64,000 nucleotides of DNA from contig ML978129.1 in the NCBI GenBank assembly GCA_010015805.1, positions 1,302,001 through 1,366,000 on the forward strand, in the 5' to 3' direction. A program made the translations under genes and the position numbers. The notes beneath the pieces were generated by a model. It was not told where the DNA came from. It saw nothing but the letters and a program-made list of their open reading frames with translations, and ran no database searches. The stretch's first letter is position 1; every line of letters starts with the position of its first letter. This document shows, piece by piece, positions 1-64,000 of the stretch. This DNA comes from Rhizodiscina lignyota. Lineage: Eukaryota > Ascomycota > Dothideomycetes > Aulographales > Rhizodiscinaceae.

Positions 1-1
1 A

Positions 2-760
2 ACATTATTGGAGGACCCTGAGCTCGAAAGTCTTGATCTTAAGGAGAACACTACCGGTTGGTTGGGACCTGACGGACACGTTATCGGCTACTATGTCAGG
101 AATTTTCAGATGTATAATATCGTCATGGTTATATCCGACGACAACCAGTTGGGACAAGAAGCACGCCGGGGATATCCTGGGGATCTTGAAAAGATGTACA
201 ATGCATTTGAGGGATGGGATTGGCGGCTCAGAAGGATGCTAGACTTCGTTGACTCGTCCCATATTTGGCGTCTGCAGGATCGACCTGCGGCGAAGAGGTG
301 GGTGCATCCCGACGGAAACCTAGTACTGCTTGGAGACGCAGCCCACGCAAAGCTTCCTTACGCGGCAGCTGGCGCTGCTTCAGCAGCAGAGGATGCAGCA
401 GCACTAGCAGAATGCCTTGGATACGTCGGAGGTGGCAAAGATAGGAGTGTCAGAGAGGTACTGAAAATCTACGAGGAGATCCGCGTACCGAGGGCGACGG
501 AGGTCGTAGAACGGTCGCGGAGGAATCGAATAGTGTTCCACATGCATGACGGTAAGGTGAACAATAACGGTTGGTTAAGTCAACGAGCTCATATCAAGGC
601 AGGTCGAGAGCAGAGAGAAAGAGATGCGAGACTAAAGGCGGATGCTGATAGAAGGAGAACCCCGCCTCACCAAGACAGTGATAGAAACGAGCCATACAGT
701 TACGACGTCGTTGAACATGTCAGGAGGCACTTTGAGAGCTTGGATGGCACTAGTAGATGA
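2..760 (+). CDS. FAD-dependent monooxygenase, C-terminal part (5' end outside window)
   Basis: The frame is open to the left edge of the window, so the N-terminal dinucleotide-binding Rossmann motif is missing and only about the last 252 residues are seen. The C-terminal FAD-binding signature is clear: GDAAHAKLPYAAAGAA, matching the GDAAH-x-x-x-P-x-x-G-x-G motif of class A flavoprotein hydroxylases. It is followed by an ED-x-x-x-L-A-E-x-L helix, as in salicylate hydroxylase and related enzymes. These enzymes use NAD(P)H and O2 to hydroxylate aromatic or polyketide substrates; the substrate cannot be read here. The tail after the FAD domain (from about base 600) is strongly charged, which is common in this family. 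The stop is TGA at 758-760. No intron is visible in this part. The family call is secure, the exact activity is not. Confidence 0.85.
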   Translation, partial: TLLEDPELESLDLKENTTGWLGPDGHVIGYYVRNFQMYNIVMVISDDNQLGQEARRGYPGDLEKMYNAFEGWDWRLRRMLDFVDSSHIWRLQDRPAAKRWVHPDGNLVLLGDAAHAKLPYAAAGAASAAEDAAALAECLGYVGGGKDRSVREVLKIYEEIRVPRATEVVERSRRNRIVFHMHDGKVNNNGWLSQRAHIKAGREQRERDARLKADADRRRTPPHQDSDRNEPYSYDVVEHVRRHFESLDGTSR

Positions 761-1600
761 TGAATCCAGATCTACATCTTGGCCGAGTGGCGGCATGCCA
801 TGTGAGGATATACCGGCAGCAGAGAACGCACCGGAAAAGCCAAAAGAACTGTATGACCAAAAGATCTGGACGAGAAGGATAGAGAGCTACCCTTGGAGAA
901 AAAAGGGATACCCCACATATAGATAGAGTTGGAGAAACACATACCTTATTTTCTACGTCAATATTTGGAGGTAGTTACTTTGGTCCAGTAGCTTGCATCT
1001 CATAGGCTGAGGCTCTGAGGCAGCAAGCTGCAGAGTTCGTGCTTTGACGTTTGCTGACGCGCGCTAAAGTGAGGTGAGAGGCCCGAGCGCGCCCGAACCT
1101 TCGATTTTAGCGCGTTGCGAGACGCCTGCCAGCAACAGCAAAACGTCACAATCAACCATAGAACACTTAACTCTGCTCCTCCACCACACGATCCCCTTCA
1201 AAGGCTGCACCTGCTCCACACACTGCTGCCTTTCTCCTTCATCTATGCGCAAATTGAAAACATCCGGAGACAGCGCTGCACCGTTCTCTTCGTTTGCAGG
1301 GTTGAAGCATTCACCCGCTTCGGCACTGCATCTCTTGAAGCTCTGTTTCGGCGAGCTTCTCTTTTGCGCTTTCCGACCGAACACCACTTCACTCCACACT
1401 GCGGCAAGCGCCAAAACAACTCGCGGGGAAACAAAATCTTCCACCTCGTCAACTTGCTTACGGCCAGCTCCAACAACTTCGTGTCTTGCCCATCACTACA
1501 ACAGTCGAAAGGCATCTCCAGCCTGCGTCACCAAGCACCTTAGCCTGGAGAAGAAAACTCTCGTTGTGGGAAGGCTACCTTCCCGGTAGTGGAGTACGGA
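761..1600. other. Intergenic region, leader of the TOM1 gene
   Basis: There is no supportable gene. Several frames are open around 1064-1589 on both strands, but their translations are low-complexity, rich in Ser/Thr/Cys and without any family motif. The segment 1130-1550 is rich in C and T on the plus strand, as expected for the promoter and 5' leader of the ubiquitin ligase gene that starts at 1601. Confidence 0.6.
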
Positions 1601-4600
1601 ATGGGGAAGATCCACAAAACCGCGACGGCGCGACATGAGGTGTCTTTGGTGAGTCTAGTTCTCTAGAAGTTAACCTGCAATATAATTCTAACGTGTGCTC
1701 GTTTCCCAGTCACCGGCGATATCAGAATTCATTTCGAAGGCCACATCGATCCCTCTACACCAGCTACCTGCACATCTCTCGTCCTTTCCGCGGCTATGGC
1801 CGTTTCCTAGAGGCGACCTCTACCACTGGATTCCGGTGCTGAATCGCTTCGACAACATCTACGAGCTCTTCAATAAAGAATACGGATTGACTGATGGTCC
1901 TCAGACACAGCCGTTCGCGTGTCGGTTGCTTGAGAAGGGCGATGGCGAATCTCCGGATGATATCTCTGCCGAGACACTCGCGTCGCTGAAGCTTTCTGCG
2001 GAGGGTGATCGAGAACTGATCGAGCAGATTCTGATCTTCACCAAGCTGTTATTAGATTGTTGCGGCAATCGAAGCCTGTACGCCAGCAGTGGGCAAATAA
2101 ATCACCTGCTCAACACCACTTCTCTCTCACTCCTCCGAACGACCCTCCTTCTCTCCCTTCGCCTTGCGCAGAGATACTACTCTTCGAGAAGCCGAACTCC
2201 AGCCGCCGCACAGAACAGTCAAAATCTCTTGAACAGCCATTATGCTATCAACCTCGATCGCATGCAACGCATCGCGGCACCGTTCGCAAGAAATGCACTC
2301 GTTGTCTCATCGCCCGCATCGCCATCGTTCAAGGGGAAGGAAAAGGCTACTGGCCGCGTTCGACGATCATCACAATTGCAGGCAGCTGATCTCGTGACCC
2401 TTGTCAAAGGCGAAGGCATGGACGATACAGACTGGAATGAATGGAGGTCAATTTCACTGTCATACTACAACGAGCCAGCTGCTGCAGACAATGCGCCACG
2501 CTCCGGCATTTCTGATGGTTCTGGGAGCCCTACAACCCCGACCACGCCTGCTCCGGCTAGGCGACCCTCCAATCTTGGCCCCAATGCTGCTTCCCGAGGA
2601 CCGCGTCCTGCAGCGGCTGAGGAATCCCCGAGCGTTCGATCAACTACAGACTCTGCTCGTAACAGCAATCAGAAACACGTCGAGATCTCTGTCGAGGATG
2701 TCATACATACACCATCGTATGAGTTGCTTAGGCCTCGTTTGCCGGACCTTCCGCGTAATGCTCAATACGAGCTTCTACACAAGGTCCGTGTCGCGAAAGG
2801 GCTGGGCACTGATGCTGCTGCTCGAGAAGATATTGTGGCAATTAGGCTTCTCGGTCTGGCGAACTTGGCATATGTTTTAACTGAGAGCAACTTCCAAACG
2901 AAAATTGCACAACCAGACTCTGAAGAGCCGCGACGCCTACAGCTGCCTTACCAGCTCACCGAACTCATCCACCCGCCTGGTGATGGTGCATGCGGAGTTT
3001 CCCTCTCTCTACAGACTCTAGCGCTGGAGACATTAGAGGCATTGACCAAGACGCGATCGAAAGCCAGCGATGTCAGCCTAGCAATGAGCGTCAACGTCAA
3101 TCACGGTGTGCTCTTTTATCTTCTACGGAAGGCCGTGGCTCAGCTCGCAGAGGAGGAGACAGAAGTCGATTTCGAAGAAGAGGAATGGCGTGAGCAACTG
3201 TTTGCCCTTATCAATAGTCTGCCTAGCTCGCAGCAAACGCATCGTACGGGTGAGCAGATGGTATCTGCTGGTTTGCTTGGAATTCTCGTGGATGTTCTCA
3301 CCCTTCGAACATCAAAGGCTGAGCGAAACCACGCAAAGGTTCTCATGTTCCTCGATACATTCGTCTACAATCTGCGGGACGCCTTTGGTGCTCTAGTCAA
3401 CGCCAAAGGCCTTGACATCATTGCAGATCTATGCGATTACGAAGTCAACAGTTCATTTGAGCATGCGAAAAGCGGCAAATCAATGCCTTCAGAGTTCAAG
3501 ACGCAAATGACGGACTATCAAATACCATATTTTCAGCAGCAGACGTTGCGCTGGATCTTCAAGTTCATCAACCACATGATGTCGCACAACATTGGCACTC
3601 ATGATCGAGTTCTCCGCAACTTGATTGATTCGCCGCAACTGCTGAACGGCCTGCGAACTGTCTTGAGCAATGCGAGGGTCTTTGGAGCTGTTGTCTGGAG
3701 TGGTGCAGCAAACATTTTGAGCAGCTTTATCCACAACGAGCCAACAAGCTACGCGGTCATCGCTGAAGCAGGATTAAGTAAGGCGCTGTTAGAAGCTGTT
3801 ACGCAGTCAGAAATCCCGGATGTGGAAGCTTCATCGCAACCAACAGACTCGGACGGCGCTGTTCGATCGGATGATGCTCTCACGTCGGATACTAGTCAAC
3901 CTGAGGAACCAGCAGAGACGAGCTTTGCGCCTTCATCAAACTTCTTTGAGTCTATCGCAGCAATGACAATACCCTCAGGACCACTGGCGACTGGCATCTT
4001 ACCCCATGACGAAGCTCTACCCGCTATTCCTCAAGCATTTGGTGCCATTTGCTTAAACGAGAAGGGCATGAGGCTGTTCCAGAAGTCTGGAGCGCTGGAA
4101 AAATTCTTCGACATCTTTGTTAGCCCGGAGCACGTTAAAGTCCTTGATCAAGAAGGAGATCTTCCTACTGCGCTTGGTAATTCCTTTGACGAGCTCGTGC
4201 GGCACCATCCACCATTGAGAGACGCAATCCTGCAATGCGTCTTGAAAATGATCCCTCGTGTTTGCCGTCTATGTTCGCAGAGGGCCGAGATGGATGGTGC
4301 AGGTGCGAAACTTTGGAAGATGGGCAAAGATGGCGAGCTTCTAGTTGCCGGCGGACGAGCAGCTCTTGTTGGCGACCAGGCCCGGGCTACCACTGGTGGC
4401 GAAGATGTTGAAATGTCCGGTATGGAAGGGGATACTCACGCAGCATCTTCCAAGCATGACGGCGAAGTCTCTTTCAATGACATCGTTGATTCAGAAGATC
4501 CAAAGAAGACGATAGCACCGACTCAGTTCATCAGTGTTGCGTGTCGCTTCCTGCGCGGATTCTTTAGCAATACCTCGCTTTGCTCAGCTTTCATCGAGAA

Positions 4601-7600
4601 GGGCGGCTTGGAGTACGCTATCGACTTTGCGACGCTACCTTGTCTTCCTTACAATCTCCATGACCATTTTAGTTTCAGTGAGGAGCTCAGTGGCGTCCTG
4701 GGGATGCTAGTTGAGCAGAAGCCCTATCTAGCATTACCGGCCATCATCTCTCGCATTCAAGCTGCAACTGATGAGCTTCGCCCGCTTCTTGGGCACAACG
4801 ATGAATCTTCTTTCTTCTCTATCTTCACAGATCCATCACAAGCGGAAAAACTAGCTAACCCAAGTGGTGAGCTGCGATCAGTGGTAGACCGCGGCACATC
4901 CTACGTGAAGGCACTCGTCATCCTCCATACTCTGTGTCCTGCACTTGCCGGAGCATTCCAGACACAGCTCTACAATCACCGTCAGACCTCAAATCTCTTC
5001 ACGCAGGTCAATCTTACCGATGCTTACGTTAAGCTCATTGATCGCTTGGGCCAGCTTCAACGGAGTTGCGTTTGGGAGGAGATTCTGTTGCAGAAACATA
5101 TGCCTGAAAAATGGGAGCTCTCTACTCGAATTACGAGTCTAGGTGTGGGCTCAGATGAAGCCGACAATGTGCTTCACATCAATCACACGGATGCCGAAGT
5201 CAATGGAACCAACACCTCCACGGCTCCGCCTTCGTCGCTGCAGCGTCAGTCCACCAATGGTTCTCTATCTTCCGATTCCGAGGAAAGATCTGCGCAGTTC
5301 CAAAATACTCGCGCCTTGCGTTATCTCCTCAGCCGCATTCCAACCGCAATCAATCCTTTTTTCCAGGCCCTGGGAAGAATTCTTCTCCTCCGAAGGGCAA
5401 GTGATCCATACTTGAAGCAGAATGCAATGAAGGTTGGCGACCAACTCGCGAAAGCGGCCATGGACCTGCTCAGGTTCGAAGCACCAAGGCGGACGCCGAA
5501 TGCGAAAGATCGATATGCCTACTGGATCATTACCTTGACTTCTGTGACTCAACTAATGATAGACGCCGAGTCCATGGAGCGCACATATCCTCAGACCCTC
5601 ACGCTCGTACTACAGGCATTTAAGAACCAGGGAGGCCTTGCGGCATTAGGCGACATTCTGGACACTTTCTTCGATGAAGTCAAGTCTATCGCGGCTACTC
5701 ATGGTGATGAAGAGCCCAAGAATGAAGTCGGGGGACTTTTCAATTTATCCCTTGGCGGCCTGAAGCTGATCCTTACCTTCTACTCTCGGATCATCAACGC
5801 TAAGTATGTCAATGAGGCACTCCAAACTACGGCATTATCTTCTCGAGCAGATAGGGACCGTGATAAACCGGACTTCTTCCTCCCAGGCCAGTTCCTTGTG
5901 GAGCTTCGTACGGCAGTGGTGCAACAAGTTCAGCGGTTGTGGAACTCAGAAGCTCTCGAGAAAGGCACAACGTCCATTGTCAAGACGCTCATTGAGATCT
6001 TAAGAGTGGTTCTCGATGGCGATTCAGAGACCAATGCCTACAAGCGTTCAGAGAAAATATCCAGACGTCATAAGGTGTCGGTTCGCAAGTGGAGCCCACG
6101 TTCTCCTGACGCCCTCGAGCGTCTGAGCGAGGATTTTGGAGACGCTGATCTCGCTCGAGAGGCCTTATTCCGTTGTTACGACAACAACGCTGCAGCACGC
6201 GACTATTGCGACGCCATGAAGAATCACCCTCTGGCTGAACGTAATCCCATCCCACCGGAAGAACTCCAACTGGCAGCAGCAGTTTCAGGGTCTGGCCGCT
6301 CTCCAAGCTCGCGTGATAGGAGCACCGGCGGCACACCAGGCGAGCGAAGACAAGACGTGGATGCGCTTCGAGCAGCTCTCATGCGACACCGTGAGCAGGC
6401 TGCGCACCGCGAGGAAGTCCAAGACACAGCCAACGGCGATGTAAACTCCGACCTGCCAGTTCTACCAAGTTTACCTCCTGAAGAGAGTTCTTCTCTTAGC
6501 GCGATCCTGGGCGCTGCTTTGGCCAGTGCTGGAGCAGCACCTGCTGAGAGTTCATCTGCAGTGGTAGAGCGACCTTCGGGTTCGGTGGAGACCAGCTCAG
6601 AGGAGACAAGCACGCCCGACGTTGTCACAGTTGATGATTTGAATGACGAGAGAACGACCTTGCGTAAGAATCTCATAGATCGGTCTCTCGACGTGCTCAA
6701 CGTTCACGAAGATGTCACGTTCGAACTCTCGGATCTCATTGCTGCAGCGACATCCAAAGCAACGGATCAGCAAAGCATGCGTGCAGAGATTGGATCAACA
6801 CTCGTTCAATCCCTCGTATCCTTGCAGATGGAGGAGGATTTCCGTCCACAAGGCAAGAAGATTGGTGCCTATGCCCATCTCCTTGCTCTTGTATTGAACA
6901 ACGACAAGCAAGACTTCTATTCTGCAACTCTAGATGAGCTTAAGGAGAGTCTTCCGATGCTTACCAGCTTCATCAAAGTTTTCCAAGACCAAAAGGCAGA
7001 AGAGCCCTCAAGCTGGATCGGACCGGTTCTACTAATCCTGGAGAAACTTCTCTCTAATGATGCTCAGCCTCAAGAGATCAAGTGGAAATGGCCAGAAGAG
7101 GGTGTAGCCGCGGATGACACGATGATAGAGGTTCCAGAGCCTGTTGTGGACTCTGATGAGAAGGAACATCTATTTGACGCAATTCTTTCGGTGTTACCAA
7201 GGATTGGCAAGGACGACGGTCTTGCGCTTTCAGCGTTAAGATCCCTCGTAATCCTCACTCGAAGCCGTCAGCTTGCGGTTCGCCTATCCGACAAGCTAAA
7301 CCTCTCAAAACTTTTCACTATGATGAAGCAAATAGCTGGTAAGACCAATGAGCGGATGCAAAGCGCTTTTATGCTTGTCCTTCGCCATATGGTTGAGGAT
7401 GACGAGACGATCCGCCAGATCATGCGAAGCGACGTTCAAGCGATGTTTGAGAGCCGAAGCGGTAGACAAATTGACACCTCCACGCTTCCGCGAAGCGCTT
7501 CTCATTTGATCCTTCGCAACCCCGAGATCTTCTTGGAAGTTGTCAACGAGAAGCTCATGATCCCTCATGCTTCCGAACAGCAGCGCTCAGGTAATCAGCA

Positions 7601-10600
7601 GAATGCACAACCCTTGCGCCTGAAGAAGGAGGATGCACAGCCAGACGACCAGCGTGGTACAACATTACCAGAGCCTGTAGGGGGCGATGAGGCTACCGGG
7701 CCCGATACCAAAGAAAACAATGCGGAACCCTCCAAGAACGGCGACAAGCCTCCACTATCTCGGATGAAGACAGCTGATCTAAAGCATCCAACTGTCGAGA
7801 ATCCAGATGGCGTCATCCACTTCCTCCTTTGCGAGCTGCTGGCATACAAGGAAGTCGAAGATATCGAGCATCCGAAATCGTCTCCAGAGACAGCGAAAGC
7901 TACTACCTCTGACGTGGAGATGGCGAATGGGGATGGTACCTCGTCCGACTCATCCTCGACAGCACCAGGAGCAGGCCCTTCTACCAAGAGCGACTTCAAA
8001 TCGGAAAATCACCCGATATACATCTACCGGTGCTTCATTCTCCAATGCTTGACCGAGTTGCTGTCCTCCTATAACCGCGCCAAGGTGGAGTTTATCAACT
8101 TCTCGAGGAAGTTGGCCCCGAAGGAGGCGACGCCGTCGAAGCCTCGATCGGGAGTGCTCAATTACCTCCTCAATTCTTTGATCTCTATTGGGACCCTCAA
8201 TCATGGAGAGGATACTGCTTTCCGGAAGACATACTGGACGTCACACAACGCCACCAATGTCATTGTTGCGCTAGTAACGAAGACTGGAGAACAAGTTTAC
8301 GACAAGTCTCGGGATGCCAAGGACTATGAAGATGAACCCGAACTTGTCTACGTTCGAAAATTCGTCCTCGAACATGCTCTGAAGTCCTTCAAAGATGCAC
8401 AATCGTCATCTGAGACTCTGGACCTCAAATACTCTCGCTTGCTGAGCCTTGGTAATTTATTCAACAGTATGTTGACGTCGAAACCTTCCCTTGGCAGCAC
8501 CAATAGCCACGAGATGGTTCTTCAATCCCAGAAACAGCTGGCGAGGATCATGTACGAGAAGAACTTCATCACCACTCTCACCAGCGCAATCGCGGACGTT
8601 GACCTCAACTTTCCCAATGCCAAGCGTGCCGTCAAGTACATTCTGAAGCCGCTCAAGCTCCTCACACAGACAGCGATTGAGATCAGCACCAACTCTGATA
8701 TTGCCCCGAGCTCTACAGAGGAGGATGAGATCTCCACAGAAGCTTCTTCGGTTTCTGACATGGATGGAGATGATCGTGAGCAGACTCCTGATCTCTTCCG
8801 CAACTCCACACTCGGCATCCTTCAGCCAAATCAAGACGAAGACTCTGATTCCGATGACGATGAGGATGACGACGATGAAGAGATGTATGAGGGTGATTAT
8901 GGTGAGGAGATGGACTACGAGGCCGATCACGACGACGAGGATGTCATTAGTGACGACGATGAAGAGATCGGGCCAATTGAAGGTCTGACTGGCGATGTTG
9001 GCATGGATGTTGAACTGGAGATTATGGGCGCAGATGACGCAGATGAACTCTCTGAAGACGATAGTGAGGATGATGATGACATTGAAGATGGCGAGATTCA
9101 TGGCACTGGTGATCTTGAAGCCATGGACGCCGAAGACGGCGAAGGTGATGGAGCTGAGGATGAATGGGGCACCGAAGAGGAGGATGGGGAAGAGTATCCC
9201 GGACAGAATGAGATTGAGGACGACGAAGGCCATGATCACATGAATGTCATTCACATCATGGACGATGAAGGCGCAGAGGGCTTGCTGCAGCGCTTGGAAG
9301 AGGATGGCCTGGGTGATTTGCCTCTGCCCATGGAGGGTGGAGGAGATTTTGTTGATGATGAGATACATGATGAAGAGGGTGAGTGACAGCCACGCTCTTG
9401 GGTGAAGATTCCGATACTCATATTTTCACAGATGACGACGAAGATGAAGAGGAGTATGACGAGGAGGACATTGTCTATGAGCCAGAATTCGAAGGTTTGA
9501 ATTTCGTACGATTTCGAGGAGGCACTATCGTATTAACTGGTGTTCCAGATGATGACGATGTTGGATTGGAGGGCATTGTATGGGAGCGCGAAGGCTGGGG
9601 CGGTCCGATCCGCCATGAACATGGTTTGCACCGCGCCCACGTTCATCATCACAGGCATCACCATGGCGGAAACAATCCATGGCACTTGTTCGAAACCGCC
9701 CATGGACGTGATGGCTATCCCTATCGAACACATCGTTCTGGTGCTCAGAATCGAAATAGTGACGACGGCATGAATCCCCTGCTTCGGCGCGACCCAGGCG
9801 GGCGTAGATCGGAATCTAGAAGTGATTGGATTGAGGAGATGCCGGGCTCTCGACCACGCTTTTTCCCCACTGGTGGCGATGGCGGCCCTGTCTCATTCAT
9901 CAGCAATCTAATCAACACCCTTGCAAATGGTGGGCCTGGTCTTCTTCCCCAACACCAAGGTGGTGGTGGTATCCAAATTTCTATTGGTGGAATGCATCTT
10001 ACTGGGCTACCTCCGGGTTTTCCTGCTCTCGACCGAACCTTCCCGTATCGCACTCGCAACACCGCCGAGCCACAGAACCGCACCGTTCGCGATGATCCAG
10101 CGTCAGTCGTTTCATTCAATGCCGCGCTCACGGGTGTCCGATGGCAGGAAGAGTCAAAGATCCTATTTGGTAATGAACCTTTGGCCAAGGCTCAGCGCAT
10201 CCAGCCTGCGGTCCTTCGCCTTCTTGTACCTCCAGCGCTCGAGGCTCAGAAGATTCGAGCTCAGAAGCAGAAGGAAGAAGAGGAAGCGCGCAAAGCCAAA
10301 GAGGAGGCGGAGAAGGCGGAGCGTGAAGCCAAGGATAAGCAGGAGCAAGAAGAGCGAGAAGCTCGTGAGAAAAAGGAGCGGGAAGAGCGTGAGGCTGCCG
10401 AAGCCGAAGAGGCCGCTCGACGCACTGTCGAACATCCTGGTGCAGAGACTGAGGCTTCTGAACCGACTGTAGAACAAGTGCAAGAGATGGAAGGTGTAGA
10501 GCAGACGCAAGCTGAGAGCACAGGGGAGGACGTGTCAGAACCCACGCCGCGGGTCGTTACCAATATCCGTGGTCGCGAAATTGACATCACCACTCTAGGT

Positions 10601-13600
10601 ATCGACCTCGACTATCTGGAGGCCTTACCAGAAGATCTACGTGAAGAGGTTTTGATGCAGCAAATTACGCAGCACCGCTCCGAAGCAGCGGATGCCCCTG
10701 TGCAGAATGAAGAAATAGAGATTGCTGAGGAGTTCCTTAACGCCCTGCCACCTGAGATGAGAGAGGAGATACTGCAGCAGGAAGCTCAAGACCGGCGCCG
10801 GCGCGAGCGAGAAGAAGCGCGTCGGCGTAATGCAGCAACTGGTACTGGACCACAGGCTGAAGAAATGGACGCTGCTAGCTTCATAGCTTCTCTTGACCCC
10901 CAGCTCCGCCAAGCTGTGCTCATGGATCAGGACGAAGATGTGCTCAACACACTCCCTGCGCATCTCGCTGCGGAAGCTCGTTCACTCGGTCGCGATCGCC
11001 GTCTCCAACAGTTACCTCATATGACCCGCCGACTTACACGTGCGGAACCGCTAGAGCAGGGCGATGACCACGCGAGAGAGAAGAAGAAGCCACGCCCAGT
11101 CATTCAAATGCTCGACAAGGCTGGCGTTGCTACTCTACTGCGCCTCATGTTCGTGCCGCAACAAGGTACCTCTCGACAAACGCTGAATGGCATCTTGCAC
11201 GATGTTTGCGAAAACCGTCAGAATCGTGCGGAAGTTGTCAGCCTGCTGCTTTCCATTCTCCAGGATGGTAGCAACGACGTTAGCGCAGTTGAACGTAGCT
11301 TTGCCCATCTCTCTATTCGTGCAAAGTCAGCTCCTACGAACCCAAAAACTCCACAGCCACTTAAGCGAACGCTTTCGGGACCTATGCCTCCTGCCAATAG
11401 CGACATGTCACCGATGATGGTTGTCCAACAGTGCCTCAATACCCTGGTCTTCCTCACTCAACATAGCAGCCACATTCCGTGGTTCTTCCTTACCGAGCAC
11501 GAGACCGCGACAGGATTTAAGTCGCGCTCTGCGAAGAAGGGAAAGATGAAGGAGAGCAAGGCAAGCAGGTATCCGCTCAACGCTCTGCTAGGACTATTGG
11601 ATCGCAAGCTTGTCATTGAAAGCTCAATGGTTATGGAGCAGCTCGCGTCTTTGTTGCAGAGCATTACGCACCCACTCAACATTCTTCTGCGCAAAGATAA
11701 GGACAAGTCCAAGCCCGACGAAGAGGAGAACAAACCAGATGAGGAGGAGCCTGCCCAGCAATCAAACGAGAACGAGTCCGCTCCTGCCGCTGATCTAACT
11801 GCTTCTGTGGTTATGACCGACATCGATGCACCGGAGCAAAGCGTAACAAGTGACGCAGCTCGTGCTACTTCAACAGAGACGTCTGAACAACCAGCAACGC
11901 CAGGCCCAGCTACGGGCGAAGCTTCTGTGTCTACTTCTGAACCTGCAAAGGATACTACTGTGGACGGAACCGAGGCCGAAAAGAGGAAAACTCGTACACT
12001 TGTACCACCAGAGGTTCCCGAGCATAATCTGCGACTCATTGTCAACATCTTGACTGCTCGGGAATGCAGCGCCAAGACCTTTAAGGACACCATCACGTTG
12101 ATTACGAACCTGTCCGCAATTCCTGGTGCCAAGGAGACGTTTGGCAAAGAGCTCATCAAGCAAGCTCAAGAGCTGGGCAAGGAAATCCTCGCTGACTTGG
12201 ACGAACTCATTGCACAAGTCACAACTGCCAAGAGCGGTACAGACGTTCAGGGTATGGCACTTGCGAAATTTTCTCCTGCGAGCTCGGATCAAGCCAAGCT
12301 CCTTCGCGTCCTCACAGCTCTGGATTATCTGTTCGACCCAAAGCGTGCCGAAGAGAACAAGCCATGGGCTTCTGACATCGAAGGCCTGCCCACCGAGCAG
12401 AAGGAGGATATCTTGACTACCCTCTACGAGAATTCCACTTTCGGGCCCCTGTGGACGAAGCTTAGCGAGTGTCTCACAGCAATCCGCGACCGAGGCAACA
12501 TGCTCAACGTGGCCACCATCCTCCTACCTCTGATTGAAGTCCTCATGGTTGTATGCAAGAACACAACACTCAAGGATGCTCCTTTGGCTCTCACCAAGAC
12601 GACCTCTAAGGACATCGCATTGGCTAGCCCCGCACCAGAGTCGCGTATGGAGAACCTATTCTTCTCCTTCACTGAGGACCATCGTAAGATCCTCAATGAT
12701 CTTGTTCGAAACAACCCCAAGCTCATGAGTGGCTCGTTCGCTCTGCTCGTCAAGAACTCCAAAGTCTTGGAATTTGACAATAAGCGGAACTACTTCAACC
12801 GAAAGGTCCATGCTCGTGGCCCAACAGAAATTCGACAGCCGCATGCGCCTCTCCAGCTGTCTGTTCGTCGCGACTTTGTGTTCTTGGATTCCTTCAAGTC
12901 ACTCTACTTCAAGAGCCCCGACGAGATGAAATACGGCAAGCTCAGCATCCGCTTCCATGGTGAGGAGGGTGTCGATGCAGGAGGTGTCACACGGGAGTGG
13001 TTCCAAGTGCTCGCGAAGCAGATGTTCAACGCAGACTATGCTCTCTTCAACCAAGTTGCTTCCGATCGCACGACCTTCCACCCGAATCCGACGAGCGAGA
13101 TCAATCCTGAGCATCTCATGTTCTTCCGCTTCATCGGGCGCATCATTGGCAAGGCGCTCTACGAAGGCCGCGTTCTCGACTGCCACTTCAGCCGTGCTGT
13201 GTATAGGCGAATGCTCGGTAAACCAGTGAGCATCAAGGACATGGAGAGTATCGATCCTCAGTACTACAATACTCTCGTGTGGATGCTTGAGAACGACATC
13301 ACTGATGCGATTTTCGAAACCTTCTCTATTGAGCGCGACGACTTTGGCGCCAAGACAATCATCGACCTCGTCGAAAATGGACGCAACATTCCAGTCACCG
13401 AGGAGAACAAGCAAGACTACGTCCGACTGGTTGCCGAGTGGAAGATGATTGGATCAGTCAGCGAGCAACTTGAGTACTTCTTGCAGGGTTTCCATGACAT
13501 CGTCCCTGCCGACCTCATCGCAATCTTCAACGAGCAGGAGCTTGAATTGCTCATTTCTGGCCTTCCTGATATCGACGTCGATGACTGGAAGAACAACACT

Positions 13601-13985
13601 GACTATCAGAATTACACTGCAGCTGCTCCACAGATCCAGTGGTTCTGGCGTGCAGTGCGATCGTTTGACAAGGAAGAGCGTGCAAAGCTTCTCCAATTCG
13701 TGACGGGTACTAGCAAGGTGCCACTCAACGGTTTCAAGGAGCTTGAAGGCATGAATGGCTTCAGCAGGTTCAATATTCACCGCGACTATGGCAGCAAGGA
13801 TCGTCTGCCGAGCAGCCATACTTGCTTCAATCGTAAGTTTACCCTGCCAAACGCAACGTCGTCAACATTTAACTGACAACTACTACACAGAGCTCGACTT
13901 GCCCGAATATGAGAGCTACGACAGCCTCCGCTCCCACGTTCTCACAGCCATCACGGCTGGAAGCGAATACTTTGGCTTTGCATAA
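1601..13985 (+). CDS. tom1: Giant HECT-type E3 ubiquitin ligase, TOM1/HUWE1 family
   Basis: Exons 1601-1648, 1710-9378, 9432-13832 and 13891-13985 give a protein of about 4070 aa, the usual size of fungal Tom1. The short first exon supplies the conserved start MGKIHKTATARHEVSLSPAI; all junctions are GT..AG and in phase. In order there are N-terminal armadillo-like DUF908/DUF913 regions (about residues 90-900), a long disordered middle, a very acidic Asp/Glu tract (about 2390-2560), a charged coiled coil (about 2850-2900), and a DUF4414-type segment near 2950-3040 with repeated LPEDLREEVL and LPPEMREEIL. The C-terminal HECT domain runs from about 3720 to 4070. The catalytic Cys is in SSHTCFNQLDLP (about residue 4037), a motif rebuilt only when the last intron is removed. 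Tom1 ubiquitinates excess histones and ribosomal proteins and acts in mRNA export and stress responses, mainly in the nucleus (family knowledge). Confidence 0.96.
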
Positions 13986-15214
13986 GCGTCTACGTCTTCA
14001 ACCCCTTTACCACTACATTCAGATTGACAAAAATTCCCCTGTACGACCACTGCATTTTCCGGCGCTGGTACTGGCGAGGTCATGCTCATGCTCATAATGA
14101 AATGACTTGATGGGAACCTGCATTGGGAAGGTGCCTTTCACACAAACCGTGGTTTTTTGCTTCTTTAATTCACTGTACCATCATTCACCATTCACCCCCT
14201 TTTGTACTTAGAAAAGGATGCTCCAGGTTTGTTCTCGTCTCAGGGAAGAAGTCGACGTGCAGGTCGTGCTTCTCACCACGGGACGAATTGGCCGGGCGTC
14301 CAGCCTTCAAGCGATACTCTGAGCGGTAGCGTAGCGAGCAGCAAGCGTATAGCACATGGTTAGGTAGAAAAATTCACGCTCGGAATCGTGCTTTAGAATT
14401 TGCGAGCCCCAATTGGAGACAGCCTGCAAATGGGGCCTTGAAAACTGTAATTCGCATCGCTTCAAGAGCATGCCTACTATATCCGGGAGTGTCCAACTCT
14501 ACATATGTTATCAGCGAGCGATGATTATGGCAAGCGTACGGTAAGAACTTATGTACCTGTCCACAACGGGTAGCCATGGCGATTGCGGCCGACGAACAAG
14601 GTGCGGCTGGAAGATGGGCCGCCCCCAAAAATAGGCGCGATCTCACTGACATCGCCGAGGCGAGTTTCACAGCGCCAAACAGACGAGCAGACACGCAATT
14701 GAGCTCTGTCTGCCAGCTTATACACACCGGCGGTCAGCCCACATCGACATTTGCCCAATTCAACACTCTTTACGCCCCTTTCGGAGGGTATTCGCCAATG
14801 TATTTGATGCAAACTGCTCAGCCTTGCGTTGGCGCTGGTGAACCGCACAGCAGTGTATTATTGCGGCGCCCCATGTATGTACGTGTGGCCACTGGCACAG
14901 CGCGCACCCAGCCTTCCCAATTGGTTTCGCACAATCTGGCAATTGATCCGTCTCTGAAACCTGAGCTTTGGCGGTAACATCTTTCTTCTCTCTCTCTCAT
15001 CTGCTCTTCTGATACCACAGCTCCCTCTATCCACTAACATACTTGTAACCTTCAACTTTCCGGAGATAAGCTTGACGAACACCTCACCCCGCAGCAAGGC
15101 TGAGCTCCCGCAGACAAACAGCACCTATCACGCAGCTTGAAACGCAACGGATCCGAATATCGTGAAACGACCGTCGCAGCGTGAGAAGTAAGGCAGCAAG
15201 GCACACTGCCTTTC
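13986..15214. other. Intergenic region between TOM1 and the membrane protein gene
   Basis: No gene is supportable. Overlapping frames at 14374-14977 on both strands have no recognisable motif and mutually shadow each other. A CT-rich stretch near 14980-15010 is probably part of the promoter of the gene at 15215. Confidence 0.55.
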
Positions 15215-18200
15215 ATGTCTTCGGACGACGTCCAGCGAAATCTTCTCTCCACACCTTCAGATTCCGACTTCTCGACTACCACTACCCCGCGCTTCTCTGG
15301 CCCAGCCTCCCCACGTTCACCTGGCACTGCGCTTGTTGTTCCCAGGCATCGTCCCGGTTATGCAAGAATTGGGTCGAACGATGGCAGGGGAATCCCTGAG
15401 GAAGACGATGATGGTGATGAATATACTACCGACATAACGGAGCAGAGGACTCCAAGCGGGCTTGGAATAGACAATGTTCCGGACGAGGCTGCGCAAGGCA
15501 ACAGAGCCAGGAGAGTCAGCGTGCAGAGTGTACCACGCAAAAGCATCGGTGTAGTTTCGCATAAGAAGGCCGACGTTGTGTCGCCAGACTATCCAGCAGG
15601 ACAAGAGTCGCCCAAGAGCACGCGAGCTAGCATCCAGGCTCTTAGTCCTACCACCAACGATGGCCCTGTGCCACCTGGAATATCAATCAGTGCAGATGAC
15701 GGCCGAAGGAGTCGAGATGGTATCAGCCACAGGTCACAGAAGTCAATAACTTCGTTGTCGGAGGCGGCGAACTTGCAAGTATACGAAGACCAAGAACCAC
15801 TCAGGCGAAATGCTGCACCTTCTCTGCGGTCTACGCGATCTGCGTATGATCTGAACGGCTTCGATCCTCGCGCCGCCTGCCCCGCCGATGTCAACTTCGA
15901 ACACAGCCGCTTCAACTGGTTCGGTGTATCCATGCTCATCCTTTCCATTTTCAGCACAATATTCTCAGGCATCTACTTCGTCATTGCAGCGCGCGCTCCC
16001 AGGTACGGCCACTTCGTCGGCACGAACGCAAGGCTATCTTCTTCCACGGCGTCTATTCTGACAACGCTGTTCGCAAAGCTAATTGAATTGAGCTACGTGA
16101 CTGTATTCGTGGCATTCCTCGGCCAAGCCTTGAGCAGGAGGGCGTTCATGGCGAAGGAGAGGGGAGTTAGCTTGGCGGAGTGGAGTATGCGTTCTTGGAT
16201 TATGCAACCGGGAAGCATGATCACGAATTACGAGACCCTGAGATATGCAGCAGTGACGGTACTGGGGGCGTGTGCGTTGGTTGCTTCAATAACTGCCTTG
16301 CTCTATACTACTGCCGCAGACGCGCTTGGTAAGGTCTTTCGGCCCTTATTTCAAGCGCGGTTACTAACTTCCCAATGTAGTTGCACCGCAGCTCAAATTT
16401 GACAACTGGCGGCCAGTCTTAATGCAAGGCCCAGTAAAAACTATTTTCGCAGACGTCGCCTTCATTGAGCAGCAGTGTGAAACACCCATTACCGCCAATC
16501 AAGACTCTGATGTAACAACTCCAGATATCATCGGGGCAACTTGCAATCAGATCCAACATGCTGCTCAGGGCTATCATAATTACCAGAAGTATCTGGCTAT
16601 CTGGAGTGAAGTTGCCAAATCTGGTATGGGATCGTCAGACCCTAAAGCCAGACCAGCTGGAGTTGCGCTTCTTCAGGAAAACACTACCATCACTGGAAGC
16701 TGGATCGATATTGTTGATGTTGCGAACGCTAGCGCGAAATTCAACAATAGAATCATCAACAATGTGAGCTTGGCTATGCCACATGCAGGAGTTAGCACTG
16801 CAGCGTACGATGCTCGAAACGGTATTCTGCAACCAAAGGTATGTCGATATTTAACAATCGGGCCGATATGAATGTATAACTCACTAATGTGTAAATAATA
16901 GGATCTGGATGGCCTCGGAGTGTACAACATACGTGCTTCAGTGCCAAGTCCTGTCGTTGATGTTCTCTGCGCAAATGTGGAAGAAGATGACATTAAAGAC
17001 ATCGTGTACATGGAGACTTCAGCAGGAAAAACTAAGCCGCTCAATCCTACTACATACCCAGCCGCAGTCGACTTTGGCAAGCTGAACAATTTCAGCATCA
17101 CTACCCCCCTTGACGATATTTTCGGATGGGGCCCGGAGAACCAACAACACCCACCGAGTAAGTCCCATTGATCATGGCTTCATATACTTCCAAATGCTTG
17201 TTAACAAATGTTCCTAGTGTTCCTCAAGCTTCCTATAGCATACAACACCGTCTTGAATCAGACGTTCGACTACGGCCGCGAGTCAATATACCTTCTCGGC
17301 AGAGGTGGGCCATCCCAAAACAACCAGCTGTTCCTCTGCCAGCTCCAAGCAAGACAAACTCCACATTGCTCTACAAATTTCACAGCCACCAGCTCTGGGG
17401 CAACAATGGTAGTCGACTGCGACCCTAATGATCCTATGGCGTACATCAGGAGCTTGCGTAATGCCTCTGACTTCAACAGCACGACAAGCAAAGACTGGCC
17501 ATCGGTTGCCAGTGAATGGGGTAACAGTCTTAGCCTTAATGCCGGAATCAGCGATGGGAATGCAAGCAATGCACGTCTTCTGACAGAGCTTGCACTTGCT
17601 GGGCCGACTCTGAATCCTGCACTTCCTAGTCCTGCTGAAGCTCTCGCTGCGCTAGCTGGAAATACTTTGCTCATGAGCACAGAATATGCGCCATTCGTTG
17701 AGTTCTTCGTGAGTGGCTTCTCCTATATCTCTTAATCCTGACCAACTTTGACTAACCACAGAGATACAGAATTACTCGACTACCATCTTGGACACTCCGC
17801 AATATCAGTACTTCAATGCGTCAATTAGAGCCCAGCAATACGCCTCTGGCGGTGTCTTCGCTTATCAAAAGGGATTTTATATCGTGCTTTTCGTCACTTT
17901 CTTTACCAATGTTCTTGTTCTCATCTACTTCCTCGTACATAACCACCTCGTCACCGATTTCTCCGAACCTCCGAACTTGTTCACTCTGGCAGTCAATTCG
18001 CCACCAAGTCGCCTCCTCGCTGGCAGCTGTGGAGGTGGCCCGAAAGGCCATGAGTATGCTGTCAAGTGGAGGATCGGTGAAGAAGGGAGCCACCTCCATG
18101 TGGTAAGCGAGGAGCCAAGGGGATTCAAGCCACGACCGGTCAGTGTCACGAGTTTCGAGATGGACGAAGGCACCAGGGGCAGATCGAGCATAATGAGTCC

Positions 18201-18249
18201 AATCAGTCGGACGTATAGCAAGTACAGTAGGAGGAGAAGCAGGTTATGA
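15215..18249 (+). CDS. Large fungal integral membrane protein of unknown function
   Basis: Five exons: 15215-16328, 16381-16838, 16902-17157, 17218-17708, and 17764 or 17770 to 18249. They encode about 932-934 aa. The first 230 residues are disordered and rich in Ser, Pro and Arg (cytosolic by inference). Three membrane segments follow: FGVSMLILSIFSTIFSGIYF, one in ILTTLFAKLIELSYVTVFVA, and one ending LLYTTAADAL. A long extracytoplasmic stretch with many Asn-x-Ser/Thr sites then leads to a single C-terminal membrane helix (around VLFVTFFTNVLVLIYFLV) and a basic Ser/Arg-rich tail. This 3+1 topology with a large glycosylated loop is found in a family of uncharacterised filamentous-fungal membrane proteins; I do not know a function. 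The last intron has several in-frame acceptors (17763 and 17769), so two products differing by two residues are possible. Confidence 0.85.
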
Positions 18250-19895
18250 GCAAACTAGGATATGGCTGGACGACTAATGTTGCTTGAACGATGACGACTT
18301 TCTTTGCACTTAATCTTTTGATGTATAATTTAATACCGGCGATGTCGCCGTCAGACAGGGTTCCGGGGCGGTAGTTTATGCTTTCGAGCGGCGTCAAGCC
18401 GCACCCGCAGCATCAGAGTGCTGACGGTGCGTTATTAATGGTTGCGAATAAACATTTCGCGCTCTATGGTTCATGCCATTGTTCAAGGTGCGGTAGCAAT
18501 GATACGAAGCAAGCATACAAAGCTCAACTCCAATTCTTCATAATCCTCATTCTGTTTTATCGAGTCTATTGGCCCTTCCAGGGGACATACGAAGCTGTGA
18601 CATAGGTAGTTTTGGGGGCTATCACGTGATGTCAGCAGGTGTAAATCTATCCTTTCCAAGTACCACCAGCCCTTGCCTACTGCAACCCCCTGCCAACCTT
18701 GTTTCTACTGCTGTGCCATTTCATCTAGAATCCCATCTACTCCTCTTGCTCACGATCGCCTTTCGTTTCGGCGTCCACGAACTGTCGCATCTATGTTGAT
18801 GTTGTTCTAAGGTGACCAGCTTCCTGTTCCGGATAACGCTGGAATCTCCGCACGTCATGCTGCGTTGCGATTGTGTTATCACTTGATAACGCGGTGGCAC
18901 TCGGACCTTCTGATCCATCTTTCCAAAGGACCGGGTCCTAAAGAATAGCTCTTTCAGATTTCTACGGAGCAGTGCCATCACTAACCCTTCTAACTCAAAA
19001 GTGAGCAGTTCCTGGAGAGAACGTTTCAAAAATCGACCGAACGCGAAACAAGATACAGGGCTTCGGAAGCTTCCAAACCCTTGGGCGGCCTGCCACAGAC
19101 GGTCGTGCGGAGATTAAATGTGCTTGATGCAGGACATCTCACCCCGCTCAAGAACGAATAGTGACTGCATATTTCCCTATTTCTTGGATTTCCCACTTTA
19201 ACCTACATACGTATAGTCGTACGGATCGCCAGGGATGTGTACCGGTGCATCCGCCTCCCGCCTTTCACTCTGGCCAGCCGCCACGATACTACTCTAACAC
19301 CGGCTGTTACCTTGAACGAGAGCCCTGGCATACGACCCAATATGGAGTCGCCGTGGAGTGTCACGCTTTAGCTTGATTACCGGCTAATGCAAGATTGGGC
19401 TCAGTACGAACGGTTGCCGTCTCGGTCATGTTCACCGATGACCTTCTTTCCTGAGGCCTGAACGCTGTCGATCCGTCCTTATCATTTTGTCCACCCACTC
19501 TGCTGGGCTTCTATTCCGCTGCGCTAGAACTCAGGCAGAAGGTTAAACCGACTTCGATTGGCCCTGATCATTGATGAGGATTCTGAAAGTCATGATCCCT
19601 GAACCGTGCGTAGTATACAGTGGAGACTGCGGAGGGGTTCCTGGCGCGATTGAAAAGTCTACTGGGGTAGCTTTGAGCTTTGAAGCTTGGAGCTATCACC
19701 ATGACGGTAGGCGTGGAGTTGATTGCAGTGCCTATGCAAAAAAATTCATTTAAGCTGCATGATGTGCCATTCTTTCGTTGCTCTCTGTGAGGTTTCGTTT
19801 CCTTCCCTCTGCCATTGTTTCGTTTGGGCTTCCAAGCAGTCTCAAGACACTTTCCAGAACCTTTTGCTGCCTCTTGAACTTTCATCTCCGCAAAG
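18250..19895. other. Intergenic region, no gene seen
   Basis: This 1.65 kb stretch has only short, motif-free frames. It carries a perfect 10-bp palindrome ATCACGTGAT at 18621-18630, which contains the CACGTG core bound by many bHLH and bZIP regulators. The last few hundred bases are the promoter of the carboxypeptidase gene. Confidence 0.5.
18621..18630. promoter_or_regulatory. Palindromic CACGTG (E-box/G-box) site
   Basis: The sequence ATCACGTGAT is a perfect palindrome lying between two plus-strand genes, about 1.27 kb upstream of the carboxypeptidase start and 370 bp past the end of the membrane protein gene. Whether it is used is unknown. Confidence 0.3.
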
Positions 19896-21997
19896 ATGAA
19901 GTGGCAATTACTCCAGAGCGTCGCTACTGCAGCTTTACTGCTCAGTGACGAAGCGGCGGCGAAGATCAAAATGCCAAGGAATTATAGAGAAAAGAGAGCC
20001 GAGCCACTCAGGAAACGACAACTTCCAAATTTGGCGCCTCGTCAGGACTTCCCCAAGAACGCCACGGGCGTGAAGACCATCACCGCCCCATCGGGTGCCA
20101 CCATTCGCTACAAGGAGCCTGGGAAGGCAGGAGTATGTGAGACGACTCCTGGGGTCAATTCGTCAGTTACCCTCTCGCATAATGAAACATTGAAACGGAG
20201 GCTTACGAATGAATTAGATATTCAGGCTACATTGATCTCTCGCCAGATTCCCACACGTTCTTCTGGTTCTTTGAATCGCGCAGAGATCCCGCGAACGATG
20301 ACATCACGCTATGGCTCAATGGAGGCCCAGGATCCGACTCGCTCATTGGGCTCTTTGAAGAACTCGGTCCTTGCAATGTCACTGCCAATCTCACGACAAT
20401 GGTGAATCCATATAGCTGGAATGAGGTTTCAAACCTTCTGTTCCTGTCGCAGCCTGTGGGCACGGGGTTCTCGTACTCTGAAGAAGCCCCAGGTTCATTT
20501 GAGCCATTTACCGGACAATATCTGAACACGTCTTCTGCACCTGCAACCGGCATCTGGCCAGTCATTGACGCATTCAACATCGACACCACGAATTTGGCGG
20601 CTGTGGCAACTTGGCACATCCTGCAAGGCTTCTTGAGCGCACTTCCGCAGCTCGATTCCGGCGTGAAGTCGAAGACATTCAACTTGTGGACAGAGTCGTA
20701 TGGTGGACACTATGGGTATGTGACCTTACAAGCCAGCTTGGTGGAGTGCTAACAGTGCTAGACCTGCGTTCTATAACTATTTCTATGACCAGAATCAAGG
20801 GATCAAGAACGGCACCGCCGATGGTATTGAGCTGAATATGAATACACTCGGAGTAAGTCTTTCGGATGATCCCCCCCCTTTTTTGGACGTACCTTTGTGA
20901 TGAGTATCATACACTCGCCAATCATTATACCAAGAGCTTTTGATGCCCTGCTAGCGCCTGAACTCTGCTAATGAGATGCAGATTGGTAACGGCATCATCG
21001 ATGAAGTTATCCAAGCGCCGCAATATCCCGAATTTGCTGTAAACAACACTTATGGGTATGTTATCCTATGATACAAAAGATGTCATAACTATTCTAATTT
21101 GCTCTATGTAATTTAGAATCAAGGCCTACAATGACACCGTGTACAATTATGCAAAGTTTGCAGCGCATATGGTCGGCGTAAGTCGTATTCCTTTCAAAGA
21201 GAAAGTGTCCGCGTCCTAGATGAGGTACTCACGTCTAATAGGGCTGCCTCGATCTCACGAACGAATGTCGTCAACTCAATCGCACCACCTTCTCCGACTT
21301 CGTCTTCTGTTCGGAAGCTGCCGACATGTGCCGAGATAACGTCGAAAGCCCTTATTATAATTACGGCGGCCGAGGCGTCTACGATATACGCCATCCGTAC
21401 GTTGACCCGACACCACCAGGTTATTTCGCGGATTACCTCAATATAGGCTCCGTACAAGAAGCGCTCGGAGTCAGCCTCAACTACACAGACAGCAATAACG
21501 ACATCTATTGGGCCTTCCAGTCGACTGGCGACTTTGTGTACGAGTACTTCACCGAGGACCTCGAGATGTTGCTGGATGCGGGCGTGCGTGTTTCGCTTTA
21601 CTACGGCGACGCGGACTACATTTGCAACTGGTTCGGTGGGCAGGCAGTAAGCCTGGCAATAAAGTACACGCATAGCAAGGAATTCGCTGCTGCAGGTTAT
21701 GCACCGTTCAAGGTTGACGGAACGGAGTATGGCGAGGTACGCCAGTACGGAAACTTCAGCTTCTTGAGAGTCTACGAATCCGGACATGAGGTTCCTTATT
21801 ATCAGCCCATCGCTGCCCTGGCAATGTTCAATCGCACAATCAGCCATCTTGATATTGCGACGGGTGAGGACCCGCTCACTGCGGATCTGAGCACGGAAGG
21901 CGAAGCAACAGCAACCCATACGGAATCATTCGTTGCGTTGCCGAGTAGCACTGGTGGTGGAAGTGCATCGGCAGCCCCGGTTTTCTTTGCGGCGTAG
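19896..21997 (+). CDS. Secreted serine carboxypeptidase (peptidase family S10)
   Basis: Six exons: 19896-20161, 20218-20715, 20762-20852, 20982-21055, 21117-21177 and 21242-21997, giving 581 aa. The N-terminus is a signal peptide (MKWQLLQSVATAALLL...AAA) followed by Lys-Arg sites suitable for kexin-type pro-region cleavage. The substrate-binding loop LNGGPGSDSL, the nucleophile Ser in TESYGGHYG (about residue 249), the Asp in GDADYICNW (about 455) and the His in ESGHEVP (about 512) form a complete S10 triad. These enzymes remove C-terminal residues from peptides at acid pH, in the vacuole or outside the cell. Many Asn-x-Ser/Thr sites fit a secreted glycoprotein. The C-terminus is Ser/Gly/Ala-rich and ends in a short hydrophobic tail, so a GPI anchor is possible but weakly supported. 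The loop has GSDS where many family members have GSSS. Confidence 0.95.
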
Positions 21998-23581
21998 TCG
22001 ATCTGGCTTGATGAGTGGCTGTAACGTACCATAATGATGATAGGCTAGGGCGGAGACGCCTGGCTTGGATATGAATGATGATTTTACCTCATTAACAGAG
22101 CTGCGCTACATGCATGCCCAACCATGAAGGAGTTAATTTCCAGCGAGCGAAAACTACAGAGCCACTCTACTACAGTTGCCTTTAGCTATTACAAGAAGTT
22201 TCTGCATATTAGTGAGTCTACATTCGAGGTTATCTGGGAGTAGCTTGCCAAACCTGTCGGGGATCGGTGTCCCTGCTGGAGAATGATTATATGTTAGCAC
22301 AACAATATCTTTTGATATATGCAAATCTCTTACCAATGCAGCATAACGAAAACAGTTCTCTTCTGATAATCCTTGTTCCTCGACATAGTGTTCTACAGAG
22401 CAGGCCATGATAAATCGACGCCGTCTCTCTATTGCGGCCGCTTTATTCTATTCTTTCCGCAGCCTGCTCCATTCTCGGTAAGTATTAGGGGTTTTGATCA
22501 TGGTCATCCATATATCGCTAAAGTAGATGTAAATCGCGGTGAGGAGGAAAGGAAATATGACTAGGATAGTGAGGCCGCCTATCACGATCGCCACGATGTG
22601 CAGGGGGCTTAACACGGGGTTTGGTTTGGTATGGGAGCCATGTCTCGGACGGTATGATTTATAGTGTTGCCAATATATTTGTTATCGGCGATGGGGTACT
22701 ATTGTACTCGGCAGTATTAGAATGTTAAACATGAGATGCATTCAAGAGTACTGCAGTTTCCAAGACCATTTTGCAAGACATTTTTAGCGCGTTGTTGAAC
22801 GGCCCTGAAATTAACCCATTTCTGAAGCGTCTACAATTCAGCGTTCATTTACATTAGATTTGCTAGGATTGGCTGTGATTTTGCGAAGCAAGAGTACAAC
22901 TCAAAAATGGTATGCTCTATTGCTCTATCTAACCGAAAGAGGAAGTGATGAAGCCCGTGTCCGTGTCCGCCGGCCCTATGGTCCACTATGATAGAACATC
23001 CCACTGTGCGCGGGATGTCGCGCCATGGTATGGTCCACCACACATATAATTCCCCACGCATACGAAGAACTAGAGAATGCGATATCAATGCATCCTGTGG
23101 GCGCAGTATCATTGTCCACGCAACCCCCTGTCATGCCTTCTGGTGAGGCTGTGTTGGGGTTGTAATAGCCCAAAACCTGTTAGGAGACATTGATCCTTTG
23201 TATGGACCAATTTGGTATAACTACATGCGCTAGAATCCATCCCGTCGGCCCTAATATGGTCTATTTTAGATCCTCGCACCCTTCCCTCGTTTCACAGCAT
23301 AGAAGAACTGCAGGAGACTTCACTCCCTTGATTCCTTGAGACCCAATGATCGACGGCGGTGAACTCTTAGGATAAAGGCGACGACTGATATTCTTCTGCT
23401 CTAACTGCTAAAGTGACACGATCCCTGCTAATACATTCTGTTTGGGTATTCTGAACCTTTGAAAAGTTTGTCGCCGCAAGGGCCTGCCTTGCATTTTCGC
23501 CACGCTGAAAAGGATCAAAATCTGTCAGTTGCTGTTCACCGCCTCTGTCTCAACTTTGGCCTTTGTCTCAGGACGTCATCA
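21998..23581. other. Intergenic region with a weak small membrane-type frame
   Basis: No confident gene. On the minus strand an open stretch between about 22448 and 22660 translates to a hydrophobic helix (within LHIVAIVIGGLTILVIFPF) and a polar tail ending REWSRLRKE. It has no upstream ATG and is closed by a stop just before it, so it is not called as a gene. The rest holds nothing recognisable. Confidence 0.4.
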
Positions 23582-24469
23582 TTAACTAGACGATGCCCCA
23601 ACCTTGTTTCTCTTCGACGTCTTTTCATCTTTCTTCTTCCCCTGTCTCAGTTTGGTGGCCTGAGCATTCGGCTCTATCCGTAACATGCCGTTTTTCCTCA
23701 GTTCCTGCAGCTGTGCGGCGTCGATAATCTTCTGATTCCATAAATGTCTGAACAGACGCTGCTCTTTCAACTTTGCCGTTCTTCCGCTCAACTCGAGTCC
23801 CTCTCCCTTTGCACAGTGTTGAGCGACATGCGCCATGCGATACGCCCATGCGGTCGAGCCGTCCGCAAACTTGTGCTCGAGTTGCTCGCAGGAAGGATAG
23901 GGACAATTGACCTGTTTGGGAAGCTCGTACCCGTAAAAATGGAAGAGGGAATGTTCGTAACACTCTGACGCCTCGAAGAATATCCAAGGACACTGGAGAA
24001 AATAGAATGGGCAGCGGTGGACCTGCGGTGGAAGAGATGGAATATTATCGTCAACATCAAGACTGTGTACCTGGCCTCTCTGGAGGATTGCAGTGTCGAC
24101 AGTCGTCAGGAGTGAAGTAGAGTTTACTGTGGAGCGTGAAACGGACAAGCTTGGGGTGGCCGTACTCCCATCACCCTCTACCATGTGTATGGGCACCATG
24201 GAATCAGCCGCCGCCACATTGACCGCAAACGTGTCGTTGCTACCATCCAACAAAGATATTCTGGCGAGTGCCTCGTGTGGAGCTGCACCAGAAGCGACGT
24301 CAGTTGAAAATGAAGAGCTATATTCTGCATGGCTTCGTCCGTTGACATCTAAGTACCCGGAGACCCGGTTCCGTTCTCGCGAGTCTTCACGATCGAGGAA
24401 GAGGAAACTGAAAGTTGCAGAATCATGTCGGCGTCGATCTGACTGACCGGATTGTGGCGGATGTTGCAC
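23582..24469 (-). CDS. Cys/His-rich (degenerate C2H2-like) protein, paralogue 1; 5' end unresolved
   Basis: The frame encodes about 295 aa. The C-terminal half carries ordered Cys and His residues: CPFYFLQC, then HSLFHF, CPYPSCEQLEHKF, and M-x-H-V-x-x-H-C. After them come a conserved helix (RLFRHLWNQKIIDAAQLQEL) and a Lys-rich, probably nuclear-targeting tail. The N-terminal half is Ser/Thr-rich and disordered. The same Cys/His order occurs in the gene at 27929-28867, so the two are diverged paralogues. The frame has no ATG at its 5' end; it opens just after a possible splice acceptor (AG at 24470-24469), so a small upstream exon is likely but could not be fixed. A donor just after an ATG near 24600 is one candidate. 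Function is unknown; a metal-binding, protein- or nucleic-acid-binding role is inference. Confidence 0.7.
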   Translation of the reverse strand: MQHPPQSGQSDRRRHDSATFSFLFLDREDSRERNRVSGYLDVNGRSHAEYSSSFSTDVASGAAPHEALARISLLDGSNDTFAVNVAAADSMVPIHMVEGDGSTATPSLSVSRSTVNSTSLLTTVDTAILQRGQVHSLDVDDNIPSLPPQVHRCPFYFLQCPWIFFEASECYEHSLFHFYGYELPKQVNCPYPSCEQLEHKFADGSTAWAYRMAHVAQHCAKGEGLELSGRTAKLKEQRLFRHLWNQKIIDAAQLQELRKNGMLRIEPNAQATKLRQGKKKDEKTSKRNKVGASSS

Positions 24470-27400
24470 TATTCTCGGTTAGTTCCAATGCAGTCATTGT
24501 TCAAGCCACGCGGCTGAAACGAAAGTGTAAGTACTTGTCGGAAATCCGTCATACGCTCTATTTGAACGTTAACTGATGGCCAAACGGCTCTTTTACTCAT
24601 ACCAATGGGGCTAAACGGATATCGAAGGGATGCTGATTAGGATCCATACGCCCGGCCGATCAGCAGAGTTCCGACTTCTAATTAGCAGTAAGTCACTCAC
24701 GTATATAAGCCGTACGCCAGTGCGGCTCATTTGAGACAGCAGAACAGTTACACAACATTTCGACGGCGCCCGCACGCCGATGGCTCGAGCAGCGAGTGTG
24801 TTGGGGCTCGACATCATTCGCGGGTGAGCAAGCCAAACGCCCAAGGAAGGGAGTACCATGTTTCAAACTGACCTAGCAGCGCTATGAATACGGCAACAAT
24901 GCTCACAACTGGTCGCTCCTTATCCCTAGCTGGACACATCTCGGTCTTGACTCTTTCTCACATATGGTAGTATGGCATCCCCCGTCGATCGGTAGTCATC
25001 CTGGCATTGGTATGTCCAGCAGGTGTCTGGACTCTGCGTACTCGGACGACTGAACCAGGATTTCGGGAGTCGTTTCTGCAGCCGCCCGATGGCCATCACA
25101 CTCAACTAGCGTTCTTATCGTGCATTACAGGCGTCCCCTCTCGACATCAGGGAAGATCGCTGAAGACGTCAGACCGCTCTTTTATACAGAGCGAGTTCAT
25201 CATTGTGCCGGATTTAGACTGGACATGCGGAGCCAAGGAGCTTCGCTGGGAGCTGCCACTTGTGCATGCTGCTGTCCCCCGTCCCAAATGCAGCCACGGG
25301 CAGAGAGCCAGCAACTAGAAACCAAAGCGATGATGTGCACCCCTCGCGCCCCCGCTGCACATACAGTGTACATATCCTCGAGCTTGCCGGCACTCTGGAT
25401 TCGACTAGATTGGTAGGAGACTATGAGGTCAAGCCGTCTGAATTGGCCTGAACGAGACTACGAGAACGCAGCGCGTTTCGGAGCCACTGCGGGGACCAAG
25501 CACGAGAAGATTCCTGCTGTAATGCTGGCGGCCCATGCTCCTCCAGAGATATGCGCCGAGTGAAATTCGCTCCAAAACCAAGTTGCCTTACGAGGCAACC
25601 AGACATCAAGCTCTTAATGGGGTCGAAGGCCACCCCGACCTGTACCTAGCTATGACAGACGCACAATGGCGCCAGAGCCCCGCTAACAATGTCGGAATGA
25701 CAGAGCCGACATCATCAGCGCATATCAATGTGGAGTCGCGCATGAACCGAATGGAGAATCGAGAGGCACGTAGCTCTCTAAATTTCAGCTGAGAAAAAGC
25801 AGAACAACGACTGCCAATCGTAGGCAAATATTGCTTGGGTGCTCCTAGCCTAACTCTCATCCGACTCTCTCGACTCATTGCCCTAGCTCAAGCTCGTGCC
25901 AATGCAAACTTGGGGTGTCTACCAAGCTCATGCCAGCTCCAGGCCAATATTTGTCATGGTGTCCTACAATTATGGCGGTGGACTGGAGTGAAATTGACCG
26001 CTTGATCAGAGGCAGCCTCGTCACAAGCAGGGTCCAACCAGGATCTCCTCTATCCTATCTCGGAGCCACGGCGGAATAGAAAGTGAAGAACGCTGTCGTA
26101 TCCCAACCTGAGCGATTAGACTCATCGTAGATCCGCAAACATTGTTTCACGATGTCACATAGACGTGGGTTCTAAGACCAGTGTTTCTTTCTGTCAATCC
26201 TGCTACACATCGGAGGAGGCGTGGATGGACATAACGCAGAATATCCGTCTCCGAAGCTCGTGGATAGACGTCGCGTCGCATACACCATGACAAATATTTC
26301 GATACAAAACTCTACTCTAAGTGTAAGAAAGGCGTCATCAGTCATTAAGGTAAAGCGAAAGGCAATGCTGAATGTGCTGTACAAAATCGGCGTGCTCTAT
26401 CTATTCAAAGGAGCACTCCATTCCTCTAAGATATCAGATCGAGCCTTTTGGTTTTAAACAGGACGACGGAGAGCAGTTTTATCATATCTAGTTACTTTTC
26501 TACGCATGTACTAGCAGTTTATGAGAAAGCTTGTTTAATCTTGTGTATTGTCTTCGTCGATCAAACCTAATTGATACTCTACACCGGTGGCTGTGTCGCC
26601 GATAATACTAGACCTTCCTATTAAAAACGGTCATCTTGCACGATTGAATCAATCGCCTCTTATTCGCTCTTAAATTCCTATAAATAAGAATCATTTTAGC
26701 TGAGTTGATCCTTTTTGGATCAGCACCAATTCTTGTGCTAAAGTGTCTCGGCGTTCAAACCGGCATCATATCTCCGCGAGCTCGTCCCTTTCAGTTGCCT
26801 TCACGAGGCAAACGGCTATCTGCTAACGCCCTAAATTAAATTGCATATTAGTGAAAAATTTGCGTGGGGATGAGAAATCATCCTCCCTGGCACTATCAAG
26901 CTGCATTTAGCACATTAATTCCCCGTTAGCTCTTGATCCAAGCCCGCATACGTCACCATATTGACGATGTCGAGCTCGGAAGAGTGTGTACATATGTGAC
27001 GTTGGCGTCATGGCCAGTCGCCGAAGACTTCCAGAGCACTATGCGCCCAATCCAACCACGCCAGTGTCGGCAACGCGCAGTCGATCTACGCAAGTTCGGT
27101 CGAGTCAAGTCAACGCAGCGTAGAGATGTGAAGGCCGGCAGGCGGTAGCTCGCAGGCACGATGCAGAGCTAACGCAACGTGCGCGTGGAGTACAGCTGTA
27201 GGGCAGGTTCACCGTCTGGAGCTCTATCAATTGCGGGTGTGTTCGAGTCTATTGTATGTAAAGGGCGGTGAGTTCGTTCTCCGGGTCTCCCTGGAAAGAG
27301 TTCCAAACATAACCTGTGAGAATTGATTCAGAGCTCCTCGGCGTGTGATGAATTTGGCCGTGCCGCATGGTACACGCAGAGAGCTACCCCTGCTGCTGCT

Positions 27401-27928
27401 GGAATGGCCTCCGTCTCGATAGCAATCGGCCCTTCGCGCCACGAAAAGCACGAGTGAGGGCGGTGGAAAACGTGTCAAACGCTCGCGCGAACATCTACGC
27501 TCGTATGACTTTCCGAAGGACTCAGAACGAGGCTACCACTCGTCGATAATCCCCTTCCCTGCGTCATCCGGTTGTTCGACAAAGTCCCAGAGCCGGGCGC
27601 TTGGGTGTTGCTTTCCATTGACAGGCTAACCCAGCACACCCACCAACAAGCTTGTGGGTCGTTCCTTGGGCCTCTTCTGTGTCACCCCGCTCGCCGACAA
27701 TCGTGTGGCATCTGGCGCAGAGCCGCATTACAGTCAGTTAAAGGAAGAGCGGGATTCATGACATAAGACGTCGGGTTCCCATGTTTTGAGCTGATATGGT
27801 GGATTGATTGAGAAACTCAACGCCCCGGTGTGATCGCCATCAAACGTTTTCAGTAAACATCTTTCAATTGAAGAAAAAGAAAAAGGGAAGCAGACAAGTA
27901 GTGATTCAGTACTGTACATGACAAGAGT
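24470..27928. other. Gene-poor region between the two Cys/His-rich paralogues
   Basis: About 3.4 kb without a supportable gene. Frames on both strands are short and carry no family motif. Composition is near that of the rest of the window except for a more A/T-rich part at about 26460-26930, which includes short perfect inverted repeats (26706-26722 and 26795-26811). It may be the decayed remains of an old insertion, but no terminal repeats or coding relics could be named. Confidence 0.4.
26706..26811. repeat. Cluster of short inverted repeats (hairpin potential)
   Basis: Within 106 bp there are three small stems. TGATCC-(5 nt)-GGATCA is at 26706-26722, AGCAC-(8 nt)-GTGCT at 26722-26739, and TTGCCT-(5 nt)-AGGCAA at 26795-26811. 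Each is short and could arise by chance, but their clustering in an otherwise featureless region is noted. Confidence 0.35.
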
Positions 27929-28867
27929 ATGAGCCCTTACCTAAGTCCACTGTGGCTGAGTGCATGCGCTGACATCGTTCGGAAAGTGGCGCAGCTTCCA
28001 CCCTTCACCGGCGACGACCAATATGGCACCCCGTTCCAGAGATACATGAACCATGACGAGGGGTTCTTAAGCCGTTATTACCGCCAGGTTGCCCCTCAGG
28101 CAAATACAAGTAGCGCCAATGAAGAAGACGTTGCCGAAACATCCTCAAGGAGAACTGGTCCGAAGAGCGTGACTTCTTCTAACCAGTTCCTCGAGTCAGA
28201 GGGGAGAGGAACGGCCAGTCATGCATCCGCCGCAAGGGATCCAGAGTACACACATGCACCGTATAACTGGATTGCAGATAATGAGAGCCTTGGTTCGGAT
28301 CCGCCTCCGCCCGGTCTAGCGGCGTCTCTGCGTTCTCTATCCTTGGATTCTGAACCAAACACGAGTCTTGCGCTACACCTGCCTCAAAATCTGGGATGGG
28401 ATGTTGCGGTCGAACACAATGGCACGACTCGGATACGGGATGAGGTCCCAGCCGATGCGAAATTACCGTGTCCCTTTTCGTTCTTGAAGTGCGATGATAG
28501 CTTCGACAATGCAGACAGCTGGGTGATACACTCGCTCTCTCATTTCAACTGCCAGCCGCCCCCGAAATGCGTCTCTTGTCCTTTAAGTTTCTGTCAGCAT
28601 CTTATCAACTGGAGAGATGACGATAGGAGTAAAGCTTGGAATAAGCTAATGGGGCATCTCCTGTTGCACCACCAACAAGGCCACAATTTGGCACAAACTT
28701 CAAAGGAAAGAAATCAACACCTCTTCAAGCGTCTGTTCGACGTGGGCGCCATAGGGCATGCAGAGTTACAGGATCTCAAATCCAGAGGTGAGCTGAATAC
28801 CAAGCCGCGACTCCAAAAGTCAAAGGAGAGCAAGAGACATTATGACAGATCAAGGAGAAGTAAGTGA
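27929..28867 (+). CDS. Cys/His-rich (degenerate C2H2-like) protein, paralogue 2
   Basis: A single exon of 312 aa starting at the first in-frame ATG. The N-terminus (SPLWLSACADIVRKVAQLPP) is helical, then a Ser/Pro-rich linker follows. From about residue 180 come CPFSFLKC, a W-x-x-HS-x-x-HF block, C-x-x-CP-x-x-x-CQH, an AW-x-x-x-MGH-x-x-x-HH block, and a helix RLFDVGAIGHAELQDLKSRG. The end is a Lys/Arg/Ser-rich tail. Spacing and flanking residues match the protein at 23582-24469 across about 110 residues, though overall identity is low, so the duplication is old. The spacing of Cys and His does not fit a textbook C2H2 finger; I think these residues bind zinc, but that is inference. Function unknown. 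It lies alone in a gene-poor stretch. Confidence 0.8.
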   Translation: MSPYLSPLWLSACADIVRKVAQLPPFTGDDQYGTPFQRYMNHDEGFLSRYYRQVAPQANTSSANEEDVAETSSRRTGPKSVTSSNQFLESEGRGTASHASAARDPEYTHAPYNWIADNESLGSDPPPPGLAASLRSLSLDSEPNTSLALHLPQNLGWDVAVEHNGTTRIRDEVPADAKLPCPFSFLKCDDSFDNADSWVIHSLSHFNCQPPPKCVSCPLSFCQHLINWRDDDRSKAWNKLMGHLLLHHQQGHNLAQTSKERNQHLFKRLFDVGAIGHAELQDLKSRGELNTKPRLQKSKESKRHYDRSRRSK

Positions 28868-30407
28868 AGTGGCAGGCGGGAATCTACGGAAATGCGGGAC
28901 AGGGAAGGAAGAGATGTGTTATTCTATCACGAGTCTTGGGTTGAGGCGTCATGGTTTGGCCTAAAATGGCAAGATCATGGTATGATTCAAGGTGAAGACT
29001 CGTAATAGAGTGTGGCTATGGCAACAAAGTCTCCAATAGGCTCCAATGGAATCGGGAAGGAGTTAGGGCGTGCGTCTGAAACAAAAGATTGGTTTGGCTT
29101 TTCTCTGCTCTTTTTATATTCTTGGATTTCTTCTCTTATTCTACAATGGACGAGTTCTGCCTTCTTCCGTCGGACGGACGCTGTGCATGGATACGCGGCG
29201 AACTCGTGACGCGTTGACCCACATTATTGGAGGATAACGAAATTGTACGAAATCAATATGTATCCATCTACCAATTGTGGCTCGGGTCGTGTCCATCCTT
29301 GGTTGGGCAATATTTGAGGAGTTCGCCTCGTGTGCCAAAAGCCTTGTCTCGGCCCAAACGCCGCCTCACTTTAAGAGCGATCGACAGCATGGTCAAGACG
29401 ACAGAGTCTAAAAATTCAAGATTTATATTTATGGCCCAAGGTTGCTTTCAGACGCGCAAGAGTCATTTCTTAAGGGCGGCAAAGTACCTCACTCCCCTAA
29501 CACAACAGGCTGAAACGCATGACGACGAACAATGGAGGGCGAAGTCTCCGGTGTCACCATTTCCTTTTTCGGTTAGGAGATGAATGCATATTGAGCGTCG
29601 TGCATGCAGGTGTACATTAGAAGCTTCTGTCAGTTTCGACCACTGTAGCAATGCTCGAATCGAAATCATCTCACTTTGCACCGCGAAATGCCGACGTTCT
29701 CAGCTCAGACTTGACGTGCAGGTATTTTGAACTCTTGTTAAATATCAGATGCCAGTCGCAAAAATCTAGACCAGCCATGCAAAAATGCTCATATGATACA
29801 AAAAGAACCGCCCGGTCCGCCCCGTCCCAAAGGATTACACGCGCCAACACCGCCAGACGTACGTGATCCGCGTCTCGCCCGCCAGAGACCTGAATTATAT
29901 ATGCAAGGGACCCACAAACCATTTGCAGAAGGTAAAGAAAACCGTGATATCGACGCAGGTGGTAAGAATTCAGACAGCGAAAACAGCCTCAAGCCGGAAT
30001 TACCTAGAGAGTCCAGAAAGGTTAAAGACAAACAGCGCAAAGGATGAGTACCAAAAAGAAGAGAAGGGGGTCGCAGTAATCCCGAATATCCAGTCGTTGG
30101 TCTCCGCGAAATGTCCCACCAAGTTAGATTTCGCCCAACCTGTCCTAATTTTTGGGGGCGGCGCAGATAACGCAGCCGTAGTGACAAAGTGAGAAGAGTT
30201 TCGGGATTGGAAGATGATGATAATTCAAAAACGCCGCGCTGTTGTAAATCAAAATGACCACGGTCTCAGGCCTGACCGTGAGTACCCAACCATATGTAGA
30301 GAACTGGGAAGAGATGCATCATATCGGACTTCTCTTCAATCGACGTGCCGAAGGTGGATTGAGGCCCTGCTGCTCAGGATTTCGAACTCGGGTGGTGAAT
30401 GCCAACG
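28868..30407. other. Intergenic region, no gene seen
   Basis: Short overlapping frames at 29789-30192 on both strands are shadows of one another with no family motif. A minus-strand leader for nothing known and the 3' flank of the LIM-binding gene occupy this space. Confidence 0.5.
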
Positions 30408-32842
30408 CTAGCTCCCCTTGACTCTCTTATTTTGTCCAACTCTTGGACTTTGCTTCACCTTCCCCTGCACACCGTTCACCTCACCACCGCCCTCATCCTC
30501 AGTCTTGACAGCACTTGGACGCCTTCTCTTGTTTCCGGCAACATTTGGACTGGTGTTGACACTTGCACCAGAGCCTGTGCTTCCCTGCTGACTCATCTGC
30601 TGCACCATACTTGGTGCCTGCATGTGGGCCTGAGCGGGACTTGGCGTGTGAACATTCGAGCTGACACCAGGGTTCAGGTTCGCAGCGTTAAGGTTGATGT
30701 GCGGTGAGCCACCACCATTCACGCCAGGCATACCGCCCGGAAGGAACTGGTGTTGCATTGCTGGTGAGGCCATGAAACCTTGGGGCATGTTCATATTGGC
30801 ATTCTGTTGCATGCCCATCTGGCCGGGAGTACGGGCACCAGGAGGCATTCCAGCACCTTGCTGCATCATCTGTTGCATGCCATTGGGTGGGAGGTTAATG
30901 TGAGGTTGCTGTGGGGTCTGTTGCGGATTTTGTTGCATTTGCGCACTGTATTGATCAACAAGTGCTGACAGGGCATCTTTGGGCGCGACACCGGGATTCT
31001 CTTGAACATGGCGCATAATTTCCGTCATCATAGTGATGGTCTCGTTAATCTAAAGGGCATACCATTTAGCATGCCACCTTGCTGCTACTGAGACGTATTC
31101 CATACCTCGAAAAACGTTTGCACCGGTGCGATCACTCCAAGGGCGCCAACAGGTGCCTCTGGAATCTCCGCTAATGTGGTAACAGCTTCTCCCTGTCGTG
31201 GCTGATTTCGCTGGTTGGCAGCAGCTTTTTTGGTCATTCTGGGAGATTTTGTGGCGTTGACGGTGGATCGGGAGAAAACTAGTTCGATTTCGCTTCGAGA
31301 GACATATTGCTCGTACTCCTGGGTCTCGTAATGAAGCGTCGTGATTTTGTCCTCAGAAAAAATGGCCCATATCTTCCCGGAACACACCAACTACGAAAGT
31401 GAGTAAATGCACAAAATATTTGAAGGAAAATATTCACCTGTGTCCCGTTCTTGAACCAATAAATGAACTTCGCGCGAGCTGCTTCCACGATGTGGAACAT
31501 AATGCCTTGTGGACTCTGCGTCATTCTTTCGGATGGTTGCTCAATCAGGATTTGTATCTGATCAACTCCCTCATAATGGATGTGGAAATACCGCGGCAGC
31601 GATGGGTAGAGGACTTCGAATTGTTTCGAGTGACTTGACTTGAGGTCCTTTACAACGTGTCGTAAAGAGCTGTCGGTGGCAAAGAACCGTTCCACAAATT
31701 CTCTCCAAGGTTGTTCGTCTCTGCTGGTCTGCTCGCTCGCCTAAAAATCGTTAGTGTCTGGGCAGATGAAGGCATAGGAATTGACAGACCTTGTAACGAC
31801 TTATGTGATCAGCAAATTGGTACAGACGCAGAGTTGAAGCACCACTCATACGATTCGCCTGCTGCTGTTGCTGCTGAACAGCTTGCTGCATCTGTCGTTG
31901 CATCATTTGATGTTGTTGCTGGTTGAATCCTTGCTGCATCCGTTGCATAACCGCTTTCGGGACTCCTTGCTGGTTCTGCTGGGGTTGTTGGCCCTGCTGG
32001 GCGGCTTGAGGTTGGCCTACTGGCTGCTGTGGAGCTTGTTGTGGCGTCTGCTGAGGCTGTGAAGTGTTCTGCTGGGGGTTAGGCGGTTGCGCGGGAGAGC
32101 TGTGAGCTTCTGGTGCCGCACTTGTCTGCGGCTGAGGTCTCATCTGGGGTTGCTGGGGATGTTGCGCTTGTTGGGCATGTGGAGTGCCTTGGCCCTGGTT
32201 ACTTGACTGAGACGTCGCGTGCTGCATGGCCAGATGCTGGGAATTAGCCAACGCCTGCTGCTGGGCTTGCTGTTGCGCTTGCTGTGCCTGTTGCGCTTGC
32301 TGTTGTCGCATCATGTTATGCTGCTGCTGCAGTAATTGCTGCTGATGCGAAAGATGGCCAGGAAGTTGGACGCCCATCTGGGGGTTCTGGGCTTGCATCT
32401 GAGCAAACTGTGCTGCGTTAAATGGTGGGTTCCCGCCTCCACCAAAAGCCATGCCCATGTTGCCTTGTTGCGGTGCTCCTGGCATCATGTGCTGTTGCTG
32501 CGCTCGCTGTTGCTGGAGTAAATGGTGCTGTCTCGCTTGGTGTTGCCAGGCGGCCATTGCCTGCGGATTATTTGCGAGACTCTGCGGGATCTGTTGGTGA
32601 AACATTTGCGGTTGAGGCGTCAAATGTTGTAATGCCTGCGCCTGAGGACCTCCACCTTGCATTCCAGGCTGCATCCCCATCATCGGGCCAGCCTGAGAGA
32701 CATGTGGCGCGCCGGGTCCTGAAGCTCCGGGGTGCATTTGCATATGGCCCATGGCCTGTCCTGGGTTGGGGCCGTGGCCAGGCATTTGCCCTCCATAGGG
32801 CATGGCACCGTGAGCCATGCCTGGATTATGCGCCGCCATCAT
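30408..32842 (-). CDS. ptaB: Gln-rich LIM-domain-binding co-regulator (LDB1/Adn1/PtaB type)
   Basis: Exons on the minus strand: 32842-31790, 31740-31438, 31390-31106 and 31049-30408, all phase 0, giving 760 aa. The first 330 residues are a Met/Gln/Pro/Gly-rich low-complexity region with long glutamine runs. The LIM-binding domain follows (about 335-530), including TLRLYQFADHISRYK, FFATDSSLRHVVKDL, the block around FEVLYPSLPRYFHIHYEG, and ARAKFIYWFKNGTQLVCSGK. The C-terminal third is again Gln/Pro-rich and ends with a basic nuclear-localisation segment (NKRRRPSAVK). In aspergilli PtaB works with the Flo8-like protein SomA, and in yeasts Mfg1/Adn1 does similar work, to control adhesion, filamentation and development. 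The orthology is inferred from domain order and low-complexity flanks. The Gln runs are coded by alternating CAG/CAA, giving an imperfect repeat that may vary in length. Confidence 0.93.
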
Positions 32843-34822
32843 CTTTCTCGCCGGACCGAACGTAGCCCTCAGTGGCTACTGATTGCGGTCGGCGCTCGTG
32901 CTCCAGATTCTCCCCCTACCAGACCGACAGTCGACAGTGCGTGTCCCACTCAACCAGAATATGCGCCCTCCTAGAGCGGAAGCACTAGATATCGCTGTTG
33001 AGAGGAGGCGGGATATGAAGTGGCGTGAATTTCTGATACGCTCTCGAAGCTCCGCGGCTCGGAAAGGAACGCTTCTAAGCGATCACCCAACGCGATGGGC
33101 AATCGTATTTCAAGCTGCCGTAAGAAATGTAAGTTCCACGAGCAGTGTAACGGGTATGGACCGTTGAAACGGCGCGAGGTGAATGTTTGCACAGATCGGT
33201 CGGCCGCTGCTCGTACGATGAGACCGGGGGGTCAGATAGCGTGGTATATCGAGAACACCCGCTGCTGTCAATCACAACAGTTGCCAGATAACGTATGAGA
33301 GTTTTCTTGTGGCGTTTGCGCCCGTGGTGTGCCAAATTGTCATCCAACCCATTCGGTATCGCGAAGTGTCAGAAGTAAAGGCGGAGGCTGGGTGGGAGGT
33401 GGTGGTCGACTTGCGCGAACGGCTATGAGCGCGAGGAGGATATGCGATTCATCGTAGGAGACTCGAGGATGAGGAAGGAAGAAGTGACTTCGCGATCGGC
33501 CGGGTAAGGAGACTGCTCTGAGGTCGACGGCGTTGAGAGAGTTCCCTGAGGTCTAGGTCCCAGTTGCGCGGCGGCGGGAATAAGTTATTCCGCCACGTAA
33601 ATCCGCCGGCGGCGCCCAGCCATCAAATCCTCCCAACTCAGCCTTTTCCCTGACGCTAAATCTATCCACCGCAATGTACGATTCTTCACCACGTCTCTTG
33701 CAAACTTCGCCTTGCTCTGGCGGAAGTCTGCCTGTCGTATCTGGATGGATCTCATAGGTGTGGTACGCGCCTCGGTGCTATCGTGCTTGTGGAAGAGTGT
33801 CCTGAGGTGAGCCTGACATTTTCATCCCCTCCCTGAACCCGTTTCGAACATCCTTTTGGATGATGACAATCTACAAATGTCTTCTTTTCCCAGCTGAGTC
33901 GACCTTGAAGAAACCAGTCTTTCGGGCTGCCATTATTTGGCGGCCTGCTACTTGCCAGTACACGTTGTCTGACACTCATTCGTCACCTTTACCCTCCTCA
34001 TATCGCCACTCTTTGGTCATAAGGCTGACAAGAAACTTAGAACTTAGTGACTCTAATCGATGAATGATCATTCCCATACCTAATTGTCGCCCGCCCTATC
34101 AGACTATGATTCGGAATCTAGCTTCATCCGGATTATCTCGTCGTTGTACTTTATTAAGTGACCTGCCTCAGGAAGAATTAAAGCAAAAGAGATGGGGTTT
34201 ATTATATTGATTGGCACGGTCATGTTTTGACTTGAGTTTGCAGTAACGCACATTTCATTCGGCATGCCTCTGTTTTGCGGAGAGCTGGTGGTAGTGCACC
34301 GAGCGTTATGGTTCTTCGGTGGATTGTTCTGTACCTGCGCTATTCTCACCCGAGGGTCTTTGTTGAGTAGTGCTGTAGCATTTATTGAGGTGTCTATCGT
34401 AAAAGAAATACCAGATATTAGAAGATGAATCGACTCAATCCAAAAGCTCGTGTGGGAAGCACACTCGTCATGCCATCCACCCTCAGGGCTCTAGCAAATG
34501 CCAACTTGGCTCATCAAGATAATTTTGATGCACTGAAGTGGCAATATTCTCAGTCCTTATCATTCCCTGCACTTCTCCGCGGCTCAGGTGAGCTAGGAAG
34601 TGCACTCGATGAATGCATGGCTGGTCTTGGCATTTGGAGCTCTAAGCCAACCGTAGCACAAAGCTGCATCACAGCTTCATCCCGCCCACCATCCTACCCA
34701 CCTCCATCCGCATCCTCCAACCGCCCTTCAAAGAGCTCTTCTTCTGAGCTCGCCCCTCTCGAAATCTTCAGACAGAGCTTCTACACTTCGAAGAGAGGCT
34801 CTTCCCTTCACCCACCCGCAAA
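32843..34822. other. Divergent promoter region between ptaB and V-ATPase B genes
   Basis: Two kilobases separate the two divergent starts, a long upstream region as is usual for developmental regulators. A frame at 34425-34844 on the plus strand runs past the V-ATPase start in another phase; its composition and lack of motif suggest it is 5' leader, not a gene. No other feature was recognised. Confidence 0.55.
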
Positions 34823-36703
34823 ATGGCGCCCGACCCTCGTATGATGACCGTGCAGCCTAGGATAAGGTACAATACAATCGGAGGAGTCAATGGGCCATTG
34901 GTCATTCTTGAGAATGTCGGTCAAGCCGCATGGAGCCTCCGAAGCTTGTAGAAGCTAATAGACGATCGATACAGGTCAAATTCCCGAGATTCAACGAGAT
35001 TGTGTCCTTGACGTTGCCTGATGGCACTGAGAGGTCTGGTCAGGTGCTCGAAGCAAGAGGTAGTCCCCTCAGAATGATAATATAGTTATAAGTACTGACT
35101 ACTTCTGTAGGCAATCGTGCCGTCGTCCAGGTAAAGCTTTAGCGATCCTTTGCGAAGGTCAAGTTTAACAATCGGGCAGGTCTTCGAAGGCACCTCAGGC
35201 ATTGACGTCAAGAAGGTAAAATGTTCTACGAGGAGAGTCATTTGACAGTAGACTAACATCAAGCAGACGAAAGTAGAGTTTACCGGACACAACCTGAAGC
35301 TCGGTGTCTCAGAAGACATGCTGGGTCGCATATTCGATGGATCGGGTCGTGCCATTGACAAAGGCCCAAAGGTGCTTGCGGAAGATTACCTCGACATCAA
35401 CGGCAGCCCCATCAACCCATATTCGCGAGTCTACCCGGAAGAAATGATATCTACAGGTATCTCGGCCATTGACACGATGAACTCGATCGCCCGTGGTCAG
35501 AAAATCCCCATCTTCTCTGCTGCCGGTCTCCCACACAACGAAATTGCAGCGCAGATTTGTAGACAGGCAGGTCTGGTTGGGAAACCTACAAAAGACGTTC
35601 ATGATGGACACGAGGAGAACTTTAGCATTGTCTTCGGTGCTATGGGTGTGAACTTGGAGACGAGCAGGTTCTTCACCAGAGATTTCGAAGAGAACGGAAG
35701 CATGGAGCGCGTCACACTCTTCTTGAACTTGGCGAACGACCCTACGTAGGTGTGACCTCTGTGTGGCTCGAGATAGAGATGCTAACGGTTATTTCAGCAT
35801 CGAACGTATCATTACCCCTCGTCTCGCCCTCACGACTGCCGAATACTACGCATACCAACTAGAGAAGCACGTCCTCGTCATCTTGACCGACCTTTCGTCA
35901 TATTGTGATGCGCTGCGAGAAGTCTCCGCTGCCAGAGAAGAAGTGCCTGGTCGTCGTGGCTACCCGGGTTACATGTACACGGATTTGTCCACAATCTATG
36001 AGCGAGCAGGACGTGTTGAAGGGCGCAACGGCTCCATCACGCAAATTCCTATTCTCACTATGCCTAACGACGATATCACGCATCCTATTCCAGATCTCAC
36101 GGGCTACATCACAGAGGGCCAAATATTCGTTGACCGTCAACTGCACAACAAGGGTGTCTACCCGCCCATCAACGTCTTGCCATCTCTGTCGCGTCTCATG
36201 AAATCTGCTATTGGTGAAGGACGAACGAGGAAGGATCACGGTGATGTGTCAAATCAACTCTACGCCAAGTATGCCATTGGTCGTGATGCAGGTACGTTGT
36301 ATTATCTATTCTTCGTGTTGAAACAACATGTCTGACTTGTTCATTAGCCGCAATGAAAGCTGTCGTTGGTGAGGAAGCTCTTAGCTCCGAAGACAAGCTT
36401 TCCTTGGAGTTCCTCGACAAGTTCGAGCGCACTTTCATCACACAATCCGCATATGAGAGCCGATCCATCTTCGAATCGCTTGACCTCGCTTGGTCCTTGC
36501 TGAGAATCTACCCGAAGGAGTTGCTCAACCGTATCCCCGCCAAAATCCTTGACCAGTACTACGCGAGAGGTGGTGATCGTGAAAAGAAGATGGCATTCAG
36601 GCAGGCAAGGGGTGAGCAGCAGACGAACGGTGAGGTTGATGGTGAGACGTCTAGCAAAGACAAGAAGCAGGCTGATGGGGAGGGCAACCTGGTGGATGTT
36701 TGA
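34823..36703 (+). CDS. vma2: V-type proton ATPase subunit B
   Basis: Seven exons: 34823-34915, 34975-35059, 35111-35130, 35180-35215, 35267-35745, 35798-36291 and 36348-36703. The 520-aa product begins [20 protein letters not shown]. It is near-identical in pattern to fungal Vma2: [52 protein letters not shown], and [20 protein letters not shown]. This is the non-catalytic nucleotide-binding subunit of the V1 head, which drives proton pumping into vacuoles and other acidic organelles. Exons 3 and 4 are tiny (20 and 36 bp), and both are needed to give the conserved run from LEARGNRAVVQ to [16 protein letters not shown]. The first intron has an atypical donor (GTCGGT). The C-terminal tail is longer and more charged (Lys/Glu/Gln-rich) than in yeast. 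Confidence 0.98.
35111..35130 (+). other. vma2: 20-nt microexon of the V-ATPase B gene
   Basis: This exon lies between AG at 35109-35110 and GT at 35131-35132. With the last base of exon 2 it encodes G-NRAVVQ, which is invariant in V-ATPase B. Skipping it would lose those residues and shift the frame. Confidence 0.9.
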
Positions 36704-37385
36704 ACAGTGACATGATTACTCCGTGCTTATTGTCTAGCGGTTTGGAGGTACTCGAAATGCTTCACTTGCTGGGGATGAAAGCCTTCTTTTTTCGTGGATC
36801 TGCTGCTTCGTTGAGTCGCTTTAGCCTTGGGAAGACGCTATGTACATAGATCTGCTGCAAATTGGAATTAACCCACTTCCCACTACCTGATACTTATTCG
36901 AAGCGCCGACATTTTCCTGAAACGCCATGAATCCGACTCGGTCAGAGACAGAAAAGGTCAGAAGACGTAACAGCAGCGAGAATCAGTCGGGACGAAAAGC
37001 CTGTGATACAGTACTGCTTGTGCTGTATCCGAATGGACAACAAGCCTTGCGTTCCGTCCGTTCCATACCGCATTACCCGCATCCGTGAACTGTACCCAAT
37101 CGCATTTCGATGAGTCAAATTCAACTGATACCTGAACAGGACGTGCACGAAAAAGCATGTATGGGGCCCCAGGAAAAAGCCACAACGCGAAGGATGGAAA
37201 CCTCCCGCCGATCTAGGGGGCGTGCCGCGCTTCCGTCCTCCAAACGAGAGTTTAACGAACTCAAGAAGGCTTGGGGCAGCCTTAAACGTCTCATTTAAAT
37301 CCATGTCTTCAGCGCGCTCCCATGTACCAGGTTCGCGAAGTGGGAGCAGATCACAGAAGTCGAGGGAAAAAGCTACAAAGGTACA
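36704..37385. other. Intergenic region upstream of the MFS transporter
   Basis: No gene is supportable. Frames at 36942-37461 overlap each other on both strands and have no family motif. The right part is the promoter and leader of the transporter. Confidence 0.55.
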
Positions 37386-38846
37386 ATGGCAGAGATCGCA
37401 GAGAAGCAAGAACCGCCATCGCCAAACACGACGACATCTCCGCGAACAATTGCGGCTCTAGATTGGGAGAATGACCCCAGAAATGCTCGGAACTGGCCAA
37501 CGACGAGGAAAATAGGGGCGGCTCTTATCGTCTCAGCAATTGGATTCGTCTCGACGTTCGCTGCATCCATCTATGCCTCCGGCCATGAAGATGTCGCTGC
37601 AGAATTCCACATCTCCTCTACGCTTGCCCTCCTTCCTCTGTCCTTCTACAACCTGGGAATGGCATTCGGCCCCATGATTGCCTCGCCAATGAGCGAGACA
37701 TTCGGTCGCAAGGCGGTCTACCTCACCACCACGCCTCTCTTCGCGCTCTTCATCCTAGGCTCGGGTTTCTCCCAGAATTTGGCATCGCTCATAATCTGCA
37801 GATTCTTTGCGGGGCTGTTTGGCGCGCCTGGCGTTAGTATCGCGAGCGCGACCATTGCGGATACGACGCCTCCACACAAGAGAGGACAACCGCTTGCGGC
37901 GTACTACAGCATCCCGTACATTGGATCGCTATTTGGACCGCTCATTGGCAACTTCGTGGTCAGCGGCAAGGGTTGGAGATGGACTCAGTGGACTGTGCTG
38001 TTCTTCGCCGTCTCCATCTTCCCACTTTTAGCATTCGTTCGAGAATCGTACCGGAAGACCATCGTGCAGCGCATCGCTCAGGAGGAGAACCTCGAAATAC
38101 CACAGACGACGCGAAGCCCCTCAAAGATTATAAGAAATTTCCTCACCACGACTGTTACGCGCCCTGTGCATATGCTCATCACGGAACCGATCGTCAGCTT
38201 TGTCTGTCTGTATTGTGCCTTCCAGTTTGCGCTCCTGTACACCTTCGTCATCGCAGCCCCATACGTTTTCGGTACTGTTTACGGCTTCTCATTGAACCAG
38301 CAGGGTCTCTCTTTCTTGGGATTTATTGTGGGAGGTCTTTTTGCGCCGCTGACCATCGTGCTCTTCGACCGCTTCAAGTACCAGAAGAAATACAGGGAGT
38401 TCGTGGAGACATACGGACCGGGCATGCGCGAGGTTCCACCAGAGCCGCGACTCTATCCTTCAATGGTGGGCTCGATAATCCTCCCTACTGGCCTCTTCCT
38501 ATTTGCTTGGACAGCGCGGCCCTCGATCCATTGGATATGTCCCCTAGTCGCATGTGGCATTACTATGTGTGGCAGCATCCTCGCGTACGTCGGCGCGAAC
38601 ATGTATATGGTCGACACGTATGGACCCCTTTACGGAGCATCAGCAGCTGGCGCAAATTCTCTAGCGCGCTACACACTGTCGGCCGCCTTCCCTCTCTTCA
38701 CATTGCAAATGTACAGGACGCTCGGCGTAGACTGGGCGACCAGTCTGCTAGGCTTCTGCACAGTTGCCATGGCGCCGATTCCATGGGTCTTTCACAAATG
38801 GGGACCAAAGCTGCGAGCGAGGAGCAAGTACGAAAGAGAGATGTAA
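37386..38846 (+). CDS. MFS transporter, DHA1 (drug:H+ antiporter / polyamine-type) family
   Basis: A single uninterrupted exon of 486 aa, the normal size for this family. A soluble N-terminus with the typical W-ENDPRNARNWP motif precedes 12 predicted membrane segments. The loop between segments 2 and 3 has PMSETFGRKAVY, the DHA1 version of MFS motif A, and segment 5 has the motif C-like GSLFGPLIGNFV. A basic cytosolic loop of about 60 residues (around YRKTIVQRIAQEENLEIPQ) separates the two halves. Members export drugs, polyamines or secondary metabolites through the plasma membrane; the substrate cannot be told. Its stop is only 12 bp from the stop of the convergent metallo-beta-lactamase-fold gene, so the 3' ends of the two mRNAs must overlap. 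Confidence 0.95.
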   Translation: MAEIAEKQEPPSPNTTTSPRTIAALDWENDPRNARNWPTTRKIGAALIVSAIGFVSTFAASIYASGHEDVAAEFHISSTLALLPLSFYNLGMAFGPMIASPMSETFGRKAVYLTTTPLFALFILGSGFSQNLASLIICRFFAGLFGAPGVSIASATIADTTPPHKRGQPLAAYYSIPYIGSLFGPLIGNFVVSGKGWRWTQWTVLFFAVSIFPLLAFVRESYRKTIVQRIAQEENLEIPQTTRSPSKIIRNFLTTTVTRPVHMLITEPIVSFVCLYCAFQFALLYTFVIAAPYVFGTVYGFSLNQQGLSFLGFIVGGLFAPLTIVLFDRFKYQKKYREFVETYGPGMREVPPEPRLYPSMVGSIILPTGLFLFAWTARPSIHWICPLVACGITMCGSILAYVGANMYMVDTYGPLYGASAAGANSLARYTLSAAFPLFTLQMYRTLGVDWATSLLGFCTVAMAPIPWVFHKWGPKLRARSKYEREM

Positions 38847-38858
38847 CCCGTCGTTGGA

Positions 38859-40068
38859 CTATATCTTAAATTTAGTTCCGACAGTACTGGGCGCCAGCCG
38901 GCCTGGCATCTCCTTGTTAATCTCATACTTCACCTTCCATCCGGAACAATGCCCCGGCAACAGAAGCTTCGGGTCCATCTTCTTCAAGTCTGCCACTGTC
39001 TCGGTAATCGTCGAATCCTCGCACTGCACGAGGTGATATCCACCCATCACGGAAAACAGCGGCACACCATTACCCAGGTCGACCGCATTCTTGGTCACAT
39101 TAACGACACCGGCATGGCTGCATCCGCTGAACACCACCAGCCCTTTGCCTTTGACGTTGCACATGACGAACCGCTCGTCCGCAATCTTCTCGTCAGGCTC
39201 CCACATTCCCGTCTCCTTGGAGAATCTGGCGCCGCGTGGGACGCCGACTTCGTACGGTGTGACGCGGGGAATTTCGCCGGAAATCAGGAACATGTCGTCC
39301 AAGACCGTGTGCGTTTCCGCGTGCTTGGAGACAGTGGCACCTGCAGCGCTGATCTCCTCGAAGGAGGGATCGGCTTCGAGCGAAATAGGCCCCATAGGCG
39401 TCATGAAACCGCGGTAGTCCGGCCTGGCAGGATGGAGATCTGCGACCAGTGTCTGCGGGGCGGATGGCGAGGCCTTTTTAGCGGCGTTGATGAGAGGAAT
39501 GGCACGCAGCATACCACCTTGGATAGACTGTCAATCGACTGTACAATTGAAGATGTGTATATACCCAAATATAAAATGAAAATATGATGCTTGAAGACAT
39601 ACCGGAGTGATCCTTATGCCAGTGAGACAAATGAATCGTTTCTATCTTGGCGAGATCCGCTCGCAGTCTCTTCGCATTCATGTCCCAAATCTGCTCCTCA
39701 GGGCCCGTATCGAATAGCATCGTATGCTTCGTATCGCCTTTCGTGGCAGTCTATCCAAATCGTCAGCCTTCCGTCCACCATCCAACCCTAACCCTAAATC
39801 ACCAATCCACAGTGCGGTTCAATCCACGTGAACAATTGAAACTCACAATCATCAAACTCAATCCATGTGCGCCACAGCACAAGCTGTCCAACCTCAGCTC
39901 TTTCACCGCATTCGCTCTTCCCGGCGCGGGATGTGTGGAGCCTATCGCGACGTCGACGAAGCGCCCGCCAACTTCGATGCCCTCGTTCGTGTACGAGGAC
40001 ATCGGATCCACTTCATTATCCACGACGACCTCGATCTCGAGGGAGTCGATTTCAGCGAGGTGTGCCAT
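38859..40068 (-). CDS. Metallo-beta-lactamase-fold hydrolase, DHPS-like
   Basis: Minus-strand exons 40068-39847, 39750-39603 and 39517-38859 give 342 aa. The metal-binding signature is LSHWHKDHSGG, the H-x-H-x-D-H motif, rebuilt in its last Gly by splicing. Further ligands are likely the His in FSGCSHAGVVN and in GGYHL, and the final His in LLPGHCSGW. This arrangement (TIHLSHWHKDHSGG, then CSHAG, then MGGYHL) is that of the MBL subfamily typified by the archaeal 7,8-dihydropterin-6-methyl-beta-ribofuranosylaminobenzene-phosphate synthase. Fungal members are uncharacterised hydrolases with two metal ions. The enzyme appears cytosolic, with no signal peptide. Intron 1 (39751-39846) contains two telomere-like units. 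It converges with the MFS transporter gene. Confidence 0.92.
39784..39799. repeat. Two telomere-type units inside an intron
   Basis: The plus strand reads AACCCTAACCCTAAAT here, i.e. two TTAGGG units in the sense of the minus-strand gene, within its first intron (39751-39846). TTAGGG is the telomere unit of most filamentous fungi. Two copies are too few to prove a telomeric origin. Confidence 0.5.
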
Positions 40069-40612
40069 GACTGGAGAGGAGGTCTGATGAGATAGAGTCT
40101 AGGACGGAGGACGCAATGGAAAAGTAACTGACAACTATTTAGGTAAAAGACAATTTACTCATCGACTTTTGGCCCCCAAGAAACTCGCAAGCTCGTTGGA
40201 GGGCTCAATGTATCGAATCAGCTCTAAGGTCCGAGCATGCGGCTGTTTTACAAGCTTAGAATTGCCGCTATATGTAACGCATACTCTCGGGCTCGGCCTA
40301 AACTTTCAAGTCGCCGACCACTCTTGCTTACACGGCGCCTTGTACGAAGCGGCATGCATTTGTGCTGTACACAGCTAACTGGGCAACCGCGGTCGAAAAA
40401 TCTCGGTGATAGGTGATTGGTGATCAGCGGTAGCTTTTTCTACCCGTTTAAGCCACTTGCTTATAAGGCTCCGGAGCTTTAGTAGATAGGTCTTCCGGGA
40501 CTTGTCTAACCTGATGAATAGCTGTCACGTGAAATGTCACAGAAATGGATCTTGTTCCGTCGGAATGAAGTGTAAACCATTTCCTCAAGGGTATCATGTA
40601 TGCTCTGTCTAT
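40069..40612. other. Intergenic region with a TCACGTGA palindrome
   Basis: This 544-bp region lies between two minus-strand genes and so holds the promoter of the metallo-beta-lactamase-fold gene. A palindromic TCACGTGA site is at 40525-40532, about 457 bp upstream of that start. No gene is visible. Confidence 0.5.
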
Positions 40613-42837
40613 TCAACTCTGTTTGAGAACATCGCCGAGCACCCTGCCCAGCACTCCCCGGACCCTGCCGGACTTCTCATGGACTGCTGTGAATACCACC
40701 GCCGTGCTAATCGCGAAGCCTAAATGCTCACGCCAAAGATACTAGTGGCACAGTTAGCGCCACTCAATCTGTCACGAACAATAACAGAATCAACGTACTT
40801 TCCGATGATACCTCCTCGGTATCCAAGCCCCTACCGCCCTCGGCGCGACAAAGAGCATAATCTCCACTCTCCTCTTCGGCTCTTCGACCAAGATGCTCAA
40901 TCCGCATAGAAAACATCCCAACGTGACTGCCAGCCCAGAGTCAAGCATCTGCGCCACGACGCGACGCCTCTCACCCTCATCCATTGCTTTCGCCTCATCG
41001 CCAAACAACAGGGCCATACTGCGCATCCTCGTGAGCGCAGCGAGAAGGCCTGGCCCTATGCGCGTGCGCCCGAGACACACGCCATAGTAAACCAACGCAA
41101 TGAATGCGCCTAGAAAACTGGAGCTGCGGGATGCGGCGATGATGGTGCGGACCGTATCAGTGATTCCGGCGCGGAGACGTCCGCTGGGGAAATGTCGAAG
41201 GCTATATAGCCGTTTTGCCAAGACGAGAAAATGCAAGGGGAAGTACATAAGAGCGGCAAAGCACCATCCCTGGAGAAATCTTAGCAGCGCATGCTTTTCG
41301 CAAGTACAACGTCCTGTGAGGATGCTCCCGGCTAACCGTCGCAAAAGAGACGATTTATTTCGTCCGAGGCTTAGTAGAATACTGCGGTTCACGATCTCGC
41401 AGTTCACGGGGATCGTCTTCGCCGGATCTCCGGACTCATATGGGATCCCTTCTTCTTCACAGACCGGGCCTAGCAAGTCCGCCTGGTCCGTCTCGCGACC
41501 ATACTCCCACTCTCCCAGCCGGCATCTGCGCAACGCCTCTGGGATCCGCGTGTCCAGCTGTGCGGCGCGGGAAATCCAAGAATTGTAAGTACGTGGCAGT
41601 CGAGATGGGGAGTAGAACCATGCGTGCATGATTGTGGCGCTGGAGAGCGTGAAGAAGATCGTGGTCCATGGTATTGTGGGCCGAGAAGATCGGCGCTTCA
41701 AACTTGACGATGAAGATGGGGAAGAGAAAAGGACATCGAGAGCGCGGACGAGGGCGAAGAGAGTGAGGTCGATGGAGCGGCCTGCTAAGAGCTCTGGAGG
41801 GAGGGTTGATGTCGAGATACCCAGTCCATCTTGGATTTTACTGTCAGACGTAGTCTGAACTTGACTAGGTTCGTCAATCACTGCATCGGTGCTCTCATTG
41901 ATTGAAATTGTGTTTGCATGTGAAACTGCGTTTGTGGCCGACGGTCGTGAAGTGGGTATCTTGCCGCCATTGATAAGGGCGAAGCTAACGGATGCTGCAA
42001 ACAGGGCTGCGAGAAATGTTGCGATTTTCCGAATATTCTTCGTTGGAACCAAGCGCGTCTTTACGACAAGCTCGCCAATTGGCCGCTGGAGCAGAGTCGC
42101 ACCTCCAACAAGTACTGCACAAAACGCGGGGAAGCGGTGAAGACCGATTGCGGAAGTCAAGACATGACGCAGCTGCCGAAGGAATCAGATTCTAGCCTGG
42201 AAATGACAGAGATTGACGATTGGCCATACTCCAATCGGCGCAACCGCCGACAGGGAGTGAAGCAGATATGCATTAAATGAGGAGAATGTGCACATGACAG
42301 TCTCGAAGATCACGATAAACATATCTGAAACGAAGGCCACGCGAAGCCTGGGATCCGGCACGCGATGACAAGCATCTGCGGCAGGTCTCTTAAGCGTGCC
42401 TGTATCGACCGAGGAAGGTTTCAGAATCTGCCAGAGGGGGATGACATATCCCGACGGGATACAAAGTATGAGATGAGAGCCCAATTGGCCAAAATGCAGA
42501 TGCTACAATAGACTGGAATAGAGAGATCAAAATTGGAATAGTGTGAGGGGTTGTGGCAGGGTTCTGTGTGGAGAGAGCAACACACCTTGAGAACCGCATC
42601 TCGCAAGCAAATTCTTCGGCGAGCGAGAACAATTGCGATACTGAGAATCTTCGGGGAGGTGCTTGAGAGCAGTCCTAGCAAATATACTTTAAAGAGACTG
42701 GTGCAAACTTAGTGTCAGCTGTGGTTACTGTGGCAGATATCCAGAGACAAGGCATATCTGGTACCACGGCCAACATACGGTTGAAGAGGTGAAAGAATAG
42801 AGCTCGTTGTCGACCTCGCAGCTTTCGAAGAAGCCAT
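40613..42837 (-). CDS. TMEM135-like multi-pass membrane protein
   Basis: Minus-strand exons 42837-42779, 42697-42586, 42172-40799 and 40741-40613 give 557 aa. The small first exons encode MASSKAARSTTSSILSPLQP then LFKVYLLGLLSSTSPKILSI. The third begins LRHVLTSAIGLHRFPAFCAV, and the last (YLWREHLGFAISTAVVFTAV) restores a conserved C-terminus after a GTACGT donor. Landmarks are RFPAFCAVLVGGATLLQ near the N-terminus, a Cys-rich CTCEKHALLRFLQGWCFAAL block, and SSFLGAFIALVYYGVCLGR, all as in fungal relatives of animal TMEM135, a peroxisomal and lipid-droplet-associated protein linked to mitochondrial dynamics. Fungal function is not established. Several membrane helices are predicted. The second intron (42173-42585, 413 bp) is far longer than the others in the window. 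Confidence 0.88.
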
Positions 42838-44553
42838 CACATGCCTTGTACACTAGACGGAGGGACTTGATCCGGCTGTAAGTCGTGCAATGATTTGGTG
42901 TCGGAATTGGATCCGTTCGTATGTGTACATCTATAAACAAGCGTAAGTAGAGTCGTTGAGATGTGCATTGCCAGATCCAAATTGAGATGCCTCGGCTTCG
43001 ACACACCGACGTAAAGATGACTACTTGAGCGGAGAGAAGGCTTACTAGAAAGGCATTATGCGTGTACAAAGAACGGACTGTTCCAAATCAGTGGGATATG
43101 CCCGAAATCAATTCGTCCTAAAGTCGCACTAGACGCTGCTCTTCGGGCAGGTGAGAGACGCACGAACGGAAGGATGTGATAGGAGCGCAGTTTATTCGCT
43201 GCAAGCCGAGGCACAGCACCGAGACTCTGCTGCAAGCGTTTCAGGCTTTTCGAGTTGCGTCCGGAACACTGCGAAGTGTGAGAGAGGGCAATGCACGTCA
43301 GTTGAAACGGATCGGAGCTGTGGGGTTGGTATACAGGAACAGGGATAGGACGGCAGCGATCAAAGCAATGATGGACATGGACCAATGAGCGGCGGCATTT
43401 GATATATGAAGAGGATCAAGCGGAAAAGAAGCGAGGTGCAGCGGCAACTGGCAAGAGGCACCGTTAAGGTGTATCCCACTAACCAAAGACCGGTGAAGAA
43501 AGAGAGCGCCGACAGGATGAAGAGTACATGAGAAGCTGGCGAAATTTGACAGTATACAGAGTGCTATCGACGAAATCCAACGGTCACGCGATTGCTTGAA
43601 GGCGGCCAAAGCGCGCCAGGGACGGGATGCGTTCGTATCCCAAACAGCAGGTCCAGAGGAACAGCTGCTTGAAGCAACGGGAGGAAAACAGGGCATACCT
43701 TTGCAAGCGCGCAGTCGGCGCCAAAGTGAGCGACAGAGTACAGGTGTAGTGGTGTCGTGAGGAGAGCAGAACGTGGCCGACGGGGATGGCGTCGCTGTCG
43801 AAGAGGCCTGCAAGGAGAGCTTCCCAAAGCAGCTGTCGGCCTTGGCCCGCTGGCGCTCGCTCGCCAGGATCAAAGGCGCTGGCATCGTTGCATGTGAAAA
43901 TCCTGACTTGCATCGCTCCCACTCAACAGAACGTTGTGTACATATCACCCCGTACTTGCGCCGCCGTTGGAGAGAGATGGAGCAGCGCGTCGCCCTGCTG
44001 ACGTCCAGAAGCGCAGTCTCCATCAGCCAGCGCCCACACCTGACGCCGCCTGCCTGCTGTCGCCTTCTTTCTGGGGAAGCCTGAAAGTCATAGGGCCCAT
44101 TCGTCACCGCTGCGCAACCTTCTTTCAGCTTGTTAGCCAGACGACGTACCAAAGCACCCCCGCCGCCACCCAGCTCCCAGCTCCCAGTCGCAAGCTAGCT
44201 CTTACCACAACACCTCTCCAATCGGTACGAAGCTCTCAACAATTCTACTACACCTCCATATAACACCGTCTGCCGCCGGGCCCTGGCCGTCGCTCCTCCA
44301 ACTCTGATTATCTGCGCCACTTGCCGCTGGAGAAGAACACTTGCGCCTGCGCCTCCCCCGCGTCACAGAACAGCTCGTCTGCAAGCAGTGTCTAGTGTGA
44401 CCATGGTGTCTCGCGTTCTACAGCCTCGAGATCTCTTCTTCGACAAAAAGCAGTGGCCAGATATATCTCGTTACCGTAAGCTCAGCCGTTATACTTGCTT
44501 CTGGCAGTATTGTGCTGCCCCTCCTCCACCCGCTACCGGATCGCGAATCCGAT
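42838..44553. other. Divergent promoter region with unresolved minus-strand frames
   Basis: This 1.7-kb region separates the TMEM135-like gene (minus) from the bHLH gene (plus). The minus strand has a long open stretch at 43298-44152 whose end is hydrophobic (SMSIIALIAAVLSLFLY), overlapped by two other minus frames. It starts without an ATG, no family motif is visible, and no spliced model joined the frames convincingly, so no gene is called. A small intron-like GTAAGC..GCAG interval at about 44476-44507 may be a 5'-leader intron of the bHLH gene. Confidence 0.4.
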
Positions 44554-46158
44554 ATGCCTGGTGATGATAACTCTATGCCATTTGGCTGTACGTCCATACG
44601 ATTACGCTAGCCTAGCTCCACCAGCTCCGCCGCCATCTTCCCCCAACTCCTGTCACTTCCTTCTTCAAGCACCCCACTGCACACCCGCACTGACATGACT
44701 TCCCTCGCAGACCACGGCTTCACCAACGAGCAGGGCTTCCACTTCACCACCACAGACCCCGCCCCGATCCCAAGCAATCAATCCACTCTGTTCAACAACC
44801 AAGAGGCAGGACTGCTCAATTCCTTCTTCGACCACATTCCCAATCCCTTCGAAGACTCGCCGTTGTACGAGGGAGATTACAAGAACAACCTTGGTCTGCA
44901 TGACGACTACCAATGGATGTTCAACGAACCACCGCCAACGCTCCAAGAAGTATCTAGCACAACGCCGAACCTTCCCACTACCTTCCATGGCCTTCCACAC
45001 TCGGCCTACACAACTGCTACAAGTAATACGCTTCCTGTCTCCGCAGCCGATGATGTTCTCGGTGCAGCATCAGCCCTGGTCCACAACCAGTTCCTGCCGC
45101 AGCATGTCCAACGCCCTTCCTCCGTTTCGATCTCGCAGCCACCGCAGACAGCTCACACAATACCAAGCGCATTGTCGAGCGCATATCTCCCACCAGCTCT
45201 GGCACGTGCCACTGCCCCCTCTCCTGGCATAATCGAAGGTAGGCGCCAATCAGGCACTCCGTCCCAACAACTCATATTCAATCTCAAGCCGTGGGACGAA
45301 GAGGCCGACACTACCCTGACACCTGGCCTAAGAGCGACGTTTGATCAAAATGCCCACACTGGAATGATGCGACAGAAGGCTGAGCCTCGCAAATCCTTTC
45401 CAGCGCATACGCGCACCTATTCAGAGTCTCAAATTGGCACATATCACCAGCATCCTGCCGGCAGCAATGACGATGAAGCAAACCAACGACTCTACCGTTT
45501 TGGCAGTGATTCCCACTTCCAAATAAATGGTTATGTGCGTAATCCTCTGGAACCAACGGAGGAGCAGTTGTCGCAGCGCATTCTCGACGACAATCTTGGT
45601 GCAGTGGGCGGGGGCTTCATTTCTGCTGCTTCTACTCGGCCCTCGTCTCCCGCCGGATGGCGAAGGATAAAGCGGGACATTGAAGATGATGAGAGCGACG
45701 ACTCAGCACGAAAACGGCGCAAGAGCGGTCGCGCCGAAGACATACCACCTTCGGCCAAACGCCAGTCCGCAGCACAAACATCGCGCCGCCGTGCCTCAAC
45801 ATCCGTGTCCGCAGCGCCCTTCGCCCCGCCCGCAAGAAGGCGCAAATCATCACCAGCCGCGCCTGTCACTCCCGCTGGATCGTCAAACGGCAACGGAACA
45901 TCTGCAAAAAAGCCACCTCGAGAGAACTTGTCGGACGAGCAGAAACGAAACAATCACATCGTGTCAGAGCAGAAGCGTCGGAACCTCATCAAGTATGGCT
46001 TCGAGGAGCTCAATAGACTTGTACCTGCCCTTCGTGACGGCGGTTACAGCAAGAGCAATGTCCTAGTCGAGGGAGCGTCCTACCTCGAGGTCCTGGTTGC
46101 TGGGAACGAGCAGTTGAAGGGGATGGGGCTGAGAGTCCCTGAGGACGATGAAGATTAA
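44554..46158 (+). CDS. bHLH transcription factor (INO4-like HLH domain)
   Basis: Exons 44554-44587 and 44711-46158 give 493 aa starting MPGDDNSMPFGYHGFTNEQG. The intron has a GTACGT donor, a CTGAC branch site and a TCGCAG acceptor. An alternative start at 44695 inside this intron would give 487 aa beginning MTSLADHGF. The long N-terminal part is disordered and rich in Thr, Ser, Pro and Gln, with two basic clusters (ARKRRKSGR, ARRRKSS) that fit nuclear localisation. The bHLH is at the C-terminus: basic region RNNHIVSEQKRRNLIKYGFE, with the His/Glu/Arg pattern that recognises CANNTG, then helix 1 (ELNRLVPAL), a short loop (RDGGYSKSN) and helix 2 (VLVEGASYLEVLVAGNEQL). The HLH resembles yeast INO4, a partner of INO2 in phospholipid gene control. 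Its target here is unknown. Confidence 0.9.
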
Positions 46159-46951
46159 GTGGATTATGGGTTAATTTCTTGTCCATGTGTTTTTCTAATA
46201 CCTTTTGGGGCGTCTTTGATGCGGTACTGGAAGGAATATTTATACTGTATCCCAAAGGTTCTCGAACATGGGATCGGCACACATGCATAGCGGGACGGAG
46301 CTTGGGGGAAGGCTCTGTGGCCGCTCTACTGGCTGTAGACCTGGACGGCGTTTTTCGAAAGTTGTATGATGCCCTCACGATGCTGGACTGCTTGATATTA
46401 ATGCACGGGACTCACTGCGCATGAGGGGATACTGGCAGATCATCTTGCTACTAGCCAAACGGCAGCGAAGCATGCCGCAACTGTATATACTAATACGACA
46501 AAATAATTCAATGAATAACGTACCTGATGCCCTTCATGATCTCTGCGTCGATCTTTTACATGTGAAAGTGGCGTCCGAGTCAGCGTACCTGCATGCACCT
46601 GTTTCCCTGGGCTCACATCAACGCTAGGTTCCACGAAAGCTCGAGACACGACGTGCCTCTGCTCCGGAGTCAACTTCTAATACTCCAAAAGGGTGACGCG
46701 TTTCTCCTCTCCAAATGATATTGAGTGCTGCCTCCGGCGCCTATATGGATAACGTCGCCGTCTAAGATACATCCCGACTCCACCAATAGCGCCGCCGTAG
46801 AAGCGAGAGCCGCCCCTTTCCACCCTAGGTCGCCGACCTCGTAATCAACTTCATATCAGCGTTTCCATACCATTTCGTCCGCAATGTTCCTATATCTACA
46901 CTCTATTTCTTATTTCTCTATGTTCGGCATATCTACCGTTATATTCTTATC
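46159..46951. other. Intergenic region between the bHLH and YedE-type genes
   Basis: No gene is supportable; the short frames have no motif. The right end is the promoter of the transporter gene. Confidence 0.55.
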
Positions 46952-48075
46952 ATGTTCACCCCCATTGAGACCACCGTAGGTGCTTTCCTGCTGCACGAAG
47001 CGGCCACTGGCTTCCTCTTCAAGGACGGCTATGTCCTCGGCGCGTCGGGCTTGTTGCGCGAGCTGCTGCTCATGCGCTCGACGCGCTCGATCTTGTTCAT
47101 GAGCGGGATGGCGTCGAGCTATGGGCTGTTGAAGCTCGTGCTGCCGGAATTGTTGCCAGCATATTCCATGGTTGAAGCGGGCAATTGGAAGAGTGTGCTC
47201 TTTGCCATTGGGATGGGCGCATTGACGGGATTGGGGACGAAGGTATTTATCCTTAAACTTCTCTACAGCGCGATCAGGGCGCAGAATGACTGATGCTTTT
47301 TCAACTATAGCTAGGCGCGGGGTGTACATCCGGTGCGTGCCCACCACTTGGGTGACGTTCGAATTAAATTCTGACCGTTTGATCAGGACACATGCTCTGT
47401 GGCCTCTCACGCCTTTCCCCGCGTTCCCTCCTCGCAACCGCAACGTTCTTCCCCGCCGCCGCACTGACGTTCAATCTCGTCCACGGCTCCTCGACCCCTC
47501 TGACCGTTTGCGCCGATGTCGCCGGCAAGCCCTGCTACACCCCGACCTACCCCTCGAACGCCGTCACAATCCGTCTGCTGCTCCTCGCCACGGCGATCAT
47601 AGCGCAGTATCATCTCACGCCTCCAGTCGTCGAGAAGGTCACGGGAGAGAAGAAAGCCGCGCGAGCATGGAGCACATACCTCACAGGCCTGACATTCGGC
47701 CTGGGCCTGCTCATCTCCGGCATGGCGACTCCATCCAAAGTGCTCGCCTTCTTCGCCGTCGCCTCTCCCGGACTGCGGAACTGGGACCCCTCATTAGCGC
47801 TGATCATCGTGTTCGGCATCCTCCCGCAGATGGCGTATTACCTCTCGCATCAGAGGCAGTTGCAGGAGAAGCCGGCGTATGCGGAGAAGTTCAGTCTGCC
47901 GACTACGACGCTGAAGGATACAGATTGGAGGTTCGTGGCTGGCGCGGCGATGTTTGGCATTGCTTGGGGGTTGAGTGGGGTTTGCCCTGGACCGGCGATA
48001 TTGAGGGCTGTGGCGCAGCCATTGTGGGGATTGATGTGGATGGGGGGATTCGGCGCGGGGAGTCTGTTGGTTTGA
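46952..48075 (+). CDS. YeeE/YedE-family sulfur-compound transporter
   Basis: Exons 46952-47242, 47311-47332 and 47387-48075 give 333 aa. The protein is almost entirely membrane-spanning and has both family signatures. The first, LGAGCTSGHMLCGLSRLSPR, is assembled across two introns from a 22-nt exon; the second is GLSGVCPGPAILRA near the C-terminus. In bacterial YeeE the cysteines in the equivalent motifs relay thiosulfate through the membrane, so a thiosulfate or related sulfur-species carrier is the best guess (family knowledge plus inference). The extra-membrane insert with TVCADVAGKPCYTP is a fungal variation. Location in the cell is not evident; there is no cleavable signal peptide. Confidence 0.93.
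47311..47332 (+). other. 22-nt microexon carrying the GCTSG motif of the YedE-type gene
   Basis: This exon (between AG at 47309-47310 and GT at 47333-47334) encodes L-G-A-G-C-T-S and the first base of the next Gly codon. It holds the first conserved cysteine of the transport path. Without it the frame fails, so its splicing is essential. Confidence 0.9.
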
Positions 48076-48551
48076 GGATGGTCGTGCACGTGTGCTGGAG
48101 ATGAGGGAGGAGGAGGATATATTGGGATTTATGAATAAACCAATTGGCGTTAAGAAGTTGAATGGATACGAGACTAATGTTCCAGCCTCTTCGTGATATC
48201 TCAACCAATCGGCGAAATTTCATGAACTCCGTAAGAGAATAGTCTATTGGTATGGCAAAAGGTATCCGGCCACTGTAAGTCCTCCACTAAGCCGATTTTG
48301 TAGGACGCTTGACGCACATCCCGAGTCTTCTTCCGCCACGATCGTACTGTTCCGCTTCAAGGATGCCTTGAGCTGCCAATTGCATCTCTTCTGCCGTCCT
48401 CTCAATACCAGATGCAGCTTGCTTGCTACCACGGATGATTTGCTCTCCTGTCTTCAAGACAGTTCTTGCTCTAAAGCCTCTATCAGAAGTACGTACCTAG
48501 ACATCCAGTCTAGATAGAAGGATTTTCCAATAAATCTCGGGTATGAATTTT
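48076..48551. other. Intergenic region between the YedE-type gene and the NLR relic
   Basis: No gene or motif is seen on either strand; frames are short and shadow each other. Confidence 0.5.
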
Positions 48552-48623
48552 CCCATCGCTCTTCCCATGGCTGTCCCTATCGATGTTCCCCTCGCTCTTC
48601 CCATGGCTTTTTCCATGGCTCTA
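48552..48623. repeat. Two-copy imperfect 36-bp tandem repeat
   Basis: The 17-bp string TCGCTCTTCCCATGGCT occurs at 48556-48572 and again at 48592-48608, exactly 36 bp apart, inside two adjacent imperfect 36-bp units. 36 bp is 12 codons, so the repeat keeps phase, and it overlaps the 3' end of the ankyrin relic (its last codons read KKPWEERGEHR). Confidence 0.75.
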
Positions 48624-49462
48624 TTAGGCTCACCATTAATTTGTTTCTCTTCTCCAAGGCGATTTCTAGTCGCGTTTTCTCGTCCTCGCCGCTCCTCAAT
48701 TTCACGTCTGTCTTTCCCGAAGCAAGCAGCAGCATTGCAATCTTCACGAAACCCATTCTTACAGCTGTATATAAGGGTGTCTCCTTCGATTGACTAGGTA
48801 TCACATTCAAGTCCACCTTCCCCGTTTCGATCAGAAGCCTGACGATCTCTTCGTTCCCTTGAGTTACGGCTAGTGACAGTGGTGTATCGCCAGTTTTATT
48901 TCTTGGATCCACGCCGACTCCCTCTGTTTCGAGTAGAAGCTTGACTGTTGCTTCATCTAGAGATTGTGCAGCCATAAGTAGCGGTGTACGTATTGAATGA
49001 GTTTCCTGTTAAACCGTGCACAAAAATGATGTCAAGATTGGCATCGGGAGGATCGTGGAGAATTCGCAGTCCCAGAAGACCGCCAGGGAAGAGACGATTT
49101 TGGAGAGAGGTCTCCGCTGTACCTGTTGTGAGAACAGTGGGAGATACATCAGAGTAGTCAAGTAGCTGGGAAGAAGTAGCTGTGGATGATTGCGTTTGAC
49201 TCTCCTCAGAGTTGCTCGGTTGTCCTGTTGTAACGCCCTGACGGCGTCCGGTTCTTGAAAGAAACCTTCTCGAGATTGGACGCCGCCATCCAATCGGCAC
49301 ATTCAGTGTACTCCTGTAACATAGGGGACGACATTGATGGAATGAAATCAAAAATTTCACCTTAGCCTCGTAAGTTGGGGACGCCAAGGCAAATATGCAA
49401 GTCTGGATACGCCCTGTTTGCACATGGCCAATGAGGAGTTCGTGCATCGTCCGCCCTTTCAT
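48577..49462 (-). pseudogene. Collapsed NLR-like (STAND) gene: hydrolase N-terminus joined to ankyrin repeats
   Basis: Read on the minus strand, the first frame (49462-48953) ends with LFPGGLLGLRILHDPPDANL and IIFVHGLTGNSFNT. This is the start of the alpha/beta-hydrolase (SesB-like) domain that opens many fungal NLR-type proteins; it stops at the nucleophile-loop approach. Directly after it, in another frame, come about three ankyrin repeats (48987-48577), beginning TPLLMAAQSLDEATVKLLLE and continuing GDTPLSLAVTQGNEEIVRLL and ETPLYTAVRMGFVKIAMLLL. In intact relatives a full hydrolase, a NACHT or NB-ARC ATPase and many repeats would fill some 2-4 kb here, so the simplest reading is one large internal deletion plus loss of frame. 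The interval between the two parts is too short for an intron. Intact members act in non-self recognition and regulated cell death (family knowledge). Confidence 0.72.
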
Positions 49463-50312
49463 TCAATACGATCGCTCGTCCTGCCCAATATTGGGAGTGG
49501 GCAACTAATCGCCCAGCGGCCTCACTCTTGAGTGCTGCCATCTCGCAATATTAGACGCAAGAGCCACAGATATGTACGAGGAAGACGTAAAGTACTGCTT
49601 CATGACATTTAAGAGAATTTACTTCTGAGTAATGTTAGAACTTTATAATTTGGATATAATCAGCAACCGGAATACGCTGCCCTCAGAATAGAGCAACTGA
49701 AGCAGGTACTAAGGTACCTCGACCCCGACTCACGACTTTGAGGATGTACGAGGGTGCAGGTCCAACGGAAATTGCTCCTCCATCCGAAAGTTCTAATTGA
49801 AGTACGATGAGCATATTGATTTGCGGAGTGCTGTCATTTCTCAATTGTAGCGTGCAGGTAATGGAGAATGAATAAGTTTGTTGTGATGAGGAAATTGGGC
49901 AAGGCTGATATTGATTCCAAATGAGGACTAGACTACTCCACTATAGTGGCTTGGCGCTCGATCTATAATTTCTAGGCAAACTCCAGCCTCGCACTTTCAA
50001 TCCAGCACCTCACACCTCACCTTCCCCGTCCAACCCACCGCCTCATCACCTCGACTGGCCACGCACATCGCTCTATCAATTGCGCGCAGCTGAGGAGCAT
50101 CTGCGGTGACTGAAGTCTCATTCACTCAGCAACCCTCCAACCAGACAGCCGCAACTCCGCAGCTCCAAGTGACTTCTAACACCCGCCCTGAAATTCAACC
50201 TCCTGCAAATATCCATATGCTTTGATCTCAGCAACCAACTTCTCGTAACACTGCGAACGATAGAGTCCTTGCGCTCGCGCCGAGCGAACTTGCGCGATTG
50301 AAGCACGACTTG
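49463..50312. other. Intergenic region upstream of the NAB3-like gene
   Basis: No gene is visible. The part at 49980-50170 is C-rich on the plus strand, as in many promoters of this window. Confidence 0.55.
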
Positions 50313-52824
50313 ATGAGTTCCAGCTCGCCAGAGGAAGCCTCAGAGATTCGCGGCCAAACATTGACCCCAGTCTCACCAAAGCCCTTGCTGTATCCATCTC
50401 CCACGAACATTCCCATTCTTGAGAAATCAATGGAGCCCGCCTTCGACGACAAGCTGTCCCAACCGGGCGCCGATCTCTCCAACATCCTCCATTACCCTGA
50501 ACCTGTCGCAGCCTACCCAGCTTCGTCAGACTCAGATCCTTATGCTGAACAAGCTGAAGGCGAGGGAAATGGAAAGGGCAATTCTACAACCGCAGCCGAG
50601 GCGGATGCGAACGACGATTATGCGCAAGCGTTAGCTATGGAAGACGAGGAAGTGGGTAATCAGGATACAACAACAACGACTGAATCTATGGCACAACCGA
50701 TCAATTCTCTCGCCCCAGCGCCTAGTGACACTGCGCTTGTTCCCGTCCAACCCGAGAGCACCTCCGCAACTGATCTGAAAGCGCCCGACACCTCTCTTCC
50801 CACTGCTCAAGAGATCTCACAAGCCTCCAAGCCTCCATCCACCGACAATGGCCTTGCTGCCGGTGTCGATTTCCAGGCAATTCTGGATAATCTCACTGCC
50901 AATACGCCCAGTATCATTGCCGATCCCAACGCCGTTTCAGCGTCGACGCCTTCAAATGTACCTCCAACCGCGAACCTCGTCTCGCCCACATCCACACTTG
51001 CTGGCAATCCCAATCTGCCTCCTAGACCTCCACCACAAGCTGGCCAGGTCAACTTCTCTCCCACAGATGACATTCGCAACTACCACAAGATCCCAAGTGC
51101 GGGTTATCGAGCAACGAACATTCCCTCCATAATGACAGGCAGCGCGACAGGTGCCAATGGCCTCCCACCACCGCCAACTGCATCCTTCCAGCAGACGCCA
51201 CAGTCTGCGACCCAACAGAGCCCTGCCGATGCGAACTTCCACCAGCGCGATGACCTTGACGTAGTTATGGAGGATGCAGAGGCACCATGGGGCCAAGAGA
51301 CACAGAAGCTGTATGATGATTTCTTAGTAGCAGAACGAGCCTACGTCACAGAAGGCCAGTGGGATAAGTTTCCTCCGAACTCCCGGTTGTTCATAGGTAA
51401 GTCGTGTTGTGGCACAAGCGAACGCAACAGATTTAACATGGTGTCAGGCAATCTCCCAACCGAGAAAGTGACAAAACGCGATATCTTCCACATATTCTAC
51501 AAGCATGGTCAACTGGCGCAGATTTCCATAAAGCAGGCATACGGTTTCGTGCAGTTCTTGGATGCGGAGTCTTGCTACCGTGCGCTCAGTGCCGAGCAAG
51601 GACAGTCCGTAAGAGGAAGAAAAATGCGTATGTGCTCTTATGCATTGCATTGATGCGGTATAGCTGACTTTTCCCCGTAGATCTAGAGATTTCGAAACCA
51701 CAGCGACCGACCAAGAACCAAGGCGGAGACAGACAACGCCGAAGATCGCGTTCGCCAGACTTCAATCGTGGAGGTGCTGGAGGAAGAGGACCTTCTGGTG
51801 TAGACCGATACACAAGTGGAGGACAGAGCTCTTCACCAAGAGAACGCGACTTTCGTCGCAGAGATGATTATCGGCCAAACCGATCCCCATCCCCACGAGG
51901 TCATCGTGGAGGACGGCGAGACCGTAGCAGGGAGAGGTTTGATGGCCGACGAAAAAGTCGAAGCAGATCGCCTTATGGTCGACGTTACCGAAGCCCGAGT
52001 CCGAAACGTGATGTCGACGATGATCTACCACTGCCAAGGAGAAACCCGAGAGATGTCCCTGACGTCCAAATCCTGGTGTTGGATGACCTTGATCGAAACT
52101 TCATTGCCTACATCGAAAAGGCCTTCCAGGATCGCGGCGTTCGATGTGACGTGTTGCTGCTGAGCCCACGGCTTTCAGAAGCGGCCGTCATACGCCGGCA
52201 GATTCTCGAGGGAGTTCTGGCTGTCTCGAAGCTCACTCAGAACGCCCAGAGAACAGGCAGGATTCCGTTGCAGGTGTTTGATAGGCGAGCTGGCGTGGAC
52301 AATGTCCGCTTCGAAGGTTCGTCCTATATCTTTACATTACGTTGACTGTCGCTAACCCACTTAAAGAATACCAAGACCTCGAGCCTGGTGTAGTCGCCGA
52401 ACTAGTCCTCCGCGCAAAGCAGACCCATGGCGCACAGCAGCCGGCATCCGCTTCATACGGCTTGCCTCCTCCTCCGTCAGCTGGTGGCTATGGTATGCCA
52501 CAGCAAGCCTCATACGGTCTACCACCGGCACAATCACCAAATGCCACACAGATCCTTTCTTCTCTCAACCCACAGGATCTCCAGAAGCTCCTCTCCGCAG
52601 CGGGTATCCAGCAGCCACAGACGCCATCTGTTGCATATCAACAGCAGGGCCCCGTAGGAGGAGGTATTACGCCGGATCTTGCCCGCCTTCTCGCGAGTGC
52701 CGGAGTAAACACGAGCGTTGCCGCGGCCCCTCAGAGCTCGATGCCCCAGCAGGGGAGTTACAGTGGAGGCGGACAGCCAGACATGCAGGAGATCATGGCT
52801 AACCTGGCGAAGTACAAGCGATGA
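50313..52824 (+). CDS. nab3: NAB3-like RNA-binding protein (transcription termination)
   Basis: Exons 50313-51396, 51448-51627, 51681-52316 and 52367-52824 give 785 aa, starting at the first ATG of the frame (MSSSSPEEASEIRGQ). The N-terminal 350 residues are acidic and disordered. One RRM is rebuilt over three exons (about 360-432): RNP2 is LFIGNLP, RNP1-like is YGFVQFLD, and the domain ends GRKMHLEISKP. An Arg/Ser/Gly-rich segment follows (around SPSPRGHRGGRRDRSRERF). Then comes a Rossmann-like segment, VPDVQILVLDDLDRNFIAYI to RRQILEGVLAVSKL, resembling anticodon-binding-like domains. The C-terminus is Gln/Pro-rich. This order fits Nab3, which with Nrd1 and Sen1 ends transcription of short non-coding RNAs and binds UCUU-type sites; the Nrd1 partnership is assumed from yeast. 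Confidence 0.88.
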
Positions 52825-53324
52825 ACGATGGTCTTACGATAAGTTTTGCTTTGATCGGGGTTGGCATTTTGAAGGCCAGTCTGCGGGTACCAAAAGGTTA
52901 AGCCATAGGCAGTATGTAACTATTAAGACGTATGGCAGCTTCAGAAATTACAAGTCATGATCGTTAAACCTGTATGTTCTTAAGACATTCTGCCCCCGAG
53001 TGCATTAAATCAGGCTTCGGAAGCGGGATCTTAAACTTTTGCCCCTGCGTATGTATTAAGCTTTGGTTGGCAGAAGTTAAAATCAATAAAAACCTATTTC
53101 CGCGTGTTGCTTAAGTAGCAACATAAATATTTCTAGCATCCACTCATACGCCGTGTACGGACTTAGCAAAATATCACCGCCAGACGGGTCATAGGCGAGG
53201 TGCACTGGGTTCAAATGAGCGTATGGCTGCATTCATATGCATTACGACTTTGCAGAGTCCTTGTCTGGCCATTATGTGAATCCGATGATAACTTTTGGTT
53301 TACTTGAAGACGTCTATCGTGGTA
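52825..53324. other. Shared 3' flank of the convergent NAB3-like and UNC-50 genes
   Basis: 500 bp between two converging stops, more A/T-rich than the flanking genes (for example 53030-53130). It holds 3' untranslated and end-processing sequence for both genes; no gene is seen. Confidence 0.5.
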
Positions 53325-54420
53325 TCATACATCCTTTCTTAGTCCAGCGCCGGCCCACAATACAGGAGCAAGATGCTTGGGCAGATTGAAGCCAAAAAGG
53401 CTTGCGAACCAAAGGATTGTGAGGATTATTACAGGGGAGAGGAGGAGCTCTGTATGGTGGAGGAAGGGAAGGGCTGCAGTGCGTCAGTGGGATGAACTCC
53501 ACGAAGTGGAAAAGGAAAGGGAAAGCTGAGTCGAAACGTACCGTTATAACCAAGGAATGTGATGACGCTGTAGTAGCCAAAGGCGAGCAGGTACAGCGAG
53601 TTGCCGAAGAAGATGGAGACGAAGTAATTCTTCGCGATGATGGGCATGAGGAGGAATTGGATGACGTAGAGGAAGACCCATACAGGAAAGAAGGCGCGGA
53701 TTGATACCTGTAGCATTTTCTGTCAGCATAATCTTCCCGCGTCACTCGTCCAAATATTTGCTTTATGTTCGGCTCACATCGAAGCAGTATCCAAACTCCA
53801 ACTGCTCTCCCTCTCCCGGCTGTACAAACAGTCCCTGCCGTCTTCTTCCCGGTAGTCCAGGGACACCGGGCCCAAGTAGCCGCCCTACCAGGAAGTATGC
53901 GAGCGTTGAGACAAGTAACGATAGCCCGATGAAGTGTACGAATATGAAGACAAGAGTTATCCGTAGTACGCGCGAGAAGCCGTCAGCGTACGCCAGACCC
54001 CAGGCGATGGAGGTGAGTAGCAGGAAGAACGAGAGAAGATATGTGAAGGAAGGATCGGGTCGGTGCCATGTATTCTTCGTTTCTGTGTACAACTTATATC
54101 AGTATGACAGTGTCGACCGACATAAAGTTGGTGGATGATTCTGGCATGGACATACGTTTCTATGGTACGTCAATAATTCGTTCTGTCAAAGTCACAGAGG
54201 GGATACAAACATGGTAGTATATTGATCTGAAGACCTTCTTTGGCGCTATTATTAGGCTCGTCATCTCCCATATAGCCATCTCGAAGTCCATTTGTGGGAA
54301 CTTGAAGAGCCGCTTGAAGAAACGCGGCATGCGGAGGCCTTCGTTACGGTTGCTAGGGAGAGTACCCCCAAAATTCGAGGAGCTGCCATGCTGGCGAGGC
54401 ATGGATATGTGTGGATTCAT
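53325..54420 (-). CDS. unc50: UNC-50/GMH1 family membrane protein, with a 4-nt exon
   Basis: Minus-strand exons 54420-54211, 54159-54156, 54082-53778, 53707-53542 and 53473-53325 give 277 aa. The order of conserved blocks is that of UNC-50: PQMDFEMAIWEMTSLIIAPK, VFRSIYYHKQTKNTWHRPDP, five or six membrane helices, GYCFDVSIRAFFPVWVFLYV, FGNSLYLLAFGYYSVITFLG, and YNALPFLHHTELLLSPVIIL. Only the 4-nt second exon (AAAC) brings YYH and TKNTW together as YYHKQTKNTW in frame; direct joining shifts the frame. Family members are Golgi or ER membrane proteins: yeast Gmh1 binds an Arf-GEF, and worm UNC-50 is needed for receptor trafficking. Length matches the family. It shares a promoter with RNA14, which is divergent. 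Confidence 0.95.
54156..54159 (-). other. unc50: 4-nt microexon of UNC-50
   Basis: On the minus strand the order is AG at 54161-54160, exon AAAC, then donor GTATGT from 54155. The flanking introns are 51 bp (54210-54160) and 73 bp (54155-54083). With its neighbours it gives His, AAA (Lys) and C+AA (Gln), then ACG (Thr), matching the HKQTKNTW stretch typical of the family. It is one of the shortest exons that can be inferred from protein conservation alone. Confidence 0.85.
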
Positions 54421-54948
54421 CGTTCAAGGAGTTGGTCGAAGCAGGAGAGCGCTTTGTTAGGAGGTTGACGAGGAGAGGTGGATTAGGAAACAGGTGTTAG
54501 ACCACCTTTTCTGTGGAGTTTGACCTGTGCTGAGAACGCAGAGAATGGAACAGCATGTATAGTGAACAAAGATCAAGAGGGCAAGTAACAGCGCTTTCCA
54601 AAGCTGTATTTCATGGCAAACGCGCTCGAGGTCGAGGACGTGCAGCTCCCGCGGCGTTAACGTGGAAGTACGGGGTCGCCAAGCCACTTGACGTGACGGG
54701 GATCAAGCTCATCAGATCTTTCCTCGACCGCGGCGCGCTCCTACACTTCACCTTCACTCATCCTGCCCAACATCACCCAACTCTTTAACTTCGACCTCTC
54801 CTCTGTCTTCTTTCTTTCTCTTCCAATTCCTTCCTTATCGACTTTGACACCCCACGCCTCTTTGCTCGTCGAACGACCTCCATCAGCTTTCCTTCGCGCT
54901 TTCACTCCTCCCGGACCTCCTCTGCGCATTGCATCGCGCGCCTCCACC
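54421..54948. promoter_or_regulatory. Divergent promoter of UNC-50 and RNA14
   Basis: A 528-bp spacer between two divergent starts. The RNA14 side (54730-54945) is strongly C/T-rich, a typical fungal core promoter and leader. The frame at 54844 that runs into RNA14 begins with TTG, not ATG, and is leader sequence. Confidence 0.6.
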
Positions 54949-57900
54949 ATGGCGGAAACTAACCCAGAGGAGGCATTTCTTCAATCTTTGGGTCAGGGAA
55001 CTGACAATTATGCGGTCAACTCACAGCAGAACGAGGCCGAAGCCGCCGAGTCTGACGAAGACTATGATCCCTCAAACCTTATCACCGACACCACCACCTA
55101 CGACCCACAGACAGCCCCTTCGATCATATCTCCTGTAGTTGAGCAGTCATCGCAGGTGCCATCACGCACGGAGTCGCGAGTGTCAAACACCAAGCCTCTG
55201 CCCGCGCCTGCCCCCAAGCAGCCGCGCATGAGGGGAGGATTTGCGGTCGACGATAGCAGCGATGAAGAGGGGACTCCAGTGACGAGACCAGCAACTACTG
55301 GGTCAAATGGGCATATGAATGTAGCGCAGGCGGCTTCTCAGCCCGCACAGCAACAAACATCTTCTCTTCCGCAAAACTCTGACAATGCTTCTACCACTCC
55401 TCTGCCAGATGTAACAATAAATAACGCTGCACAAGATCAGGGTGTCACAGGTGTTATTTCTCCAACTTCTGCCTCTCTTCAAGTTCCTGCGCCTCCTCCC
55501 GCTGCTGCTGTTCCTTCTATTGACACTGGTGTTAACGCACCAATTGCCAAACCCTCCCAACCTCTTCCATCTCCATCACAAGCAAATGGACCTGCTGCAA
55601 CCCCGACGTCGGCAGTGGCTACTGTGCTGGTAAAAGCACGCCTGCCTAATGACAGGGTCGGCATCCTGGAAGATAGGATCGCTGAGGATCCTCGAGGGGA
55701 CATGGAAGCATGGCTGGAGCTCATCAGCGAGCACAGGAAGCGCAACAAGCTATCTGAAGCTCGTGCTGTCTACGATCGGTTCTTCGAAGTTTTCCCGCAT
55801 GCTGTAAGTGAATTCGAAATGATATTTTTCTGGAACTTACGACGAGACAGGCAGAGCAATGGGTCGCATACGCTAAGATGGAGTCCGATGCCGATGCCTT
55901 CTATCAGCTGGAGCAAATTTTCCAACGCTCCCTTATGAGTGTGCCTCACGTGAAACTATGGTCTACATATCTTGATTATGTTCGTCGCCGCAACAATCTC
56001 ACTACTGACACGTCTGGCAATGCCCGACAAATCGTCTCTCAAGCATTTGAGTTTGTCCTTCAAAATGTCGGCATAGATAGAGACTCTGGTCACATATGGC
56101 AAGATTACATCGACTTCATCAAGTCAGGGCCTGGCACAGTCGGAGGCACAAGTTGGCAGGATCAGCAAAAGATGGACCAGCTGCGCAAGGCGTATCAGCG
56201 AGCTGTAGTGGTTCCGACGCACGCAACGAATACGATTTGGAACGAATACAGCAAGTTTGAGATGGACCTGAACAAGAATACGGTGAGTAGTCTTGGTGAA
56301 CCCTTTGAACGCTTGTGCTGACTACACTCAAGGGTCGCAAATTCTTGCAGGAGAAGTCACCAGCCTTTGTCACCGCGAGGAGCTCGGCAGTCGCAATGGC
56401 AAACTTTACGCGAGAGCTCCAGAGGACAACACTCCCGAAACTGCCCCCAGCGCATGGCTTTGATGGCGACGTCGAATACATGCGACAAGTGGAACTCTGG
56501 AAGCACTGGATCAACTGGGAGAAAGACGACCCTCTCGTTATTAGGGAAGAGGACCCTGCGGCCTACAAGAACCGCCTCGTTTACGTATACAAACACGCCC
56601 TCATGGCTTTGCGCTTCTGGCCGGAGATTTGGTTTGACGCAGCAGAATTTTGTTTCGAGAACGACATCAAGGACGCGAGCGGCAAAGAGCAAAGCAAGGT
56701 CTTTCTTGAGCAGGGCGTTACGGCGAATCCAGAGAGTTTGCTCCTTGCTTTTAAGCAAGCTGACAGCGTCGAGATTGCAATGGCAAATGAAAGTGGTGAC
56801 GGCGCACTCAAGAGACGAGGTGATGCCGTTCGTGAGGTGTACAACAAAGCACTCGATGCTCTGTACGGCCTCGTGAAAAAGACGGATGCACGCAAATCAC
56901 AGGCAATAGCACGAGCCAAGGAGCAGGCGGAGTGGGAGGCAGAAGATGCACCCGAAGTAATGCAGGTAGAAGATGACGATGAGTATCAACCCAATGGCGA
57001 CGCATCGAAGAAGAAAGAGGAAGCTCTCCAAAGGCAGATCGATGCAATCCAGAAGGGAGCTAAGGCCGAGACTGATCTTCTCAAGAAGTTGATCACTTCT
57101 GCATGGGTCGGACTAATGCGTGCTATGCGTCGCATCCAAGGCAAGGGCAAGATTGGTGAAGACATCGGCGGCTCTCGTCAAGTCTTTGCGGATGCCAGAA
57201 AACGAGGCTGGATTACTAGCGAAGTGTATGTGGCAAGTGCTCTCATGGAATACCATTCATACAAGGACCCGGCCGCGACAAGGATCCTAGAGAAAGGCGT
57301 GCGGCTTTATCCTGAAGACGAATACTTTGCCCTCGAATATCTCAAACATCTCATCGCCATCAACGACGTCACGAGTAAGTCATCCCCAACTAATCTTGCT
57401 TGCTTCTTCATTTCTAATATGTACTACAGACGCTCGCGCAGTGTTCGAAACAACAGTCAGCCGCCTCGCTTCCAAGCCTGAAACTCTCGACAAGGCCAAA
57501 CCTCTCTACGCATACTTCCACGAATACGAATCCCAGTATGGCGAGCTCAGCCAAGTGATCAAACTGGAAAAGAGAATGGCCGACCTCTGGCCCTCAGAGC
57601 CCCAAATCCAGCTCTTTGCGCATCGCTTCTCTGCCCCTTCCTTCGATCCAACCTCTGCGCGTCCCATCATTTCCCCCGCAACTCAAGCCAAACCGAAGGC
57701 TTTCGCTATGCCGAGCATCGAAACTACAAAGCCTGCCTCCATCACCAATTCTCCCCGTCAAGCGCTAGCACACTTCGCCGCCACCAGCTCTCCCAAGCGC
57801 CCATTCCCGCACGATGAGAGCGACAATGAGATGCAAAGGCCGCGGAAATTCGCGCGTGAGGAAAGCCCGCTGAAAGGCGCGGCGGGACGCAGGCTTGATG

Positions 57901-58082
57901 CGAGCAGGAGAAACAAGGATGGCAACATTACGCCCATGGTGGCACAGCCTACCTTACCCAGGGACATCATGTTCTTGCTGAGGATCATTCCTGGCGCGGA
58001 CAAGTATGATGTTCTGAAGTTCAGTCCGGAGAGGATGGTGGAGTTGATCAGGAGTCTGGATTTGAGCCGAGTGCAGGTTTGA
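54949..58082 (+). CDS. rna14: mRNA 3'-end-processing protein RNA14 (CstF77 homologue)
   Basis: Exons 54949-55803, 55851-56282, 56333-57374 and 57430-58082 give 993 aa. The ATG at 54949 is in a good context (CCACCATGG). The N-terminal 250 residues are disordered and acidic. From about residue 260 a long series of HAT (half-a-TPR) repeats begins, with landmarks DRIAEDPRGDMEAWLELISE, AEQWVAYAKMESDADAFYQL, VELWKHWINWEKDDPLVI and ALRFWPEIWFDAAEF; it continues through a basic helical segment to ILEKGVRLYPEDEYFALEYL. The C-terminus carries the conserved short motif block around FLLRIIPGADKYDVLKFSPE, the monkeytail-like region that binds RNA15 in yeast. RNA14 is the scaffold of cleavage factor IA, acting in the nucleus in pre-mRNA cleavage and polyadenylation. 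Confidence 0.96.
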
Positions 58083-59550
58083 GAGGTGGAGAGGTGACGA
58101 GAAATTGAGAGGAGGCGAATTTAGTATGGCGCACGTTTGGGAGTGTTGATTGTGGGGAAGGTGGGGGAGACGATGAGAAAAGTACCCTTGAGGATGTTGA
58201 CTTTGGGTTGGCTTGCTTTAATTGCTCAAGGCTGAGTTCATCTCGATTTTACTGAGGCCAAAGATCATACTGGCCGGGAAGCATTCGGTGGTGTTTTGGG
58301 CGTCTGAGCATAAAATGCTAACCTCTGGAGTTGCAAAGCACATAGGGCGAGCAGTCCCAATCTGTACTATAGACGGCGTGGCATCGAGCCACCACAGCGG
58401 GCGTGGCGGCAGACAGTAGTTCTCACAGGCGCAGACTTGCAATCAAAAGCTTAATATCGACTTTGTTTCCACAATTGAGTATCAAGCGCACGAGGCCGCC
58501 CGAGCCGTGGCAGCGTCTTCAATGGTTAAGCGTGACGCCATACAACAACGCGTCGCGCCTTCCAACCCTTCTCGTCGGCTGGGCGACAGTCACCTGCCTC
58601 AACAAACATCACGCGTTTGTTGTTGCCTGCCGTCCTCAAGTTTAAACTTCCACCACAGCAACACTCTCCTCTCTCCCTCTTCCATACTCTGCCGCCGATA
58701 GCAACCAACTCCGATCTTCGGCCAACCTCAGGGCTTGTTGTTAGTCTATATTAGGCTTTCGACCTTCCCTGATCCTCCTTCTCTTCTACACCTCACTTCC
58801 CTTCCTCTACTTCCTCACTTACCTTTGCCCTTCCCCACTTCCCTTCTCACAACAATCCTCTACCAAGGCTTGATACCTTCGGTCAGCCTTGAACTCTTCC
58901 ACCAATTTCACTTCATTCTGCAAGACCGAAGGCTTGCACTCAGCACACCAGCATCACAACTCCACGGATGTAAGTCGACTTCCGTCTCCACTTTCACTCA
59001 CTCGCCCACTCGCACTGAGATCTTGCCTTGCACAATCTCCGCGCTAAGCCGCTCTCCGCTTTACGCGTTCCAGCGCGCGCGACCTCACTACTTAGTCTTC
59101 TCCTCCCTCCTTCAACCTTTCTTCCTTCAACACCTCACCCCACCTCACAACCCTTCAGCACCTTTACCTTCCTCCAACAACAAGCTCTTGCACAGACGTC
59201 TAACACCTTTCAACAATAGACAGCCACGCCTTCTGCAAGTCAAACGTCTCATAAACAGGCTCAGCTCGACGTGAATCATCAAGATCTTGATTGCCAAGTT
59301 ACTCAGGTAAGAAGCCTTCCGATCTCTTCTCCCTCGCTTAAACTCTTGCTCCTCGTCATATCTGCCATAACACCTTCACTTCTTCAAAGTTGCCACTTGC
59401 CACTTTGATCTCGACCGCGGAGCTTCTTTGCGCTGCGTGTCTCCCCCAAGCTGAACTCTTGTCATCTTACATCCACTTGACTTCTTCATTCAATTACATT
59501 CCCAGACTTGACAGCATTCTAACATCTGAACAGCAACAAGGTCATTCAAG
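58083..59550. other. Long leader and promoter of the Argonaute gene
   Basis: 1.47 kb with no supportable gene. From about 58730 to 59520 the plus strand is markedly C/T-rich (for example 58765-58850), with long runs lacking G. Such tracts are common in strong fungal promoters and 5' leaders. The frames there (58735-59274, 59390-59866) are low-complexity translations of this tract. Confidence 0.6.
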
Positions 59551-62500
59551 ATGGCTGGTGCTTCTCAGAAGCGCGCCAAGGATGAGGCGAAGAAGAAGTC
59601 GTCTTCCGGCAGCTCTGGTCGTGGTGAGGAGCGCTCCTCCACTCATACCACTGGCAAACACGGTGATTCGACTCCCAATCGTGCCTCTGCTCCTCGCTCT
59701 ACGCCTTCTGGCTCCAATCAGCGCTCCACTCCTCATTCTCTTGGTGCTCGTTACGATGGCAACCGTGACCCTGAGGGCATCAGCTTCACTGGCCCATCCG
59801 GAGGCGAGCGTGATCCGAGTGCCTCTAAGCCGTCGGTTATGCCGCGTGACATTGATATGGGTGTGATGATGTGGGCTGGTGCGCATCAGGTATGTCGCTT
59901 TTCTTTCTTCTCATCTTGATCCTGTCTTTGCACAATTGAACTTTGCAAATGTTTCTGCGAATGGCTTGCACCTGCTTTCGCGTTTCATGATTTATATTTT
60001 GCCCTCAACCAATATCTAGCATGTATGACTTGAGCCTACGTGTCTGCTTTCATCACTTGCAAGCCGATTGCGGCGATGAACGCACTCCATAGTCATCGCC
60101 GCCTGAACTTCATTCCGACATTTGTTTGATCACAGACATTCCATCTATCTTCTTCTATCACTCTGTGTCGTGACCCCATTGAATCATGGAGCTTTTGATA
60201 CTCTTGCTATGTTATTTCGACATCATCACTGACTCTGGACAGCGCGAGAATCCGCAAGGCTTGCCTCGTCGCCCAGCGCAGTTGAACAAGCAAGGCCAAG
60301 AAGTTACCGTCGGCCTCAATTCTTTCAAGGTGACCAAGTTCGGCAGCAAGCCCGTCTATCAGTACGATGTCATGATGCGTGGCAACGACATTGAGAAGCG
60401 CATCGTCATCAAGAAGGTATGGGGCTCCAACGCGGTTACCTCTCGCCTTGGCCAAGGCTGGATCTTCGATGGCAACAAGTTGGCTTGGTAAGTATTCAAT
60501 GCCCTCACTGATAGCCTCCAATTTTCCTGACTTGTTTTAGGTCCTTGAAGAAAGAGGCTCAGGAAGTTCGTATCGATGTCGACTTGGACGCCGAGCGTGC
60601 TGAGCGCGATCCCAGCAAGCCATCGAACGACAAGAACAAGTACAATGTCGCGCTGCGCTACACGAATGCAGTCAAGTTCGAGGTGCTCACCGCATTCTTG
60701 AACGGCAAGACGGATTGGAACAACTCCTGCCTGGAAGCAATCAACTTCTTCGACCACCTCATGCGTCAAACACCTAGCAGCAAGTTCTTCCAGCTTAAGC
60801 GTTCCTTCTTTGCTCAGGGCAATGATCGTCTCAAGCTTGGCGGTGCTGTTGAGGCCTTTAAGGGTGTCTATGCGTCGCTCCGTATCGCATACTATGGTCC
60901 TGGTCTTGGAGCCGGTCTCGCAGTAAATGTTGATGTCGCCAATGGCACCTTCTGGGAGCAATTGCCGCTTGTGCAAGTCATGGGAGCCCTCACGAACTGT
61001 CCTGGAACCGATGCCTTGGCTCGTAACTTCGCAAACTCCACCAAGGATTGGAGGAAGTCGGCTATGTACACGCAGCTCAAGCGTCTTCGCCATGTCCGCG
61101 TCTTCTCGACCCATCGCGGCGTCAATGACGAGTACTGCATTGAGACTATCTTGGGCAAGGATGTCAAGACCTTCGAGTTCAAGCAGAACGAAGGCAGGCC
61201 AGAGGAGAAGACGGTGTCTCTTCAGGACTACTATCGCGGTGCATACAAGATTAATCCGCAACCTGGCCTGCCCATTGTCGAGATGACCAAGAAGGTTGGG
61301 CCCCCAGGAAAGAAGAAGAGTGTGGTCCTCCCGGTCGATGTTCTCCGGATCTTACCAAACCAGCGTTACGCATTCAAGCTGGATGAGAAGCAGACCTCCT
61401 CTATGATCAAATTCGCTGTTTCTCTTCCCCAGGATCGTTGGAAGGGCATCCAGACAGGTGTCAACATGCTTGACAGGAACAAAGATCCTTATCTCCAGAA
61501 TTATGGACTCGAGATCGGCGCTCAGCGCACCGAAGTCAAGGCTCGTGTGCTTCCAACCCCGGACGTCACATTTGCCAATGGCAGCATTCCCGGCACCCAG
61601 GCTGGACAAGGCCGCTGGCGCATCGATGGCAAGAAGTTCGCCACTCCCAATTCCAAGCCAATCAAGGCTTGGGGTGTGTGCGTTATCCAGGATCCTCGTG
61701 AGGCTCCGGACCAGCAGGCTACCGCGGCCTTCTTCAAGCAGTTCGTGAGCATCTACAAGGCCCATGGTGGCCAGTTCGCGAATGAATCCCCAGTCATCCA
61801 GCCCGGACAGTTGAACAAGGGCGGTGAAATGATCACTGACATCTGGAATGCCACCGGTAACAAGAACCAGGCCCGTCCCGAGATTCTCTTCTTCGTCTTG
61901 CCAAAGAAGGATTCCAATGTCTACAAGAATATCAAGAAGAGCTGCGAAGTTCGCTACGGTGTGGTCTCTCAGTGCCTGCAGGCCCGCCATGTCAAGACGA
62001 ACCAGGCCCAGTACATCTCAAATGTCTGCATGAAAGTCAACGCGAAGCTTGGAGGTTCGACTTGCCGTGCTACTAGCAAAGTCATGGCCAAGATTGCTCC
62101 CAACCACGCGAAGATTCCCACCATGGCCATCGGCATCGACGTCTCTCACGCCGCCCCTGGAAGCGACCAAGGTTCCATGGCTGCAATCACGATGTCTCTG
62201 AACGCTGACTTGACTCGTTACGCTGCGCACTGCAACACCAACGGTCACCGTGTGGAGCTGGTGACAAAGACCAACATCCTCGACCTGGAAAACTACGTGA
62301 AGCACTGGGTCTCCACGACTGGCAAAGGCGCCTTGCCTTCTCGCGTCGTCTATTTCCGCGATGGTGTTTCTGAAGGCCAGTATCAGCAGGTCATTACTCA
62401 AGAGGTTGCGGACTTGAAGGAGCTGTTCCACAATATCGACCCCAAGAAGCAGGTTCAATTCACCGTTCTGATCGGCTCAAAGCGTCACCACGTCCGCTTC

Positions 62501-62953
62501 TTCCCCCTTGGCAACGGTGGTGACCGCAACGGCAACCCCAAGCCAGGCACTCTCGTCGAGACCGGTGTCACTCATCCATATGAGTTTGACTTCTACTTGT
62601 GTTCTCATGCGGCCATCAAGGGTACCGCTCGTCCCATGCACTACTATTGCTTGCTGAACGAGGCCGGTATGTCTCCTGAGGAGATCCAGCAGATGCTGTA
62701 TGAGCACTGCTACCAGTATGCTCGTGCGACCACGCCTGTTTCGCAGTTCCCCGCGATCTACTACGCGCATCTGGCATCCAACCGTGCAGTCGCTCATGAG
62801 AACCGCCCGGCTGTCTCTAGCGGCAAGAAGGAAGCTGGAGTCAAGCATGGTCAGACTGCGTCCTCTTCGTCTGACAAGACTCCAACAGAGATTCCGCCCC
62901 TCATGGCACTCAACAACCAGATGGGTATCCGCCTTGCGATGTGGTATATCTAA
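59551..62953 (+). CDS. Argonaute protein with complete slicer site
   Basis: Exons 59551-59889, 60243-60487 and 60541-62953 give 998 aa. The first 110 residues are Ser/Gly/Arg-rich and disordered. The domains follow in the usual order: N domain (from about 115, RENPQGLPRRPAQLNKQGQE), linker 1, PAZ (about 335-460, including TFEFKQNEGRP and VLPVDVLRILPNQRYAFKLD), linker 2, MID (about 575-700, with RPEILFFVLP and YGVVSQCLQ), and PIWI (about 715-998). The catalytic tetrad appears whole: Asp in GIDVSH (about 728), Glu in HRVELV (about 767), Asp in FRDGVSEGQ (about 802), His in YYAHLAS (about 938). Spacing agrees with slicing Argonautes such as human AGO2. It should therefore cleave RNA guided by small RNAs (QDE-2-like quelling or SMS-2-like functions); which of the two fungal clades it belongs to I cannot tell. 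The first intron is 353 bp. Confidence 0.97.
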
Positions 62954-63656
62954 ACGACTCTCTGACTTCATCTTTTCTGTTCCTGCCCCCTTTGGTCTGC
63001 GACTCTTGGCTCTCTCCTCACCGGTCTCTCTGCAACAAGCTCTGTCTCCAGACTCGTTGCACTCATCACGGACAGGCGCTGAACTGGCGACCTTGTATCC
63101 GTCAATCGACTTTCTCACTTGTTAGTCAGCGCTCCCAAAAAGAGCTGCTGCGTCCACTCTTTTACTCTCTTGGTTTCTGGCATAGCAATGGCGGGCGACA
63201 TACCCCACGGCGTTCGGTGAGGATACTCAGATCTTCTCTTCTCTGTCTGACGGAGGAGGCATTATCTCGAGGGCTTTCTCACTCACCCGATGATTGCTGG
63301 TTTTCCTTTTGCTTCTCTTTCATACTTTCCTCACTTGTGAAAAGGTTGCTTCATCTTCTGCGATCTCGGTCATGGAAGGCAAAAAGCTCCCTGAGCAGGT
63401 GGTTGGAAAGTGGCTCCTCGGGCTCTGGGCAACAAAAATCGGCGACGAAACTCTAAGGCGGCAATGTAAATTAGAAAATCCAAAAAAGCACCCACAGATA
63501 GAAAATACAGATCGGCGTATCTGACTAAATTCTCTTCCCCCTTTATTCTGTTCATGATGTGACTACCACTCTCATTGCACCTGACTTAGGGCTTTCTACA
63601 TGATTGTGATATTGCCTTGCTTGATATCGAACATAATCCTAATCGCCGGGCTTCAT
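62954..63656. other. Shared 3' flank of Argonaute and the HNH gene
   Basis: About 700 bp between two converging stops. Frames that continue past the Argonaute stop in other phases are shadows. No RNA gene or repeat was recognised. Confidence 0.5.
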
Positions 63657-64000
63657 CTATCTCGCCCTCCATCGCACCCTTCCAACCCACGCAGCCCAGT
63701 TCCGTACATCGTCCCTTTCCACCAATCTCTCCACACTCCACCAGTCCTTCGCCAACTCCTCATTGCTCGCAATCTTGTGCACAAAGCTATGGCATGCTCG
63801 ACATAACCACGCCACGTTGTTCAGATCCTCCTCCTTGTGCCATCCGCGCTTCAGAACCTTTCCATGCACGCCCCGTGGGATAAGATGGTGATATGTCAAG
63901 GGCAGATGTGTACGGCCACAGATCTCGCACTCGTTGGTTTCTGGGCGCGTGGATGAGGGCGGAGGGGGAGGGGTCGCGCTGATGGAGATATAGACCGTGA
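63657..64000 (-). CDS. HNH-domain protein, C-terminal part (5' end outside window)
   Basis: The minus-strand frame is open to the right edge, so only the last 114 residues or so are seen. They contain an HNH-type zinc site: CEIC, then LTYHHLIPRGVH (the His-His pair of the beta hairpin), LNNVAWLCRACHSFVHK (Asn, and Cys-x-x-Cys with the final His). A Trp-rich C-terminal helix follows (KDWWSVERLVERDD, WAAWVGRVRWRAR). HNH domains of this kind are one-metal nucleases in bacteria and selfish elements; many eukaryotic single-copy members have unknown targets. No intein or group I intron is around it, so a host gene is most likely. It converges with the Argonaute gene. Confidence 0.82.
   Translation of the reverse strand, partial: TVYISISATPPPPPSSTRPETNECEICGRTHLPLTYHHLIPRGVHGKVLKRGWHKEEDLNNVAWLCRACHSFVHKIASNEELAKDWWSVERLVERDDVRNWAAWVGRVRWRAR

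Follow-up and report, generated by a model that had tools for sequence, protein, structure and literature searches.

The window, that is, the whole stretch of 64,000 nucleotides analysed here, carries on its minus strand a gene for UNC-50, a conserved membrane protein (54420-53325), with five coding exons, the second of which would consist of the four bases AAAC (Table 1). With these four bases included, the full product comprises 277 amino acids and matches the UNC-50 family (PF05216) in a Pfam profile search with 292.2 bits at a cut-off of 22.1. The match begins at residue 34 and extends over positions 1-218 of the 221 of the profile, which places the product in this family, above the gathering cut-off across most of the profile. 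Solved structures matching the product were sought at E values of up to 1, and none was found.

Table 1. Predicted coding exons and introns of the UNC-50 gene, and a competing acceptor, in window coordinates
Feature	Coordinates	Strand	Remarks
Coding exon 1	54211..54420	-	ATG at 54420; ends ...TAC TAC CAT (YYH)
Intron 1	54160..54210	-	51 nt; GTTTGT...CCATAG
Microexon AAAC	54156..54159	-	4 nt; Lys codon AAA and first base of Gln codon CAA
Intron 2	54083..54155	-	73 nt; GTATGT...ACACAG; phase 1 in Gln codon
Coding exon 3	53778..54082	-	AA/TKNTWHRPDPSF...GYCFD; starts AA ACG AAG at 54082
Intron 3	53708..53777	-	70 nt; GTGAGC...CTACAG; branch-like CTGAC
Coding exon 4	53542..53707	-	
Intron 4	53474..53541	-	68 nt; GTACGT...CTGCAG; branch-like CTGAC
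Coding exon 5 and stop	53325..53473	-	
Competing acceptor	54093..54094	-	AG/TTG (G of AG at 54093; exon start 54092); in-frame YYHLYTETKNTW with the intron 1 donor

Several other genes lie in the window, all on the plus strand. The divergent neighbour of UNC-50 (54949-57476) matches the Suf family (PF05843), the Rna14-type family of mRNA 3′-end processing; it is made up of two open reading frames, and at least one intron is needed to join them. An Argonaute gene with PAZ, Mid, and Piwi domains is found at 60515-62950. Two very long open frames, one of 2564 and one of 1497 codons, occupy 1692-13873; the 2564-codon frame, the one of the two that was scanned, contains DUF908 and DUF913, domains of Tom1/HUWE1-type ubiquitin ligases.

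Reading frame and family fit of the UNC-50 product

According to the original prediction, the frames on either side of the 54211/54082 junction clash, the bases AAAC at 54159-54156, placed between a proper AG and a GTATGT donor, resolve this clash, and the resulting HKQTKNTW is the sequence expected for the family. These claims are borne out, and the coordinates and intron lengths given with them are correct. Direct joining of 54211 to 54082 leads to a stop at codon 112; inclusion of AAAC restores the frame and yields YYHKQTKNTW. Retention of intron 1 or of intron 2 results in a stop at codon 87 or 92, respectively. With AG and GT borders and an intron on each side (AG/AAAC/GTATGT), the four bases have the structure of a microexon, defined here as an internal exon no longer than 30 nt. 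As to the expectation for the family, all 20 residues were scored against PF05216 at both positions encoded with the help of AAAC, using a 115-residue piece of the product. Lysine is the best of the 20 at the first position (153.1 bits, followed by arginine with 151.7) and glutamine at the second (153.1 bits, followed by lysine with 151.2 and glutamic acid with 151.1), so that both are top-scoring at their columns. The drop from the best residue amounts to 1.4-5.6 bits at the first and 1.9-4.9 bits at the second position, and the double change to NG gives 146.9 bits. This shows that K and Q agree with a family preference, not with strict invariance.

A point absent from the original prediction is that in-frame readings lacking AAAC exist as well, for example by use of the acceptor AG at 54093, which leads to YYHLYTETKNTW (hereafter marked by its residues LYTE). 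Such readings are compatible with the frame; they lose the KQ of the family and are made less likely by the family fit and by the splice signals. Competing models were enumerated by two scans. The single-intron scan (donor GT, GC, or AT in 54260-54091, acceptor AG in 54225-54001, intron of at least 40 nt) returned 24 open models, 8 of them with GT donors, which were scored with Pfam, and the other 16 with GC or AT. The two-intron scan, carried out within 54245-54051 for GT-AG introns with a minimum length of 35 nt, yielded 8 open models, three of which combine AAAC with the acceptor at 54083, and in only one of these three is YYH joined directly to KQTK. A crude search for introns by coding potential produced 22 candidates of mixed quality (0 with stricter thresholds), which were excluded from scoring.

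Among the resulting 16 open GT-AG models (8 single-intron and 8 two-intron), the proposed AAAC model obtains the highest PF05216 score. Fourteen of the 16 were scored on an N-terminal piece and two at full length only. On the N-terminal piece the proposed model reaches 153.1 bits and the other 13 range from 103.2 to 142.6. The runner-up (142.6 bits) itself includes AAAC; it uses a donor at 54195, adds the residues VCIPS, and has an intron of 36 nt. The best model devoid of AAAC, the LYTE model, follows with 140.3 bits, and the remaining 11 lie between 103.2 and 135.9. At full length, scores of 292.2 (proposed), 278.8 (LYTE), 276.1 (54195-54093), and 269.1 bits (54210-54075) were obtained; a bare deletion of KQ, which served as a control and is not a splice model, scored 277.3 bits. 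The in-frame readings without AAAC are still far above the Pfam cut-off.

The presence of competing donors and acceptors would also suit a reading in which AAAC is real but alternatively spliced, with a putative full form, a skipped form (stop at codon 112), and a LYTE form coexisting and inclusion of the exon tuning the amount of UNC-50. The early stops caused by skipping or retention would fit control by decay. This reading overlaps with the best explanation, an obligatory exon, and is regarded as unlikely.

Splice signals and chance expectation

Each of the four introns contains a match to the branch site consensus YTRAY, the distance from its A to the 3′ end being 11, 17, 16, and 11 nt for introns 1-4; these are consensus matches and hence candidates. 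In intron 1 the candidate is TTGAC at 54173-54169, a second TTGAC being located at 27 nt; in intron 2 it is CTGAT at 54102-54098. As a background, 444 of the window's 8,611 AGs, counted on both strands, have a YTRAY at 10-18 nt. The signals of intron 1 are modest and weaker, with GTTTGT as the donor and TTGAC rather than CTGAC or CTAAC as the branch motif.

These distances bear on a competitor of the AAAC exon, namely a single intron of 118 nt (54210-54093) that ends at the AG before TTG and leaves AAAC without any part in an exon. Such an intron obeys the GT-AG rule, keeps the frame without a stop, requires no tiny exon, and, as described above, gives the best AAAC-less score on the N-terminal piece as well as 278.8 bits at full length. 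However, it scores 13.4 bits worse than the proposed model at full length and 12.8 bits worse on the piece, forfeits the top-scoring K and Q while adding two residues, and is longer than introns 3 and 4. Moreover, the only YTRAY in intron 2 has its candidate branch A at a distance of 7 nt from this AG, as compared with 11-17 nt in the four proposed introns. We therefore consider it very improbable that AAAC never serves as an exon.

The chance of encountering a suitable tiny exon was estimated by dinucleotide shuffling of the 128-nt interval (200,000 rounds), in which the six bases at its start and the three at its end were kept in place and introns had to measure at least 40 nt. Any open, frame-restoring exon of 1-13 nt was found in 34,542 shuffles (17%), for which reason repair of the frame alone constitutes weak evidence. 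A 4-nt exon between AG and GT that encodes KQ (HKQT) occurred in 157 of the 200,000 shuffles, and one that encodes K/R-Q in 361; KQ together with a GTNNGT donor was seen in 11 and with GTATGT in 1. The same objection does not apply to frame repair that brings in KQ next to a strong donor. In the window, AGAAACGTATGT is found once on both strands taken together, and AGAARCGT three times.

The same combination speaks against an error of assembly or a decaying gene, that is, one intron of 128 nt accompanied by a small indel, or a pseudogene. That the direct join is out of frame would be accounted for in this way, but an error of one base cannot supply the two missing residues, whereas the AG...GTATGT site encodes precisely this K and Q, and the gene is otherwise open, has normal introns, and scores 292.2 bits, so that this explanation is hardly credible.

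The RNA folding predicted for the 128 nt does not stand out from that of shuffled sequences (z -1.32, with 20 of 200 shuffles as good). A hairpin is predicted on the minus strand at 54140-54175, with AG/AAAC in the loop and the GTATGT donor of intron 2 paired with the part of intron 1 that holds its candidate branch site. Of 2,000 shuffles, 81 fold as well or better, so that the hairpin is probably due to chance, and it was set aside as evidence since it had been examined only after being noticed. When introns 1-4 were compared with the window by BLAST, matches of 10-14 nt only were obtained besides the introns themselves, which gives no hint of introner-like repeats in the 64 kb of the window.

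Probable removal of the two introns and their possible origin

From these features, AAAC at 54159-54156 is very probably a genuine and obligatory 4-base exon of a fungal UNC-50 gene. The splice dinucleotides, the frame, the fit to the family, and the loss of the frame upon skipping or retention are demonstrable in the DNA itself, and we infer that both flanking introns are removed in the cell. These would be two ordinary short introns of the U2 type (51 and 73 nt), the removal of both giving ...IYYH-K-Q-TKNTW.... Recognition across the intron is usual for short fungal introns, and each of the two would likewise be recognised in this manner (intron definition). They would presumably be excised one after the other, because factors bound on either side of an exon of four bases would collide. 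Either order of removal would leave the signals of the other intron intact. Exon bases preceding a donor are usually contacted by U1, and the last three of these before GTATGT (AAC) would be supplied by the microexon itself; conversely, CCATAG would remain in place if intron 2 were removed first.

The original prediction had regarded ordered or recursive splicing as implied. Intron definition with removal of one intron after the other is plausible, yet "implied" is too strong a word, because human MPC1 shows that exon definition can serve a 4-bp exon (PMC9929638), and the strict recursive form, in which AG is joined directly to GT, is absent. Nor do the two introns make up a stwintron, in which an internal intron splits a splice element of the external one: although they nearly abut and stwintrons are known in filamentous ascomycetes, the frame is lost when all 128 nt are excised and the four bases between AG and GT leave no zero-base ratchet point, which renders recursive splicing or a stwintron with no base retained exceedingly unlikely.

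Searches with the UNC-50 protein returned no relatives in viral contigs and none in bacterial and archaeal genomes. Degenerate DNA patterns for the stretches TKNxW, WARDDPxF, and TFLGY identified 17 loci (2 in genome contigs and 5, 1, and 9 in viral contigs), only one of which, L001, encodes a relative of UNC-50 as judged by tblastn (2e-22). L001 lies on a 69.5-kb contig (JAIYDP010000498.1) that is binned as Verrucomicrobiaceae in a metagenome-assembled genome. Since the UNC-50 gene is broken into frames there, it is most likely an intron-bearing eukaryotic contaminant of a bacterial bin. In a family search with PF05216 of 387 genomes of the same phylum as the genome carrying L001 (G001), 4 matches were detected; G001 alone passes the cut-off of 22.1 bits, and the other three reach 20.1-20.9 bits. 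Among 14 control genomes, Methanosarcina acetivorans gave a match below the cut-off.

At L001 (4767-5146), UNC-50 can be modelled with two introns of 36 and 35 nt, both unusually short, and an exon of 26 nt between them. Allowing for GT-AG introns of at least 25 nt, 18 models are open. An intron at 4921-4955 is part of four of these and splits the Gln codon after C, at the same place and in the same phase (phase 1) as intron 2 of the window. HKQTK appears in three of the 18, all with the Gln-codon intron, and the other 15 lack this motif. Pfam scores cover 4 of the 18 models: NPKKVYKNTALHKQTKNQWARDDPAF, whose first intron measures 36 nt, obtains 121.4 bits (121.8 with one residue more), two further models with HKQTK obtain 112.7 and 103.0 bits, and a single-intron model without HKQTK obtains 90.2 bits. 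The best model reads HKQTKNQW, has 15 of 26 residues in common with the window product, and is without an intron at the position of window intron 1. Its support is partly circular, and not independent, because the model was picked for its fit; with two introns in each of the two genes within these 26 codons, the shared position could also be a chance coincidence.

As the distant UNC-50 of L001 apparently has the Gln-codon intron at the same place, this intron may be the older one. A later gain of intron 1 four bases upstream might then have cut off the microexon, a suggestion prompted by one relative. The fuller proposition is that, in a filamentous ascomycete, intron gain four bases upstream of an old and widely shared Gln-codon intron gave a conserved gene an exon that is obligatory, frame-breaking, and four bases long; it is put forward tentatively and is open to considerable doubt. 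If it were true, the locus would represent a natural test of the minimum spacing of two introns under intron definition, and many fungal gene models could conceivably hide such exons.

Tiny exons in other lineages

Exons of one base, of codon size, and of four bases are already in print, and the UNC-50 case is a further example that changes no principle. Exons of 4 bp have been reported in human MPC1 (exon 2) and TNNI1, with MPC1 as the case studied (PMC9929638). The MPC1 exon resembles that of UNC-50 in being a constitutive, frame-breaking internal exon of four bases, and it differs in its long flanking introns, its distant branch points, and its recognition by exon definition, reportedly from positions 67 nt upstream and 6 nt downstream of it (PMC9929638). 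In UNC-50, by contrast, the introns of 51 and 73 nt have their candidate branch sites close to the 3′ end, at 11 and 17 nt, and the exon is predicted from the sequence.

In plants, microexons of 1 nt have been described in APC11 and VPS55, and most small microexons are stated to be unannotated (PMC8831610). It is therefore plausible that automated gene finders would miss the AAAC exon as well. The plant cases have in common with UNC-50 that tiny exons missed by annotation alter the predicted protein; they are, according to the same excerpt, supported by RNA-seq and RT-PCR and kept across land plants, whereas UNC-50 is one fungal locus (PMC8831610).

Among the fungi, codon-sized microexons in a filamentous ascomycete have been reported for NACHT-ankyrin genes of Tuber melanosporum (PMC3689799, PMC4986451). 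As far as the excerpts go, these are multiple and alternatively spliced for diversification, in contrast to the single, frame-breaking, and apparently obligatory exon of UNC-50. The original paper on the Tuber microexons is said to be Iotti 2012. In Trichoderma virens, likewise a filamentous ascomycete, the transcription factor gene Xlr2 contains a microexon that, unlike AAAC, acts as a regulated switch; according to the abstract, functional microexons had not been described earlier in filamentous fungi (PMC11121469). Exons down to 6 bp are reported from P450 genes of Phanerochaete (PMC1184071), and in the excerpts of PMC8022950 and PMC3990503 microexons appear only as an aligner setting. Among the matches listed from open-licence PubMed Central, no paper deals with a microexon in a fungal UNC-50 gene.

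If the AAAC exon is confirmed, a filamentous fungus joins the lineages with obligatory exons of four bases or fewer, and two short introns may evidently sit four bases apart without loss of the gene. It also serves as a warning that a tiny exon may be concealed wherever a gene model breaks a conserved motif at an intron. Long-read alignment is reported, in an excerpt on Ganoderma, to be weak for very short exons (PMC11590231). For the AAAC model, the predicted spliced sequence at the junctions is CATAAACAAACGAAG, and CATAAACAAACG is incompatible with use of the acceptor at 54093; conversely, the predicted sequences CATTTGTACACAGAAACG, which results from that acceptor, and CATAAACGAAG are at odds with the AAAC exon.
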